A DNA stretch of 64,000 nt from NCBI RefSeq assembly GCF_000176035.2, contig NC_015675.1, positions 1,364,001 through 1,428,000 on the forward strand, in the 5' to 3' direction. The notes beneath the pieces were generated by a model. That model saw only the letters and a list, made by a program, of their open reading frames with translations. It did no database searches and had not been told where the DNA came from. The translations under genes were made by a program, and so were the position numbers. Source of the stretch: Mesorhizobium opportunistum WSM2075. GTDB taxonomy: Bacteria > Pseudomonadota > Alphaproteobacteria > Rhizobiales > Rhizobiaceae. Shown piece after piece: positions 1-64,000 of the stretch. Position 1 is the stretch's first letter. Each line of letters begins with the position of its first letter.

Positions 1-2
1 CG

Positions 3-1151
3 CTTGGTGCCCAGATCTCGCAAATCATCACCGCCGATCTCAAGCGCTCCGGCTTGTTCGCGCCGATCGACAAGAGTGCCTTCATCGAGAAGATCTCGAA
101 CCCGGATGCCGCACCCCGCTTCGACGACTGGAAGGTGATCAACGCGCAGGCGCTGGTCACCGGCAGCGTCAGCAAGGAGGCCGATGGGCGCATCCGCGCT
201 CAGTACCGGTTGTGGGATACTTTTGCCGGCCAGCAGATGTCGGGCGAGCAGTTCTTCGCCAACGACGCCAACCAGCGTCGTGTCGCCCACATCATTGCCG
301 ACGCCATCTACGAGCGGCTGACCGGCGAGAAGGGCTATTTCGACACGCGCGTCGTCTTCATCGACGAGTCCGGCGCCAAGAACGCGCGCAAGAAGCGCCT
401 TGCCATCATGGACCAGGACGGCGCCAACGTCCGTTACCTCTCGGACGGCCGGTCGATCGTGCTGACGCCGCGCTTCTCGCCGAACCGGCAAGAGATCACC
501 TACATGTCCTATGAAAGCGGCCAGCCGCGGGTCTATCTCCTGCAGATCGAGACCGGGCAGCGCGAACTCGTCGGCAACTTCCCCGGCATGACGTTCGCGC
601 CGCGCTTCTCGCCCGACGGCCAGAAGGTGATCATGAGCCTGCTGCGCGACGACGGCAATTCCAACATCTTCGCCATGGATCTGCGCAGCCGCTCGACGAC
701 GCGGCTGACCAACTCGACCGCCATCGACACCTCGCCTTCCTATTCGCCGGACGGCAGCAAGGTCGTGTTCACATCCGACCGCGGCGGCCGCGCGCAGATC
801 TACGTGATGGGCGCGGACGGCTCCGGCCAGACCCGCATCTCCTTCGGCGACGGCGTCTATTCGACGCCGGTGTGGTCGCCGCGCGGTGACCTCATCGCCT
901 TCACCAAGCAGACCGGCGGCGAATTCCAGATCGGCGTCATGAAGACCGACGGTTCGGGCGAGCGCATCCTGTCGTCGGGCTTCCAGCAGGAAGGGCCGAC
1001 TTGGGCGCCGAACGGCCGCGTCCTGATGTTCTTCCGCGACGCCAATGGCGGTCCGAAACTCATTTCGGTCGATCTCACCGGCCGCAACGAGCAGCCGATC
1101 CCGACTTCGAATTTTGCGTCCGATCCGGCCTGGTCGCCGCTGCTTGAGTAG
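3..1151 (+). CDS. tolB: Tol-Pal system beta-propeller protein TolB (5' end outside window)
   Basis: The frame is open from the first bases of the window ([19 protein letters not shown]...), so the true start lies upstream and 382 C-terminal residues are visible. The fragment has the end of the N-terminal TolB domain (to about residue 125), then repeated propeller blades with the SPDG-x-K-V-x-F/M signature (for example [11 protein letters not shown] and [16 protein letters not shown]). TolB is periplasmic and links Pal to the TolQRA inner-membrane motor for outer-membrane constriction during division. It is followed by pal and cpoB, the usual order, but a repeat-bracketed cassette starts directly after its stop codon. 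Confidence 0.96.
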
Positions 1152-1153
1152 GG

Positions 1154-1201
1154 GAATTGAAGAACCGAGGAATTGAAGAACTGAGGAATTGAAGAACTGG
1201 G
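1154..1201 (+). repeat. 16-bp tandem repeat array, upstream arm of four-helix-bundle cassette
   Basis: Three consecutive copies of GAATTGAAGAACYGRG (1154-1169, 1170-1185, 1186-1201) begin two bases after the tolB stop, with a decayed fourth copy running into the next gene. The reverse complement of the same unit recurs at 1602-1633 beyond that gene, so the two arrays form an inverted pair. Confidence 0.9.
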
Positions 1202-1203
1202 GA

Positions 1204-1594
1204 ATGGAGAAGCAGGGAGGCTACGTTGGGCGCGCCAAGGACCTCGAGGTCTACAAGCGGGCCTATGCTGTTTCTCTCGAGATTCACAAAGCCACCCTTG
1301 CCTTTCCAAAGATCGAGCAATATGCGCTCGCCGATCAATTGCGCCGATCAATTGCGCCGTTCGAGCAAGGCGATCTGCGCCAATCTGGCTGAGGGGTTTG
1401 CCAAACAACCTCACTCCAAAGCTGAATTCGCGCGGTTCATTTCAATGGCGATGGGATCATGCAGCGAGGTGGAGACGTGGATTTCCTACGCATCCGACCT
1501 TGAGTACATCTCGAAGACACAACTCGACAGGTGGCAGCAGTTCTATAGCCATATCTACGGGATGCTGGTGAATCTCAGAGCAGCGCTGAAGTGA
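1204..1594 (+). pseudogene. four-helix-bundle protein (S23 / 23S rRNA intervening-sequence family), frameshifted
   Basis: Frame 1 from ATG 1204 reads MEKQGGYVGRAKDLEVYKRAYAVSLEIHK... up to ADQLRR, then goes off-family and stops at 1392. A second frame picks up with SSKAICANLAEGFAKQ and runs to 1594. RAKDLEVYKRAY, LADQLRR and ANLAEGF are hallmarks of the S23-like four-helix-bundle family, which also contains the retroelement accessory protein Avd. The break is a 13-bp tandem duplication at 1333-1345/1346-1358. Removing one copy restores a continuous frame of roughly 125 codons. The start codon lies just after the upstream repeat array, whose tail supplies a GGGGA-like ribosome-binding site. 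Function is unknown for most members. Confidence 0.85.
1333..1358 (+). repeat. 13-bp tandem duplication causing frameshift
   Basis: GATCAATTGCGCC occurs twice in direct succession (1333-1345 and 1346-1358). Thirteen is not a multiple of three, so the second copy shifts the four-helix-bundle gene out of frame. Deleting either copy gives GCC GAT CAA TTG CGC CGT TCG AGC AAG, read as ADQLRRSSK, as expected for the family. Confidence 0.93.
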
Positions 1595-1601
1595 CCTCTT
1601 T

Positions 1602-1633
1602 CTCCAACTCTTCAATTCTCCAGTTCTTCAATT
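1602..1633 (-). repeat. 16-bp repeat array, inverted downstream arm of cassette
   Basis: Two copies of CTCCARYTCTTCAATT (1602-1617, 1618-1633), followed by CCCC. Each is the reverse complement of the unit at 1154-1201. The array begins seven bases past the second-frame stop of the four-helix-bundle gene. Confidence 0.9.
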
Positions 1634-1839
1634 CCCCTTTTTCCACGCCTTCGTCGCGTTTTGGCCGTATTTCCGCCTAGGGTCCGCGCCAATTGTGACC
1701 CCGGGGATGACAGCTGCGGACGGGTAGCTAAACCTAATATTAACCGTGTTTCTTGAATGCCGGTTAACCCAAACGTGGTTACTGGGTGATCAACGAAATC
1801 ACTCGAATACGATCACTCGAAATACGAAGGAGAGGCGGC

Positions 1840-2346
1840 ATGGGCCGTATCGCAGCACTTACCAGAAACCCGGTCATGATCGCGCTGGTGGCGATGCTCG
1901 CCATCGCCGGTTGCGCCTCGAAGAAGACGCCGAACAGCGCCGCTGATCTCGGCCTCAACGGCGCGGGTGCCGCAACGCCCGGCTCGGCGCAGGACTTCAC
2001 CGTCAACATCGGCGACCGCATCTTCTTCGACACGGACTCGTCCTCGATCCGCGCCGATGCGCAGACGACGCTCGCCCGGCAGGCGCAGTGGCTGAACCAG
2101 TACAAGCAGTATGCCATCGTCGTCGAAGGCCATGCCGACGAACGCGGCACGCGCGAATACAATCTGGCACTCGGCGCCCGCCGCGCCGCCGCCGCCCGCG
2201 ACTTCCTCGTTTCCAAGGGTGTCGCTTCCAGCCGGCTGAAGACGATTTCCTACGGCAAGGAACGCCCTGTCGCGGTGTGCGACGACATCTCGTGCTGGTC
2301 GCAGAACCGCCGTGCGGTCACCACGCTCAGCGGCGCCGGTTCCTGA
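1840..2346 (+). CDS. pal: peptidoglycan-associated lipoprotein Pal
   Basis: 168 residues from ATG 1840. This start was preferred because of the GAAGGAGAGG site just upstream and because it gives a normal lipoprotein signal peptide with lipobox AIAGC (Cys25). The OmpA-like C-terminal domain covers about residues 50-160 and includes VNIGDRIFFDTDSS, VEGHADERGTREYN (peptidoglycan-contacting Asp and Arg) and the closing NRRAV segment. Pal is anchored in the outer membrane, binds peptidoglycan and exchanges with TolB. The 207-bp segment between the cassette and pal contains TTAACCG and TTAACCC motifs, so pal may have its own promoter. Confidence 0.96.
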   Translation: MGRIAALTRNPVMIALVAMLAIAGCASKKTPNSAADLGLNGAGAATPGSAQDFTVNIGDRIFFDTDSSSIRADAQTTLARQAQWLNQYKQYAIVVEGHADERGTREYNLALGARRAAAARDFLVSKGVASSRLKTISYGKERPVAVCDDISCWSQNRRAVTTLSGAGS

Positions 2347-2419
2347 TCGGCGCAGAGCCGTCCAGGCTGCGCCAGGAGAAGGCGCGGCGGTAGCGGCAGA
2401 AATGCAACACAGCTTTGCG

Positions 2420-2446
2420 AAAGGCGGCCCCTGCGGCCGCCTTTTT
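2420..2446 (+). terminator. Rho-independent terminator after pal
   Basis: Ten-base-pair GC-rich stem AAAGGCGGCC (2420-2429) pairing with GGCCGCCTTT (2435-2444), loop of five, with a T run reaching 2446. It lies between pal and cpoB, so cpoB probably has an independent promoter. Confidence 0.85.
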
Positions 2447-2569
2447 CATATCCGGCTGCCCGAAACAAAATTTGGCCGAAGTCTCGCGCCCTGCTATGAG
2501 CCGAGGGCGCTTGGCTGGTCTCATGGTGATTGGAAGGCGCGGACAACTAACGACACACGCGAGAGGCAC

Positions 2570-3676
2570 ATGCATTTGAGATCGGTTCTGAGCGGCACGC
2601 TTGCGCTGCTGCTCCTATCAGGCGTCACAGCCTCGGCTAGCGGCTTGGGGGCTGGTGGCCCGGGGCAATCAACCGGCAGCGGCTTTTCCTTCCACCTGCC
2701 GTCGATCGAGTTGCCCAGCCTGTTCGGCGACAAGAAGAAACCGGATCAGGTCCAGCTTGCGCAGCAGTCGAATGGCGCCGGCGCAACCGCGCTCGAGGAT
2801 CAGCTGCGGCAGATGAACGGCAAGATCGAGGAACTCAATTTCCAGATCCTGCAGATGCAGGAACAGATCCGCAAGCAGCAGGAAGACAACGAGTTCCGCT
2901 TCCAGCAGCTCGAGGGCGGGGCGCAAGGCGGACAAGCACCGGCACAGAAGAAGTCGGATGCCGGCACCAACAACGACGTGGCCTCGGCCCCCGCGACCCA
3001 GGCGCCGGCCGATGCCGGCGCCGCGGCCGGCAGCGATCAGTCCGCCGGCGGCAAGACGGTCGAGGACGTCATCGTCGAATCGCCCGATGGCGACCCGGGC
3101 AAGGTGATCCCTGGAAAGGGAGCGCCGGAAAAGACCTTTGGTTCCATCACCGTCGACAAGAACGGCAATGTGATCGACGCCGGCGGCAACACCCAGGCGA
3201 CCGCGCCGGCACAGGATGCCGCTCCGGCCACCGGTGCGCCGGCCAAGGCGGGCAAGTCCGACGGCACTGTGGTCGCGGCGCTGCCCGCCACCAACGATCC
3301 GGAGGAGCTTTACCGCAATTCCTATCAGTTCATCCTGTCGGGCGACTACGGCACGGCCGAGCAGGGGTTCCGCGATCATATCTCGCGCTTCCCCAGGGAT
3401 GCCAAGACGGCCGACGCGCATTACTGGCTGGGCGAGTCGCTGCTGGGCCAGCAGAAATTCCGCGACGCGGCCGAGGTTTTCCTCGCTGCCAGCAAGGACT
3501 ATCCCAAGGCCAAGAAGGCGCCGGACATGCTCTTGAAGCTCGGCGTGTCGCTGGTCGGCCTCAAGCAGCATGACGTCGCCTGCGCTACTTTCGGCGAGAT
3601 CGGCAAGCGTTATCCCGACATTTCCAGCGCCCTCAAGGAACGCGTCAAGCAGGAGAAGGCACTGGCTGCGTGCTGA
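2570..3676 (+). CDS. cpoB: cell division coordinator CpoB (YbgF), tol-pal system TPR protein
   Basis: 368 residues from ATG 2570. Upstream in-frame codons run through the terminator and are rejected as a start. There is a signal peptide (LSGTLALLLLSGVTASA), a coiled-coil trimerisation segment at about residues 75-120 (EDQLRQMNGKIEELNFQI), a long Ala/Pro/Gly-rich linker, and a C-terminal TPR domain starting at DPEELYRNSYQFI with DAHYWLGESLLGQQKFRDAAE. In E. coli CpoB acts in the periplasm with TolA and PBP1B to coordinate septal peptidoglycan synthesis with outer-membrane constriction. Gene order tolB-pal-cpoB supports the assignment. The 150-residue linker is longer than in E. coli, as is common in alphaproteobacteria. 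Confidence 0.93.
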   Translation: MHLRSVLSGTLALLLLSGVTASASGLGAGGPGQSTGSGFSFHLPSIELPSLFGDKKKPDQVQLAQQSNGAGATALEDQLRQMNGKIEELNFQILQMQEQIRKQQEDNEFRFQQLEGGAQGGQAPAQKKSDAGTNNDVASAPATQAPADAGAAAGSDQSAGGKTVEDVIVESPDGDPGKVIPGKGAPEKTFGSITVDKNGNVIDAGGNTQATAPAQDAAPATGAPAKAGKSDGTVVAALPATNDPEELYRNSYQFILSGDYGTAEQGFRDHISRFPRDAKTADAHYWLGESLLGQQKFRDAAEVFLAASKDYPKAKKAPDMLLKLGVSLVGLKQHDVACATFGEIGKRYPDISSALKERVKQEKALAAC

Positions 3677-3710
3677 TTTTTCGTCTGCATGTCCCAGCCC
3701 AAGAACCGGG

Positions 3711-5084
3711 ATGTTGATGCTCGATTCCGGGCCTGATCTTTCGACCAGACTTTTTTCGCATATCGATTTCACCAACGGCGCTGTTGCGGCCGTATCCGGC
3801 GGCAGCGATTCGACCGCCCTGCTTCTGCTTCTCAAACATCATCTCGATCGATCCGCGCCGTCCGCCAAGCTGTTGGCGGTGACCATCGACCATGGCCTGC
3901 GGCAGGACTCGGCGGCGGAGGCGCAAGCCGTGGCGAAGCTGTGCGCGGAGCGGGGCATCGCCCACCGCACCATGATCTGGTCCGGGCGCAAGCCTTCGAC
4001 CGGTCTGCCGGCGGCGGCACGGGAGGCGCGCTACCGGTTGCTGGCAAGCGCTGCCCGCGCGGAAGGCATCGGCCTGATCGTGACCGGCCACACCGCCGAC
4101 GACCAGGCCGAGACGGTGCTGATGCGCCACGCCCGCGACGGGAGCCTGGGCCATGTACAGGGTCGGGGGCTGGCCGGCATGGCGCCAGCCACGCTCTACG
4201 ACTGGCGCGAATGGATCGTGCGGCCGCTGCTGGGCACGCGGCGCGCGGCACTGCGCGATTTCCTGCAAAGCAAACATGTCGGCTGGGCAGAGGATCCGAC
4301 CAACAGCGACGAGAGCTTCGAGCGACCGCGCGTGAGAGCGGCACTTGCCGGCGACAATGTCCGCCGCATGGACGAGGCTTTGGTCCTGGCCAGCCAGGCT
4401 GCCATCGAGCGCGGACAGCTTGGTCTTGATGCCGCCGACCTGATCCGGCGTTTTGCCAGCCAGCCAGCCACGGGCCTTGTGCGCCTCGACCCGCAACTGC
4501 GCTCGACCGGCGACGAGCGCGCGGCCATCTATGCGTTGCGTATCCTGCTGGCGACCGTCGGAGGGCTTGCCTTCCTGCCGGACCAGGCCCGCGGCGAGGT
4601 GCTGTTCGGCCGGCTGAAGGCCGGATTTCTTTGTGCCACATTGTCGCGGACGGTGGTCGATTTCCGGCGTGCCGGTATCTTCCTGCGCCGCGAGGCACGT
4701 GGCTTGCCGCCCGCCGCCGCGGCCATCGACAACACCATCTGGGATGGCCGCCGCCACATCACATTGAACGACAGCTCCGCCGGATTGTTGATCGCGCCGC
4801 TGGGTGCGGCAGCAGCGAAGCGGCTGCCGATCGACGCGGGAGAAACCCCGGCAAGCCTGATGCGCGCTGCGTTGGCTGCGGAACCGACATCGCGGCAAGC
4901 CTTTGAAAACCCTGATGTGCCACAGGGCGAACCGGCATCGCCAGGGTTCGACGCGCGGCCGGTCGTTGCGCCTTTTGCCCGCTTCCTGCCATCCTTCGAC
5001 CTGGCGCCGGCGCGGGCCATCGCCGGCCTGATTGGCGCGCCATCGCTGCCCGCCTTGCCTTTCGGCGGCCACAGTGCCGGTTGA
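3711..5084 (+). CDS. tilS: tRNA(Ile)-lysidine synthase TilS
   Basis: 457 residues from ATG 3711; ATG 3717 is an alternative. The N-type PP-loop SGGSDST (residues 29-35) binds ATP, followed by VTIDHGLRQDS and the TGHTADDQAETVLMR segment characteristic of TilS. The enzyme adds lysine to C34 of the minor tRNA-Ile (CAU anticodon), changing its codon from AUG to AUA and its charging from Met to Ile. The tilS-ftsH pair directly after tol-pal-cpoB is the standard alphaproteobacterial order. The C-terminal part is poorly conserved, as usual. Confidence 0.93.
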   Translation: MLMLDSGPDLSTRLFSHIDFTNGAVAAVSGGSDSTALLLLLKHHLDRSAPSAKLLAVTIDHGLRQDSAAEAQAVAKLCAERGIAHRTMIWSGRKPSTGLPAAAREARYRLLASAARAEGIGLIVTGHTADDQAETVLMRHARDGSLGHVQGRGLAGMAPATLYDWREWIVRPLLGTRRAALRDFLQSKHVGWAEDPTNSDESFERPRVRAALAGDNVRRMDEALVLASQAAIERGQLGLDAADLIRRFASQPATGLVRLDPQLRSTGDERAAIYALRILLATVGGLAFLPDQARGEVLFGRLKAGFLCATLSRTVVDFRRAGIFLRREARGLPPAAAAIDNTIWDGRRHITLNDSSAGLLIAPLGAAAAKRLPIDAGETPASLMRAALAAEPTSRQAFENPDVPQGEPASPGFDARPVVAPFARFLPSFDLAPARAIAGLIGAPSLPALPFGGHSAG

Positions 5085-5206
5085 CGGTGGTCGAAAGCTT
5101 AACCCAGACATGCTGTTCTGCTTGGCAAGGGGGGACGCTCTCCCTATGTTAGGCCCAAGTTTCCTCTCATGATGCTGTCCGCAAGCGGACGCCAACGGGA
5201 CAATTG

Positions 5207-7135
<1,929 letters not shown>

Positions 7136-7162
7136 ATGCGCTGCATCTTTGCGATGGAGGCG

Positions 7163-7196
7163 GAATGATTTCAGGTCGATCGACCTGAAATCATTC
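7163..7196 (+). terminator. 34-bp perfect palindrome, putative ftsH terminator
   Basis: A mirror-perfect palindrome of 17-bp arms (GAATGATTTCAGGTCGA and its complement) with no loop, 27 bases past the ftsH stop and followed by GCTTTTC. It can form a long hairpin on either strand. The A+T content and perfection are unusual for a simple terminator; it may be a dispersed palindromic repeat serving as one. Confidence 0.65.
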
Positions 7197-7262
7197 GCTT
7201 TTCAAGCACCCCGCCTGCATTCGCTCAGGCGCTTGGCGCTTCGGGGTTTGCCGCATGGTTCC

Positions 7263-7721
7263 TCATGATTCAGCTTTCAGCCGCGCATTGCACAGGCTGT
7301 AATAGCCGCCGCCCTTCTGGATCCAGCGAAGGCCGTCCAACGTACCCGCTTCCTTGTTGCCGTGGTAACCCTGCAGGCAGGTTTTCATCCGTGCCTTGGC
7401 GGGCTTTTCGGTCTTGAACTCGGCGGCGAGGGTAGTCGGGAATGTGACGCCCGCTGGCGCCACGGTGGGGGCGGACGCCGGACTGGCTTCGTCCTTCGGC
7501 TGCTGCGCGGTTTTGGCCGTATCTGCGCTGACACCCTCCGCGAGGGACGTCGCGCATTTCTCCTTACGGAAAGCGGCCCAGTCCATGCCGTTCAGTGTGC
7601 CGCCCTCCTTGGCGGTTCGATAGGTTTCGCCGCATTCCTTCATCGTCAGTGCGCTTGCAGGGGCGACGCTCCAAGAAACCAATGCCGTCGCGGCCCATAC
7701 CGCCAATTTCAAACTGGACAT
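7263..7721 (-). CDS. secreted Cys-module protein, short paralogue
   Basis: 152 residues from ATG at 7721, preceded by a CAGGAGGG site. Signal peptide to about residue 24 (cleavage after PASA). There are two cysteine-bounded modules: Cys30-Cys56 (ECGETYRTAKEGGTLNGMDW...) and Cys115-Cys144 (CLQGYHGNKEAGTLDGLRW...), each with the pattern C-x3-Y...K-x2-G/A-T-L-x-G-x2-W...C. The Cys pairs suggest one disulphide per module in the periplasm. The next gene on the same strand (7938-8786) is a longer paralogue sharing the VAPxGVTFP linker and a nearly identical C-terminus ending YSLCNARLK. I do not recognise a characterised family. Confidence 0.85.
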   Translation of the reverse strand: MSSLKLAVWAATALVSWSVAPASALTMKECGETYRTAKEGGTLNGMDWAAFRKEKCATSLAEGVSADTAKTAQQPKDEASPASAPTVAPAGVTFPTTLAAEFKTEKPAKARMKTCLQGYHGNKEAGTLDGLRWIQKGGGYYSLCNARLKAES

Positions 7722-7877
7722 AAGACCCTCCTGGTTGATAACAAGTTTGACGTCTTTTTGTATACTTTTTGTTCTTGTTATGTTCAATAGGAATCTTTCG
7801 CCAAGAGCACACGAACTGATGAGACCGACAACTCCGTCATGTACGAAGCGAGCAAGCCGGGGCGCTGTCATACGCAA

Positions 7878-7912
7878 CAAAAAGCCCGCGAACCTCGCGG
7901 CTCGCGGGCTTA
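7878..7912 (-). terminator. bidirectional terminator after Cys-module gene
   Basis: Stem AAGCCCGCGA (7882-7891) / TCGCGGGCTT (7902-7911). On the minus strand it ends in a T run (complement of AAAAA at 7878-7882), placed just after the stop of the 7938-8786 gene. The plus side also has a T-rich tail. Confidence 0.85.
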
Positions 7913-7937
7913 TATTTTTTCAGAATGCTGCTGGAGA

Positions 7938-8786
7938 TCAGCTCTTCAGCTTGGCATTGCACAGGCTGTAGAAACCGCCGCCCTTCTGGATCCATTTCAG
8001 GCCGCCAAGCGCGTTGGCGTCCTTGAGGGTGTAATACTGGTCGAGGCAAGTATGCATGCGGCCCTTTCCGGGGGTCTCGCTGGCATATTTCGGCGAGATC
8101 GCGGACGGGAAGGTAACGCCCTTGGGCGCGACCGTCGTCGGCTTTGCCGGCTCCTTGGTATAGCTCGCCTCGCTGGGGGCAGGCACGGTGTCGTCATCGG
8201 AGGCACCGGCACCGCATTCGGCCTTGCGGAAGTCGTTCCACTTCATGCCCTTCAGCGTGTTCGCCGTCTTGGCAGCCTGGTACTTGGTGCTGCACTCGGC
8301 CATGCTCAGGCCCTTGCCGCCGTCTGCGGGAGCCGCGGCTGCCTTTGTGGTGGCCGGCTTGGTCGTGTCGGTGGCAGCGGATGCGCCGGCGGCGCACTCG
8401 GCCTTGCGGAAGTCGTTCCACTTCATGCCGTTCAGCGTGCCGGCGGACTTCGCCGCCTGGTACTTGGCGCTGCATTCCTTGGCCGTCAGGCCCTTGGCCG
8501 TGCTGTCGGCGGCGGCAGCCTTTGCTGCCTTGGCGGGCTTGGTTTCGGCAGCCTTGGTTTCGGCCTTGGTGGTGGCGGCCGGCTTGGTGTCGGTGGTGGC
8601 GGCGGCGTCGGTGCCGCACTGCGCCTTGCGGAACTGGTTCCAGGTCTGTCCGGAAAGGGTCCCCGCGTCCTTGGCCGCGTTATACTTCGTGCTGCATTCG
8701 GCCATCGTCAGTGCGTTGGCTGGCGCGGCCAGGAACAACGTCACGACGGCGAGGCCGGTCAAAGTGGCAAGTCGGTGGATGAGCAT
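7938..8786 (-). CDS. secreted Cys-module protein, long paralogue with four modules
   Basis: 282 residues from ATG 8786, with a signal peptide ending near APANA (residue 25). Four cysteine-bounded modules are visible: Cys31-Cys57, Cys105-Cys131, Cys165-Cys191 and Cys247-Cys276. The first three follow C-S-x-K-Y-x-A-A-K...T-L-x-G-x3-W-N-x-F-R-K-A-x-C and are separated by Ala/Lys/Thr-rich linkers. The fourth is the divergent C-terminal module shared with the short paralogue. The pattern shows internal duplication as well as tandem gene duplication. Probably periplasmic or surface exposed; function unknown. The upstream region up to glmM is gene-free. Confidence 0.87.
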   Translation of the reverse strand: MLIHRLATLTGLAVVTLFLAAPANALTMAECSTKYNAAKDAGTLSGQTWNQFRKAQCGTDAAATTDTKPAATTKAETKAAETKPAKAAKAAAADSTAKGLTAKECSAKYQAAKSAGTLNGMKWNDFRKAECAAGASAATDTTKPATTKAAAAPADGGKGLSMAECSTKYQAAKTANTLKGMKWNDFRKAECGAGASDDDTVPAPSEASYTKEPAKPTTVAPKGVTFPSAISPKYASETPGKGRMHTCLDQYYTLKDANALGGLKWIQKGGGFYSLCNAKLKS

Positions 8787-9143
8787 AGCGTTTCTCCGTT
8801 GCAGCAGCCCATGATACGTCCCTGCGAATCAATAACGCTCAACGGTCGGTTGCGCCAGATGCTAAGTAGCGTATATGTCGCCGAAAGCCGGAGCCTCGCG
8901 GCAAGGTGATGAAATTGTTCGGACTGTTGGACTTGAGGACAAGTTTTTCCAGGTGCATCTACGCTGAAAGGCTAACGTGACTGGTATATTGCGACGTGGC
9001 AGTCTCAGCAGGTCAGGGTGTGTGCAGTGCACAACAATGATTTTCTAAGGAATGGTAACATATAATCACACAATGTGATCAAAGGGCGCGGGCCAATTGT
9101 GGCATGACGTGCCGGCTAAGAACAATCAGGGATGCTGGTTAGC
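8787..9143. other. gene-free divergent region between Cys-module gene and glmM
   Basis: About 350 bases, less GC-rich than the flanks. It must carry promoters in both directions. The only distinctive sequence is the inverted repeat at 9065-9079, described separately. No ORF with coding character or RNA fold was recognised. Confidence 0.6.
9065..9079. promoter_or_regulatory. inverted repeat ATCACA-CAA-TGTGAT upstream of glmM
   Basis: Perfect 6-bp arms around a 3-base centre, 65 bases before the glmM start. A dyad of this size looks like a regulator operator. The order (TCACA then TGTGA) is the reverse of the CRP/FNR arrangement, so the binding protein is unknown. Confidence 0.4.
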
Positions 9144-10496
<1,353 letters not shown>

Positions 10497-10536
10497 TCTC
10501 CGGCGCGCGCCGCGGCTTCGCCCTGGTTACATCGAA

Positions 10537-10562
10537 GGCCCGCCCCTCCGGCGGGCTTTTTT
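10537..10562 (+). terminator. Rho-independent terminator after glmM
   Basis: Stem GCCCGCC (10538-10544) / GGCGGGC (10550-10556) followed by six T residues. Confidence 0.92.
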
Positions 10563-10644
10563 CGTTGGCGGCAGGACCGATCCCGCTCTCGATAATTACC
10601 CTCGAATGCTTCGGATTCTAGAGATTCGTGGTTAATCGACAGGG

Positions 10645-10659
10645 TTAAATGCCTTTTAA
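10645..10659 (+). promoter_or_regulatory. CtrA-type site TTAA-N7-TTAA upstream of first Omp25-like gene
   Basis: TTAA (10645-10648), seven bases, TTAA (10656-10659): an exact match to the full CtrA consensus of alphaproteobacteria, about 85 bases before the ATG at 10743. A further GTTAAT half site lies at 10631-10636. The sequence TTATCCACG shortly downstream resembles a DnaA box. Confidence 0.55.
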
Positions 10660-10742
10660 CTTTTGCAATTCATTATCCACGCCTGAAAGCCAAATCTTAT
10701 TCGGACACGATCGCCGTTCCGAGGGTTCTAGGGGTGACAAGC

Positions 10743-11591
10743 ATGTTCAATACAGCAAGAAAGGCCCTGTTCGCGTTGCTGTTCGCGGGTCTGGCCTGGC
10801 CAGTGTTCGCGGCCGACCTGCCGGAGCCGCAGGTCGAAGAGGCACCGCCGCCGGTTTACGAACAGCCGGTTGCCGATGTCGGCGGCTGGTATATCCGTGG
10901 CGACATCGACTATCACAAGTCCGACGTGCGCGGCATCGACTACACGACCTACACCATCTGTCCCTGTAACGTGGTCACGCCGGGCAGCAACAGTTTCGAT
11001 TCCGGCAAGCTCAAGGGCGGTTTCTCGCTCGGCGGCGGCGTCGGTTACAAGATCAACGATCACTTCCGCACCGATCTGACCGCCGACTACTGGTTCAAGT
11101 CGAACTTCAACGGCAGCACCTCCGGCTTTGACTCGGGTGGCAACCCCACGACCTCCGTCGAAGTGTCGAAGATGAGCGCCTTGCTGCTGCTCGCCAACGC
11201 CTATGTCGATATCGGCACCTACCACGGCATCACGCCCTATGTCGGCGCCGGTATCGGTGGCGCGCATGTCAAATGGGACACCGTCTACGACCCGAACACC
11301 ACCGAGACCAATCCCGGCTCGTCCAACTGGCGCTTTGCCTATGCCCTGATGGCCGGTGCCTCCTACTGCCTGACCGACAAGATTATCCTCGATGCAGGCT
11401 ACCGCTTCTCCCATATCCAGGGCGGCCGCATGTTCGAATGGGATGTGAGCAGCGCCGGTCCTGGCTTCGACCGTGGCATCAACACCCACGAAGTGCGCGG
11501 CGGCCTGCGCTACCAGTTCGGCGGCAACAATGGATGCGCCGCACCGGTGGTGGCCTACCAGCCCGAACCCGAGCCGATCTACACCAAGTAA
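10743..11591 (+). CDS. outer membrane beta-barrel protein, Omp25/RopB-like
   Basis: 282 residues from ATG 10743 (AGGGG site seven bases upstream; an in-frame GTG at 10734 is less likely). Signal peptide KALFALLFAGLAWPVFA cut before ADLPEPQ. After a Pro-rich N-terminal stretch comes GGWYIRGDIDYHK, then alternating amphipathic strands with GGGVGYKINDHFRTDLTADYW, VDIGTYHGITPYVGAGIGGAHVKW and a C-terminal GGLRYQFGGN strand. This is the layout of Rhizobiales 8-strand Omp25/Omp31 proteins. The following gene is a paralogue with the same motifs. CtrA-type sites precede both. Confidence 0.87.
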   Translation: MFNTARKALFALLFAGLAWPVFAADLPEPQVEEAPPPVYEQPVADVGGWYIRGDIDYHKSDVRGIDYTTYTICPCNVVTPGSNSFDSGKLKGGFSLGGGVGYKINDHFRTDLTADYWFKSNFNGSTSGFDSGGNPTTSVEVSKMSALLLLANAYVDIGTYHGITPYVGAGIGGAHVKWDTVYDPNTTETNPGSSNWRFAYALMAGASYCLTDKIILDAGYRFSHIQGGRMFEWDVSSAGPGFDRGINTHEVRGGLRYQFGGNNGCAAPVVAYQPEPEPIYTK

Positions 11592-11616
11592 CACCTCCGA
11601 CATCGGAACAATCGCG

Positions 11617-11645
11617 AACCGCCCGGCTCAGCCGGGCGGTTTTCG
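11617..11645 (+). terminator. Rho-independent terminator after first Omp25-like gene
   Basis: Eleven-base-pair stem AACCGCCCGGC / GCCGGGCGGTT with a TCA loop, then TTTCG. Confidence 0.9.
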
Positions 11646-11716
11646 TTTGGCGGTCTCGCGCCGGGCGGCCCGGATGAGTTCGCGTGCGAAATCAATCCGC
11701 TAACGCTCTGTTAGCC

Positions 11717-11744
11717 TTAACCCCGACTTAACCACTATGGTTAA
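11717..11744 (+). promoter_or_regulatory. paired CtrA-type sites upstream of second Omp25-like gene
   Basis: TTAA (11717-11720)-CCCCGAC-TTAA (11728-11731) is an exact TTAA-N7-TTAA. ATGGTTAA at 11737-11744 is the exact reverse complement of the alternative CtrA motif TTAACCAT. Both lie within 95 bases of the ATG at 11811. Confidence 0.6.
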
Positions 11745-11810
11745 CAATGCTCCTTGAAACGATGGCAGCCGTCACGATCGCGGACGGGGCCGAATGCGGG
11801 AGCCGGGGAC

Positions 11811-12593
11811 ATGACACTCACATCGCGTATGGCGCAGGCGCTTGCCGCGCTCAGCCTGTTGCCGCTGACACCAGCCCTGGCCGCCGACTACGATCCTCCG
11901 ATCTATGTCGACCAGGCGCCCGATTACGTGCCTGTCGAGGTTGGCTCCGGCTGGTATCTGCGCGGCGATGTCTCCTACCTGGCGGAGAAGAACTTCAAGA
12001 ATGGGGATTTCACCTTCCCGTCAACGATCAACAACGAAAGCTTCAGTCAGAGCGAAGACGCATTTTTCGGGAGCGTAGGCTTCGGATATCATTTCAACGA
12101 TTACCTCCGCGCCGATCTCAACTTCGGCTATCTGCCCGGCAACAGCGCCAACGCCAGCTACAATGATTCAGCGGTCGTAACGTCGCCGACATTGCCGACC
12201 GTGGGATCGGCATCGCTGAAGAACTATGCCTTCTCGGGCATGCTCAACGGCTATGTCGATCTTGGCACCTACGTCGGGATCACGCCTTATGTCGGCGCTG
12301 GCGTCGGTGTCGTCCGCAGTACGCGCAAGCTTTCGGCGACCTACATCGATAACAATGACCCGGCAAACAATCTCACCCAGCAGGACAACAAGAACCAGTA
12401 CTCGCTGGCCTACACACTGAATGCCGGTTTGGCTTACCAGGTGACGAAGAATGTTTCCGTCGATCTGGGCTATCAGTACTTCTCCGCCCCGGACGCCGAA
12501 TATGTGACAGCCGAAAGCCTGACCTCCTTTCCAGTCAAAAAGGGGATCAGCAATCACCAGGTCAAGCTCGGCCTGAGATACGATCTCTGGTAG
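11811..12593 (+). CDS. outer membrane beta-barrel protein, second Omp25-like paralogue
   Basis: 260 residues from ATG 11811. The frame is open upstream but a signal peptide starts here (MTLTSRMAQALAALSLLPLTPALAADYDPP). The mature part shares GSGWYLRGDVSYL, SVGFGYHFNDYLRADLNFGYL, YVDLGTYVGITPYVGAGVGVV and a terminal KLGLRYDLW with the preceding gene, so the two are tandem duplicates of moderate divergence. The last residue is Trp rather than Phe, which still fits a beta-barrel terminal strand recognised by BamA. Confidence 0.87.
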   Translation: MTLTSRMAQALAALSLLPLTPALAADYDPPIYVDQAPDYVPVEVGSGWYLRGDVSYLAEKNFKNGDFTFPSTINNESFSQSEDAFFGSVGFGYHFNDYLRADLNFGYLPGNSANASYNDSAVVTSPTLPTVGSASLKNYAFSGMLNGYVDLGTYVGITPYVGAGVGVVRSTRKLSATYIDNNDPANNLTQQDNKNQYSLAYTLNAGLAYQVTKNVSVDLGYQYFSAPDAEYVTAESLTSFPVKKGISNHQVKLGLRYDLW

Positions 12594-12617
12594 GCCTTGG
12601 GCAGACGAGGATTTCGG

Positions 12618-12644
12618 CGGCGGATCCCTGGGGTCCGCCGTTTG
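12618..12644 (+). terminator. probable terminator after second Omp25-like gene
   Basis: Stem CGGCGGA (12618-12624) / TCCGCCG (12634-12640), with further inner C/G pairing, followed by the weak T tract TTTGCG. Confidence 0.6.
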
Positions 12645-12744
12645 CGTTTGAAATCACGAGATCCTGATCAAGGATCGCCAGTATCCTGCCAGCGACAAAA
12701 ACTTTTCCCTTGACGCCTGGGACCTGAACGCATATCGCCGTCCG

Positions 12745-12794
12745 TGGGCCACCCCTCCCCAACGAGGGGCCACTATCTGGAAGGATAGACCACG
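12745..12794 (+). ncRNA. serC leader RNA motif
   Basis: Just before the serC ATG there are two short hairpins joined by CCAC boxes: CCCCTC/GAGGGG (loop CCCAAC), then CTATC/GATAG (loop TGGAAG), then ACCACG and the start codon. This matches my memory of the alphaproteobacterial serC RNA motif found directly upstream of serC-serA operons. The start-adjacent placement suggests control of translation initiation; its ligand is not established as far as I know. Confidence 0.7.
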
Positions 12795-13970
12795 ATGACC
12801 ACGCCTACGAAGCCCGGACTCCGTCCGGCAAATCCCAATTTCTCCTCAGGTCCCTGCGCAAAACGCCCCGGCTGGTCGGTCGAGGCGCTGAAGCATGCCG
12901 CGCTCGGCCGTTCCCATCGCGCCAAGATCGGCAAGACCAAGCTCGAACAAGCAATCGAGCTGACGCGCGAAATCCTCAAGGTCCCGGCTGACTACCGCAT
13001 CGGCATCGTGCCGGCGTCGGACACCGGCGCCGTCGAGATGGCGCTTTGGTCGCTGCTCGGCGAGCGCGGCGTCGACATGGTCGCCTGGGAGAGCTTTGGC
13101 TCCGGCTGGGTCACCGACGTGGTCAAGCAGCTGAAGCTCGCCGACGTGCGCAAGATCGAGGCCGGCTACGGCGAACTGCCTGATCTCACCAAGATCGATT
13201 TCGACCGCGACGTGGTCTTCACCTGGAACGGCACCACGTCGGGCGTGCGCGTGCCGAACGGCGATTTCATTCCGGCCAACCGCCAAGGCCTGACCATCTG
13301 CGACGCGACTTCAGCCGCTTTCGCGCAAAAGCTCGATTTCGAGAAACTCGATGTCGTCACCTTCTCCTGGCAGAAAGTGCTGGGCGGCGAGGGCGCGCAC
13401 GGCATGCTGATCCTGTCGCCGCGCGCCGTCGCGCGGCTGGAGAGCTACAAGCCTTCATGGCCGCTGCCGAAAATCTTCCGCCTGACCTCGGGCGGCAAAC
13501 TGATCGAAGGTATCTTCAAGGGCGAGACCATCAACACGCCGTCGATGCTGTGCGTCGAGGATTACCTCGACGCGCTCAACTGGGCGAAGTCGATCGGCGG
13601 CCTCGATGCCCTGGTCGCCAGGGCCGACGCCAATGCCGCGGTGCTCGATCGCTTCGTCGACAAGTCCGCATGGCTTGGCCATCTTGCCGCCCTGCCGGCG
13701 ACGCGGTCGAACACCTCCGTCTGCCTGTCCTTCACCGATCCGCAAGTCGCGGCACTCGATGCCGACGCGCAGGCGGCTTTCGCCAAGGGACTGGTCTCGG
13801 CGCTCGACAAGGAGGGCGTCGCCTACGACATCGGCTCCTATCGCGACGCGCCCCCCGGCCTGCGCATCTGGTGTGGCGCAACGGTCGAGGCTTCGGACCT
13901 CGAAGCGCTGCTGCCTTGGCTCGATTGGGCCTTCGCCGCGCAGAAGGCGTCGCTGAAAGCGGCGGCCTGA
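12795..13970 (+). CDS. serC: phosphoserine aminotransferase SerC
   Basis: 391 residues; PLP-dependent transamination of 3-phosphohydroxypyruvate with glutamate to phosphoserine, step two of serine synthesis (and a vitamin B6 side role). It belongs to the longer proteobacterial variant starting [22 protein letters not shown]. The PLP lysine is Lys194 in [15 protein letters not shown]. Phosphate-anchoring segments [13 protein letters not shown] and [16 protein letters not shown] are present. Upstream lies the serC leader RNA; serA follows after 58 bases containing a GGCGGCCCGCGGGCCGCC hairpin, so the two are probably co-transcribed with possible attenuation. Confidence 0.96.
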
Positions 13971-13979
13971 GATTTCGTG

Positions 13980-13997
13980 GCGGCCCGCGGGCCGCCA
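13980..13997 (+). terminator. GC-rich hairpin between serC and serA
   Basis: GGCGGCCCGCGGGCCGCC forms a near-perfect stem followed only by ATTTCC, so it is more likely a processing or partial-attenuation hairpin than a full terminator. Confidence 0.4.
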
Positions 13998-14028
13998 TTT
14001 CCCGACAATCCATTTCAAGGAGGCCGCC

Positions 14029-15630
14029 ATGGCGCCCCGCGTTCTCGTTTCGGATAAACTCTCCACCACCGCAGTCCAGATCTTCAAGGATCGCGGCATC
14101 GAGGTCGACTATCTGCCGGACCTCGGCAAGGACAAGGAAAAGCTGCTCGAGGTGATCAGCCAGTATGATGGCCTCGCCATCCGTTCGGCGACCAAGGTCA
14201 CCGAAAAGCTGATCAACGCCGCCACCAAACTCAAGGTCGTCGGCCGCGCCGGCATCGGCGTCGACAATGTCGATATCCCGGCGGCCAGCCGCAAGGGCAT
14301 CATCGTGATGAACACGCCCTTCGGCAATTCGATCACGACGGCCGAACATGCCGTCGCGATGATCTTCGCGCTGGCGCGCCAGATCCCGGAAGCCAATGCC
14401 TCGACCCATGCCGGCAAATGGGAGAAGAACCGCTTCATGGGCGTCGAGATCACCGGCAAGACGCTGGGCGTCATCGGCTGCGGCAATATCGGTTCGATCG
14501 TCGCGACGCGCGGCGTCGGCCTGAAGATGCATGTCATCGCCTTCGACCCGTTCCTGTCGGACAAGCGCGCCGAGGAACTTGGCGTCGACAAGGTGGAACT
14601 GGACGAGCTTTTCGCCCGCGCGGACTTCATCACGCTGCACACGCCGCTGACCGACAAGACGCGCAACATCATCGACGCCGCGGCAATAGCCAAGATGAAG
14701 AACGGCGTGCGCATCATCAACTGCGCCCGCGGCGGGCTGGTCGTCGAGGCCGACCTGATCGCGGCGCTGAAAAGCGGCAAGGTCGCGGGTGCGGGCATCG
14801 ACGTGTTCGAGGTCGAACCGGCCGAGCAGAACGCCCTGTTCGGCCTGGAGAACGTGGTGGCGACGCCGCATCTCGGCGCCTCGACGGCGGAAGCGCAGGA
14901 GAATGTCGCGCTGCAGGTCGCCGAACAGATGTCGGACTATCTGATCAAGGGCGCCGTCTCCAACGCCATCAACATGCCGTCGATCACGGCGGAGGAAGCG
15001 CCGCGGCTGAAGCCTTTCGTCAAGCTGGCGGAAGTGCTCGGCGCCTTTGTCGGCCAGGTCACCGAGGATCCGATCAAGGAGGTCGAGATCCTGTTCGACG
15101 GCTCGACCGCGACGATGAACACGCGCGCGCTGATCAGTGCCGCACTTGCCGGCCTGATCCGGCCGCAGGTCTCCGACGTCAACATGGTGTCGGCGCCGAT
15201 CATGGTGAAGGAGCGCGGCATCATCGTCGCGGAAGTCAAGCGCGACAAATCGGGCGTGTTCGACGGCTATATCAAGCTGACCGTCACGACCGAGCACAGG
15301 ACGCGCTCGATCGCCGGCACCTGCTTCTCCGACGGCAAGCCGCGCTTCATCCAGATCAAGGGCATCAACCTCGACGCCGAAGTCGGCCAGCACATGCTCT
15401 ACACGACCAATGCCGACGCGCCCGGCATCATCGGCCTGCTTGGCACGGTGTGCGGCGAGAACGGCGTCAACATCGCCAATTTCCAGCTTGGCCGTAACCG
15501 GCCGGGCGGCGACGCCATCGCGCTGCTCTACCTCGACGCGCCGTTCCCGGAAAAGGTGCTGGAACAGGTGCGGGCGCACAAGTCGATCGATTCGGCCAAG
15601 CGGCTGCAGTTCGACGTGAGCGGGGTGTAG
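14029..15630 (+). CDS. serA: D-3-phosphoglycerate dehydrogenase SerA
   Basis: 533 residues, the long form. It oxidises 3-phosphoglycerate with NAD, first step of serine synthesis. N-terminal substrate domain, then the Rossmann motif GVIGCGNIGSIVA, catalytic Arg in NCARGGL, Glu in DVFEVEPAE and His in TPHLGAS. An intervening ASB domain starts around DYLIKGAVSNAINMPSI, and a C-terminal ACT domain starts near MLYTTNADAPGIIGLL for allosteric serine sensing. Start codon has AAGGAGG about eight bases upstream. Confidence 0.97.
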   Translation: MAPRVLVSDKLSTTAVQIFKDRGIEVDYLPDLGKDKEKLLEVISQYDGLAIRSATKVTEKLINAATKLKVVGRAGIGVDNVDIPAASRKGIIVMNTPFGNSITTAEHAVAMIFALARQIPEANASTHAGKWEKNRFMGVEITGKTLGVIGCGNIGSIVATRGVGLKMHVIAFDPFLSDKRAEELGVDKVELDELFARADFITLHTPLTDKTRNIIDAAAIAKMKNGVRIINCARGGLVVEADLIAALKSGKVAGAGIDVFEVEPAEQNALFGLENVVATPHLGASTAEAQENVALQVAEQMSDYLIKGAVSNAINMPSITAEEAPRLKPFVKLAEVLGAFVGQVTEDPIKEVEILFDGSTATMNTRALISAALAGLIRPQVSDVNMVSAPIMVKERGIIVAEVKRDKSGVFDGYIKLTVTTEHRTRSIAGTCFSDGKPRFIQIKGINLDAEVGQHMLYTTNADAPGIIGLLGTVCGENGVNIANFQLGRNRPGGDAIALLYLDAPFPEKVLEQVRAHKSIDSAKRLQFDVSGV

Positions 15631-15684
15631 ACACCGCGACCTTGCACTCAGCCTCGAAAGGTGCGGCGTGGTCGTGCCTTTCGT

Positions 15685-16587
15685 TCAGACTGGCGGCAAA
15701 TTTGCCGTCTTTCGCCCGCTGTATTCGGCGAGCGCGATGCCGCCAAGCACGAGCACGAGTGCCAGCGCCTGATAGAGTTGGAACGTCTCGCCGACGATCA
15801 GCACCGAGAGCAGCGTGCCGAAGATCGGCACCAGATTGATGAACAGGCCGGCGCGGTTGGCGCCGATCAGTTCGTTGCCCCTGATGTAGGTTATCTGCGA
15901 GATGACCGAGGCGCCGATCGCGGTGTAGACGATCACCGTCCAGCCGCGCGCGTCGGGCACGATGACCTTGCCGGCGGCGACCTCCCACAGGAAGAAGGGC
16001 AGCGAGGTGATGAGCGCGGCGACCGCAAGGGACAGCATCAGGCTCTGCCAACGCATCACCGGCTTCATCCGCAGCCCGACCGAATAGCCGCTGTAGAGGA
16101 CGACCGCCACCAGCATGATGGCGTCGCCGAAATTGAGTTCCAATGCGAGCAGCCGGCGCGGATCGCCATGGCAGGCAGTCAGGACTACGCCGAAGATGGT
16201 CAGCACCACGCCGGCAATCTGCGCCCAGCTCACACGCAAGTGGAAGAAGATGAAATTAGCGACGATGATCAAGACCGGCATCGCCGCCTGTTCGATCGAG
16301 ACATTGATCGCCGTCGTGTAGTTGAGCGCGGTGTAGAAGATGGTGTTGAACAGGGTGAAGCCGCTGGCCCCAAGTGCGGCCAGCACGAACCAGTGCCGGC
16401 GCACGACAGGCCAGTCTTCCTGGATCGTGCGCCAGCCGATCGGCAGCAGGATCGCCACCGCCAGCACCCAGCGCAGGAAGACCAGCGTCATCGGCGAGAC
16501 GTGATCGACCGCCAGCTTGCCGGCCACCGAATTGCCACCCCACAGCAGCGTGGTGAGCAGCAGGAATATGTAAGCGCTTCGATGCAT
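15685..16587 (-). CDS. DMT-family transporter (EamA domains)
   Basis: 300 residues from ATG 16587 with about ten hydrophobic segments forming two EamA repeats. The first begins YIFLLLTTLLWGGNSVAGKLAVDHVSPMTLVFLRW, with the typical GxN and FxRW motifs; the second around ALNFGDAIMLVAVVLYSGYSVGLR. Members export metabolites or amino acids across the inner membrane; the substrate cannot be told. Convergent with serA and divergent from purA, so context gives no clue. Confidence 0.88.
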   Translation of the reverse strand: MHRSAYIFLLLTTLLWGGNSVAGKLAVDHVSPMTLVFLRWVLAVAILLPIGWRTIQEDWPVVRRHWFVLAALGASGFTLFNTIFYTALNYTTAINVSIEQAAMPVLIIVANFIFFHLRVSWAQIAGVVLTIFGVVLTACHGDPRRLLALELNFGDAIMLVAVVLYSGYSVGLRMKPVMRWQSLMLSLAVAALITSLPFFLWEVAAGKVIVPDARGWTVIVYTAIGASVISQITYIRGNELIGANRAGLFINLVPIFGTLLSVLIVGETFQLYQALALVLVLGGIALAEYSGRKTANLPPV

Positions 16588-16798
16588 CGCGGGATTCCGG
16601 CCGTGGGGATGACCACGGTGTTTGCCGGCCTATTGCCCCCGTCAGCCCAAGTAAATGATGTCAAAGCCGAAAATTGTTGTGCCTCAGGGCATTTTCGGCG
16701 GCAAAGAAAGGTCGCACTCGCGAGGTCTTGACGCTATAGAGGCCTGTCGTTTCGAACCAAATCCAAGCCGCTCGGCGGCGTCTCAAGGGAAAAGAAAC

Positions 16799-18097
16799 AT
16801 GGCCAATGTGGTGGTCGTCGGCTCGCAGTGGGGCGACGAAGGCAAGGGCAAGATCGTCGACTGGCTGTCGGAGCGCGCCGATGTCGTGGTGCGTTTCCAG
16901 GGCGGCCACAATGCCGGCCACACGCTGGTCGTCGACGGCAAGGTCTACAAGCTGTCGCTGTTGCCGTCCGGCGTCGTGCGGCAAGGCAAGCTGTCCATCA
17001 TCGGCAATGGCGTGGTCTTCGATCCGCATGCTTTCGTGGCCGAAGTGGCGAAGCTCAAGGCGCAGGGCGTCGAAGTGACGCCTGACCGCCTGAAAATAGC
17101 CGAAAACACGGCGCTTATCCTGTCACTGCACCGGGAGCTGGACGGATTCCGCGAGGATGCCGCCACCAATTCCGGAACGAAAATTGGCACGACCCGCCGT
17201 GGCATCGGCCCCGCCTACGAGGACAAGGTGGGGCGGCGCGCGGTTCGGGTGATGGATCTGGCGGATTTGGAAACGCTTCCCCTGAAAGTCGACAGGCTGC
17301 TGACGCATCACAATGCGCTGCGTCGCGGGCTTGGCCATGCCGAAGTCACGCATGATGCGATCATGACGGAATTGACCTCGGTCGCCGACGAGATCCTGCC
17401 CTATATGGACCGGGTCTGGAAGATACTCGACGACAAGCGCCGCGCCGGCGAGCGCATCCTGTTCGAGGGCGCGCAAGGCACGCTGCTCGACATAGACCAT
17501 GGCACCTATCCGTTCGTCACCTCGTCGAACACGGTCGCCGGGCAGGCCGCCGCCGGCGCGGGCGTCGGTCCAGGCGCCATCGGCTATGTGCTCGGCATCA
17601 CCAAGGCCTACACGACGCGTGTCGGTGAGGGACCGTTCCCGACCGAACAGAAGAACGAGGTCGGCGAGTTCCTCGGCACGCGCGGCCACGAATTCGGCGT
17701 CGTCACCGGGCGCAAGCGCCGCTGCGGCTGGTTCGACGCGGTGCTGGTGCGCCAGGCCGTCGCCGTCAACGGCATCAAGGGCATCGCGCTGACCAAGCTC
17801 GACGTGCTCGACGGGCTGGATGAGATCAAGGTCTGCACCGGCTACAGCCTCGACGGCGAGGCGATCGACTATCTGCCGGCGAGCCAGGGCGCGCAGGCCC
17901 GTGTCGAACCGGTCTACGAGACGCTGGAGGGGTGGAAAGGCACCACCGCCGGGGCGCGCAGCTGGAACGATCTTCCGGCCCAGGCCGTCAAATATGTCCG
18001 ATACATCGAGGAGCTCATCGGTGCGCCGGTAGCACTCCTCTCCACCAGTCCGGAACGGGACGATACGATACTTGTGACCGATCCGTTTCAAGACTAG
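16799..18097 (+). CDS. purA: adenylosuccinate synthetase PurA
   Basis: 432 residues from ATG 16799; the longer upstream in-frame extension lacks family similarity. GTP-dependent joining of IMP and aspartate, first committed step to AMP. Motifs: P-loop [15 protein letters not shown], the [13 protein letters not shown] segment, and C-terminal base-recognition [19 protein letters not shown] ribosome-binding purine stretch (AAGGGAAAAG) precedes the start. Confidence 0.98.
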
Positions 18098-18173
18098 TTT
18101 CTGAAGCCTTTCCGGGCATTGCGGCTGATTTGCGGGGGCCGGCGCGGAAGCAAAAATACAGGTCGACTGAAGC

Positions 18174-19823
18174 ATGGCAGATTTCGTTGCTGTTCTGAAG
18201 AAAACGATAGACAACCTCAGCGATCAGTCGCCGGAGATGCGGGCGAGGGTCTATGACAAGGCCCGCTCGACGATCGCAGCCAAGATTGCCCTGCGCGATC
18301 CGCCGCTGTCGCCGTCGGATGCCGCCAAGCAGAAGCGCGGTCTGGAAGATGCTATCTCCAGCGTCGAGCGCGACTACACCAAGAGCGTGCCGGAGACGGA
18401 TCCGCTCGCCGAGCTGGAAAACATCTTTTCCTCCATCGATCGCAACAAGAACCAGTCGAACCACACACGCCAGCCGGCGAATGTGGAGCCGTCGTGGCCA
18501 GCGCCCGCAGCGGCGCCCACCGCAAAGCCGGAACCTTACCGGCCCGCGCCGCCACCCGCCGCCAAGGCCGAGCCAAGCTGGCCGAAGCCCGCGTCGGTGC
18601 AGCCGGCATCCTTCAATCTGGCTGACAAGAACCTGCCGGGCATGGACGCGGACCAGGAAGACGACCAGCCGGATGTCTTTCCCAATGATGACGAGCCGGC
18701 CACGGCCGACACCTTCCAGCGTCTGCGTCCCGCCGAGCGCAAGCGCAGCTATGGCGGGCTGATTACCGCCGTCGTCGCCCTGTTGGTCGTTGCCGGCGGC
18801 GGCTATGGAATCTGGCTGAACAAGGATGCCTTCGGCAAGATGCTGGGTCTGGACGGCAGCAAGGTTGCCAAGACCGAACCGGTGAAACCGGCGCCGGCCA
18901 AGCCGGCGACCGACGCGGCGACGCCGCCGGCGGCAGGCGCCGAAGCGACGAAATTCACGCAGCGGCTGACACCTGAAGGCGGCGAAACCGATCCCGGCCC
19001 GGCCGGTGGGCAAAGCGGCATAGGCGAGGGCGAATCCGTCGCCGCGTTGACGACGCCGCCAACGGCAACGAGCGCGCCGGCCAATGCGCCTACGCCCGCC
19101 GCCACGCCTGCCCCCGCCGCGACCCCGCCTGCGGCTGGTGCTGCGCCGGCAACGCCGCCCGCCAACGGCACCGCACCCGCGGCACCGGCCGATGCCGCCG
19201 CTACGCCGCCGGCTCCCGCGGCCGCCACACCGCCCGCCGCCGCCGCTCCGGCGACGCAAGCCGCGGTGCCGGTTGGCCAGAAGGCGATCTTCTATGAGGA
19301 GCGCACCAGCACAGCGCAGGGTTCGGCCGAGCCCGGCAGCATCGTCTGGTCGCTGGTCCAGGAATCGCCCGGCGGCGACCTGCCGCCCGAGCCGGCGATC
19401 CGCGCCGAGGCGACCATCCCCGGCAAGGACATCCAACTGCGCATGACCATCCGCCGCAACACCGATCAGACGCTGCCGGCGAGCCACATTATCGAGATGA
19501 TCTTCCTGACGCCCGACGGCTTCGAAGGCGGCGGTGTCGACAACATCCTGCGCGTCGCCATGAAGAGTTCGGAGCAGGACGCCGGCAGCCCGCTGATCGG
19601 CATTCCGGCCAAGATCGCCGACGGCTTCTTCCTCGTCGCGCTCAACGACACCAAGGCCGACGAGGACGCCAACATGACCTTGCTGCGCGGCCAGGACTGG
19701 ATCGACGTGCCGGTCGTCTACAAGACCGGAAGGCGGGCGCTGCTGACCATGGAAAAAGGCATCCCCGGCGAGAAGGTGTTCGACGAGGCGATCAAGGCCT
19801 GGCAGGCGAAGACGGCGGGCTGA
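18174..19823 (+). CDS. Pro/Ala-rich single-pass membrane protein, uncharacterised
   Basis: 549 residues. An N-terminal helical domain (1-80, MADFVAVLKKTIDNLSDQSPEMRARVYDKARSTI begins it) is presumably cytoplasmic. A Pro/Ala-rich linker follows, then one membrane segment at about 193-212 (GLITAVVALLVVAGGGYGIW), then a long low-complexity Ala/Pro/Thr stretch to about 360. A compact C-terminal domain begins at VGQKAIFYEERTS and contains GSIVWSLVQESPGGD and HIIEMIFLTPDGFEGGGVDNILRVAMK. The layout suggests an inner-membrane protein with a periplasmic domain on a flexible arm long enough to cross part of the cell wall. It follows purA by 76 bases. I recall similar conserved proteins in Rhizobiales without known function. 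Confidence 0.85.
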   Translation: MADFVAVLKKTIDNLSDQSPEMRARVYDKARSTIAAKIALRDPPLSPSDAAKQKRGLEDAISSVERDYTKSVPETDPLAELENIFSSIDRNKNQSNHTRQPANVEPSWPAPAAAPTAKPEPYRPAPPPAAKAEPSWPKPASVQPASFNLADKNLPGMDADQEDDQPDVFPNDDEPATADTFQRLRPAERKRSYGGLITAVVALLVVAGGGYGIWLNKDAFGKMLGLDGSKVAKTEPVKPAPAKPATDAATPPAAGAEATKFTQRLTPEGGETDPGPAGGQSGIGEGESVAALTTPPTATSAPANAPTPAATPAPAATPPAAGAAPATPPANGTAPAAPADAAATPPAPAAATPPAAAAPATQAAVPVGQKAIFYEERTSTAQGSAEPGSIVWSLVQESPGGDLPPEPAIRAEATIPGKDIQLRMTIRRNTDQTLPASHIIEMIFLTPDGFEGGGVDNILRVAMKSSEQDAGSPLIGIPAKIADGFFLVALNDTKADEDANMTLLRGQDWIDVPVVYKTGRRALLTMEKGIPGEKVFDEAIKAWQAKTAG

Positions 19824-19848
19824 GAGGGCGGCCTAACGTCGCCTTCGT

Positions 19849-20148
19849 TCAGAAACCCTGGAACAGCATGTCGAGCGCTGCGACGATGTCGTCGTGATGC
19901 TTTGAGAGGTTTCCCTCCGCGTCCGATAGTTCAGATGCGGTGAAGGCTGATATAAACTGCGTGACCATCACATGATCTTTGCCGTCTATAGCGAAGGTCG
20001 GGTTTAGTCGGCGGCCAGGAACCGGAGCTATTTGGGGCGGCATCAGGGGAATGACGACCCTCGTGTTCAGCCCTTCAAGAAGGTCGGACTGCACATCGAG
20101 AAGATAACCGTTACCGTCGGCATTCCGATAAAAATCGTAACGTGCCAT
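19849..20148 (-). CDS. ccdB: CcdB-like toxin of a type II toxin-antitoxin module
   Basis: 99 residues, near the 101 of F-plasmid CcdB. Family features are MARYDFYRNADGNGYLLDVQSDLL at the N-terminus, TRVVIPLMPPQ, LNPTF and a C-terminal helix. CcdB poisons DNA gyrase. The last residues read LFQGF where the classical protein has FWGI, so the Trp important for gyrase poisoning is a Gln. The start codon overlaps the ccdA stop as TGATG, typical of coupled translation. Confidence 0.85.
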   Translation of the reverse strand: MARYDFYRNADGNGYLLDVQSDLLEGLNTRVVIPLMPPQIAPVPGRRLNPTFAIDGKDHVMVTQFISAFTASELSDAEGNLSKHHDDIVAALDMLFQGF

Positions 20149-20390
20149 CAGAACGGCCGATGTTTGGCCAATGGCAGTCCGTTGCGCCTAATATACTCGT
20201 TGGAGCTTTCGATGGCTTCGTTGTTTTCTTCCTGCCATCGACGCGTTTTCTCCGCCGCTATCGCTTTCGCGATACCTGCCTCGGCAGCGCGGGAGATGTT
20301 GATGCCCAACGCCTTGGCGTCTTTGATCAACTGAGAGTCAATGGACGTGTTGACGGACGTCCTCTGAGGTTTTGGCCTCGATTGAAGCAT
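20148..20390 (-). CDS. ccdA: CcdA-like antitoxin
   Basis: 80 residues from ATG 20390, preceded by AAGAAGGG; longer in-frame extension is rejected because it crosses the promoter. The N-terminal part (RTSVNTSIDSQLIKDAKALG) fits the ribbon-helix-helix DNA-binding fold. The C-terminal part (ARRWQ-like TRRWQEENNEAIESSNEYI) fits the toxin-neutralising tail of CcdA. It overlaps ccdB by one base. The pair probably represses its own promoter, conditional on the toxin:antitoxin ratio. Confidence 0.85.
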   Translation of the reverse strand: MLQSRPKPQRTSVNTSIDSQLIKDAKALGINISRAAEAGIAKAIAAEKTRRWQEENNEAIESSNEYIRRNGLPLAKHRPF

Positions 20391-20410
20391 GGGGATGCCC
20401 TTCTTCCATG

Positions 20411-20444
20411 CGCATAATATACGCGCATAAAAGACCGCATGCAA
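20411..20444 (-). promoter_or_regulatory. ccdAB promoter with overlapping direct repeat
   Basis: On the minus strand TTGCAT (20444-20439) and TATATT (20421-20416) are separated by exactly 17 bases. TATGCGC occurs twice (around the -10) and forms overlapping near-palindromes, a likely CcdAB operator. The -10 ends 26 bases before the ccdA start. Confidence 0.55.
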
Positions 20445-20448
20445 TCGT

Positions 20449-22269
20449 TCACCCTTCCATCTCTTCCCGCAACATCTCCAGTTCCAGCCACTCTTCCTCA
20501 AGCGCCGCCAGCGTAGCGCGTTCCTTGTCGAGGGCGGCGATGGTCTTTTGGAACGAGGCTGGATCGCGCTCGTAATAGGCCGGGTCGGCGATGTTGTTTT
20601 CCAGCCGCGAGATCGACGCGGTCACCGCCTCGATCTTCTTGGGGAGCGATTCCAGCGCGAATTTCTGCTTGAACGACAGTTTCTTCGCCGGCCCTTTTGG
20701 CGCTGCCGGCTCGCTCCTGGCCTGAGCCGGCGTATCGGCGGCTTCAGTCTTGGCGCGCGCCTTGCGGTCGTCGAGCCTGGTGCCGCCGCGTTGGACCAGC
20801 ATGTCGGAATAGCCCCCGGCATATTCGACCCAGCGGCCGCCGCCGTCCGGCGCGATGATGCTGGTCACGGTGCGGTCGAGGAAATCGCGGTCGTGGCTGA
20901 CTAGGATGACGGTGCCGGCAAAACCGGCGACGAGTTCCTGCAGGAGTTCCAGCGTCTCCATGTCGAGATCGTTGGTCGGCTCGTCGAGCACCAGGAGGTT
21001 CGCCGGCCGCGCCAGCACGCGCGCCAGGATCAGTCGCGCCCGCTCGCCGCCGGACAATTCGCGCACCGGCGTGCGCGCCTGCTCCGGCTTGAACAGGAAA
21101 TCCTTCATGTAGGAGACGACATGGCGCTGCTCGCCATTGATGACGAGGTTTTCGCCGCGCCCGTCGGTGAGATACTGCGCCAGTGTCTCCTGCGGGTCGA
21201 CGGCCTCGCGCTTCTGGTCGAGCGTGGCGATCTCCAGATTGGTGCCGAGCCGCACCGAGCCTGCATCCGGCGCCAATTCACCGGTCAGCATCTTCAAAAG
21301 CGTCGTCTTGCCGGCGCCGTTCGGTCCGACGAGGCCGACGCGGTCGCCGCGCTGGATGCGGGTCGAGAATCCCTTGACCACGGTGAGATCGCCAAAACTC
21401 TTCTCGATGTTCTTGGCTTCGATCACCAGCTTGCCGGATTCGGCGGCGTCGCTGGCCACCATGGTCGCCGAACCCTCGGCGCCGCGATGGCCGCGAAAAC
21501 TCTTGCGCATGGTCTGCAACTCGCCGAGGCGGCGCATGTTGCGCTTGCGCCGCGCCGTCACGCCATAGCGCAGCCAGTGCTCCTCGCGCACGATCTGTCG
21601 GCCGAGCTTGTGTTGCTCGCGCTCTTCCTCTTCCAGCACCTGATCGCGCCATTCCTCGAAATGACCAAAACCCTTGTCGAGCCTGCGGGTCTGGCCGCGG
21701 TCGAGCCAGATGGTGGCGCGCGAGACGCGTTCGAGGAAACGGCGGTCGTGCGAGATGACGATAAGTGCCGATGAGGTGCGGACAAGCTCTTCTTCCAGCC
21801 ACTCGATGACCGACAGATCGAGATGGTTGGTCGGCTCATCAAGCAGCAGGATGTCGGGTTCCGGCGCCATGACGCGGGCAAGGGCGGCGCGCCTGGCTTC
21901 GCCGCCGGACAAATCGTTCGGCCGTTCCTCGCCCGACAGGCCGAGATGCTCCATCAGATAGCTGGCGCGGTAGGGATCGTCGGCGGGCCCGAGCCCCGCC
22001 TCGACATAGGCGCGCACGGTGGCAAAACCCTCCATGTCGGGCATCTGCGGCAGATAACGCACGGTCGCCGACGGCTGGCGGAACACCTCGCCGTCCTGGG
22101 GTTCGATCAGGCCGGCGGCGATCTTGAGCAGCGTCGACTTGCCCGAGCCGTTGCGGCCGACCAGCGCGATCTTATCGCCGGCCGAAGCGGTCAAGGCGGC
22201 GCCATCGAGCAGCGGTGTGCCGCCGAAGGTCAGTTTTATCCCGTCGAGATTGAGAAGAGGCGGGGCCAT
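20449..22269 (-). CDS. uup: ABC-F family ATPase (Uup-like)
   Basis: 606 residues from ATG 22269 (MAPPLLNLDGIKLTFGG). Two ABC domains without membrane segments: Walker A GRNGSGKST and GPNGAGKT, signatures LSGGEARR and LSGGERAR, and Walker B LLLDEPTNHLD and LVLDEPTNDLD. Between them is an ABC-F linker rich in Arg/Glu (HKLGRQIVREEHWLRYGVTARRKRN). A C-terminal coiled coil (about 540-606, LPKKIEAVTASISRLENNI) is typical of Uup. ABC-F proteins act on ribosomes, or for Uup on branched DNA and ribosome assembly; which applies here is not certain. The next gene upstream, thiN, ends two bases before the start, suggesting one operon. Confidence 0.9.
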   Translation of the reverse strand: MAPPLLNLDGIKLTFGGTPLLDGAALTASAGDKIALVGRNGSGKSTLLKIAAGLIEPQDGEVFRQPSATVRYLPQMPDMEGFATVRAYVEAGLGPADDPYRASYLMEHLGLSGEERPNDLSGGEARRAALARVMAPEPDILLLDEPTNHLDLSVIEWLEEELVRTSSALIVISHDRRFLERVSRATIWLDRGQTRRLDKGFGHFEEWRDQVLEEEEREQHKLGRQIVREEHWLRYGVTARRKRNMRRLGELQTMRKSFRGHRGAEGSATMVASDAAESGKLVIEAKNIEKSFGDLTVVKGFSTRIQRGDRVGLVGPNGAGKTTLLKMLTGELAPDAGSVRLGTNLEIATLDQKREAVDPQETLAQYLTDGRGENLVINGEQRHVVSYMKDFLFKPEQARTPVRELSGGERARLILARVLARPANLLVLDEPTNDLDMETLELLQELVAGFAGTVILVSHDRDFLDRTVTSIIAPDGGGRWVEYAGGYSDMLVQRGGTRLDDRKARAKTEAADTPAQARSEPAAPKGPAKKLSFKQKFALESLPKKIEAVTASISRLENNIADPAYYERDPASFQKTIAALDKERATLAALEEEWLELEMLREEMEG

Positions 22270-22270
22270 G

Positions 22271-22915
22271 TCAGCTTTCGGGCAAGGGATAGGGATGAGC
22301 GAGCAGCAGCGCGCGGCCATGGCCGAGCGCGATTTCGAGGCCCCCCCGGACCTCGTTGGAGATGGTCAGCGACGAACCGAAGGCCACCTCGACCTGGTTC
22401 AGCGGCCATTTGGCGCCGGTGACGGTCAGGCCGGCGAGGTCTGAAAAGCCGAGGATCGAAAACAGCGTGCCGTCGGTATAGTCGAAACCCGTCTTTCCCA
22501 ACAGCAAGGGCACGCCTTCCTGGGCGCCGCTGGTCAGCACCACTCCGGTGCCGGTCTCGGCCAGCCGCAGCGCGAGCGACAGATGCAGGAAAGCGTGGTC
22601 GGCCCGTTTGCCGCCGAAAGCGCCTGCCAGCACCAGGCGGGTCGCGCCTCGTTCGAGTGCGGCGGCGATCGCCAGTTCGCCATCGGTCTTGTCCTTCTCC
22701 GCCGGAAAGGTCTGGCGGGGCACGGCGGCCAGATCGTCAGGCAGATTAGCCGGCACCGAATCGAAATCACCCACCCAGAGTTCCGGGACAAGGCCGAGCA
22801 GCCGCGCATGGCCGATGCCGGCGTCGGCGGCGATCACGCGGCAGCCTTCGATCTGGCGGTCGAGCCGCGGCGTGCGGATGAGATCGCCGCCAAGCAGGAT
22901 GGTGAATGTGCTCAT
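22271..22915 (-). CDS. thiN: thiamine pyrophosphokinase
   Basis: 214 residues. Transfers pyrophosphate from ATP to thiamine to make TPP. Family motifs: [25 protein letters not shown] (the aspartate-rich GDFDS loop), [16 protein letters not shown], and [15 protein letters not shown]. It is divergent from thiBPQ, whose mRNA begins with a TPP riboswitch, so thiamine uptake and activation are neighbours. Co-directional with the ABC-F gene. Confidence 0.92.
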
Positions 22916-23003
22916 ATCGTGTGGCCCTTACCAGCCCGACACGCGAAACGGAAGGCGGCAAACTCCCACTTGCGCGGTTCATTGGCCCGGCCTATGTGTC
23001 GAA

Positions 23004-23108
23004 ACGCTCTAACGGGGTGCCGGACGCGATCTTCGCGGACCGGCTGAGAGGCAGTCTCGCCAACCCGCTGAACCTGATCCGGTTTGTACCGGCGGAGGGA
23101 TTAGACGT
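23004..23108 (+). ncRNA. TPP riboswitch (THI element)
   Basis: The segment contains ACGGGGTGCC, GGCTGAGAGG, ACCCGCTGAACCTGATC and the closing GCGGAGGGATTAGACG, which are the conserved core elements of the TPP aptamer. It starts about 155 bases before thiB, and the thiB ribosome-binding site (AAGGAGG) follows within 50 bases. Control by sequestration of that site when TPP is bound is likely, as in other proteobacteria. Confidence 0.95.
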
Positions 23109-23160
23109 TTCGGACAGTCCGACGCCTCAATTCCTTTCAACTCGAACGAAGGAGGCGCCG

Positions 23161-24159
23161 ATGCGCACGCTTTTATACTCTCTTGTCTCGGCAGCGGTTC
23201 TGGCGCTGTCCGGGCCGGCCTTGGCCAAGGACAAGCTCACCGTCTACACTTATGAAAGCTTCACCGCCGATTGGGGTCCAGGCCCCGTGGTGAAGAAGGA
23301 ATTCGAGGCCGAATGCGGCTGCGATGTCGAGTTCGTCTCGGTCGCCGACGGCGTGGCGCTGCTCAACCGCGTCAAGCTCGAAGGGGCCTCGACCAAGGCC
23401 GACATCGTGCTCGGCCTCGACACCAATCTCACCGCCGATGCCAAGGCGACAGGCCTGTTCGCGCCGCATGGCGCGGTGTCCGACGTCGATGTGCCGGGTG
23501 GCTGGAGCGACGATACTTTCGTCCCCTTCGACTATGGCTACTTCGCCGTCGTCTATGACACGCAGAAGCTCAAGACACCGCCCAAGAGCCTCAAGGAACT
23601 GGTCGAGGGCAGTGCCGACGACAAGATCGTCATCCAGGATCCGCGCACTTCCACGCCGGGTCTCGGCCTGCTTTTGTGGGTCAAATCGGTCTATGGCGAC
23701 AAGGCGCCGGAGGCCTGGGCCAAGCTCAAGGCGAAGGTGCTGACGGTGACGCCGGGCTGGAGTGAGGCCTACGGCCTGTTCACCAAGGGCGAGGCGCCGA
23801 TGGTGCTGTCCTACACCACGTCGCCGGCCTATCACATGATCGCCGAGAACACCGAGCGCTACCAGGCGGCGTCCTTCGAGGAGGGCGAATACCTGCAGAT
23901 CGAGGTTGCCGGCATCACCACCACGGGCGCCAAGAACCCGCTGGCTGCAAAGTTCATGGCCTTCATGACCAGCCCGAAGTTCCAGGACGCCATCCCCGAG
24001 ACCAACTGGATGTTCCCCGCCGGCAAGACCGACAAGCCGCTCAACCCGGCCTTCGGCAAACTGGTCAAGCCGACCAAGACCTTGCTGTTCAGCCCCGAGG
24101 AGGTCGCCGCTAATCGCAAGGCCTGGGTGGATGAGTGGCTGGCGGTGATGAGCAGGTAG
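23161..24159 (+). CDS. thiB: thiamine ABC transporter substrate-binding protein ThiB
   Basis: 332 residues from ATG 23161 with AAGGAGG eight bases upstream. Signal peptide ends at GPALA. The mature protein begins [20 protein letters not shown], the ThiB hallmark, followed by [29 protein letters not shown] and [20 protein letters not shown]. It is a type II periplasmic binding protein capturing thiamine and its phosphates. First gene of thiBPQ behind the TPP riboswitch. Confidence 0.97.
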
Positions 24160-24186
24160 TTTTGAGGCAAACCGACCGAAGATGAT

Positions 24187-24364
24187 TGCTCTACGGCGCC
24201 CCCCTCTGTCCTGCCGGACATCTCCCCCACAAGGGGGGAGATCGAACGTCATCGGTGATTTCGCAAATCGCCGACGCTGCAGATATAAGCTAAGCGCGGA
24301 AACTGCCAATCTCCCCCCTCGTGGGGGAGATGTCCGGCAGGACAGAGGGGGGCGCCGTAGAGCA
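24187..24364. repeat. 44-bp perfect inverted repeat element inside thiBPQ
   Basis: Arm 24187-24230 is the exact reverse complement of arm 24321-24364 (44 of 44), with a 90-base centre. Each arm ends at a CTCCCCC/GGGGGAG motif that can fold on itself. It looks like a short non-autonomous element (MITE-like) or a dispersed palindromic repeat, placed between thiB and thiP and able to form a very strong mRNA hairpin. Confidence 0.9.
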
Positions 24365-24407
24365 CAATCCTTTGTAAGTGCCGCGACGCGCAGACAGGCG
24401 GTCCAGC

Positions 24408-26027
24408 GTGCAACGCGCGTCTGACCCCCGCGTCAGCGCCGGCATCATCGCGCTTTCCGCGATCGCGCTGCTGATCGGTGGCGCGTTTGCCGGGCTGCTT
24501 GTCGAGGGCGCCCACGATCTCACGGGCGCTTGGGCGGCCTTCGATCCCTATCTGCTGCGCGTCGTGCGCTTCACGCTCTGGCAGGCCGCGCTCTCGACCC
24601 TGTTGTCCGTCACCCCGGCGCTGTTCGTGGCGCGCGCCCTGTCGCGGCACCCGCGCTTCCCGGGCCGCGCCTTCATGCTGCAGCTCTTTGCCGTGCCGCT
24701 GGCGTTGCCGGCCATCGTCGCGGCGCTCGGGATCCTGGCGCTCTACGGCCGCGCCGGTTATTTCGCCGGTCTGTTCGGCGCGGTCGGCGGGCAGGGCTGG
24801 CCAGGCATTTACGGCCTGTCCGGCATCCTCGTCGCCCATGTCTTCTTCAACCTGCCGCTCAGCACGCGGCTGTTCCTCGAGGCGCTGCAGACCATTCCTG
24901 CCGACCAGTGGCGGCTGGCGAGCCAGCTTGGCATGGGCGCGCGGCCGGCGTTCCGGCTGATCGAATGGCCGACGCTGCGCGCCGCCTTGCCCGGCGTCGC
25001 CGGGCTCGTCTTCATGCTCTGCATTACCTCCTTCACCATCGTGCTGACGCTCGGCGGCGGACCAGGCGCGACGACGCTGGAAGTCGGCATCTATCAGGCG
25101 CTGCGCTTCGATTTCGATCCGGCGCGGGCGGTCGCGCTGACGCTGCTGCAGATCGCCTTGACCTTCATCGTGGTGCTGGCGCTGACGCGGCTTGGCGCCA
25201 ATGTCGTCGGCGACACCAACCTGCCGGTTGCACCGCGCCGTTATCTCTCCGTAAACCGGACCGAGACCTGGCTGAACGCGGCGCTCATCGTGCTGGCGCT
25301 GCTGTTCGTTGCCGGACCGATGGCGGCCACGGTGATCTCCGGGCTTGGCGCCGATCTCGGCCGGCTCGCCGGCGAGGCCGCGGTCCGGCAGGCGACGCTG
25401 ACGAGTGCGGTGCTGGCCTTCCTGTCGGCGCTGCTTTCGGTGATGCTGTCGCTGGCCTTGACCATGGCGCGCAGGGCGCTGGCGCTGAACCGCCGCTCCG
25501 GGCCAAGGACGCTGCTCGAACACGCCACCGATACCGGCGCGGGGTTCGTCCTGGTCGTGCCGCCCATCGTCATCGGCGCCGGCTGGTTCCTGCTGCTGCG
25601 CCATGCCGGCGATGTCTTCGCCATCGCCCCGGTCATGGTCGTGACCGTCAATGCGGTGATGGCGATGCCTTTCGCGTTGCGCGCGGTCCGTCCCGCCTAT
25701 GATGCGGGCAGCGAGCGTCACGAACGGCTCTGCGCGCAGCTCGGCATAGCGGGCTGGGCCAGGCTGCGGCTGGTCGACTGGCCGTCGCTGCGGCGGCCGC
25801 TCGCCACCGCCTTCGCCTTCGCCATGGCGCTGTCGCTTGGCGATCTCGGTGTCATCGCGCTGTTCGGCAGTGATTCCGTGCAGACATTGCCCTACCTTCT
25901 GCTGGCGCGCATGGGCAGCTACCGCACCGCGGACGCCGCCGGCCTGGCACTGTTGCTCGGCCTGGTTTGCCTGGCGCTGGTCCTGGCAGCGGACCGGCTG
26001 GGAAAAGGAATGGCCCGCGATGTCTGA
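24408..26027 (+). CDS. thiP: thiamine ABC transporter permease ThiP
   Basis: About 539 residues from GTG 24408 (an earlier in-frame GTG exists at 24378, just past the repeat element; the choice is uncertain). Two fused permease domains, about twelve membrane segments, each with an EAA-type loop: [28 protein letters not shown] and [27 protein letters not shown]. Moves thiamine through the inner membrane together with ThiB and ThiQ. Overlaps thiQ by eight bases. Confidence 0.93.
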
Positions 26028-26796
26028 TGGGGCGATTGGCAGGAAAGGTGTTCCGGTGCGGCTGGACAAGGTTTCGTTCAGCTATGGCGAGGCGCCGCTC
26101 ACCTTCGATGTCGCGTTCGCCGCGGCGGAAATCACCGCCATCATGGGGCCGAGCGGCTCGGGGAAGTCGACGCTGCTCAACCTGGTCGCCGGGTTCGAGA
26201 CGCCACGGTCCGGCCGTGTGCTGATCGGCGGGGCCGATGTCGGCGGCGCGCCTCCGGCGGCGCGGCCGGTGTCGATGGTGTTCCAGGAAAACAATCTTTT
26301 CGCCCATCTCAGCGTCGAGCAGAATGTCGGGCTCGGCCGCTCGCCGTCGCTGCGGCTGACCGAGGCCGACCGCGCTGATATCGCCGACGCGCTTGCGCGC
26401 ACCGGCCTTGCCGGCAAGGAAAAACGCTTGCCGCGCGAACTCTCGGGCGGTGAGCGCCAGCGCGTCGCCCTGGCCCGCGTGCTGGTGCGCGATCGCCCGG
26501 TGCTGCTGCTCGACGAACCCTTCGCTTCGCTCGGGCCCGCTTTGCGCGACGACATGCTCGACCTGGTTGCCGGCGTCCATGCCGACCATGGCATGACGGT
26601 GCTGTTCGTCACGCACCAGCCGCAGGATGCGCGCCGCATCGGCCGCAATGTGGTGTTTCTGGACAATGGCGCCGTGGCGGCCACCGGCTCCGCCGAGGAT
26701 TTCTTTGCCGGGGCTGGTCCCGAGGCGTTCCGGCACTATATCGGTACCGGTGCTGGGGATGCCGTATCACGAGATATTGCCCGGAAGCGGACATAA
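26020..26796 (+). CDS. thiQ: thiamine ABC transporter ATP-binding protein ThiQ
   Basis: 258 residues from ATG 26020, inside the end of thiP. Walker [11 protein letters not shown]-loop [20 protein letters not shown], signature LSGGERQR, Walker B LLLDEPF and H-loop FVTHQ. It is a standard import-type ATPase powering ThiP. The coding frame is open further upstream but that part is the thiP shadow. Confidence 0.95.
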
Positions 26797-26897
26797 TTTA
26801 CGGCCAAACCGTCTTCGGGCGAAGTGGCGCTTGCTTGCCATGGCAGACGTAGTGTGGCTAGGTCCGCCCTATTGGTCCGGCACAGGCCGTGATTTGC

Positions 26898-26952
26898 CTA
26901 CAGCATCCGCCGCACGCCCCGAGGGACGTGTGACGGATGCTGTAGTAGTTTG
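26898..26952 (+). terminator. large hairpin after thiBPQ
   Basis: Perfect 12-bp stem CTACAGCATCCG (26898-26909) / CGGATGCTGTAG (26934-26945) with inner pairing CGCACG/CGTGTG, followed by TAGTTTGTTT. It probably ends the thiBPQ transcript. The arms are AT-balanced and long, which suggests a dispersed palindrome used as a terminator. Confidence 0.65.
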
Positions 26953-27024
26953 TTTGCGCATGATAATTCCGAAGATCGCCCCCGATTTTCGTGGTCATGC
27001 GCCGGGACCCGAAAGGAAGCCGTT

Positions 27025-28521
27025 CTGGCGATCGGCGTTGACAGACCAAGATGGAACCCGCTGGCGCGCTTTCTGGCGCTGGCCGGTTTTGCCGTGGCGC
27101 TCGCAAGCTGCCAGATGTTCACACCTCCGGCAGTCCAGGAATCCGGGTTCCAGCCGTCCGACAAGCCGATCACGGTCGACAATGTCGGCGCCAACAACAA
27201 ACTCGCCGAACTGGCCAAGGCGCAGCACCCGCGCATCCTGGCGACTTATGGCGGGGAATATTCCGATCCCAAGCTCGAGCGCATGGTCGCCAAGGTGGTC
27301 GGCAGCCTGACCGTGGTGTCCGCCAATCCGACCCAGACCTACCGCATCACCATTTTGAATTCGCCCAACGTCAACGCCTTCGCGCTGCCGGGCGGTTATC
27401 TCTACATCACGCGCGGCCTGCTGGCGCTGGCAAACGATTCGTCCGAACTCGCCGCGGTCATCGCGCACGAGATGGGCCACGTCACCGCCAACCACGGCCT
27501 GCAACGCCAGCAGCTGGAGGCCGAGGAAGGCCTGGCGACCAAGGTGGTCTCGGACGTGCTCGGCGACAGCCCGACCGCCAAGGCCGCACTGATCCGCGGC
27601 AAGCTCAGGCTGGCGCAGTTCTCGCGCAACCAGGAGCTGGAAGCGGATGCCATCGGCATCAAGTCGATCGGCGAAGCCGGCTATGATCCATACGCCGCCG
27701 GCCGGTTCCTGCAATCGATGTCGGCCTATACCGATTTCCGCTCGATCAGCGGTGCCACCGACGCCAGCCTCGACTTCCTGGCGACGCATCCCAACACGCC
27801 GCAGCGCATCGACCTGGCGCAGCGCCATGCCCGCCAGTTCGGCGCCCCCGGCGTCGGCACGCGCGACCGCGATTCCTTCCTCGCCGGCATAGACGGCCTG
27901 CTCTACGGAGATACGCCGGAGGAAGGCTACGTGCGCGGCGAGACCTTCCTGCATCCGGGCCTCGGTGTGTCATTCACGGTGCCGGACGGCTTCATCATCG
28001 ACAATTCCGCGGCAGCGGTGACGGCGACCGGGCCGGGCGACATAGCCATCCGCTTCGACGGGGTTTCGATCGACAAGAACCGCGCCTTGACCGACTACAT
28101 CCGGAGCGGCTGGGTCGCCGGTCTCGACGACAGCACTGTCAAGCAGGAAACGATCAACGGCAACGAGGCGGCGACCGCGCATGCCGGCGCCGAAGGCTGG
28201 CAGTTCGACATCGCGGTGATCCGCGCCGGCGGCCAGGTCTACCGGCTGCTGACCGCTGCACCCTCGGCCAGCACCTCGCTCGACACGGTGGCACGCTCGG
28301 TCAGCGGGTCGTTTCGTATCCTGAGCCCTGCTGAAAAAGCGGCCCTGAAGCCGCTGCACATCCGCGTGCTCACCGTGCAGCCGGGACAGACCATGGGCTC
28401 GCTCGCCGCGCAGATGGTGGGCGTCGACCGCAAGCTCGACCTGTTCCGCGTGCTCAATGCGCTGTCGCCGGGTGCCGCGGTTTCGGCCGGCGACAAGGTC
28501 AAGATCGTCACCGACAAGTAG
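27025..28521 (+). CDS. M48-family metalloprotease, lipoprotein
   Basis: The zinc motif HEMGH (27466-27480) sits in a typical M48 context (ELAAVIAHEMGHVTANH), followed by NQELEADAIGIKSIGEAGYD carrying the third zinc ligand. This is a BepA-like periplasmic protease for outer-membrane quality control. The N-terminus has a signal LARFLALAGFAVALASC with a lipobox Cys. There is no in-frame ATG or GTG before the lipobox. The frame opens at TTG 26950, right beside the thi terminator, and CTG 27025 has GAAAGGAAG five bases upstream; I chose the latter, with doubt. The C-terminal 170 residues include a LysM-like segment (VQPGQTMGSLAAQMVG). Confidence 0.88.
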   Translation: MAIGVDRPRWNPLARFLALAGFAVALASCQMFTPPAVQESGFQPSDKPITVDNVGANNKLAELAKAQHPRILATYGGEYSDPKLERMVAKVVGSLTVVSANPTQTYRITILNSPNVNAFALPGGYLYITRGLLALANDSSELAAVIAHEMGHVTANHGLQRQQLEAEEGLATKVVSDVLGDSPTAKAALIRGKLRLAQFSRNQELEADAIGIKSIGEAGYDPYAAGRFLQSMSAYTDFRSISGATDASLDFLATHPNTPQRIDLAQRHARQFGAPGVGTRDRDSFLAGIDGLLYGDTPEEGYVRGETFLHPGLGVSFTVPDGFIIDNSAAAVTATGPGDIAIRFDGVSIDKNRALTDYIRSGWVAGLDDSTVKQETINGNEAATAHAGAEGWQFDIAVIRAGGQVYRLLTAAPSASTSLDTVARSVSGSFRILSPAEKAALKPLHIRVLTVQPGQTMGSLAAQMVGVDRKLDLFRVLNALSPGAAVSAGDKVKIVTDK

Positions 28522-28568
28522 GAGCGCGTTGCAAACGCACTCCGGGCTCTGACACACACTTTTGGGGA

Positions 28569-29432
28569 TCAGGCGGCTGTCGCCAGGAACTCCGGATTCT
28601 GCTTCACCAGCGCGACCTTGAGCTTTTCCATGGCGCGGGCCTCGATCTGGCGTACGCGCTCCTTGGAAATGCCGAGCGTTTCGCCGAGTGCCTCAAGCGT
28701 CGCACCCTCGTCGCTGAGCCGGCGTTCCTCGATGATGCGCAGTTCACGGGCGTTGAGGGCGGCGAGAGCCGCTTTCAGCCAGACGGAGCGGCGCGCGACA
28801 TCGATGCGGTCGCTGACGACCTCATCGGGCAGGGGATCGTCCGAGACCAGGAAATCCATCCGCTCGGTGGCGCCCGCATCGTCGGCCAGCGGCACGTTGA
28901 GCGAGGAATCCGGAGCCGACAGCCGCGAATCCATCATCGCCACATCAGCTTCGGAAACACCAAGCGCAACCGACACTTCGCGATACAGGGTTTCGTTGGA
29001 GAGCGGCTCGGCGCCATTTGCCAAGCGGGCACGCAAGCGCCTGAGATTGAAGAACAGCGCCTTTTGCGCGGAACTCGTGCCGCCGCGCACGATCGACCAA
29101 TTGCGCAGGATGTAGTCCTGCATCGAGGCTCGGATCCACCATGTCGCATAGGTCGAGAACCGCACGTCGCGTTCGGGCTCGAAGCGCGCGGCGGCCTCGA
29201 GCAGGCCGACATGGCCTTCCTGGATCAGATCGCCAAGCGGCAGGCCGTAATGGCGGAATTTGGAAGCCATGGAGATGACCAGCCGCATATGAGCGACGGT
29301 GATGCTGTGCAAAGCGTTCTGGTCGTTGTCTTCTTTCCAGAGCAGGGCCAGCCGATGCTCCTCGTCACGCTCCAGGTAGGGGGCCTTCATGGCCGCGCGG
29401 ACCATGGTCCGTCCTGCCGTGTCTTCCATCAT
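28569..29432 (-). CDS. rpoH: RNA polymerase sigma-32 factor, RpoH2 type
   Basis: 287 residues. Region 2 with DLIQEGHVGLLEAAARFEPERDVRFSTYATWWIRASMQDYILRNWS, the RpoH box QKALFFNLRRLR, and region 4 LEALGETLGISKERVRQIEARAMEKL identify a heat-shock-type sigma factor. Rhizobia usually have two; the sequence resembles my recollection of RpoH2. An EcfG-type promoter (GGAAC-N16-AGTT) lies about 90 bases upstream, as known for rpoH2 under general stress control. An in-frame ATG at 29402 is an alternative start. Confidence 0.94.
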   Translation of the reverse strand: MMEDTAGRTMVRAAMKAPYLERDEEHRLALLWKEDNDQNALHSITVAHMRLVISMASKFRHYGLPLGDLIQEGHVGLLEAAARFEPERDVRFSTYATWWIRASMQDYILRNWSIVRGGTSSAQKALFFNLRRLRARLANGAEPLSNETLYREVSVALGVSEADVAMMDSRLSAPDSSLNVPLADDAGATERMDFLVSDDPLPDEVVSDRIDVARRSVWLKAALAALNARELRIIEERRLSDEGATLEALGETLGISKERVRQIEARAMEKLKVALVKQNPEFLATAA

Positions 29433-29754
29433 GAGGCACTCCCTGGCTCAGGCGATGCGAATAACGAACTGGCAGGGCGTCGGGTTGAAATCGCCGCGTC
29501 GTGCCCTAGAACAGCCAAAACTGCCATGCGCGAGAAAAGTTCCGCCCGCGCGGGCAGGCGAGCGGTATCATCCGGGCGATTTCGCAGCGGTTGCCTGGAC
29601 CATCAGGATGCTGCGAATAAGGCCCCTGCGGAGAATGCGGTTTCAGAAATCCATTGTTTTTGAAATCTCGTTCCTTATTTTTTCGACCTGCATCTGTCAT
29701 TTTCCAACCCTCACAACATGCCGGGTTGCCGGCCAAGGACGGGATCACAGAAAA
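29433..29754. other. divergent promoter region between rpoH and ABC transporter genes
   Basis: 322 bases containing the EcfG-type promoter for rpoH and, nearer the transporter, a more AT-rich stretch (29638-29705, TTTTTGAAATCTCG onwards) likely holding the transporter promoter. No coding signal. Confidence 0.6.
29519..29543 (-). promoter_or_regulatory. EcfG (general stress sigma) type promoter for rpoH
   Basis: Minus-strand GGAAC (29543-29539), 16-base spacer, AGTT (29522-29519); shifted by one it reads N17-GTTT. The alphaproteobacterial EcfG consensus is GGAAC-N16/17-CGTT. The -10 ends 87 bases from the rpoH start. Confidence 0.65.
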
Positions 29755-30528
29755 ATGAAATGGCTCAAGTCGCTCATCATTGCCGGAACGCTGCAAGCCC
29801 TGGCTGTCGCATCGGGCCATGCCGGCGCCAATCTCGACCAGATCAAGCAGGCCGGGGTCATCAAGGTCGGCACGGAAGGCACCTACGCACCCTTCACCTA
29901 TCATGACGCTTCCGGCGCGCTGGTCGGCTTCGACGTCGAAATCGCCAAGGCGATCGGCGACAAGCTCGGGGTGAAGGTCGAGTTCCTCGAGGGCAAGTGG
30001 GACGGGCTGATCGCCGGCCTCGACGTCAACCGCTACGACGCCGTCATCAACGAAGTCGGCATCACCGACGCCCGCAAGGCCAAGTATGATTTCTCCGATC
30101 CCTACATCGCCTCCAAGGCGGTGCTGATCGTGCGCGGCGACAACACCGACATCAAGACCTTCGCCGATCTCAAGGGCAAGAAGTCGGCGCAGTCGCTGAC
30201 CTCGAATTTCGGCAAGCTGGCCGAGACGAACGGCGCCGAACTGGTCGGCACCGATGGTTTCGACCAGTCGATCCAGCTGCTTTTGACCGGCCGTGCCGAC
30301 GCCACCATCAACGACAGCCTGTCGTTCCTCGACTTCAAGAAGCACAAGCCCGACGCCAATGTGAAGATCGCCGCGCAAGAGGAAAACGCCGACTATTCAG
30401 GCGTGATCGTGCGCAAGGGCGATCCCGAGCTGGTCGCCGCGATCAACAAGGCGCTGGCCGACATCAAGGCGGATGGCACCTATCAGAAGATCGCCGACAC
30501 CTATTTCGGCCAGGACGTTTCGAAGTAA
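29755..30528 (+). CDS. amino-acid ABC transporter substrate-binding protein, cystine-type
   Basis: 257 residues from ATG 29755. Signal peptide through ASGHA. Type II solute-binding fold: IKVGTEGTYAPFTYHDASGALVGFDVEIAKAIGDKLG, EGKWDGLIAGLDVNRYDAVINEVGITDARKAKYDFSDPY. The WDGLIAGLD and INxVGITxxRK elements are those of FliY/TcyA L-cystine-binding proteins, so cystine is the best guess. The next two genes are its permease and ATPase. A hairpin separates it from the permease, which would let the binding protein be made in excess. Confidence 0.9.
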   Translation: MKWLKSLIIAGTLQALAVASGHAGANLDQIKQAGVIKVGTEGTYAPFTYHDASGALVGFDVEIAKAIGDKLGVKVEFLEGKWDGLIAGLDVNRYDAVINEVGITDARKAKYDFSDPYIASKAVLIVRGDNTDIKTFADLKGKKSAQSLTSNFGKLAETNGAELVGTDGFDQSIQLLLTGRADATINDSLSFLDFKKHKPDANVKIAAQEENADYSGVIVRKGDPELVAAINKALADIKADGTYQKIADTYFGQDVSK

Positions 30529-30571
30529 GTTTTCGTGGGATGGGCCGGTTGCCGGCCCGTGCGATGCATCC

Positions 30572-30606
30572 AGCGGCGAGCCGTCTTTGACGGTTTGCCG
30601 CTTTTG
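30572..30606 (+). terminator. intra-operon hairpin/terminator after binding-protein gene
   Basis: Stem AGCGGCGAGCCGTC (30572-30585) / GACGGTTTGCCGCT (30589-30602) with a TTT loop and one or two mismatches, followed by TTTTG. Suits partial termination that reduces permease and ATPase expression. Confidence 0.65.
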
Positions 30607-30646
30607 TCGTGATATGGCTGACGTCTAGCACTCTGGAGGGTCTTTC

Positions 30647-31327
30647 GTGCCGCACTGGCTGCAACTGATGCTGGAGTCGCTGCCTTCGCTGCTCTGGGCC
30701 GCGCTGATCTTCACCGTGCCGTTGACGCTGCTGTCCTTCGTGCTGGGCCTGACGGTCGGCCTGGGCGCGGCGCTCGGCCGGCTGTTCGGACCCAAGCCGC
30801 TGGTCGCGCTCGTGCGCTTCTATGTCTGGATATTTCGCGGCACGCCGCTCCTGGTGCAGTTGTTCCTGATCTTCTATGGCCTGCCGTCGGTCGGCATATT
30901 GCTCGACGCCTTCACCGCGGCGCTGATCGGCTTCACGCTCAACATCGGCGCCTACACGTCGGAGATCATCCGCGCCGCCATCGGCTCGGTGCCGAAAGGC
31001 CAGTGGGAGGCCGCCTATTCGATCGGCATGACCTGGAGCCAGGCGATGCGGCGCACCATCCTGCCACAGGCCGGCCGGGTCGCGGTGCCGCCGCTGTCCA
31101 ACACGTTCATCTCGCTGGTCAAGGACACCTCGCTGGCAGCCGCCATCACCGTGCCGGAGATGTTCCAGGCGGCGCAGCGCATCGTCGCCACCACCTATGA
31201 GCCGCTGATCCTCTATGTCGAGGCGGCGATCCTCTATCTGGCGATGAGCTCGGTGCTGTCGGCCCTGCAGACGCGGCTGGAGGAACGGCTCAACCGCTAT
31301 GGCGGCTTCCTGGAGGCACGCTCATGA
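30647..31327 (+). CDS. amino-acid ABC transporter permease
   Basis: 226 residues; GTG start 30647 with GGAGGG upstream. Five membrane segments and the HisM/GlnP-type loop EIIRAAIGSVPKGQWEAAYSIGMTWSQAMRRTILPQAGRVAVPPLSN. FRGTPLLVQLFLIFYGLPS is also typical of polar amino-acid permeases. Ends in an ATGA overlap with the ATPase gene. Confidence 0.94.
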   Translation: MPHWLQLMLESLPSLLWAALIFTVPLTLLSFVLGLTVGLGAALGRLFGPKPLVALVRFYVWIFRGTPLLVQLFLIFYGLPSVGILLDAFTAALIGFTLNIGAYTSEIIRAAIGSVPKGQWEAAYSIGMTWSQAMRRTILPQAGRVAVPPLSNTFISLVKDTSLAAAITVPEMFQAAQRIVATTYEPLILYVEAAILYLAMSSVLSALQTRLEERLNRYGGFLEARS

Positions 31328-32091
31328 TCGGCCTTACCGACATCGAAAAGCGCTTCGGCGACAATCTGGTGCTGAAGGGTGTGACCGTCGCCATCGACGA
31401 AGGCAGCGTCACCGCGCTTGTCGGCCCTTCGGGCGGGGGAAAAAGCACGCTGCTGCGCTGTATCAACCTTCTGGAGATCCCGACATCGGGCACGGTGCGC
31501 ATCGGCGACGAAACGCTGGAATTCCGCCCGGGCGTCAAGGTGGCGACCGCCGACATCAGGCGCCTGCGCCTCCAGACCGGCATGGTGTTCCAGAATTTCC
31601 AGCTGTTCCCGCACCGCACCGCGATCGAGAATGTCATGGAAGGCCTGGTGACGGTGCTGAAATGGTCGCCGCAGAGGGCGCGCGAGCGGGCGCTGGCGCT
31701 GCTGGAGAAGGTCGGCATGGTGCACAAGGCCGATGCATGGCCGGCGACGCTGTCGGGCGGCCAGCAGCAGCGCGTGGCTATTGCCCGGGCACTGGCGCCG
31801 TCGCCGAAAGTGCTGCTCTGTGATGAGCCGACCTCGGCGCTCGATCCGGAATTGGCACAGGAGGTGGTCGACGTGCTCGGCAAGCTCGCCAGCGAAGGCA
31901 CGACCATGGTGATGGCGACGCACGACCTGCGCCTCGCCTCCAAGATCGCCCAGGAAGTGGTCTTCCTCGATGCCGGCGTCGTCGTCGAAAAGGGGCCATC
32001 CGCCGTGCTGTTCGGCAATCCGGAGCGCGAACGGACCAAGCGGTTCATCGCGACGCTGAAGCAGGAGGCGGAGAAGGAGGGCAAGGGGTGA
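31324..32091 (+). CDS. amino-acid ABC transporter ATP-binding protein
   Basis: 255 residues, start overlapping the permease stop (ATGA). Walker A GPSGGGKST, Q-loop MVFQNFQLFPHRTAIENVMEGLV, signature LSGGQQQRVAIARAL, Walker B LLCDEPTSALDPE and H-loop ATHD. Polar amino-acid class; forms the uptake system with the two preceding genes. Confidence 0.96.
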   Translation: MIGLTDIEKRFGDNLVLKGVTVAIDEGSVTALVGPSGGGKSTLLRCINLLEIPTSGTVRIGDETLEFRPGVKVATADIRRLRLQTGMVFQNFQLFPHRTAIENVMEGLVTVLKWSPQRARERALALLEKVGMVHKADAWPATLSGGQQQRVAIARALAPSPKVLLCDEPTSALDPELAQEVVDVLGKLASEGTTMVMATHDLRLASKIAQEVVFLDAGVVVEKGPSAVLFGNPERERTKRFIATLKQEAEKEGKG

Positions 32092-32103
32092 GTCTTCTAC
32101 TTC

Positions 32104-32217
32104 CCCCCTTGTGGGAGGTCGGACCCCCTTGTGGGAGGTCGGACCGAAGGTCCGGAGGGTAGGCGCTGCCCCCCACCCCGCTGCTTTGCAGCGACCCTCC
32201 CCACAAGGGGGAGGGTA
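32104..32217. repeat. compound palindromic repeat with 20-bp tandem duplication
   Basis: CCCCCTTGTGGGAGGTCGGA is present twice in tandem (32104-32123, 32124-32143), and a complementary block CCCTCCCCACAAGGGGGAGGG lies near 32196-32216, split by CCACCCCGCTGCTTTGCAGCG. The same CTCCCC..GGGGAG family occurs at 24187-24364 and inside the helicase gene near 34742-34905. Located in the convergent gap between the transporter ATPase and carD. Confidence 0.8.
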
Positions 32218-32218
32218 A

Positions 32219-32248
32219 ACAAAAAACCCGGCGCGAGGCCGGGTTTTT
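32219..32248 (-). terminator. Rho-independent terminator of carD (bidirectional)
   Basis: Stem ACCCGGC/GCCGGGT around GCGAG, with an A run on the left and a T run on the right, so it works in both directions. It lies 23 bases past the carD stop and also after the transporter operon. Confidence 0.88.
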
Positions 32249-32270
32249 CAGAACTCGAAGGTTCAAAGGC

Positions 32271-32852
32271 TCAGGCAGCTTCTTCCTGCTCGGCTTCCTC
32301 GTTGTCGGCCTTGGCGCCACGCTTAGGGCCCTTGTTGAGGTTGACCTCGATCAGACGGACGGCTTCGGTTTCCGACATGCGGTTGACGGCCGCGATCTCG
32401 CGGGCCATGCGGTCGAGCGCCGCCTCATAGAGCTGGCGTTCGGAATAGGACTGCTCCGGCTGATTGTCGGCACGGTAGAGGTCGCGCACGACTTCGGAGA
32501 TCGAGATCAGGTCGCCCGAATTGATCTTGGCATCATATTCCTGGGCGCGGCGCGACCACATGGTGCGCTTGACGCGGGCACGGCCCTGGACGACCTTCAG
32601 TGCGCGCTCGACATAATCCTCTTCGGACAGCTTGCGCATGCCGATGGAGGTCGCCTTGGCGACCGGCACCTTCAGGCGCATCTTGTCCTTCTGGAAGTCG
32701 ATGACGAACAGTTCCAGCTTGTGACCGGCCACTTCCTGCTCGTCGATCGACACGATCTGGCCGACGCCGTGCGCCGGATAGACAATGTACTCACCGGTCT
32801 TGAAACCATGACGCGCGCCGGTGGACTTCTTCTGCGGGGTGATCGTAGCCAT
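32271..32852 (-). CDS. carD: CarD-family transcriptional regulator
   Basis: 193 residues. The N-terminal RNA-polymerase-interacting Tudor-like domain includes HGFKTGEYIVYPAHGVGQIVSIDEQEVAGHKLELFVIDF. The C-terminal helical part includes KLSEEDYVERALKVVQGRARVKRTMWSRRAQEYDAKINSGD with conserved Trp, and an acidic tail. CarD binds the polymerase beta subunit and stabilises open complexes at many promoters, including rRNA promoters. Gene order SUV3 helicase-S4-fdxA-carD is common in Rhizobiales. Confidence 0.95.
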   Translation of the reverse strand: MATITPQKKSTGARHGFKTGEYIVYPAHGVGQIVSIDEQEVAGHKLELFVIDFQKDKMRLKVPVAKATSIGMRKLSEEDYVERALKVVQGRARVKRTMWSRRAQEYDAKINSGDLISISEVVRDLYRADNQPEQSYSERQLYEAALDRMAREIAAVNRMSETEAVRLIEVNLNKGPKRGAKADNEEAEQEEAA

Positions 32853-33221
32853 TACGCCGTGAACTCCTTGTTGTGGTGCCGGCGTCCTGCCGGCCCGAAC
32901 TCGTGCGATCGGGGGACCCGATCCTTAGCCGCACAACAGATGAACCCATCGGAAAAGCCGGACCGGCAAACCGCACAGATTGCGACCGCCTGGCCCAGAT
33001 CGCTCTGGTCCGGAATGGGATTTTCACCTTTCAGTGATTTGGGGCGTCTGCGCCATAAATCGACGTTGTGTCACCGGCATGTTTGGCTGATGTAACACAA
33101 AAAGTCGGAAGAATCAAGGTTTTGCTGCGTCAGCGAAGGCCACAGGTCCGTGCCGCCTGTCAAGACGCTCAATGCAGCATGGCTCTTACCTTGCGTAATA
33201 CCGGCCTTCGCGACCGGGTTG
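32853..33221. other. gene-free region between fdxA and carD
   Basis: 369 bases containing the carD promoter. Less GC-rich around 33040-33130. I find no ORF with coding character, RNA motif or repeat. Confidence 0.6.
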
Positions 33222-33560
<339 letters not shown>

Positions 33561-33827
33561 CGGTCGGCTCCGGGACGTCCCAGCTCTATTGGGCCAGTTT
33601 TGTTGGGCTTTTTCCGTGAGGTAACGCCTTTGTCCGTCGCTTGCAAGGGCAGCCATGCCCAGCGGCATCGGCGTTTCCGGAATGAAATTCCAGCACGCGG
33701 GTGCGACAGGGGCATTTGGTGTCCTGTTTGCCGGGGTCGGTTTCCGTCTGGCGTCTGTCGCTGTCCCAAATCGCCAACCGCGTCTTTGGCCACAAACCTC
33801 TTGGCCGATCCTCTTGGGCGACAAGCC

Positions 33828-34214
33828 TCAATCTTCGCCGAGCAAGCGGTCGGTCTGGCGGCGCTCCCGTTTGGTCGGGCGGCCGCTGCCAGCCTCGCGC
33901 AGCGCCGGGATGGCATCGGGCAGGGTGTCGGCCTTCGGTGTGGGCGGCGGCGACATGTCCTCGTAGAGGGTACGGGCCTCCTCGGCCGGGCCGCGCCGCA
34001 CACCGGCGCCGAGCACCTTCCAGACGAAAATGCGCCGGTCGAGCGTGATGGTCAGCACGTCGCCCGGCTTGACCAGATCCGAGGCCTGCGCTGCTTTGTC
34101 GCGATTGATGCGCACGCGGCCGGCGACCACCAGCTTCGCCGCCAGCGAGCGCGATTTCACGGCGCGCGAGAAGAACAGCCATTTGTCAATGCGCTGGCGG
34201 CCTTCAGCAACCAT
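33828..34214 (-). CDS. S4-domain RNA-binding protein (HslR/Hsp15-like)
   Basis: 128 residues. S4 domain at about 7-65: QRIDKWLFFSRAVKSRSLAAKLVVAGRVRINRDKAAQ, followed by VKPGDVLTITLDRRIFVWKVLG. A basic tail (RPTKRERRQTDRLL) suggests rRNA binding. E. coli Hsp15 binds stalled 50S-peptidyl-tRNA complexes; whether this protein does is inferred. The helicase gene ends 28 bases upstream on the same strand, so they are probably co-transcribed. Confidence 0.9.
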   Translation of the reverse strand: MVAEGRQRIDKWLFFSRAVKSRSLAAKLVVAGRVRINRDKAAQASDLVKPGDVLTITLDRRIFVWKVLGAGVRRGPAEEARTLYEDMSPPPTPKADTLPDAIPALREAGSGRPTKRERRQTDRLLGED

Positions 34215-34241
34215 CGAAGCGCGATCTCTTGGTCGAGGGGC

Positions 34242-37200
34242 CTACTTCTTCAGCTGGTCGCGCAAGGCGGCGAGCTTGGCGAAGGGTGAGTCCGGATCGA
34301 AGCGGACCGGGCGTTCCTCGCGCGGCTTCGGCTGGAAAACGGGCTTTGCGCCCCCTTGATCGGGGCGACCGCCCTTGCCTTCCGGCCTGCCGCCCTTCCA
34401 GTCGGGCCGGCCTTCACGGCGTTCGGGACGTTCGCCTTGCGGGCGGCCGTCGCGGCGCTGTTCGCCTTCGCCCTGCGGCTTGGGCTTGAATTTCGAACGG
34501 TCGAAGCGCGGCTTGCCGGCGCCGTCGCGGCGGCCTTCATGGGCCGGGCGCTCGCCTGGCGTGCCCGTTGCCTGGACGCCGACGGCATCGGTCGGTGTAT
34601 TGCCTCGGCCGCGCGCCTGGCCGTTGCGCTGGCGATTGTTGCGGCCCTCCTGGTGACGGGGGCGCTGGTCGAAACGGCCCTGGCGCCACAGCAGGATCGG
34701 CTTGGGCGCTTCGGCTTCGGCGGCGGGCTCACTGGCCTCACTCTCCCCCTCGTGGGGAGGGTCGGCGCGCAGCGCCGGGGTGGGGGCCGCGTTAGTACCG
34801 TCAGCAACTGCGTCACTGGCTTCATCAGCACGACGTGCATCGTCGGCGCCATCACCCGCGTCGCTTCGCGCCGCGACCTCCCCCATCGAGGGGGAGGTGG
34901 GGGCGTCGGCGCCTTCTGTGGCAGTGACGTTGGCGACAACTTCTGCAACAGCCGGAGTTTCTTCCACGATTTCTGCGGGAGTTGCGACTTGCTCTTCCGT
35001 GACAGGCTCTGACGCTGTTTCCGCAATGGCTGAGGTTCCGATTGTAGCTTCAACAGCCGTTTCCGCGATGGCTTCGGCCGGAGCTTCGACCGCCGCCTCG
35101 GCGGCAGCCGGCTCGGAACCTTCGACCGCGGCTTCGGCGGCAGCATCCGTTGCGGCGGCTTCGGCTGCCGTGGCCTGTTCGGCGCGTGCCGCCTCTTCCG
35201 CCGCGAGCTTGGCGGCTGCCGCTTCGCGCGCGGCATTGTCCTGCGCCTCCAGCCGTGCCTTGACCTCGGCCGCCGGCTTCGGCTCGGCGCGGTAGCCGAG
35301 GCCCTTCAATATCTCTTCCATGTCGTCGGCGGTGGCGCCGAGGATCGACATCATCGGCGGCGTCACCATGAAGGACTGGCCGTCATAGGCGCCGTCCGGC
35401 CGCTGGCCAAGGCCGGGCTTCCAGTTGGTCGCCGGGCGGATCAGGTCGGCCAGCCGCTCCAGAATATCGATGCGCACGGCACGGCGGCCAAGATTGCGGT
35501 AGCCGGCAAGCTTGTAGAAGGCCTTGTCGAAGGCCGGATCGATGACCACCGAGGTGCGGCCCGATGCCAGCGCGTGGACCACGTCGCCAAAGCCGGGCTT
35601 GTCCTTGCCGTCGTTCTTCAGCGCCCACAGCAAGGTCACCAGTCCAGCCGGTGCCGGCTTGATCAGCGCCGGCACGAAGACATGGTAGGCGCCGAAGCGG
35701 ACGCCAAGCCGGCGCAGTGCCGCACGGCCTTCCTGGTCGAGCGACTTCATCTCCTCGGCGATGTCGCGGCGGTTGATGAGGCCGAAATTCTCGACGAGCT
35801 GGAAGGCGATGCCACGGCCGATGCCGGAAATCTGGTCGGCATTCTTCAGGTCGACCAGTGGCTTCAGCAGCGTTTCGATCTGGAAATTGACGAAGCGTTC
35901 GGCACGCGCGGCGACCTTGTCGCGCGCCGGGCCGGTCAACTGTTCGTCGGCCAGCAGCACCAGGCGCGGCTTCAGTGCGTCCTCGCCTGAAACCAGCGTG
36001 CCGATCGGTGCGCCGATCCAGCGCAGCGTGCCGTCCGAACCAAGCGCAAGGTCGCCATTGGCGCAGGCGCCGAAGCGTTCGGCGCGTGCCTCGAATTCGG
36101 CGGCCAGCGCCTTTTGCGCGGCCGTGCGCACGGCCTTGGCGTCTTCGCCGCCGGCCGTCTGGTCGGCTGTGAAGCGGAACCCTTGCAGCTCGCCGACATG
36201 ATGGCCTTCGACAAGGACGGTTCCGGTAGGACTGATTTCGGCTTCAGGCATGGTATTTTCTCTAAGGCGCCGCATGAGGACGGAAGTCCTGCGGTCTACG
36301 AAGCGTTTCGTCAACCGCTCATGCAGCGCATCCGACAATCTGTCTTCGATTTCGCGCGTCTTTTCCTGCCAGTGTGCCTGATCGGCCAGCCAGCCTGGCC
36401 GGTTCGACACGAATGTCCAGGTGCGGATCTGGGCAATGCGGTGCGACAGCGTGTCGATGTCGCCCTCGGTGGTGTCGGCGCGGCGCACCTGCTCGGCCAT
36501 GTAATTCTCGTCGACATGGCCGTGCCGGGCAAGGTCCATGTAGATCGAGGCGATGAGGTCGGCATGCTGGGCCGGGGCGATCTTGCGGTAGTCGGGGAGT
36601 GCGCAGGCTTCCCACAGCAGCGCCACGCGCCTGGCATCGGTGGCCAGCGCGCGGATGTCGCCGTCGCGCGACAGATATTCGAGCGCCTGTGCGTCGACCG
36701 CCGGCAGCGCGCGCGTCAAACCCTCGACCGGAGCGTTGGTCTCGATCGAGCGCTTCAGCGCGTCGAGGCTGGCGAAGTCGAAACGCGCGGTGCGCCACTG
36801 CAGCACCTTCACCGGATCGAAGTCGTGGCCCTCGATCTTCTTGACCAGCTCTTCGTCGAGCGGATCGACCTGGCCGGTGACGCCAAAGGTGCCGTCGCGC
36901 AGATGCCGGCCGGCGCGGCCGGCGATCTGGCCAAGCTCGGCCGCCGTCAGATTGCGGTACTGGTAGCCGTCGAACTTGCGGTTCTGGGCAAAGGCGACAT
37001 GGTCGAGATCGAGGTTGAGACCCATGCCGATGGCATCGGTGGCGACGAGATAGTCGACATCGCCCGACTGGAACAGCGCCACCTGCGCGTTGCGGGTGCG
37101 CGGCGACAGCGCGCCGAGCACGACGGCGGCACCACCCTGCTGGCGGCGGATCAACTCGGCGATGGCATAGACCTCATCGGCGGAGAAGGCGACGATCGCG

Positions 37201-37730
37201 GTGCGACGCGGCAGCCGGGTCAGCTTCTTGGAGCCGGCATAGGCGAGATGCGACAGCCGCGGCCGGGTCACAACGGAAACGCCCTTCAGCAGCCGCTGCA
37301 AGATGCCATGCATGGTGGCCGCACCCAAGAGCAATGTCTCCTGGCGGCCGCGCAGATGCAGGATGCGATCGGTGAAGATGTGGCCACGCTCGAGATCGCC
37401 GGCCAGTTGCACCTCATCTATGGCGACGAAGGCGGCATCGGTCTCGCGCGGCATGGCCTCGACGGTGCAGACGGAATATTTCGCGCCTTTCGGCTGGATC
37501 TTCTCCTCGCCGGTGATCAGCGCCACCTTGTGGGCTCCGACCTTTTCGCAAACGCGGGTGTAGACCTCCCGCGCCAGCAGCCGGAGCGGCAGGCCGATGA
37601 TGCCGGTCTCGTGCGCCACCATGCGCTCGATGGCGAGATGGGTCTTGCCGGTGTTGGTCGGCCCAAGCACGGCGGTCACGTCGCGGCCCGACAGGATCAG
37701 CGGCTCGGTGTGTTTCGGCTGGATGTTCAT
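34242..37730 (-). CDS. SUV3-type DEAD/DEAH-like RNA helicase with long C-terminal extension
   Basis: 1162 residues. Helicase core at the N-terminus: Walker A GPTNTGKTH, motif II DEVQ (AFVAIDEVQLAGD), and the SUV3-specific AIGMGLNLDLDHVAFAQNRKFDG, followed by QIAGRAGRH (motif VI). Core and SUV3-C region end near residue 870. Mitochondrial SUV3 works with polynucleotide phosphorylase in RNA decay; the bacterial homologue may act similarly. After about residue 880 comes an Ala/Glu-rich low-complexity region containing translated palindromic repeats (34735-34905), then an Arg/Gly-rich basic tail typical of RNA-binding extensions. Confidence 0.93.
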   Translation of the reverse strand: MNIQPKHTEPLILSGRDVTAVLGPTNTGKTHLAIERMVAHETGIIGLPLRLLAREVYTRVCEKVGAHKVALITGEEKIQPKGAKYSVCTVEAMPRETDAAFVAIDEVQLAGDLERGHIFTDRILHLRGRQETLLLGAATMHGILQRLLKGVSVVTRPRLSHLAYAGSKKLTRLPRRTAIVAFSADEVYAIAELIRRQQGGAAVVLGALSPRTRNAQVALFQSGDVDYLVATDAIGMGLNLDLDHVAFAQNRKFDGYQYRNLTAAELGQIAGRAGRHLRDGTFGVTGQVDPLDEELVKKIEGHDFDPVKVLQWRTARFDFASLDALKRSIETNAPVEGLTRALPAVDAQALEYLSRDGDIRALATDARRVALLWEACALPDYRKIAPAQHADLIASIYMDLARHGHVDENYMAEQVRRADTTEGDIDTLSHRIAQIRTWTFVSNRPGWLADQAHWQEKTREIEDRLSDALHERLTKRFVDRRTSVLMRRLRENTMPEAEISPTGTVLVEGHHVGELQGFRFTADQTAGGEDAKAVRTAAQKALAAEFEARAERFGACANGDLALGSDGTLRWIGAPIGTLVSGEDALKPRLVLLADEQLTGPARDKVAARAERFVNFQIETLLKPLVDLKNADQISGIGRGIAFQLVENFGLINRRDIAEEMKSLDQEGRAALRRLGVRFGAYHVFVPALIKPAPAGLVTLLWALKNDGKDKPGFGDVVHALASGRTSVVIDPAFDKAFYKLAGYRNLGRRAVRIDILERLADLIRPATNWKPGLGQRPDGAYDGQSFMVTPPMMSILGATADDMEEILKGLGYRAEPKPAAEVKARLEAQDNAAREAAAAKLAAEEAARAEQATAAEAAATDAAAEAAVEGSEPAAAEAAVEAPAEAIAETAVEATIGTSAIAETASEPVTEEQVATPAEIVEETPAVAEVVANVTATEGADAPTSPSMGEVAARSDAGDGADDARRADEASDAVADGTNAAPTPALRADPPHEGESEASEPAAEAEAPKPILLWRQGRFDQRPRHQEGRNNRQRNGQARGRGNTPTDAVGVQATGTPGERPAHEGRRDGAGKPRFDRSKFKPKPQGEGEQRRDGRPQGERPERREGRPDWKGGRPEGKGGRPDQGGAKPVFQPKPREERPVRFDPDSPFAKLAALRDQLKK
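34738..34905. repeat. palindromic repeat copies inside helicase coding sequence
   Basis: Two copies of the CTCCCC..GGGGAGG repeat family sit in-frame in the gene: 34741-34786 (CTCTCCCCCTCGTGGGGAGG, then GTCGGCGCGCAGCGCCGGGG) and 34876-34905 (CCTCCCCCATCGAGGGGGAG then GTGGGG). On the minus strand they are translated as APTSPSMGEVAAR and PTPALRADPPHEGE. The same unit is intergenic at 32104-32217. Confidence 0.85.
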
Positions 37731-38457
37731 CGGCTCGGAAATAGGGCTTTCTGGCCTCTCATTGTCGGGAGCGTGCCCTGGACGGCGCGTATGACAGGCG
37801 ACACATAGGGATTTCGGGCGCGAAGCGAAAGCGGAATGTTCCGCCGTCGGTTCGAAGGCGCGTTTGTCAAGCTCCCGATCGGTGGCGGATTAAGAGTTGG
37901 AACGAGTCTGGAACGAATCAGCGACGAATCGCTGACTCCGTCAGATTCAGCTTTTGTTCACGGCTACATATGGATTTTGTGACGATGAGTCTCACCACAT
38001 GCTGAATCGTTGAACTGGCCCGTTTTATGCTAGGTGGCCCCCATCGTTAATCTTTGCCGGCAAATGAGGAAGGTGGCCCGATCCGCCTCGCCCAAGATTA
38101 TGAAATTGTTAATCTTTCTGAATTGACCGTTAAAGCATTGCAGAAGATTTCAGGCCGTTAATGTTAACTTCCGCTCAAAGCCGGAACGAATCGGCGACAA
38201 AACAGCGCCAACGATATTTTCCCCTTTTGTTCTCCCAATATCTTGTGTTGTGAACAGCTTATCCACCGAGAATCCACAGGTCTGGCGACCGGTTTTGCAC
38301 AGATACCGCTGCGGCCATTAACCTTTGCGTGCCGGATTGGATCATCGCGCTGGAACGAGGCATTCTGCTGCGATCAGCATATCAACGAAAAAACGGAGCG
38401 GTTTCCCGGTCCGCCCAGTTTCTCGTTGTCCCAGCTTGTCTCGCTGAAACCATCGCC
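37731..38457. other. long AT-richer intergenic region with DnaA-box-like and repeated motifs
   Basis: 727 bases without a credible gene. It holds GTTAATCTTT twice and ATTAACCTTT once, three copies of GGAACGARTC (37899, 37910, 38183, the last two extending to GGAACGAATCRGCGACRAA), a TCAGCGA/TCGCTGA hairpin at 37918-37935, and near 38248-38278 the run TTGTGAACAGCTTATCCAC followed by GAATCCACA. The last resembles DnaA boxes (TTATNCACA) in opposite orientations. It must include the helicase promoter. Confidence 0.55.
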
Positions 38458-39183
38458 TCAGGCGAAATACTGACCGCCGTTCGCAGTGAGCGTCGAGCCA
38501 GTGATGAAGCCGGCATCCTGCGAAGCGAGGAAGACGACGCAGCGCGCGATCTCTTCCGGTTCGCCGAGGCGGCCGACGGGGATCTGCGGGATGATGCGCT
38601 CGTTGAGCACCTTCTCGTCGATCGCCTTGACCATCTCGGTGGCGATATAGCCGGGGCAGATGACGTTGACGGTGATGCCCGCGCGAGCCCCCTCCTGAGC
38701 AAGGGCCTTGCTGAAACCGATGTCGCCGGCCTTGGCTGCCGAATAATTGACCTGACCGGCCTGGCCCTTCTGGCCATTGATCGAGGAGATGGTGATGACG
38801 CGGCCGAACTTGCGGTCGCGCATGCCGCTCCACAGCGGGTGCGTCATGTTGAAAACACCGGACAGATTGGTGTCGATGACCTCTTTCCACTGCTCGCGCG
38901 TCAGTTTGTGGAACATGGCGTCGCGGGTGATGCCGGCATTGTTGACCAGCACCGAGACCGGGCCGAGATCGGCCTCGACCTGCCTGATGCCGACGGCACA
39001 GGCATCATAGTCGGCGACCGACCATTTGTAGACCGGAATGCCGGTCTCGGCCTTGAACTTCGCCGCCGCCTCGTCGTTGCCGGCATAGTTCGCGGCAACG
39101 GAATAGCCTGCGGCCTTCAGAGCGATCGAAATCGCGGCGCCGATGCCGCGCGATCCCCCCGTGACGATTGCAACCTTGGTCAT
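38458..39183 (-). CDS. phbB: acetoacetyl-CoA reductase PhbB
   Basis: 241 residues, short-chain dehydrogenase. Cofactor motif TGGSRGIGAAI, NNAGITRDAMF, catalytic Ser-Tyr-x3-Lys in ISSINGQKGQAGQVNYSAAKAG, and the C-terminal LTANGGQYFA characteristic of PhbB. Reduces acetoacetyl-CoA to (R)-3-hydroxybutyryl-CoA with NADPH for polyhydroxybutyrate. phbA lies upstream on the same strand, phaR diverges from phbA. Confidence 0.96.
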   Translation of the reverse strand: MTKVAIVTGGSRGIGAAISIALKAAGYSVAANYAGNDEAAAKFKAETGIPVYKWSVADYDACAVGIRQVEADLGPVSVLVNNAGITRDAMFHKLTREQWKEVIDTNLSGVFNMTHPLWSGMRDRKFGRVITISSINGQKGQAGQVNYSAAKAGDIGFSKALAQEGARAGITVNVICPGYIATEMVKAIDEKVLNERIIPQIPVGRLGEPEEIARCVVFLASQDAGFITGSTLTANGGQYFA

Positions 39184-39208
39184 GCGCTCCCTCCCTTTGG
39201 TCGGGAGA

Positions 39209-39295
39209 GCGAATAGGGAGTAGCGAATAGCGAGTAGGGATCAAATGTCCTGTCGCGCTGACGCCATTCTTCCCTATTGGCTGCTCCCTATTCGC
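39209..39295. repeat. imperfect inverted repeat between phbA and phbB
   Basis: GCGAATAGGGAGTAGCGAATAG (39209-39230) pairs with 39274-39295 at 20 of 22 positions. It contains short tandem GCGAATAG/GAGTAGGGA units. A similar GGAATAGGCAGTAGG pair is found at 58924-58980. It may form a hairpin in the phbAB mRNA. Confidence 0.75.
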
Positions 39296-39311
39296 TATTC
39301 ACTTCTCTTTC

Positions 39312-40490
39312 TTAGAGCGCTTCCACGCACATGGCGACGCCCATGCCGCCGCCGATGCACAGGGTGGCCAGGCCCTTCTTGGCGCCACGGCGGCGCATCT
39401 CGAAGACCAGCGTGTTGAAGACGCGGGCGCCGGACGCACCGATCGGGTGGCCGATGGCGATGGCGCCGCCATTGACGTTGACGATCGAGGGATCCCAGCC
39501 CATGTCCTTGTTGACGGCGCAGGCCTGCGCGGCAAATGCCTCGTTGGCCTCGACGAGGTCGAGATCGCCGACCGACCAGCCGGCCTTTTCCAAGGCCTTG
39601 CGCGAGGCGGGAATGGGTCCGGTGCCCATGATCGCCGGATCGACGCCGGCCGTTGCCCAGGACGCGATGCGCGCCAGCGGGGTGATGCCGCGCCTGGCGG
39701 CTTCCGCCTCGCTCATCAGCAGCGCTCCGGCGGCTCCGTCATTGATGCCGGACGCGTTGGCGGCGGTCACCGTGCCGTCCTTGTCGAAGGCCGGTCTCAG
39801 CTTGGTCATGGCATCGAGCGTCGCGCCGTGGCGGATATACTCATCCTGGTCGACAATGGTGTCGCCCTTCTTGCCCTTGATGGTGAAGGCGACGATCTCG
39901 TCCTTGAATTTGCCGGCCTTCTGCGCGGCCTCGGCCTTGTTCTGCGAGGCGAGCGCGAAATGGTCCTGGTCTTCACGGGTGATCTGGAACTGGCGGGCGA
40001 CGTTCTCGGCGGTGTTGCCCATGTGATAGCCGTTGAAGGCATCCCACAGCCCGTCCTTGATCATGGTGTCGATCATCTTGTAGTCGCCCATCTTGACGCC
40101 GGCGCGCAGGTGCTGGGCGTGCGGCGACATCGACATCGATTCCTGGCCGCCGGCGACGATCACCTTGGCGTCGCCGGTGGCGATCTGCTGCATGCCGAGC
40201 GCGATGGCGCGCAGGCCCGAGCCGCAAACCTGGTTGAGGCCCCAAGCGGTGGTCTCCTTGGGCAGGCCGGCCATGATCGAGGCCTGGCGGGCGGGATTCT
40301 GGCCTTGAGCCGCGGTCAGCACCTGACCGAGGATGACCTCGTCGACCTCGGCCGCTTCGACACCGGCACGGGCCAGCAATTCCTTGACGACGACGGCGCC
40401 GAGCTCATGCGCCGGGGTGGCGGCAAAGGCGCCGTTGAAGGAGCCGACCGCGGTCCGCGCGGCGCTGGCAATGACGATGGAAGCGGACAT
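39312..40490 (-). CDS. phbA: acetyl-CoA acetyltransferase (beta-ketothiolase) PhbA
   Basis: 392 residues. Nucleophilic Cys89 in [14 protein letters not shown], His in [13 protein letters not shown] (about 348) and general-base Cys378 in [11 protein letters not shown]. Condenses two acetyl-CoA to acetoacetyl-CoA, first step of PHB synthesis. Upstream of phbB in the same direction. The divergent regulator phaR and a CTGC-N3-GCAG site stand upstream. Confidence 0.97.
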
Positions 40491-40652
40491 TTTCTTCTCC
40501 AGACTTCATGGGTGTTGTTCTGCCGTTGAGGACTTTTCTTGCCCTTTCCCAACCCCAAGTCAAACCGGAAATGGGTATGGCGCCCATGCGCCGCAAGCAG
40601 GCCGCGCATCGCCGTGCCGGCAGGGCGGGCGCTGCTGCGCAACATATTTTGC

Positions 40653-40663
40653 CTGCTATGCAG
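40653..40663. promoter_or_regulatory. candidate PhaR operator CTGC-TAT-GCAG
   Basis: CTGC (40653-40656), TAT, GCAG (40660-40663), followed by more TGC-rich sequence (ACTGCACAAACTGC, 40680-40693). Paracoccus PhaR is known to bind CTGC-N3-GCAG and TGC-rich DNA. The site lies in the 296-base gap between phbA and phaR, where PhaR could control both. Confidence 0.55.
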
Positions 40664-40786
40664 CATTATATGATCCCGCACTGCACAAACTGCTTGGAAT
40701 TGTGAGGCTTTTGCGCATATCCTTTAAAAAGGCGCAATCGTTACCGGCCGCTTACTCAGGCGCGCCGGTGTCCGGGGAGGATGCAG

Positions 40787-41395
40787 ATGGCCGCAAAAGA
40801 CGATCCGATTGTTATCAAGAAATACGCCAATCGCCGCCTCTACAATACGGGGACGAGCACCTATGTGACGCTCGAGGATCTGGCCGAGATGGTCAAGAAG
40901 GGCGAGGAGTTCACCGTCCAGGACGCCAAGACCGGCGACGACATCACGCATCCGGTGCTGACCCAGATCATCTTCGAACTGGAGAACAAGGACGGGCAGA
41001 ATATGCTGCCGATCCCGTTCCTGCGCCAGCTGATCGCCTTCTATGGCGACCAGATGCAGATGATCGTGCCGAGCTTCCTCGAACAGTCGATGATCGCCTT
41101 TTCCAAGGAGCAGGAGCGCTTCCGCGAGCAGATGAAAGGCGCCATCGGCAAGTCGCCGCTCGACGTGATGAAGATGGCGACGCCGATCAAGGCGCTGGAA
41201 GAACAGACGCGCCGCAACATGGAAATGTTCCAGAACGCGATGCGGCTGTTCACGCCGTTCCCGCCTGCGGGCTCGGCGCCTGCCGCGGCTCCCGCCGAGC
41301 CGGCCAGGAAGGAAGCGCCGGAGAAGCCCGACGACCTGCAGCAGCTCAAGGACCAGATCGCGGCCATGCAGCGCAAGCTCGACACGATGTCGTGA
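40787..41395 (+). CDS. phaR: polyhydroxyalkanoate synthesis repressor PhaR
   Basis: 202 residues from ATG 40787, six bases after GGGGAGG (ATG 40781 would be too close to it). The N-terminal DNA-binding domain IVIKKYANRRLYNTGTSTYVTLEDLAEMVKKG and the second domain QNMLPIPFLRQLIAFYGDQMQ are diagnostic. The C-terminus ends in a coiled coil (LQQLKDQIAAMQRKLDTM). PhaR binds PHB granules and DNA; free PHB releases it from phasin and phaR promoters. Confidence 0.96.
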   Translation: MAAKDDPIVIKKYANRRLYNTGTSTYVTLEDLAEMVKKGEEFTVQDAKTGDDITHPVLTQIIFELENKDGQNMLPIPFLRQLIAFYGDQMQMIVPSFLEQSMIAFSKEQERFREQMKGAIGKSPLDVMKMATPIKALEEQTRRNMEMFQNAMRLFTPFPPAGSAPAAAPAEPARKEAPEKPDDLQQLKDQIAAMQRKLDTMS

Positions 41396-41414
41396 GCGCT
41401 GTCATTCACGCAAT

Positions 41415-42557
41415 CTACGGCAGCAATCCCTCATAGCGGCCGCGCGGCCTGATGATGCTGCCGCTCACGATCTGTTCGACCACATGCGCGGCCCAGCCGA
41501 CGCTGCGTCCGAGCGCGAACAAATGGAACGGTGCGTCGCGGGGCAAGCCAAGGCTGCGCGTCAGCACGGCCAGGGCAAAATCGATATTCGCTGGAGCGCC
41601 GGTCGCGGCCATGGCGGCGGTTTCCAGCGATCGCAATGTCTCGTCTGTGTCGTCGATGGCCGCCAAGAGTGCTGTGGCGCGAGGATCGCCCTCGGGATAA
41701 AGCTGATGGCCGAAGCCCGGCAGCGGCCGGTCGTGGCCGAGCCAGCGCCGGATCGTGGCATCGGCGCCGTGCCGTGCCGCATCGTCGGCGAGTTGCATCA
41801 CCGCTTCGCTGGCGCCACCGTGCCGGGGGCCGGAAAGCGTTGCCAGGCCCGCCAGCAGGCAAGCAGCAGGCGAGGCTCCGGTCGAGGCCGCGACGCGGGC
41901 TGCAAAGGTCGATGCGTTGAGTTCGTGGTCGGCGAGCAGCACAAGGGCGCGCCGGATTGCTTCCGCACCGCCATCATCCACCGACCAGCCCCGGGCCAAT
42001 CGCCGATGCACCGGGTCGGATCCCGGCGAGGCACCGATGGCGCTGGCCAGCACGCCGATAGCGCGCGCGGCATCGGCGCAGAGCGAGGCGGCACTGCGTC
42101 CAAGCGAGGGCCGCCCCTGGCCGGCAAGCGTGGCAAGGTGCGCGAAGGCCGGGGCCTGGCCAAGCTGGCCGGAGGCATCCGACGCCTGCGCTTCGAAACT
42201 CACCGGTTCTGGCCGGGCCCAAAGCAGGGCGGCGGTTTCCTCCAGCGTGGCATGTTCGCAGAGCGCAACGGCGTCCCGTCCCCGATAGACGAGCCTGCCG
42301 TGCCAAACGGTCGAGATCGACGTTGCGATCGACGGCTCGCCCCAGGCGATGGCGCTTTCGGCGATGGCCGAGGGGCTGCGTCCGCGCGCCCTTCGCGTCG
42401 CCAGCGCCGCCACATCGTCGGCGCGGTACTGGCTGCGGCGCGGATCGGCACGGTCGGGCCGCATGCCGATGCGCCCGCGGCTGACATAGGCGTAGAGCGT
42501 CTGCGGCCGCACCTTGAGCCGTTCCAGCGCCTCTTCCCGTGACAACCATTCGGACAT
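41415..42557 (-). CDS. citrate synthase-family protein with N-terminal HTH
   Basis: 380 residues from ATG 42557; an upstream in-frame ATG at 42608 (397 residues) has a better GGGAG spacing and remains possible. Residues 1-55 (WLSREEALERLKVRPQTLYAYVSRGRIG...SQYRADDVAAL) are a MerR-like helix-turn-helix. The rest is a citrate synthase fold with the active-site elements HELNASTFAARV, SGPRHGGAS, GFGHQLYPEGDPRA and NIDFALAVL (catalytic His/His/Asp kept). It converges on phaR and diverges from a second citrate-synthase-like gene. A DNA-binding domain on a citrate synthase fold suggests regulation by metabolite or an adapted regulator. Not the main gltA. Confidence 0.85.
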   Translation of the reverse strand: MSEWLSREEALERLKVRPQTLYAYVSRGRIGMRPDRADPRRSQYRADDVAALATRRARGRSPSAIAESAIAWGEPSIATSISTVWHGRLVYRGRDAVALCEHATLEETAALLWARPEPVSFEAQASDASGQLGQAPAFAHLATLAGQGRPSLGRSAASLCADAARAIGVLASAIGASPGSDPVHRRLARGWSVDDGGAEAIRRALVLLADHELNASTFAARVAASTGASPAACLLAGLATLSGPRHGGASEAVMQLADDAARHGADATIRRWLGHDRPLPGFGHQLYPEGDPRATALLAAIDDTDETLRSLETAAMAATGAPANIDFALAVLTRSLGLPRDAPFHLFALGRSVGWAAHVVEQIVSGSIIRPRGRYEGLLP

Positions 42558-42646
42558 GTGAACCTGATATTGATTCTGTTGATCAAGATTGATGCCTGTG
42601 TCGCCCATCCTTATCTCCCATGCGCAAAAGCTTCAAGGAGACAGCT

Positions 42647-43735
42647 ATGGCGAATGGGCTCGATGACGTGGTGGCGGCCGAAACAATCCTGTCGGACGTG
42701 GATGGCCTGGGCGGCCGCCTGACGATCCGCGGCCATTCCTTGCCGGAATTGGCGGGACGATGGACCTATCCGCAGGTGGTCCGCCTGCTGCTGGACGGTT
42801 TCTTCGACGACCTGCCCGGCGATGCCGAACTGGCGGCGAGCCTGGGCGAGGCACGCGTCGAGGTGTTCGATCGGCTCCAGCCTTCGCTGGTGCTGCTGGC
42901 GCCGCTCGACGTCTACAGTGCCATGCGCGCCGGAATGGCCTTATTACCGGACGGCGAAACGCTGGCGGATGCCCTGCGGCTGATCGCGGCGCCAGCGGTG
43001 CTGACGCCGGCCTTGCTGCGCCTGCAGCGCGGCGAGCAGCCGGTTGCGCCGGACGGCAAGGCCGACCATGCCGCCGACATGTTGAGGATGCTCAGAGGTT
43101 CCGCCCCGCCGCCGACATTGGCAAAGGCGCTGGATACCTATCTGGTGACGGTCTGCGACCACGGCCTCAATGCCTCCACCTTCGCCACCCGCGTCGTCGC
43201 CTCGACACTGGCTGGGCTGACCTCATCGGTGCTGGCCGGCCTCGGCGCGCTCAAGGGACCGCTGCATGGCGGCGCGCCCGGCCCGGTGATCGAGATGCTC
43301 GATGCCATCCAGGCGCATGGCGACGCGGCCGGCTGGCTGCGCGACGAGATCGCGCATGATAGGCGGATCATGGGGTTCGGCCATCGCATCTACCGCGTGC
43401 GCGATCCGCGCGCCGACGTGCTGAAGGCCGTCGTGCGGCAGATTGGCGGCGAGGGCGAGACCGGCCGCCGGCTGGCCTTCGCCGAAAAGGTCGAGCAAAC
43501 GGCACTCGATGTGCTTCGGCTCGCCAAGCCGCAGCGCTCGCTGCAGACCAATGTCGAGTTCTACACCGCGCTCGTGCTGGAGGCGGCGGGTTTCCCCGCC
43601 CAAGCCTTCAGCAATGTCTTCGCGGCCGGGCGTGTCGCTGGCTGGATCGCGCATGCGCGTGAGCAGCAAACGACCGGCCGGCTGATCCGACCGCAATCGC
43701 GCTATGTCGGGCCGGTGCCGGACCTCGTCGCCTGA
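42647..43735 (+). CDS. citrate/2-methylcitrate synthase-family protein
   Basis: 362 residues from ATG 42647, six bases after AAGGAG. Citrate synthase fold: DHGLNASTFATRVVAST, LKGPLHGGAPGPV, GFGHRIYRVRDPRADVLK and NVEFYTALVLEAAGFP. The two active-site His are present; the catalytic Asp position (NVDFY in classical enzymes) is Glu. I recall the same change in some other secondary citrate synthases. Lacks the HTH of the divergent neighbour; the two may form a hetero-oligomer or a regulator-enzyme pair. Confidence 0.87.
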   Translation: MANGLDDVVAAETILSDVDGLGGRLTIRGHSLPELAGRWTYPQVVRLLLDGFFDDLPGDAELAASLGEARVEVFDRLQPSLVLLAPLDVYSAMRAGMALLPDGETLADALRLIAAPAVLTPALLRLQRGEQPVAPDGKADHAADMLRMLRGSAPPPTLAKALDTYLVTVCDHGLNASTFATRVVASTLAGLTSSVLAGLGALKGPLHGGAPGPVIEMLDAIQAHGDAAGWLRDEIAHDRRIMGFGHRIYRVRDPRADVLKAVVRQIGGEGETGRRLAFAEKVEQTALDVLRLAKPQRSLQTNVEFYTALVLEAAGFPAQAFSNVFAAGRVAGWIAHAREQQTTGRLIRPQSRYVGPVPDLVA

Positions 43736-43944
43736 CACTGCAAGCCGGCCTCGACGGAACAAAGCCTCTTCGTCTCAAGGCGGAGAGGCTTTGCCCATGA
43801 CCGAAATTTCATGTGATCACGCGACCGTGTTCGTGTTCTTGCCTTGGTCCGCCCTTATATGCTGCACCGCAACATAGCCTGCCGTGACCCTGCCGCTCCG
43901 ATTCCCGGACCGGATGGGTCGGGCACCGAGGTGACAGGAACGCC

Positions 43945-45075
43945 ATGACGAAGAACGGCAAGGCGGAGGAAAAGAAGAAGATCAACATCGCCCTTCAGGG
44001 AGGCGGCTCGCATGGCGCCTTTTCCTGGGGCGTGCTCGACCGGCTGCTGGAGGACGGACGGTTGGAGATTTCGGCCGTGTCCGGCACCAGCGCCGGGGCC
44101 ATGAACGCGGTGGCACTGGCCGACGGATTTGTGCGCGGCGGGGTCGACGGCGCGCGACAAAAGCTCGATGATTTCTGGCACGCGGTGGCGGCGAAGGGCC
44201 GGTTCAGTCCGGTGCAGCGCATGCCATGGGATGTCGCCTGGGGCAACTGGTCGATCGAGAACACGCCGGGCTATGTCTTCTTCGACACCATGTCGCGGGT
44301 GTTCTCGCCCTATGTCGCCAACCCGCTTGGCCTCAATCCGCTGCGCGACGTGGTTCAGCAGGAGATCGATTTCAAGAATGTCCATGCCTGCAAGTCGATG
44401 GAACTGTTCATCTCCGCCACCAATGTCGAGACCGGGCAGCTGCGGGTGTTCTCCGATGGCGAGATCGACCTCGACACGGTGATGGCGTCGGCCTGCCTGC
44501 CGCAACTGTTCCGTGCCGTCGAGATCAAGGGCGTGCCCTACTGGGATGGCGGCTATGGCGGCAACCCGGCGCTCTATCCGTTCTTCAAGACGGCGGCGAC
44601 CGAGGATGTGCTTCTGGTTCAGATCAATCCAGTGGTGCGGGAGGGAACGCCCAGGAGCGCCAACGAGATCCAGAACCGCATCGACGAGATCACCTTCAAC
44701 GCCGGGCTGCTGCGCGAATTCCGCTCGATCGCCTTCGTCAAGGAACTGATCGCCGCCGGCCGGCTGCCGCATGGCGAATATCGCGACATCCGCATGCATC
44801 GCATCGATGCCGACGAGGCGTTCAAGGATCTGTCGGCGTCATCGAAGGTCAATGCCGAATGGGCATTCCTGACCTATCTGCGCGATCTCGGACGCACCGC
44901 CGCCAGCGACTGGCTTGAGGAGAATTACGACGCCGTCGGCAAACGGGCGACGCTCGATCTTTCCGGCGAACTCGATGACGGTTTCAAGCCGGTGCGCGGT
45001 CCCGCACCCGGCCGGCGGGTGAAGGAATTCCTGGCCGCGCGCAAGAACCCGGAGGCGGAGCGCCGTCGGGCCTGA
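43945..45075 (+). CDS. patatin-like phospholipase
   Basis: 376 residues. Oxyanion hole GGGSHG (19-24), nucleophile elbow GTSAG (Ser49) and the dyad Asp in WDGGYGG (about 200) are all present. No signal peptide; N-terminus basic (MTKNGKAEEKKK). Patatin-family acyl hydrolases act on lipids; some are found with PHB genes, but no direct link is visible here. Monocistronic. Confidence 0.92.
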   Translation: MTKNGKAEEKKKINIALQGGGSHGAFSWGVLDRLLEDGRLEISAVSGTSAGAMNAVALADGFVRGGVDGARQKLDDFWHAVAAKGRFSPVQRMPWDVAWGNWSIENTPGYVFFDTMSRVFSPYVANPLGLNPLRDVVQQEIDFKNVHACKSMELFISATNVETGQLRVFSDGEIDLDTVMASACLPQLFRAVEIKGVPYWDGGYGGNPALYPFFKTAATEDVLLVQINPVVREGTPRSANEIQNRIDEITFNAGLLREFRSIAFVKELIAAGRLPHGEYRDIRMHRIDADEAFKDLSASSKVNAEWAFLTYLRDLGRTAASDWLEENYDAVGKRATLDLSGELDDGFKPVRGPAPGRRVKEFLAARKNPEAERRRA

Positions 45076-45914
45076 GCCCGTCTGTTGCCGAAGAGCAGTG
45101 GCCGATCTGCATCAGCGAGGGCTTTCGGCATCTATGGATTTCGGACAGAGCGACAACCCGTACCGGCAACCAATGCGTGTGAACAACGCATCATCATGCT
45201 GACGCCTGCTGCCACCGACCTTCCGGCAATGCCTTGCGCTGTCGCACGATATTGCCGGAAACCGGCGAGCGGAATGGTCGGCATCGTCGTTGCGCGTCGC
45301 ATGGACAATGACCGGCATTGCTGCACGCACAGGGCGTTGGGGGATGCGTCACGAATGGCAGGTCCAGCACCCTCCGGTGTTGGACGCACAGGCACTTTCG
45401 ACGCCAGGTTCGATGCCCGCGGACTGGTCTTTGGCAATCTTAATCGGAATAACATTCCTGGCAATTTCATCAGTATTCCAATGCATTGCCTAGATTTTCC
45501 GGCGCCGGGCATCGGTGCCTGCCGTCGGCCGAAATGATTTGTTCATCGATGAAAATCAGCGTCCGGATCAACGATCCAGCGCGCGACGGCAGCTGTATTT
45601 TTCGAGAACGCCACGCCGCCCACCGGCAATGCCAAGTCGGTCGTTCGGGTTGGTCGTGGGGGCAGATCGTGAGCCGGCAGCAGGCGCTCCTCGGGGGCTG
45701 ACCAGGAGGTCACGGACCGTTTCGCGGCTGCCACACTCTGTCCGGTTCCGCAATGCCGTTGCAACTTTCCGACTATATTGCGGTGCAACTTTGATGTAGA
45801 AGCGCGCTCGCCGATCACGGCAATTTGAACACGGTCAGGCGCGCACCCATATCGGCGACGCGCCCGCGTCATGAGGGCGCGGTGCTGGCCGAACCCGCAG
45901 TGGAAAAAACGACG
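45076..45914. other. gene-free region upstream of RND efflux operon
   Basis: About 840 bases; ORFs here have atypical codon usage and no similarity I recognise. Includes a repeated GTTGCAACTTTC / GGTGCAACTTTG pair (45758-45768 and 45782-45792) 120-160 bases before the adaptor start, possibly operator half-sites. The stretch 45420-45500 is noticeably AT-richer than its surroundings. It may be a decayed gene or acquired DNA. Confidence 0.5.
45756..45793 (+). promoter_or_regulatory. direct-repeat motif CGKTGCAACTTT upstream of RND operon
   Basis: CGTTGCAACTTTC at 45756-45768 and CGGTGCAACTTTG at 45781-45793, start-to-start spacing 25, with TATATT between them. Candidate regulator site for the efflux operon; no regulator gene is adjacent. 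Confidence 0.35.
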
Positions 45915-47081
45915 ATGCCGAGAATCAGGTTTCACAAGCTTGCAGCCATTGTTGTGCTTATTGGTTTCGCGGCCTGGATGGCGACAGGCGAATTCTCGTC
46001 GGTGGGCAGCGCCGCTGTCGACCACCAGAAGGCGGGCGAGCCCGCCAAGGCGCAGGACGCTGGCAAGCCGAAGGCTGAAGCCGAGCCGAAGGCGCCGTTG
46101 CGCACCGTCGCGGTGGTGACGCCGCCGCGCAAGACCTATGCGCGCGCCATCCGCATTTCCGGGCTGACCGAGGCCGACAAGCGCGCGGTGCTGGCGACAC
46201 GCGTCGCTGGCGTCATCGAAAAGCTGCCAGTCAAGCAAGGCGATCACGTCAAGACCGGCGATCTGGTGCTGATGTTGGCCGCCGAGGAAAAGATCTCGAT
46301 GCGCGACAATGCCAAGCAGCTTGTCGCGCAGCGCCAGGCCGAACTGGACGCGTCGCTGCGGCTGATGAAGACCGGCAATTTGCCCAAGCTGCAGCTCGAC
46401 ACCGCCCGCTCCAATCTGACCCTGGCGCAATCGCAGCTGGATACCGCACAGGCCGAGCTCGACCGCAACGAAGTCAAGGCGCCGTTCGACGGTGTCATCG
46501 ACCGGGTGCCGGTGGAACTTGGCAGTTCGGTCATGCAGGGCGGCGAGGTGGCGACCATCCTCAAGCTCGATCCGGTGATTGCCCGTGGCGAGATCAGCGA
46601 GCGCGACCTGGGCTATCTCAAGCTCGGTGACAAGGCCAATGTGCGGCTGGTCAGCGGCCAGACGGTCGAAGGCACCGTGCGCTACATCAGCCGCGATGCG
46701 TCGTCGGCGACCCGCACCTTCCGTGTCGAGGTCGCCATCCCCAATGGCGACGGCTCGGTGCCGGCCGGCATGACGGCGGAAATCCAGCTCAGCGCGCTGC
46801 CCACCGACGCGGTGCTTTTGCCGCGTTCGGTGGTGACGCTCGGTGACAAGGGCGATCTGGGCATCCGCGCCGTCGGCAAGGACAACAAGGTGGCGTTCTT
46901 CCCGATCGACCTGGTCGACGACACGCCGACCGGTCTCGTGCTCGGCGGTATCCCGGCCGATGCGCGCATCATCGTCGCCGGCCAGGAATTGGTGAAGGAA
47001 GGCGATGAGGTCAAGCCGGTCGAGGCCGACCAGGCGACCATCAACAAGCTGATCGGCGAAGCCACCGCCGGGACGCAGTAG
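45915..47081 (+). CDS. RND efflux periplasmic adaptor (membrane fusion) subunit
   Basis: 388 residues from ATG 45915; an open frame upstream to 45825 lacks a ribosome-binding site. N-terminal membrane anchor or signal (LAAIVVLIGFAAWMATG). Barrel-sandwich hybrid halves around KRAVLATRVAGVIEKLPVKQGDHVKTGDLVLML and FDGVIDRVPVELGSSVMQGGEVATI, with an alpha-hairpin between. Links the inner-membrane RND pump to an outer-membrane channel. The pump gene follows 78 bases downstream. Confidence 0.94.
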   Translation: MPRIRFHKLAAIVVLIGFAAWMATGEFSSVGSAAVDHQKAGEPAKAQDAGKPKAEAEPKAPLRTVAVVTPPRKTYARAIRISGLTEADKRAVLATRVAGVIEKLPVKQGDHVKTGDLVLMLAAEEKISMRDNAKQLVAQRQAELDASLRLMKTGNLPKLQLDTARSNLTLAQSQLDTAQAELDRNEVKAPFDGVIDRVPVELGSSVMQGGEVATILKLDPVIARGEISERDLGYLKLGDKANVRLVSGQTVEGTVRYISRDASSATRTFRVEVAIPNGDGSVPAGMTAEIQLSALPTDAVLLPRSVVTLGDKGDLGIRAVGKDNKVAFFPIDLVDDTPTGLVLGGIPADARIIVAGQELVKEGDEVKPVEADQATINKLIGEATAGTQ

Positions 47082-47159
47082 CGCGGCGACGCCGGCGCAG
47101 GGCCTTGCCCGGCGACGTCAGTCCGTTCGCCACTCCCGAAGCAACAGCAGGCAGATGTC

Positions 47160-50100
47160 ATGGATATCGTCAGACTCGCAATCAACAATGCCCGCCTGAC
47201 CATCTCGGTCCTGGTCTTCCTGCTGATTGCAGGCTGGGTCGCCTATCAGTCGACACCGAAGGAAGCGGAACCGGACGTTCCGATTCCGATGATGTATGTC
47301 AGCCTGATCTATCAAGGCATTTCGCCTGAAGATTCCGAGCGCCTTCTGCTGCGGCCGATGGAAAGCAAGCTGAAAAGCCTGAAGGGGCTCAAGGAGATGC
47401 GCTCGGCCGCCTTCCAGGGCGGCGGCTACGTGCTGGTCGAGTTCCAGCCGCAGACCAACCTTGCGACGGCGCTGCAGGATACGCGCTCCAAGGTGCAGGA
47501 CGGCAAGGCCGACCTGCCGCAGGCGGCTGAGGAGCCCGTCGTCACCGAGGTCAACATTTCCGAATTTCCGGTGCTCGTCGTGACACTGTCGGGCGATTTG
47601 CCCGAACGCGTCCTGACCGCCGCGGCGCGCGAATTGCGCGACCGTATCGAGGAAGTGCCCGGCGTTCTCGAAGGCTCGCTGCAGGGCTCGCGCGACGATC
47701 TCGTCGAAGTCGTCATCGATCCGATGAAACTGTCTTCCTATGGCTTGCAGCTCGACCAGCTGATCGGCGCCGTCAGCGCTTCCAACAGCCTGGTCGCCGC
47801 CGGCAATATCGAAGGCTCCGAAGGCAAATACGCGGTCAAGGTGCCATCGCTGATCGAGACGCCCGAGGATGTTGCGGCTTTGCCGGTGGTCGCCGGTCCC
47901 AATGCCGTGGTGCAGGCCAAGGATATCGCGACGATCCGCTCGACCTTCGCCGATGCAGAGACGATCACCCGCCTCAACGGCAAGCCGGCCATCGCCATCG
48001 AGGTGAAGAAGCGCATCGGCGCCAATCTGATCGACACGCTCACAAAGGTGAGGGAGGTGTCCGACGGTTTCGTCAAGACGATGCCCGAGGGCATGCACGT
48101 CACCTACACCCAGGACAAGTCGGTCTTCGTCAACCAGCTGCTTGGCGACCTGCAGAACCATGTGATGATCGCGGTGATCCTGGTGTTCATCGTCATCCTC
48201 TATGCGCTGTCCGGCCGTGCCTCGCTGCTCATCGGCCTGGCCATCCCGTCGTCCTTCCTGATCGGCATCCTGTTGCTGGCGATGATGGGCTACACGATCA
48301 ACATGATCGTGCTGTTCAGCCTCATCCTGGCCGTCGGCATGCTGGTCGACGATGCCATCATCGTCACCGAATTCGCCGAACGGCGCATGAGCGAGGGCAT
48401 GCCGAAGCAGGATGCCTTCGCGCTGGCCGCCAAGCGCATGGCCGGTCCGGTCATCGCGGCGACGATGACGCGCATTGCCGCCTTCTCGCCGCTCCTGTTC
48501 TGGCCCGGCATCATCGGCGATTTCATGAAGTACATGCCGATCACGCTGATCGTCACGCTGTCGGCGTCGATGCTCTACGCGCTGGTCTTCGCGCCGACGC
48601 TGGGCGCGATCTTCGCCAAGGCGCCGCAGCATCACGAGGACGACAATCGTGATGGCTGGTACATGGCCGTCGTCAAGCAAGCGGTGCGCTTCCCCATCAC
48701 CGTGATGGTGCTCACCGTCGTCCTGCTTGCCGGCATCTTCGTCGGCTATTCGAAATACGGCGCAGGCGTCGAGTTCTTCCCGAGTGTCGAGCCCGACTAC
48801 GGCCTGCTCTATGTGCACGCCCGTGGCAACCTTTCGCTGGCCGAAATGGATACCGCGACGAAGATCGCGGAAAATCGGATGCTTGGTTGGCCCGGGATCA
48901 AATCCGTCTACACCCGCGTCGGCAAGACGCAGGGCGGCGGCCAGGATGTGCCCGAAGACGTGGTCGGCGTCATCCAGTATGAATTCATCGACTGGCGCGA
49001 GCGCAAATCGGCGAACCAGATCCTGAACGATCTGCGCGGCGTCATGGCCGGCATTCCAGGCGTCGACGTCGAAGTTCGCGTGCCCGAGGCCGGACCGCCG
49101 ACCGGCAAGCCGATCCAGATCAGGCTTTCGGCTGTCGATCCCAAGGGGCTCGACGACAAGGCCCGGGCCGTTGCGGCGCGCGTGGCCAAAGTGCCCGGCG
49201 TCATAGATATTTCCGATGGCCTGCCGCCACCCGGTGTGGACTGGGCGCTCGAGGTCGACCGCGCCAAGGCGGCGCAATACGGCATCAGTCCGACCGCTGT
49301 CGGCACAGTCGTCCAGCTGGTAACCAACGGGCTGAAGCTCTCGGAATACCGGCCGGCCGGCGCTGATGATGCCGTCGATATCAGACTGCGCCTGCCCGAA
49401 GACCGGCGCACACTGTCGACGCTCGACGAACTTCGTGTGCAGACCTCGCAGGGCTCGGTGCCGATCTCGAACTTCGTCATCCGCAAGCCCGAGCCGACGG
49501 TCGGTATCCTCAACCGCATCGACGGCGCGCGTACGGTGGTGGTGCAGGCCAACGTTGCCGCCGGCCAACAGGTCGCGGCTGTCCAGCAGGAGGTCACCAA
49601 GGCGGTCGCCGACATGGATCTCGGCAGCGGCATCCGCTGGAAGCTGGCCGGCTCGAACGAGGACAGCGCCGAAGCCAGCGCCTTCCTCAGCAAGGCCTTC
49701 GGCGCCGCGATCTTCCTGATCTTCCTGGTGCTGTTGGCGCAGTTCAACAAGTTCACCAGCGTCTGGCTGGTGCTGTCCTGCGTGGTCATGGCGACGATCG
49801 GCGTGTTCCTCGGGCTGCTGATAACGGGCGAGACGTTCGGCATCGTCATGTCGGGCATCGGCGTCATCGCTCTGGCCGGCGTGGTGGTGAACAACAACAT
49901 CGTGTTGATCGACACCTATGACCGGCTGCGCGAAGAGGGCTGGGACAAGATGGAGGCCGTGCTGCAGACCTGCCGCGAGCGCGCGCGCCCGGTGGTGCTG
50001 ACGGCGGTATCGGCCATTCTCGGCGTGCTGCCGATCGCCTTTGGCCTTGGACTGGAAATCTTCCATCACGAGACGACGATCAACGCGCCGTCGACGCAAT

Positions 50101-50336
50101 GGTGGATTTCGTTGTCCTCGGCGATCGTCTTCGGCCTGTCCTTCGCCACGGTGCTGACACTGGTGGTGACACCCTCGATGCTGATGGTGTTCACCCGCGC
50201 CAAGGTTAAGCCCGGCGCCCGGCGCAGCTTGTTCAGCCGGCTGTTCCGGCGCGGCAAGGGCGAGATCTCGTCGGATGCGCCAAAACCGGATGCCGGTTCG
50301 GAACCAGCGATCGCCTTCCCGAAAGCCGCCGAATAG
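47160..50336 (+). CDS. RND-family efflux permease
   Basis: 1058 residues, twelve membrane segments in two halves with large periplasmic loops. TM1 begins ARLTISVLVFLLIAGW. The proton relay region GMLVDDAIIVTEFAERR in TM4 and GVVVNNNIVLIDTYDRLREEG in the second half match the AcrB/HAE1-like fold. Substrate unknown. No outer-membrane TolC gene adjoins, so a shared channel is likely. A terminator follows. Confidence 0.96.
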   Translation: MDIVRLAINNARLTISVLVFLLIAGWVAYQSTPKEAEPDVPIPMMYVSLIYQGISPEDSERLLLRPMESKLKSLKGLKEMRSAAFQGGGYVLVEFQPQTNLATALQDTRSKVQDGKADLPQAAEEPVVTEVNISEFPVLVVTLSGDLPERVLTAAARELRDRIEEVPGVLEGSLQGSRDDLVEVVIDPMKLSSYGLQLDQLIGAVSASNSLVAAGNIEGSEGKYAVKVPSLIETPEDVAALPVVAGPNAVVQAKDIATIRSTFADAETITRLNGKPAIAIEVKKRIGANLIDTLTKVREVSDGFVKTMPEGMHVTYTQDKSVFVNQLLGDLQNHVMIAVILVFIVILYALSGRASLLIGLAIPSSFLIGILLLAMMGYTINMIVLFSLILAVGMLVDDAIIVTEFAERRMSEGMPKQDAFALAAKRMAGPVIAATMTRIAAFSPLLFWPGIIGDFMKYMPITLIVTLSASMLYALVFAPTLGAIFAKAPQHHEDDNRDGWYMAVVKQAVRFPITVMVLTVVLLAGIFVGYSKYGAGVEFFPSVEPDYGLLYVHARGNLSLAEMDTATKIAENRMLGWPGIKSVYTRVGKTQGGGQDVPEDVVGVIQYEFIDWRERKSANQILNDLRGVMAGIPGVDVEVRVPEAGPPTGKPIQIRLSAVDPKGLDDKARAVAARVAKVPGVIDISDGLPPPGVDWALEVDRAKAAQYGISPTAVGTVVQLVTNGLKLSEYRPAGADDAVDIRLRLPEDRRTLSTLDELRVQTSQGSVPISNFVIRKPEPTVGILNRIDGARTVVVQANVAAGQQVAAVQQEVTKAVADMDLGSGIRWKLAGSNEDSAEASAFLSKAFGAAIFLIFLVLLAQFNKFTSVWLVLSCVVMATIGVFLGLLITGETFGIVMSGIGVIALAGVVVNNNIVLIDTYDRLREEGWDKMEAVLQTCRERARPVVLTAVSAILGVLPIAFGLGLEIFHHETTINAPSTQWWISLSSAIVFGLSFATVLTLVVTPSMLMVFTRAKVKPGARRSLFSRLFRRGKGEISSDAPKPDAGSEPAIAFPKAAE

Positions 50337-50356
50337 GCACGACTTTCCGATTTGAG

Positions 50357-50395
50357 TGCAAAAGGCCGTCCGGAACAACCGGGCGGCCTTTTGCA
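50357..50395 (+). terminator. terminator of RND operon
   Basis: Long stem TGCAAAAGGCCGTCCGG / CCGGGCGGCCTTTTGCA with AACAA loop and one G-T pair; the T run is part of the right arm. Confidence 0.88.
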
Positions 50396-50435
50396 TTGTC
50401 CCTCAGCCTCATGGGTTCAAATGCGGGGAAGTCTC

Positions 50436-50594
50436 ATGCCGATCACCACCATCGTCATTATCATCCTGGTCCTTGTCCTCATCGGCGCGGTGCCGGCATG
50501 GCCGCATTCACGCTCCTGGGGTTATGGGCCGTCGGGCATTCTTGGCGTGGTGCTGGTGGTGGTTTTGATACTTGTGCTGATGGGCAGGATCTGA
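50436..50594 (+). CDS. DUF3309 small membrane peptide
   Basis: 52 residues from ATG 50436 with GGGGAAG five bases upstream. Two hydrophobic stretches (TTIVIIILVLVLIGAVPAW and GILGVVLVVVLILVLMG) around PHSRSWGYGPSG, the DUF3309 pattern seen in many Proteobacteria. Inner membrane; function unknown. Independent of the RND operon because a terminator intervenes. Confidence 0.9.
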   Translation: MPITTIVIIILVLVLIGAVPAWPHSRSWGYGPSGILGVVLVVVLILVLMGRI

Positions 50595-50619
50595 TGACGC
50601 GCAGCCCCTGGCGGTGCGT

Positions 50620-51580
50620 TCAGGCGGTCTTGGCCAAAGTTCCGACCGTTGCGATGCCGATGTCCTCCAGGGCCTCGGCGACAGCGTGGTCGAGCGGCGT
50701 ATGCGGGGATCTCGCCGATGATGCCTTCCAGCCGCGTCGAGGCCAACCGGTGCGGTTCGAAGCGCAGATAGGACATCGAGACAATCTCACGCCACATCGC
50801 CACGAACGGGCTGCCGGCGCGCAGCACCCACCAAGGCATCGAGGTCGTCTTGAGCGGGCGGCCAACAGCCTTCTCGGCCGCCGCCTTGATCTCCAGGTCG
50901 GTGACCGCGTGGCCGGGAAAGTTCAGCGCCTCGTAGGAGCCGAGCTTGTCGAGATTCTTGACCAGCGCGACGAAGCCCACGGCGAAGTCCGGCAGATAGG
51001 CCCATTCATGCACCAGATCGGCCGGGCCGGGCGCGGTGTAGATGCCCTTGGCGATCTTGGCGGCGACGATCAGGTCGAACCACGAGCCGCTGCCGGTGCC
51101 GCCGAAGAAGTCGCCGGCCCGCAGAACAATGGTGCGAACCCGACCGGCGTCGGCCTCGCTGCGAAAAAGCGCCTCCATGGCGCAGCGGATGCGGCCTTTT
51201 TCCGTCGTCGGGTGGAAGGGCGTGTCCTCGGTGATCACCGCCGGCATCGGCGAGCCGTAGTTGTAGACGGTGCCGGGGAAGAGATGCAGCGCGCCGTTGG
51301 CATGGCAGGCGGCCATGACGTTCTCGGCCATCGGCAGGCACTTGCCCCAGTCGGTGTAGATCGGATTGAGGCCGTTGAAAATGATGTCGACACCTTGCGT
51401 GGCGCGGATGAGGGCCTCGCGGTCAAGTGCGTCGCCGGCAATTGCGGTCGCACCCTTGAGTCCGGCCGGCAGCTTGCCGGTGCGGGTGACGGCGCGGACG
51501 TCGAAGCCCGCACCGACAAATGCCTTGGCGACGACGCGGCCGAGCCGACCATTGGCGCCGAGAATTGCGATCTTGGTCAT
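50620..51580 (-). pseudogene. NAD-dependent epimerase/dehydratase, frameshifted near its 3' end
   Basis: Rossmann start ILGANGRLGRVVAKAF; DALDREALIRATQGVDIIFNG; PGTVYNYGS around the usual Tyr; extended SDR-like family acting on NAD(P)-bound sugars or similar. The main frame reads RLEGIIGEIP and then an off-family Arg-rich tail through to 50522, overlapping the DUF3309 gene. A shift at the G4 run 50705-50708 (one base extra) puts the natural ending HTPLDHAVAEALEDIGIATV...AKTA with stop at 50620. So either a real frameshift or a single-base error in a homopolymer. Divergent from a LysR-type regulator that probably controls it. Confidence 0.82.
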
Positions 51581-51696
51581 TTGAGTTACTCCTGTTTGGG
51601 TTGTTGCGGTCGGTATCGGTGTTTGCAGGCCGAATATGATTGCCGCACGGATGAATTGAAATTGACCATGGATGCAGTTCTGATATTCATTCTTGA

Positions 51697-52605
51697 ATGG
51701 CTGACATCGACTGGAACCTGATCAAGAGCTTCGTCACGGTGGCGGAAACCGGCAGCCTGTCGGCCGCGGCGCGAAAGCTGTCGGCAAGCCAGCCGACGCT
51801 TGGCCGCCACATCTCGGAATTGGAACAGGCGCTCGGTGTCACGCTGTTCCGGCGCGGGCGAAGCGGCTATGCGCTGACGGAAGCCGGGGCCACACTGTTC
51901 GAGCGTGGCAAGACGGTCAGCGAGCAGGCAAGTGCCTTCTCACTCTTGGCGCAGGGCTCGGTCGAGGCCATCGAAGGCACGGTGCGCATTGCCGCCAGCG
52001 AGGTGGTGGCTGCCTATGTGCTGCCGCAGATGATGGCACGGCTCGACATCGAGGAGCCCGGCATCGAGGTCGAAATCGTTGCCTCGAACCAGGTCGAGAA
52101 CCTGTTGCGCAGGGACGCGGACATCGCCATCCGCATGGTCAAGCCAGCGCAGAACGAACTGGTGGCGCGCAAGGTCTGCGACATCCCCCTCTGCGCCTGC
52201 GCGGCCATTTCCTATCTCGACAGGCGCGGTCGCCCCCTGGAGCCGGGCGACCTCGTCGATCACGCCCTGATCGGCTTCGACCGCAGCGACGAGATGATCC
52301 GAGGCTTTGTGCAGGCCGGCATCCCCGTCACGCGGAACAGTTTCCGCTTCAGGGCCGACAACCAGATGGTTCTGTGGGAAGCGGTGCGGGCGGGAAATGG
52401 CATTGGCCTCGGCCAAGAGCCGCTGGCCGAGCGTGACCCGCTGGTGGAGAAGGTACTGCCCGGCCTGCCGCTACCCGCTTTGCCGGTCTGGCTGGCCATG
52501 CATCGCGACGTGCGCACCAGCGTGCGCATCCGCCGCGTGGCGGATTTTCTCCATGAGGAACTGAAACGCTATTCGGCCGGCGCGGGCGCGAATTCGGCGC
52601 GGTGA
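51697..52605 (+). CDS. LysR-family transcriptional regulator
   Basis: 302 residues. N-terminal winged HTH DWNLIKSFVTVAETGSLSAAARKLSASQPTLGRHISELEQALGVTLFRRG, then a periplasmic-binding-like effector domain with IEGTVRIAASEVVAAYVLPQMMARL. The 116-base divergent gap to the epimerase suggests it regulates that gene and itself. Its last 37 bases overlap convergently with the MFS gene. Confidence 0.95.
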   Translation: MADIDWNLIKSFVTVAETGSLSAAARKLSASQPTLGRHISELEQALGVTLFRRGRSGYALTEAGATLFERGKTVSEQASAFSLLAQGSVEAIEGTVRIAASEVVAAYVLPQMMARLDIEEPGIEVEIVASNQVENLLRRDADIAIRMVKPAQNELVARKVCDIPLCACAAISYLDRRGRPLEPGDLVDHALIGFDRSDEMIRGFVQAGIPVTRNSFRFRADNQMVLWEAVRAGNGIGLGQEPLAERDPLVEKVLPGLPLPALPVWLAMHRDVRTSVRIRRVADFLHEELKRYSAGAGANSAR

Positions 52606-53744
52606 GCGAGGCCTGCCATCAGCAGCACGACGATCAGCAGACCCGACATGGCAACGAAGATCGGGCCGAAGCTGGAATGCTCGGCGACGAAGCCGATCGC
52701 CGATGGCGCCACGAGGATGCCGGAATAGCCCATGGTGGTGACGACACTCATGCCGGTGCCGGACGACATGCCTTCCTGGTTGCCGCCGGCCGAAAAGATG
52801 ATCGGCACCATATTGGCGATGCCGAAGCCGCAAAGGGCAAAGGCCGCGATGGCGAGCCAGGGTGAGGGCGACAGGCCGGCGATCAGCATGCCGGCAGCAG
52901 CAATGACAGCTGAGCCGCGCAGGGTCGTCACGGCTCCGAAACGATTGCGCACGCCATCGCCGAAGAAGCGCATGATGGCCATGACGCCGGAAAAGGCGGC
53001 ATAGGCGAGGCCGGCGATGGCAAGGTCGGCGCCGAGTTCCTGCCTGAGGTAAAGCGCTGCCCAGTCGAGCACCGCGCCCTCGGAGACCATCGTCAGCAGC
53101 GCCATCAGCCCGACCAGATAGACCAGCGGGTTCGCTGGCAGGGCGAATTTGTGATGCTCGGCCGCTTCCGGCTTGCCCTCGGCAATGAGATGGCCGACCG
53201 CCAACGCGATCACCGCGAAAGCGAGTGCGGTCACCACCGCGGCATGGGCGAGATGGCCATAGTTCTGGATGGCGAAGCCACCAAGGGCGCCGCCGGCGAA
53301 ACCGCCGAGGCTCCAGAAGCCATGCGAGGACGACATGATCGCGCGCGACAATTTTCGCTCCACCACCACGGGATTGGCGTTCATGGCGACATCCATGCCG
53401 CCGATCGAGCCGCCGAAGATGAACATGGCGATCGCCGCCAGCGGCACGTTGGGCGCCAGCGCCACGACCAGCAAGCCAAGGCTGCCGCAAAGACCGAACC
53501 AGCGCAGCACGGTGCGCGAACCATGTTTCGAGATCAGGTGGCCGCACCAGGTCATGGCCGTGACCGCACCGGCGCCAAACAGCAGGATCAAAAGGCCGAG
53601 CGTGAACTTCGAGATATCCAGCCGGGTCAGGAACACCGGGATCTGCGGCGCCCAACTGCCGGTCAGGAAGCCGTTGGCCAGAAAAATGGCCGCAACGGCC
53701 CACCGTCCGCGAATGGCAGTCTGCATGGCGGTTGACGCATTCAT
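52569..53744 (-). CDS. MFS transporter
   Basis: 391 residues, twelve membrane segments. RGRWAVAAIFLANGFLTGSWAPQIPVF at the N-terminus, motif-A-like GHLISKHGSRTVLRWFG, and SHGFWSLGGFAGGALGGF resemble the YbjJ/FucP-like group. Substrate unknown. It overlaps the LysR gene tail-to-tail by 37 bases. Confidence 0.9.
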   Translation of the reverse strand: MNASTAMQTAIRGRWAVAAIFLANGFLTGSWAPQIPVFLTRLDISKFTLGLLILLFGAGAVTAMTWCGHLISKHGSRTVLRWFGLCGSLGLLVVALAPNVPLAAIAMFIFGGSIGGMDVAMNANPVVVERKLSRAIMSSSHGFWSLGGFAGGALGGFAIQNYGHLAHAAVVTALAFAVIALAVGHLIAEGKPEAAEHHKFALPANPLVYLVGLMALLTMVSEGAVLDWAALYLRQELGADLAIAGLAYAAFSGVMAIMRFFGDGVRNRFGAVTTLRGSAVIAAAGMLIAGLSPSPWLAIAAFALCGFGIANMVPIIFSAGGNQEGMSSGTGMSVVTTMGYSGILVAPSAIGFVAEHSSFGPIFVAMSGLLIVVLLMAGLAHRAEFAPAPAE

Positions 53745-53908
53745 ACGGCGAATCCGGTCGAGAATTGGACTTTGCGCGGGAAATTAGATCGATTCAATTT
53801 GCAGTCAAGCGTCGGTTGCCCGGAAGTGCTTGGACCAAAGACGCAAATAAGGTCGGTATCGTTCGTAGCGGACTTATCCGCGTTGGAGATTAGCGAAAAC
53901 GCTTCTCT

Positions 53909-53971
53909 CTTCGTCATCCACGGGCGGAGCAAGGGCCGAAGCGACGCGGCGCAGACCCGAGGATGACGAAG
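53909..53971. repeat. inverted repeat CTTCGTCATCC ... GGATGACGAAG
   Basis: Eleven-base perfect arms (53909-53919 and 53961-53971) around an internal segment with CCGAAGCGACGCGGCGCAGA. Looks like a small dispersed element between the MFS gene and the DUF1244 gene. Confidence 0.65.
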
Positions 53972-54006
53972 GCGCGTAGCATTATCGATGAAGAACGTGG
54001 ATTGCT

Positions 54007-54315
54007 CTAATGATCCGTGGGCCGCCTTGCCTCGAATTCGGCCTTCTTGGCTTCGGAAGCTTCGGTCTGGTGAAGCGCCTGCCATTGCGCATAGGGCATG
54101 CCGTAGACGATCTCGCGCGACTGGTCCTTGTCGAGATCGACGCCTTCGGCGTTTGCCGCCTCGCGATACCAGTTCGACAGGCAGTTGCGGCAGAAGCCGG
54201 CGAGGTTCATCAGGTCGATGTTCTGCACGTCGCTGCGCTCCCTGAGATGCTCGACCAGCCGGCGAAAGGCTGCGGCTTCGAAGTCGCGTTTCTGCTCGTC
54301 GCTGAGTTTGGTCAT
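54007..54315 (-). CDS. DUF1244 family protein
   Basis: 102 residues from ATG 54315, five bases after GGAGG and forming an ATGA overlap with the upstream gene; ATG 54330 is an alternative. Contains RRLVEHLRERSDVQNIDLMNLAGFCRNCLSNWY, the DUF1244 core with its Cys pair. Function unknown. Co-translated with the N-formylglutamate amidohydrolase-family gene. Confidence 0.92.
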   Translation of the reverse strand: MTKLSDEQKRDFEAAAFRRLVEHLRERSDVQNIDLMNLAGFCRNCLSNWYREAANAEGVDLDKDQSREIVYGMPYAQWQALHQTEASEAKKAEFEARRPTDH

Positions 54316-55124
54316 CGAAACCTCCGCCATAGCGGCCCGGTGCGCGAGCCGAACATCTTTACCGCATGTATATCGGGACGGCGGTCGATGGCGTCAACGA
54401 TCGGCGCCAGGCGTTCGGCCCAGGCGATGGCGCTCTTCTGATCCGATATCAGGTCCTGGCGGATTTCGATCAGCGCGTGGGCATAGCCATTGACGATGGC
54501 ATGCCTGAACATGGTGTCGCCGCGCAGCGCGCCGTCATAGGGTTCATTGTCGCCAACCACGAGACCCTCGTCCTCGGCCAGCATGTCGATCAGCGGCCGC
54601 GCCACCCGGTCGTCCCGATCCCAGAGGATCCCGACATGCCACGGACGCTGCCTGCCCTGCATGACCGGCGTGAAGGAATGCACGGAGAAAATGAAAGGTG
54701 CCTGACCGGACGCTTGCGCAACCGAAGCGATCATGGCGCCGACCGCGTCGTGATAGGGCCGGTAAAAGCGGTCGAGCCGCCTTTCACGCTCCTCAGGCGC
54801 GAGCGGATAGTTCCCGGGCACCACCGTGCCGTCGTAGAGCTGGCGGATGAGCGTCGGGTCGTCCTCACCGCGATTGGGATCGATCAGCAGCCGCGAGAAA
54901 TTGGCGAGCACCGCCGGGACGTCGAGCAAGGCGGCGAGTTCGCGCGTCACCGCTTCGACACCGATATCGTAGGCGATATGGCGGTCGAACTCCGCCGGGG
55001 GCAGGCCGAGGCTGCCATACTCGTCGGGCAGGTCGCGGCGGGCATGATCGGCCAGGAGCACGATGCCTCGCTTGCGATCGCCCTCGACAATGTCGAAAGG
55101 CGCGAAAACTGTGGATCGGGTCAT
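54312..55124 (-). CDS. N-formylglutamate amidohydrolase family protein
   Basis: 270 residues from ATG 55124; longer upstream frame is not coding. Contains GIVLLADHARRDLPDEYGSLGLP, LLIDPNRGEDDPTLI and FIFSVHSFTPVMQG, typical of the HutG-like N-formylglutamate amidohydrolase family (metal-dependent). No histidine-degradation genes adjoin, so the substrate may differ. ATGA overlap with the DUF1244 gene. Confidence 0.88.
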   Translation of the reverse strand: MTRSTVFAPFDIVEGDRKRGIVLLADHARRDLPDEYGSLGLPPAEFDRHIAYDIGVEAVTRELAALLDVPAVLANFSRLLIDPNRGEDDPTLIRQLYDGTVVPGNYPLAPEERERRLDRFYRPYHDAVGAMIASVAQASGQAPFIFSVHSFTPVMQGRQRPWHVGILWDRDDRVARPLIDMLAEDEGLVVGDNEPYDGALRGDTMFRHAIVNGYAHALIEIRQDLISDQKSAIAWAERLAPIVDAIDRRPDIHAVKMFGSRTGPLWRRFR

Positions 55125-55369
55125 TGGCGGAAAATGGTCTGTTCGCTGGCTTCCAGGGAGGGTGCTATCGTCATTCCACGAAGGCGACGCTTGCGCAATG
55201 CCGTTGTTTGGCCAAGGTTTCCCGGGAAATCTGGCGGAAGTCGGCGAATTGTGCGCCGGAGCCTTTCTAAATCGATTGGAATTGAACAAAACGGTGCGTT
55301 GACATGCGCCCGGACTTTTCCGAAAAGGGGCGCAGAGAGATGCTGATGTGGTTCTTGAGGGGTTTTGGA

Positions 55370-55858
55370 ATGGGTTCCGCCGGCAGGCAGCGCATGCGCT
55401 CTGCCTTTGCCATGCCGCTCCTGACCCTGACCGTCGGCATGTCGGCAATGGTCATGGCCTCGCCGGCGCGCGCCGATTTCCGTGTCTGCAACGCCACGCA
55501 GAACCTGGTCGGCGTCGGCATCGGCTATCGCGCCAAGGCCGGCTGGATCACCGAAGGCTGGTGGCACATCGAAGGATCGAGCTGCAAGACGTTGATCGAA
55601 GGGCCGCTGTCATCAAGGTTTTACTATCTTTATGCAGAAGACGCCGAGCGTGGCGGACGCTGGGACGGCCCGATCAACATGTGCGTGGCTGAAAAAGAGT
55701 TCAAGATCGCCGGCGTAAACGACTGCGTCGCCCGGGGCTTCCAACGCGCCGGATTCCAGGAATATGACACGGGCGAACAGGCAAGCTGGATGGTCCAGCT
55801 GACCGATGAGCCCGCAACGGGAGGCGCTCCAGCCGCCCCGGGAACAAATAGTCAATGA
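55370..55858 (+). CDS. DUF1036 secreted protein
   Basis: 162 residues from ATG 55370 (GAGGGG eight bases upstream; ATG 55340 is possible). Signal peptide to ASPARA. DUF1036 domain: DFRVCNATQNLVGVGIGYRAKAGWITEGWWHIEGSSCKTLI...SRFYYLYAEDAERGG, with Cys residues likely disulphide-bonded. Periplasmic; function unknown. Stop overlaps the pyk start (ATGA), so it is translationally coupled to a glycolytic enzyme gene. Confidence 0.88.
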   Translation: MGSAGRQRMRSAFAMPLLTLTVGMSAMVMASPARADFRVCNATQNLVGVGIGYRAKAGWITEGWWHIEGSSCKTLIEGPLSSRFYYLYAEDAERGGRWDGPINMCVAEKEFKIAGVNDCVARGFQRAGFQEYDTGEQASWMVQLTDEPATGGAPAAPGTNSQ

Positions 55859-57288
55859 GACGCAGCCGCAAGGTCAAGATCCTAGCCACCATCGGTCCGG
55901 CCTCCTCTTCCGAGGAGATGCTGAAGAAGCTGTTCGAGGCCGGCGCGGATGTCTTCCGCATCAACATGAGCCATACCGATCACGAACTGATGCGCACGCT
56001 GGTCGGCCGCATCCGGGCCGTCGAGGAACAGGTCGGCCGGCCGATCGGCATCCTCGCCGACCTGCAAGGGCCGAAGCTGCGCGTCGGCAAGTTCGCCAAT
56101 GGCAAGGAAGTGCTGACGCTGGGCCAGACCTTTACGCTCGACGACAATCCAGAGCCGGGTACGTCGGCCAGGGTCTATCTGCCGCATCCGGAAATCCTGA
56201 GCTCGGTTGAACCAGGCCATCGCCTGCTGATCGACGACGGCAAGCTCGAACTGAAGGCGGTGAAGAGCAACGGCAAGTCGATTGTCTGCACCGTCGTTGC
56301 CGGCACCACGATTTCCGACAAGAAGGGCGTCAGCCTGCCTGATACCGACCTGCCGGTCGGCGCGCTGACCGAAAAGGACCGCAAGGATCTCGACGCGGTG
56401 CTCGCCACGGGCGTCGACTGGGTTGCGCTGTCCTTCGTGCAGCGGCCCGAGGATCTGGCCGAGGCGCGCAAGATCGCACGCGGCCGGGCGCTGATCATGG
56501 CCAAGATCGAAAAGCCGCAAGCCGTTGCCCGGCTGGCCGAGATCATCGAATTGTCCGACGCGCTGATGGTCGCCCGTGGCGATCTCGGCGTCGAGATGCC
56601 ACTCGAGGCCGTGCCTGGCATCCAGAAGCAGATCACGCGCGCCGCGCGCCGCGCCGGCAAGCCGGTGGTGGTGGCCACGCAGATGCTGGAATCGATGATC
56701 ACCGCGCCCGTGCCGACCCGCGCCGAGGTGTCCGACGTCTCGATCGCTGTGTTCGAAGGCGCCGACGCCATCATGCTGTCGGCCGAATCGGCGGCGGGTG
56801 CCTATCCCGTCGAAGCGGTGGCGATGATGAACCGCATCGCCGCCAAGGTCGAAACCGATCCGACCTATGCCGGCATCATCAACGCGCAGCGCTCCGAGCC
56901 CGAAGCGACCGGTGCCGACGCCATTTCGCTGGCCGCGCGCGAAATCGCCGAAACGCTGAAGCTGTCGGCGATCATCACCTACACCGCATCTGGCACCACT
57001 GGCCTGCGCGCTGCGCGCGAACGGCCGCAGGTACCGATCATCGCGTTGTCGCCGATTCTCAACACCGCCAGGCGGCTGTCGCTGTTGTGGGGCACGCATT
57101 GCGTCGTCTCGCCCGATGCCACCGACCTCGACGACATGGTCAACCGTGCCTGCCGCATCGCGCTCGAAGAGGAATTCGGCAAGCCTGGCGACCGCGTCAT
57201 CATCACGGCCGGCGTGCCGCTGAGGACGCCCGGATCGACCAACATGCTGCGCATCGCCTATGTCGGATCGGAAACTGCCGGCCGGTAA
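55855..57288 (+). CDS. pyk: pyruvate kinase
   Basis: 477 residues. ATIGPASSSEEMLKKLFEAGADVFRINMSH, ILADLQGPKLRVG, IMAKIEKPQAV (catalytic Lys) and VARGDLGVEMP are the family signatures. Transfers phosphate from PEP to ADP in the last step of glycolysis. ATGA overlap with the preceding DUF1036 gene. Confidence 0.98.
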   Translation: MRRSRKVKILATIGPASSSEEMLKKLFEAGADVFRINMSHTDHELMRTLVGRIRAVEEQVGRPIGILADLQGPKLRVGKFANGKEVLTLGQTFTLDDNPEPGTSARVYLPHPEILSSVEPGHRLLIDDGKLELKAVKSNGKSIVCTVVAGTTISDKKGVSLPDTDLPVGALTEKDRKDLDAVLATGVDWVALSFVQRPEDLAEARKIARGRALIMAKIEKPQAVARLAEIIELSDALMVARGDLGVEMPLEAVPGIQKQITRAARRAGKPVVVATQMLESMITAPVPTRAEVSDVSIAVFEGADAIMLSAESAAGAYPVEAVAMMNRIAAKVETDPTYAGIINAQRSEPEATGADAISLAAREIAETLKLSAIITYTASGTTGLRAARERPQVPIIALSPILNTARRLSLLWGTHCVVSPDATDLDDMVNRACRIALEEEFGKPGDRVIITAGVPLRTPGSTNMLRIAYVGSETAGR

Positions 57289-57297
57289 AGCGGGGCT

Positions 57298-57762
57298 TCA
57301 GCCTGTCGCAATTCTGAGTGCTCGTGCCGCGGCTTCAGCGTGATCTCTGCGCTGAAGAAACCGGTATGCGCGAGGAATAGGGTCGTGCAGGTACTGATCC
57401 GGGCCCAGTATCTTTCGCCGGTTGAGTTCGGCCGTATCGAGCAGATCGAAATCGACCTTCTCGATCGTGCAATGCCATCCCGCACTGTGCGAGGCCCATC
57501 CTTTGCTGTGGTGTACCAGGAGCCGCTCACGGCTGGAGTAGCCGTGGTAGTCGAAAGCGACGATGCCGTTCGTCACATAGATATGGTTTCCCGAAAAACC
57601 TTCGCCTGGAATGATCCGCTCTGCGTAAAATCCCCCCAGAGGGGGATGCTTGAGGAAGGTGCCGGCGAGAATGGCGCATGCGCCATGACCGAAGAAGATG
57701 CGATCCGGCAGCGCCCATCGCTTTTCGGGGTCTCTCTTTATGCCGTGCTTCAGGACGTACAT
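57298..57762 (-). CDS. hypothetical protein
   Basis: 154 residues from ATG 57762 (weak ribosome-binding site). No signal peptide. Contains RIFFGHGACAILAGTFLKHPPLGGFYAERIIPGEG, GNHIYVTNGIVAFDYHGYSSRERLLVHHSKGW and a His-rich HHSKGWASHSAGWHC stretch. I do not recognise the family. It ends ten bases from the pyk stop (convergent). Composition matches its surroundings. Confidence 0.7.
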   Translation of the reverse strand: MYVLKHGIKRDPEKRWALPDRIFFGHGACAILAGTFLKHPPLGGFYAERIIPGEGFSGNHIYVTNGIVAFDYHGYSSRERLLVHHSKGWASHSAGWHCTIEKVDFDLLDTAELNRRKILGPDQYLHDPIPRAYRFLQRRDHAEAAARALRIATG

Positions 57763-57814
57763 GCCGCTCGGGTCCTGATGGCGCCTTGCGATGACCGTTT
57801 TCTGGGGACGCGCA

Positions 57815-58882
57815 TCAGGTCGGTGCCAGCTCGGCTTCAGGTTCCTTGATGTCGGCGCACTTGCCGGCACCGTATGTATCGCCTGCAATCCGTGCTTCCA
57901 CCACCTTGGCCATAGCCTCCAGATCGACGGTCTTGCCGGCAAACTTCTCGATGGCGCCAACCACGAGATCGGCGGCGATCCAGTCGGGCTTGTGGCCGAG
58001 ATTGCGCACCCAGATCAGCTCAGCGCCCGATATGTCGCGCGCCAGGCCGACGGAATGGATATGCGCATAGACGACTTTGTCGCGGTCGCCGGAGATGATC
58101 ACGGTCGGCGCCGTGATCGCGTTGTAGTGCGGTGCCGCGCCGAGCGCATAGCGATAGAGCCCGGCGACGTCGGTGGCGTTGGCGCGAAAGGCCGCCGGCC
58201 GCAGCACCAGCGGGATCGAGGCAATGCCGGGATAATTGTCCGGCACCTTGTTGGGCGAGAACACGCAGGTGGTGGCATCGGCCATCTGCAGCGTTCCGGC
58301 GGGATAGGCCAGCGTTTCCGAGAACAGCCGGCCGATCACCGGGAGGGTGGTCAGGTCGTAGTACCAGGAAGTCGCGCCGCCCGGCCAGGGATGGGTCGCG
58401 GGCGCGAGGAAGACTAGGCCGAGCGTCTTGTCGGCGTGTTCGCGGCCAAAGGCGGCGGTTATGGCTCCGCCGAAGGAATGGCCGACGATAATCGCCTTGC
58501 GGATGCCGAGATGATCCATGAGTGCGGCCAGCGTTCTTGCCTGAGCCGACGGATCCTCATTGTTGCCGGGGCCGCGCCCCGACCAGCCGTGCCCCGGCCG
58601 ATCGAAGAACAGCATTTCGGCGCGTCCTTCGAGCGGTGGCCGCAGCGGCAGCATCTGATCCCGGAGATTGGCGCTGGCGCCATGGATGAAGACGATCGGC
58701 GGCAGGTCCGCATTGGCGGGCGCCGGGATGTGGACATAGTGGATGCGCGCGCCATTGATGTCGGCGAATTCACCGATCGGCGGATTGCGGCGCTCGATCA
58801 GCCATGAGCCGACGCGGGTGACGCCGACGAGGCCAAAGACAAGCGCCATCAGGAAGGCGAGTGCGGCGGAGATCAGGTTCAT
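57815..58882 (-). CDS. alpha/beta hydrolase
   Basis: 355 residues. An N-terminal membrane segment (ISAALAFLMALVFGLVGV), oxyanion strand VFIHGASANLRD, nucleophile elbow GHSFGGA, Asp in VIISGDRDKVV and His in RNLGHKPDW: a complete catalytic triad. Probably an inner-membrane-anchored esterase or lipase with its domain in the periplasm. Substrate unknown. Confidence 0.92.
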   Translation of the reverse strand: MNLISAALAFLMALVFGLVGVTRVGSWLIERRNPPIGEFADINGARIHYVHIPAPANADLPPIVFIHGASANLRDQMLPLRPPLEGRAEMLFFDRPGHGWSGRGPGNNEDPSAQARTLAALMDHLGIRKAIIVGHSFGGAITAAFGREHADKTLGLVFLAPATHPWPGGATSWYYDLTTLPVIGRLFSETLAYPAGTLQMADATTCVFSPNKVPDNYPGIASIPLVLRPAAFRANATDVAGLYRYALGAAPHYNAITAPTVIISGDRDKVVYAHIHSVGLARDISGAELIWVRNLGHKPDWIAADLVVGAIEKFAGKTVDLEAMAKVVEARIAGDTYGAGKCADIKEPEAELAPT

Positions 58883-58923
58883 TCAGGGATATACGGGGGT
58901 GGAGGGGGATAAGTTCTGGAACA

Positions 58924-58980
58924 GGAATAGGCAGTAGGAATTAGGCCGTAGGGGAAGCTCAAGCGCCTAGTGCCTATTCC
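58924..58980. repeat. inverted repeat upstream of hydrolase gene
   Basis: GGAATAGGCAGTAGG (58924-58938) pairs with CCTAGTGCCTATTCC (58966-58980) at 13 of 15 positions. Same style as the repeat at 39209-39295. Confidence 0.7.
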
Positions 58981-58992
58981 CTAGTGCCCAGT

Positions 58993-59592
58993 TCAAATCC
59001 CTTCTCCGGCAAGCTCTTCGGAAAGCGTCGCGACCTGGTCCTGGGCGCTGCGCATCATCGGGTAGATGACCAGCACCTTCTGCCAGGCCTCGAGCGCCGA
59101 CTGCTTGTGGCCGGTCAGCGCCATGATTTGCGCCAGACCGGACAGCGCGCCGAAATGGCGCGGCTCGAGCTGCAGCGCGCGGTCGATGTCGGACATCGAC
59201 TTGCCGTAGTTCTTCATCATGAAATGCACAGTGGCGCGCCGGTTCCAGCCTTCGGCGTAGCTCGGCTGCAAGGTCACCACCTGATCGAGGAAATCGAGGG
59301 CGACGTCGAACTTCTGGTTCTCGATCGCCTTTTGCGACCACTGCATCATCAGGTCGATCGAGGCGCTGCCCGACTGGGACCATTCGTTCCAGATGTTGCC
59401 GGCGATGCGTTCGGCCGCCTTTTCGTTGCGCTCGCGCTTCAGGTCGGTGAACAGCTTGTCGAGCCGGTCCTGCTTCGTCACCGGCGCGGCCGGTGCATTC
59501 GGGGCTGACGGCGGAGCCGCCTGATCATCCGCGCTGGCCGGCAGGGCGCCGGAGACGAGCAAAGCTGTCAAGAATGCAAAAAGAATCCGCAT
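58993..59592 (-). CDS. TPR-repeat periplasmic protein
   Basis: 199 residues. Signal peptide to ASA (MRILFAFLTALLVSGALPASA). TPR helices from about residue 80: QKAIENQKFDVALDFLDQVVTLQPSYAEGWNRRATVHFMMKNYGKSMSDIDRALQLEPRHFGALSGLA, giving about three repeats. Probably a scaffold in the periplasm; partner unknown. Confidence 0.9.
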   Translation of the reverse strand: MRILFAFLTALLVSGALPASADDQAAPPSAPNAPAAPVTKQDRLDKLFTDLKRERNEKAAERIAGNIWNEWSQSGSASIDLMMQWSQKAIENQKFDVALDFLDQVVTLQPSYAEGWNRRATVHFMMKNYGKSMSDIDRALQLEPRHFGALSGLAQIMALTGHKQSALEAWQKVLVIYPMMRSAQDQVATLSEELAGEGI

Positions 59593-59672
59593 CGCCCGAT
59601 CCTAGTCCCGGGCGGCGGAACATCAAAGTGATTTTAGCGTGAGAGGCCGGCAGGCCGACAAGCATCAATTGG

Positions 59673-59691
59673 CGGAGGCAAAAAGCCTCCG
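59673..59691 (-). terminator. hairpin after rpmJ
   Basis: CGGAGGC / GCCTCCG around AAAAA, just past the L36 stop on the minus strand; no long T tract follows, so termination is uncertain. Confidence 0.45.
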
Positions 59692-59700
59692 GCCGAAAAC

Positions 59701-59826
59701 TCAGCCCTGGCGCGCCTTGTAGCGGGGGGCGGTCTTGTTGATGATGTAGACGCGGCCTTTGCGGCGAACCAGCTGGTTGTCGCGGTGACGCGCCTTCAAC
59801 GCCTTGAGCGAATTCTTGATCTTCAT
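59701..59826 (-). CDS. rpmJ: 50S ribosomal protein L36, zinc-free (YkgO-type)
   Basis: 41 residues, basic: [41 protein letters not shown]. The zinc-binding Cys/His residues of classical L36 are absent, as in most alphaproteobacteria. Assembles into the large ribosomal subunit. Confidence 0.97.
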
Positions 59827-60057
59827 GGTCTTGCCTGTCGGTGTGGACCCGGTCCCGGGTCGAAATTTTAAGGCGCGCCAGAAGACGCGCCTTTGAACTG
59901 TGGGTGGCTCATAAACGAGGAGCCTTGTCCGTGTCAACCGCAAGCGTGCTCCACTCCGCCTTATCATCAAATATCCGCCATGTCGGCCCAGCGGCATTGC
60001 ATGGTCGTGGCCCGGCTGGAATGATCGGCCAGCCGTGACGTGATTTGGGGGATGACC

Positions 60058-60477
60058 ATGCGCCGAATTTTCCTGTCCGCCTGCCTTGTCCTGCTGGCCG
60101 GAACCTCGATTGTCCGGGCGCAGGAATGCGACCGCTCGGACGACAGCCAGCAAATGATGAATATCTGTGCCGGCGAGGATTACCAGGCCGCCGACGCCAG
60201 GCTCAATGCGGCCTACCAGGACCTGATCAGCTCGGACGATGCCGACGGCAAGAGATTGCTGCAGGCGGCACAGCGTGCCTGGATCGCCTTCCGCGACGCC
60301 GAGTGCGCACACTCCACAGCCGCCAGCGCAGGCGGTTCCATTCACGCGATGGCGGTTTCGCAATGCCTCACCAGGCTGACCGATGATCGCACTAGGCAAC
60401 TCGCCGCCGCGGCCAATTGCGAGGAAGGCGATGTCAGTTGCGCCAGCCCCGACGAGGACAGCGACGAGGTGCAATAG
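60058..60477 (+). CDS. LprI-like / DUF1311 secreted protein
   Basis: 139 residues from ATG 60058, six bases after GGGGG (ATG 60052 is possible). Signal peptide [23 protein letters not shown]1311 core: [28 protein letters not shown]...[18 protein letters not shown] with four or more Cys. Relatives include lysozyme inhibitors; inhibitory activity here is unproven. Convergent with purK. Confidence 0.9.
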
Positions 60478-60490
60478 GCCCGTTTCGAAG

Positions 60491-61567
60491 TTAAGTACGG
60501 CGGCTGATGCGGGTGAAATGGCCCATCTTGCGGCCTGGGCGCGCCTCGGCCTTGCCATAGAGATGCAGCATCAGATCGGGCTCGGCGAGCAGTTCGGGGA
60601 CACGCAGCACGTCATCGCCGATCAGGTTCTCCATCACGCAATCGGAATGACGCTTCGGGTCCCCCAGCGGCAGGCCGGCGACGGCGCGGATGTGCTGCTC
60701 GAACTGCGAGACGGTGCAGGCGGCTTCGGTCCAATGGCCGGAATTGTGGACGCGCGGGGCGATCTCGTTGGCCAGCAGCGAGCCGTCGGCCAGCACGAAG
60801 AACTCGACGCCGATGACGCCGACATAGTCGAGCGCCGATAGGATTTTTGCCGCCGCCGCTCGCGCCGCCTGCGCAGTTTCAGGCCTGATCGCGGCCGGCA
60901 AGGTCGAGGTGTGGAGGATGCCGTCGCGGTGGACATTCTCGGCCGGGTCGTAGGCAGCCACGGTTCCGTCCAGTCCACGCGCCGCGATCACGGATATCTC
61001 GCGCTCGAACGGCACGAAGCTTTCCAGAATCAGCGGGACATTGCCCATCGCCTCGCAGGTGCCGGCAAAACCGCCGGTTTCCATGTTGCGGAAGACGCGC
61101 TGGCCCTTGCCGTCATAACCCATGCGTCGCGTCTTCAGGATGCCGCTGCCGCCGAATGCCTTCAGCGCCGCCGTCAGTTCGTCGTCAGTGTCGACGGGGC
61201 GGAAATCAGCCGTGGCAATGCCGATGTCATTGATGAACGTCTTCTCGCCCACCCGATCCTGCGCCACTTCGAGGGCGCGTGGCGGCGGGTAGACCGGCAC
61301 TTTGGCGGCAAGAGCGCCTGCGGCGGCAACCGGAACGTTCTCGAACTCGTAGGTGACGACGGCACTTGCCGCTGCCAGTTCGGCAAGGGCCGCCGGATCG
61401 TCATAGGCGGCCATTATCTGCCGGTTGGCGACTTGCGCGGCGGGACAATCCGCTTGCGGCTCCAGCACCACGGTGCGGTAGCCGAGGCGGGCGGCTGACA
61501 TCGCCAGCATGCGGCCGAGTTGGCCGCCGCCAATGATGCCGATGGTCGATCCGGCGGGCAGGCTCAC
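60491..61567 (-). CDS. purK: N5-carboxyaminoimidazole ribonucleotide synthetase PurK
   Basis: 358 residues, GTG start at 61567, overlapping the purE stop as GTGA. ATP-grasp fold: [50 protein letters not shown] and the C-terminal [18 protein letters not shown]. Converts AIR with ATP and bicarbonate to N5-CAIR in purine synthesis. Confidence 0.97.
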
Positions 61568-62061
61568 GGCGTGTCCGTCGGCTCAGTCGCGACCTTGGCG
61601 GTCTGCGAGGCGCGCCAGGCATCGAGCCGCTGGGCAAGCTTGTCGTCGTTCAGCGCCAGCACGGCAGCGGCCAGCAGGGCGGCGTTGGCCGCACCAGCCT
61701 TGCCGATGGCCAGCGTCCCCACCGGAATGCCGGCGGGCATCTGGACGATGGAAAGCAGCGAATCCTGTCCGGACAGCGCCTTCGATTCCACCGGTACGCC
61801 GAACACCGGCAGCGGCGTCATCGCCGCCGTCATGCCCGGCAGATGAGCGGCCCCACCGGCGCCGGCGATGATCACCTTGTAGCCGGCAGCCTTGGCGCCC
61901 TTGGCGAATTCGTAGAGCCGGTCGGGCGTGCGATGCGCGGAGATGATCAGCCGCGTGTGCGGAACGCCCAGCGCGTCCAGCGTTTCGGCGGCCTGGCGCA
62001 TGGTCGCCCAGTCGGACTGGCTGCCCATGATGATGGCGACGTCGGCGCGTTGATCGTTCAA
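61564..62061 (-). CDS. purE: N5-carboxyaminoimidazole ribonucleotide mutase PurE
   Basis: 165 residues. Starts at TTG 62061 with GGGAGC six bases upstream; no ATG fits before [12 protein letters not shown]. Class I PurE motifs: [46 protein letters not shown]. Rearranges N5-CAIR to CAIR. Overlaps purK by four bases. Confidence 0.95.
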
Positions 62062-62147
62062 GCTAATGCTCCCGGCGACAAAGGCGCGCCTTAGCGGAAT
62101 TCGGGCGCCACGGCAAGGATACGCAGCCGAAGTGGCCGCGTATTGGC

Positions 62148-63056
62148 TCACACCGCAGCCTTGCGGAAGCGGGCGACGAAGTCGTCGAGCTCGGGCCGCT
62201 CCATGTCGGAGATCGCCCAGTAGGAGAAGGCGCCATCGCTCCAGTGGACCATCGAGAAGCCGCCCGACGAAAGGTCGTCCGGCTGGATGGTCTTGCCGCC
62301 TTGCTGCGGCTCGGCGACCAGCGTGATCAGGTGCTCGCGGTGCCGGTAGACCAGTGCCGGCACCGGCCGGCCCGATATCATCTCGACCCGGCCGCCGATC
62401 AGCGCGAACCCGTCCTGGGCAAGATCGGGCGCCGGCGGCGAGACGCCGATCCGGGCATCGAGCCACGGCTTGACCGTATGGCGGTCGGACGAGACGATGT
62501 CGATCGGGCTCGCGGCAAGCAGGCTGCGGCGGTGGCCGCTGGCGACCGCCGCAGCAAAGCCATCTTCCGCGCCGTTGAACATCAGCCATTGCGTCGCCCC
62601 GCTGGCCAGCACGGCGCTGACCATGATCGACGCGGCCATGGCGCGCCAGTCGAACGAGCCGAAACGGCGCGCCCTTGGCGATGGCCGCGCCTGGGAAGGC
62701 CGTGTCCCGGCTTCCCGGCGCTGGCCGCCGCCCGCGCCCGCAATCAACCCTGGCAGCGCCGACGGCACGCCACGCTGCGGCTCCGTCGCCCCGGCCTGCT
62801 CCTGCTGTTCGGTGCCGGCCATGCCGATCGCCGCGATGCGGGCTCGAAAGGCATCGCTGACATCGGGGCGCGGCAAGCGGCTCACCGCTCCCCGCAAGGC
62901 CATGATACGGGCATGCTCGGCGGCAAGCCGCGGGTCGGCGGCGATGCGCCGCTCCACGGCAAGTGCGGCGGCCGCGTCGAGTTCGCCATCGGCAAGGGCA
63001 TGGATCATCAGTCTGATACCTTCGGGATCATTGGGCAGTCCGTCGTCGTGTGTCAT
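62148..63056 (-). CDS. anti-sigma factor (zinc-less, membrane)
   Basis: 302 residues; overlaps the sigma gene by ATGA. Residues 15-70 ([36 protein letters not shown]) fit the helical anti-sigma domain; no Cys/His zinc motif is seen. One membrane segment at about 135-155 ([20 protein letters not shown]), then a periplasmic sensor domain. It holds the ECF sigma at the membrane and releases it on an envelope signal that is unknown. Confidence 0.9.
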
Positions 63057-63727
63057 GACGCTCTCCCCAGTTCAGACGCCAGCAGGCCGCGAGCACGGGC
63101 CAGCCTGGACATCACTGTACCGATCGGCACGGCAAGCATAGCCGCTATCTCGCGATAGCTCAGGCCATTGATGTCGCGCAGCACCAGCGTTTCGCGAAAC
63201 GGCTGCGGCAGGGCGGCGATTGCAGCCTCGAGTGCCGCTGTATCGGCCCTGGCGATCAGGCTTGCCTCCGGGCCATCCTCGTCCGGCAGGCTGGTGCCGT
63301 GCGCGGCGGCCATGTCGTCGAGATCGCCGAGATCGCCGACGGCCATCATGCCGCGCGGCCGGTTGCGCGCCATCCAGGTGTAGGAGGCGTTGCGCACGAT
63401 GGTCAGCAGCCAGGCGCGGGAATTGCCGCCGGCATAGCCTGCGATCCCGGCATGCGCCTTGATGCAAGCGTCCTGCACGACGTCCTCGGCATCGGCCGCA
63501 TTGCCGGTCAGCCAGCGGGCAAGTGCCAGCGCGTCGCCAAGATGCGGCAGCACCACCTCGTTGAAGCGTTCCGCCAGCGCCCTCTCGCTCAAAGCAGCAC
63601 CATGATCCGATACTCCGGACAAGACCGGGCGTGCCGCCTCAGGACGCGACAGCGAGTTTGCCTTGCTCGCAGGGGTAAAACCCCTGGGAACAGGCAAGGG
63701 CGCCTGCCTTGCTGGAAGTGAATTCAT
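63053..63727 (-). CDS. ECF-type RNA polymerase sigma factor
   Basis: 224 residues from ATG 63727; TTG starts at 63745 and near 63590 are alternatives. Region 2: LARWLTGNAADAEDVVQDACIKAHAGI...SRAWLLTIVRNASYTWMARNRP; region 4: ALPQPFRETLVLRDINGLSYREIAAMLAVPIGTVMSRLARARGLL. Coupled to the anti-sigma gene. The 40-residue N-terminal extension before SERALAERFNEV is longer than in most ECF factors. Confidence 0.93.
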   Translation of the reverse strand: MNSLPARQAPLPVPRGFTPASKANSLSRPEAARPVLSGVSDHGAALSERALAERFNEVVLPHLGDALALARWLTGNAADAEDVVQDACIKAHAGIAGYAGGNSRAWLLTIVRNASYTWMARNRPRGMMAVGDLGDLDDMAAAHGTSLPDEDGPEASLIARADTAALEAAIAALPQPFRETLVLRDINGLSYREIAAMLAVPIGTVMSRLARARGLLASELGRAS

Positions 63728-63840
63728 CTGCGTCACCGGTGTCAAGCGTCACGGGGGAGAGATCGGTGACCATCATGCGCTCCAACACATGGCGACGGCT
63801 GTAGCCGCAGCCGTGTTCGCCGGGCTCGCGATGATAGGAC
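63639..63840 (-). CDS. possible small protein upstream of the ECF gene
   Basis: 66 residues from ATG 63840, six bases after AGGAG, the strongest ribosome-binding site in this region. Sequence begins MSYHREPGEHGCGYSRRHVLERMM and ends CSQGFYPCEQGKLAVAS; Cys-containing. It overlaps the ECF gene start by 89 bases in another frame, so either it is real and the sigma factor starts later, or the site serves a leader peptide. Could be chance. Confidence 0.45.
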
Positions 63841-63917
63841 ATGCCGATCTCCTCAACGCCAGCAGTGGCGTATGACAAGGAGACTTGTTGCGGCTGGGGT
63901 TTATTCCCGCAGCGCGC

Positions 63918-63955
63918 AAATCAGGCTGTTCACAGTCGCGTGATCAGCCTGATTT
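63918..63955. repeat. inverted repeat at window end
   Basis: AAATCAGGCTG (63918-63928) and CAGCCTGATTT (63945-63955) are perfect 11-bp arms with 16 bases between. Could be a terminator for a gene beyond the window, or an operator. Confidence 0.6.
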
Positions 63956-64000
63956 AGCCGGTCGATGCTGGTTCCGCGTTCAATCCGGCCAGCGCAAGAC

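Follow-up and report, generated by a model that had tools for sequence, protein, structure and literature searches.

REP sequences, with their RAYT transposase, are a described case of one gene framed by inverted repeats that also has gene-less intergenic copies. An S23 open reading frame (ORF) lies in the intervening sequence (IVS) of the Coxiella 23S rRNA; the passages of Warrier on this element place tandem GACAGAT heptamers before the frame, in a number that varies between strains (PMC4990558). The same passages describe complementary IVS ends that form a 28-bp stem and RNase III as the enzyme that cuts the IVS out (PMC4990558). As portrayed in the main text of Rehm 2015, the heptamers GGGAATC in Xanthomonas and GGGGA(C/T)T in Nostoc 7120 occur near stop codons on the sense strand, with 70 and 75 convergent inverted pairs in two Xanthomonas genomes and few in Nostoc (PMC4692102). 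The terms 'helix bundle' and 'S23' are absent from that main text, in which the role of the heptamers is still to be elucidated (PMC4692102). We found no paper in the open-licence literature that connects inverted heptamer arrays with S23 genes located outside rRNA. Structures of S23 proteins have been solved since 2006 (2gsc), and the proteins have no known function.

The S23 copy between tolB and pal

The window, a stretch of 64,000 nucleotides from Mesorhizobium opportunistum WSM2075, contains an S23-family gene enclosed by inverted repeat arrays. Its flanks are tolB and pal rather than the two sides of a 23S rRNA gene. The features are as follows.

3..1151, plus strand: tolB, C-terminal part, running off the window start (TIGR02800, 467.9 bits; stop codon 1149-1151)
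1154..1201, plus strand: 5' arm, three 16-bp units equal to six GAAYTGRR octamers, with a degenerate continuation to about 1208
1204..1594, plus strand: S23-family gene, frameshifted, probably a relic (23S rRNA IVS protein, four-helix bundle; PF05635 in two frames; start codon 1204, stop 1592-1594)
1329..1354, plus strand: perfect 13-bp tandem duplication, where the reading frame is lost (repeat and frame inspection)
1600..1634, minus strand: 3' arm, two inverted, diverged units
1634..1642, plus strand: CCCC and T-run, where the filled allele joins sequence in common with the terminator of empty alleles (70-site comparison, by eye)
1840..2346, plus strand: pal (TIGR02802, 142.7 bits)

An earlier note on this DNA had described arrays of a 16-bp repeat beside the tolB stop codon and, inverted, 3' of an S23-like gene, and both arrays are present. 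Three exact units (1154-1169, 1170-1185, and 1186-1201) open 2 bp 3' of the tolB stop, and two inverted units follow the gene with 3 mismatches (1603-1618) and 1 mismatch (1619-1634). The tandem units are real, but the basic unit is 8 bp (GAAYTGRR), and 16 bp corresponds to two octamer variants. When up to 3 mismatches are allowed, the 16-bp unit has these 5 matches and no further one within the 64-kb window, compared with a shuffle mean of 1.15; 1 of 100 shuffles also gave 5. This lax count alone is not decisive, and three of the units are exact and in tandem. The arms align over 39 nt with 82% complementarity (1150-1188 with 1600-1638), and their best core spans 24 nt at 92%. The 3' arm (1600-1634) is followed, in this order, by CCCC, a T-run, and the sequence upstream of pal. 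Window positions 1-4000 have no Rfam match. GAAYTGRR arrays without a gene occur at three more places in the WSM2075 genome.

The S23 gene of the window is broken. PF05635 is split across two frames at the 13-bp tandem duplication (1329-1354), and the second piece scores 76 bits. This frameshift, which the earlier note missed, rests on one assembly and may have its source in a sequencing error. As part of the explanation developed below, we hold with moderate confidence that the window copy is a decaying S23 element and its gene a relic. The assignment to the S23 family stands: an intact orthologue (L046) scores 110.1 bits with PF05635 (cut-off 33.8) and 106.1 bits with TIGR02436 (cut-off 24). 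PF05635 is the only match in a Pfam search of this protein, and the search found no nuclease domain. Its model consists of four helices (pLDDT 93), and in sequence and fold S23 is like 2gsc and 2rld, with Avd more distant.

The S23 fold nevertheless resembles Avd (4dwl, TM 0.72; also the DGR complex 8ub7), and a retro-mechanism related to diversity-generating retroelements (DGRs), with S23 replacing Avd, could conceivably rewrite the arms. We consider this very improbable, given that RVT_1 (PF00078) has no match in the genome of WSM2075, the sole genome searched, and that Avd profiles fall below cut-off in other S23 proteins, at 21.5 of 40 bits for PF22296 (L009) and 20.7 of 80 bits for DivGenRetAVD (L020), with no Avd match listed for L046. 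The retroelement link drawn in the earlier note is not supported by these searches, and nothing suggestive of the RNA-guided spread that it raised was found.

At tolB-pal, intact S23 genes (n = 22) have a median dN/dS of 0.093 (172 of 231 pairs usable), and the tolB tail has a value of 0.064 (27 loci). The low S23 value indicates that selection maintains the protein while it is present. The gene is thus under purifying selection, yet it is frequently broken or lost.

The tolB-pal site could be read in 70 of 119 genomes of the genus. The S23 unit is present in 34 of these, 31 are empty, and 5 are remnants with arrays and no gene; the empty sites support the proposal that the unit was inserted between tolB and pal. 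The 34 S23 genes divide into 22 intact and 12 broken, a first tally of 26 intact having been lowered by the removal of L045, L061, and L071 (wrong frame) and L106 (foreign ORF). By eye, most empty alleles have a hairpin and T-run terminator directly 3' of tolB. Filled alleles lack the terminator stem, and their right junction falls at the terminator's CCCC and T-run. Filled and empty alleles are interleaved on a tree of the flanks (421 columns; most forks weakly supported), which requires at least 18 changes, 6 of them forced by starred branches, and places filled L067 beside empty L101. Either allele exchange or repeated insertion would yield this pattern. One copy (L110) has an internally deleted S23 gene. 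In L106 (genome G038), about 1.1 kb interrupts the S23 unit and encodes a 400-residue frame that presumably resembles a membrane acyltransferase.

Matched arms and recurrent junctions

The second S23 gene of WSM2075 is framed by inverted arrays of another unit, the 7-bp GTAGGCA, and lies, to judge from protein motifs, between the gene of an acyl-CoA dehydrogenase and that of a dehydrogenase taken to be mmsB. The wider set consisted of 168 S23 loci from genus, phylum, and named records; its sources include the best 80 of 541 confirmed relatives, which are Rhizobiales-heavy, and 30 loci from the 37 genomes that were positive among 200. Arms could be scored at 165 loci (L108 had no tblastn hit, and L043 and L123 had short flanks) by comparing the 5' flank with the reverse complement of the 3' flank, a match being one that beats all 60 dinucleotide shuffles. 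Such a match exists at 145 of the 165 loci. After collapse into clusters of similar genes, 72 of 88 clusters are matched, as opposed to 5 of 270 control ORFs from the same loci, and 16 clusters are without matched arms. In five genomes (Nostoc, Chloroflexus, a planctomycete, an acidobacterial genome, and Latescibacterota), 30 of 36 places were used as loci, with an overlap of up to five with the main set; of the 26 loci that could be tested, 20 have matched arms.

The gene with its inverted arrays is therefore a recurrent unit, as the earlier note had supposed, and is broader than first noted. The repeat unit differs between elements, even inside one genome, and the two arms of one element agree. 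The acidobacterial genome (G314, Terriglobia, behind L181) has 20 PF05635 matches, some of them pieces of one gene, and about eight different repeat units by eye. The presence of S23 within matched arrays of distant bacteria connects an orphan protein family with bacterial repeats that have lacked an explanation. Among the 20 loci whose arms failed to beat the shuffles is L139, presumably between accB and accC to judge from protein motifs. Here a GGGAATC-like unit of the Xanthomonas type flanks a broken S23 gene, and the C-terminal end of the frame is encoded by the array.

The arrays follow simple rules. A clear period is evident in 51 of the 72 representatives and is 7 (30 cases), 14 (7), 8 (11), or 16 (3), with no other value; 37 of the 51 thus have period 7 or 14, and 14 have period 8 or 16, the window copy having period 8. 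In 53 of 72 representatives, the start of the arm coincides with the stop codon of a co-directional ORF upstream (median distance 0), although this count is rough because aligned arms sometimes extend into the upstream gene. Stop codons occur in all three frames within 45 of 72 5' arms, and a co-directional ORF starts within 260 nt 3' of S23 in 62 of 67 cases. The blocks form 59 pairs in the order plus then minus and one neighbouring pair in reversed order, and 29 blocks are unpaired. Nostoc contributes 18 of the unpaired blocks, and the arrays of Nostoc G311 are mostly unpaired (18 unpaired blocks vs 5 pairs in 16 loci).

Some junctions are occupied recurrently. Forty S23 loci of the set lie before nuoD, and their proteins are not one clade (8 changes, 2 forced) but include three lineages in Mesorhizobium, on a tree with weak support at most forks, thinned tolB-pal and acd-mmsB rows, and a single frame of a broken gene to represent L045. 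Within the genus, 30 nuoC-nuoD loci were sampled from 118 genomes with a match. The 29 that were parsed comprise 8 filled junctions, 14 with a 9-bp spacer, and 7 without a spacer, WSM2075 (L326) being one of the last. The nuoC-nuoD unit runs from the nuoC stop itself to just before the nuoD start region. Further S23 junctions, which we assign from protein motifs, are presumably cysD-cysN, gmd-fcl, the position before gltX, and accB-accC. The sites seen filled, empty, or as remnants are consistent with the view of the earlier note that this is a mobile unit. Movement itself was not observed, and no clean target duplication was recognised at nuoC-nuoD, nor at tolB-pal, where the terminator is replaced. 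Plasmid records seldom contain S23 (38 of 72,556), and phages almost never do (1 of 50,697). The plasmid S23 records (H1-H44) are mostly cyanobacterial, with four from Riemerella.

Joint change of the two arms

Independent evolution of the two arms of an element would leave a 5' arm no closer to its own 3' arm than to those found at that site in other genomes. At tolB-pal, the own-arm score is 21.4 vs 19.7 when permuted (31 loci, p = 0.0005), with arms cut by text patterns and three of odd length (L064, L065, and L074) retained. At nuoC-nuoD, the scores are 22.3 and 13.9 (p <= 1e-4) for 40 loci, some of which are the same gene from two collections. A gene-less hairpin at the junction of a LOG-family with a HAD-family gene (LOG/HAD) gives 22.2 vs 15.4 (32 loci, p <= 1e-4), although these hairpins were divided at their best own match, which biases the comparison toward own over other. 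When representatives of different clusters are compared, the score is 26.4 for own pairs and 15.0 for the rest; the own arm takes first place in 22 of 72 and ranks within the top three in 44 of 72.

The LOG/HAD junction was read in 50 of 119 genomes and carries arrays in 32. These represent one hairpin site (L220-L249, L280-L299) with a unit that is GAAYTGRR, GGGCAGTA-like, GGCAGTA, or GTAGTGA depending on the genome, and at none of the loci are the arms of clearly different class. The 5' arm is unclassed by rule in L238 and L246, and 7- and 8-bp variants are mixed in L244, L246, L283, and L284. Loops look homologous across unit classes: in seven pairs drawn from 8 loci cut by hand, five beat all 1000 shuffles and two are equalled by 1 in 1000, with scores of 24 for L235 vs L241 (shuffle maximum 13) and 32 for L241 vs L245 (maximum 12). 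A tree of the flanks, in which most forks are weakly supported, implies at least 10 unit changes among arrays; L225 and L245, which are sisters (SH-aLRT 97), have different units. The LOG/HAD hairpin has thus switched its unit, in both arms, more than once, while the loop stayed homologous. This paired change offers a natural system for studying how a hairpin arm comes to be copied from its partner.

Selection on an RNA stem is another way in which arms might stay matched. In a true RNA-level IVS, the arms would pair in the operon mRNA and RNase III would remove the S23 segment, as is documented for the rRNA IVS in the Coxiella passages (PMC4990558). The arms can indeed pair, and S23 has a sense orientation in operons (the 62 of 67 cases with a co-directional ORF downstream), but mismatches between the arms of the 72 representatives have no G-U bias (125 compatible vs 106 incompatible transitions). 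Compatible and incompatible changes number 26 and 18 at gln-FAD and 31 and 48 at nuoC-nuoD, their balance is reversed at tolB-pal (24 and 49) and acd-mmsB (35 and 101), and the gene-less LOG/HAD hairpins behave alike (64 and 60). We therefore judge an RNA-level IVS to be rather improbable; with no G-U bias, the arms are better explained by copying at the DNA level than by an RNA stem under selection.

Gene-less hairpins and comparison with described systems

The GAAYTGRR pattern is found in 71 and the GGCAGTA pattern in 76 of the 119 genomes of the genus, whereas a backward-read control pattern occurs in 0, and pattern loci were taken from 30 of the 71 and 30 of the 76 positive genomes. Among paired GAAYTGRR loci, 29 of 32 have gene-less loops of 8-68 bp, and the other 3 have loops of 384-386 bp, each with S23. 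The GGCAGTA family (n = 22) has 17 loops of 2-66 bp and three of 373-377 bp with intact S23. Its L366, with a 148-bp loop, is an S23 gene from which the middle was deleted, and S23 loss can thus leave a hairpin that retains only the ends of the gene. No gene other than S23 was present inside the 55 loci with a pair or remnant that were inspected closely. The 800-bp loop of L375, also of the GGCAGTA family, was considered as other cargo and rejected, being really two separate hairpins that flank a membrane-protein-like gene. GAAYTGRR-type arrays also occur in 4 of 20 genus genomes without a PF05635 match vs 67 of 99 with one. These gene-less arrays count against the reading of the earlier note by the criterion that it had set itself.

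Most gene-less GAAYTGRR hairpins (25 of 29) are located between genes called convergent, with arm edges near both stop codons, although this may be an overcount because ORF length, the basis of the gene calls, also led to a convergent label for two of the three S23 units. Since S23 units lie mostly in co-directional runs, these hairpins are not simply deleted S23 units. At L012:2090-2104 and L014:2077-2107, the array overlaps the last codons of a convergent gene, and two unrelated proteins consequently share similar tails (EELKN and VELRN).

These hairpins invite the reading that slippage grows them at gene ends as terminator-like or simple repeats kept by the host, into some of which a host gene, S23, has found its way. 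Pairs without a gene are more numerous than those with S23 (29 vs 3, and 17 vs 3 with an intact gene), arrays occur in S23-negative genomes, array edges fall at stop codons, and the main text of Rehm 2015 reports the same placement with S23 unnamed (PMC4692102). We nonetheless find this reading unlikely in view of the framing of S23 in 72 of 88 clusters vs 5 of 270 neighbours, the lack of any other gene inside the 55 loci inspected closely, and the many different units that S23 elements display across distant bacteria.

The reading that we somewhat favour is an IVS-like S23 element outside rRNA that is inserted at stop codons, recurrently at some junctions, and has arms that evolve in concert. 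Such an element, presumably with the help of S23, would insert at the ends of genes and do so repeatedly at a given junction. One arm might then template the other at the DNA level, by template switching in the hairpin during replication, and thereby keep the arms matched, while slippage might spread new units along each arm. Gene-less hairpins would be partly deletion products and partly self-spreading. Transposition, the role of S23, and the template-switch mechanism are what we infer from the patterns above. Several observations run against this element-based reading: arrays outlive S23, 16 of 88 clusters are unmatched, no transposition event was observed, most Nostoc arrays lack a partner, and S23 is seldom carried by plasmids and hardly ever by phages.

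The comparison with described systems can now be drawn more closely. S23 has the same fold as the Avd of diversity-generating retroelements, but its sequence scores below the Avd cut-offs and WSM2075 has no reverse transcriptase match. The likeness to REP/RAYT consists of one framed gene with gene-less copies; the difference is that the enclosed gene encodes an S23 four-helix bundle, with PF05635 as its only match (L046), rather than a Y1 transposase. The cyanobacterial STRR are another described class of heptamer repeats. With the Coxiella burnetii IVS, as the passages on it portray it, the window copy shares an S23-family ORF within complementary ends and tandem repeats, heptamers there and octamers here (PMC4990558). 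That IVS is located in helix 45 of the 23S rRNA, from which RNase III removes it (PMC4990558), whereas the WSM2075 unit lies between tolB and pal with an array on either side as its arms, and the G-U test reveals no sign of selection on an RNA stem. With the heptamers in the main text of Rehm 2015, the present arrays as a class share period 7, the position at stop codons, and the inverted pairs; unlike them, they frame S23, vary by element, and include octamers without G-runs (PMC4692102). A quadruplex role therefore cannot be general. We tentatively raise the possibility that S23 genes and the 7-8 bp intergenic repeats (cyanobacterial heptamers, Xanthomonas GGGAATC, and the present arrays) represent one class of element that inserts at stop codons, bears the same unit at its two ends, can replace that unit in both arms jointly, and leaves gene-less hairpins, with the rRNA IVS as its rRNA branch and S23 as its nucleic-acid-binding factor. 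The setting that they share raises the testable question of whether S23 acts on its own arms.
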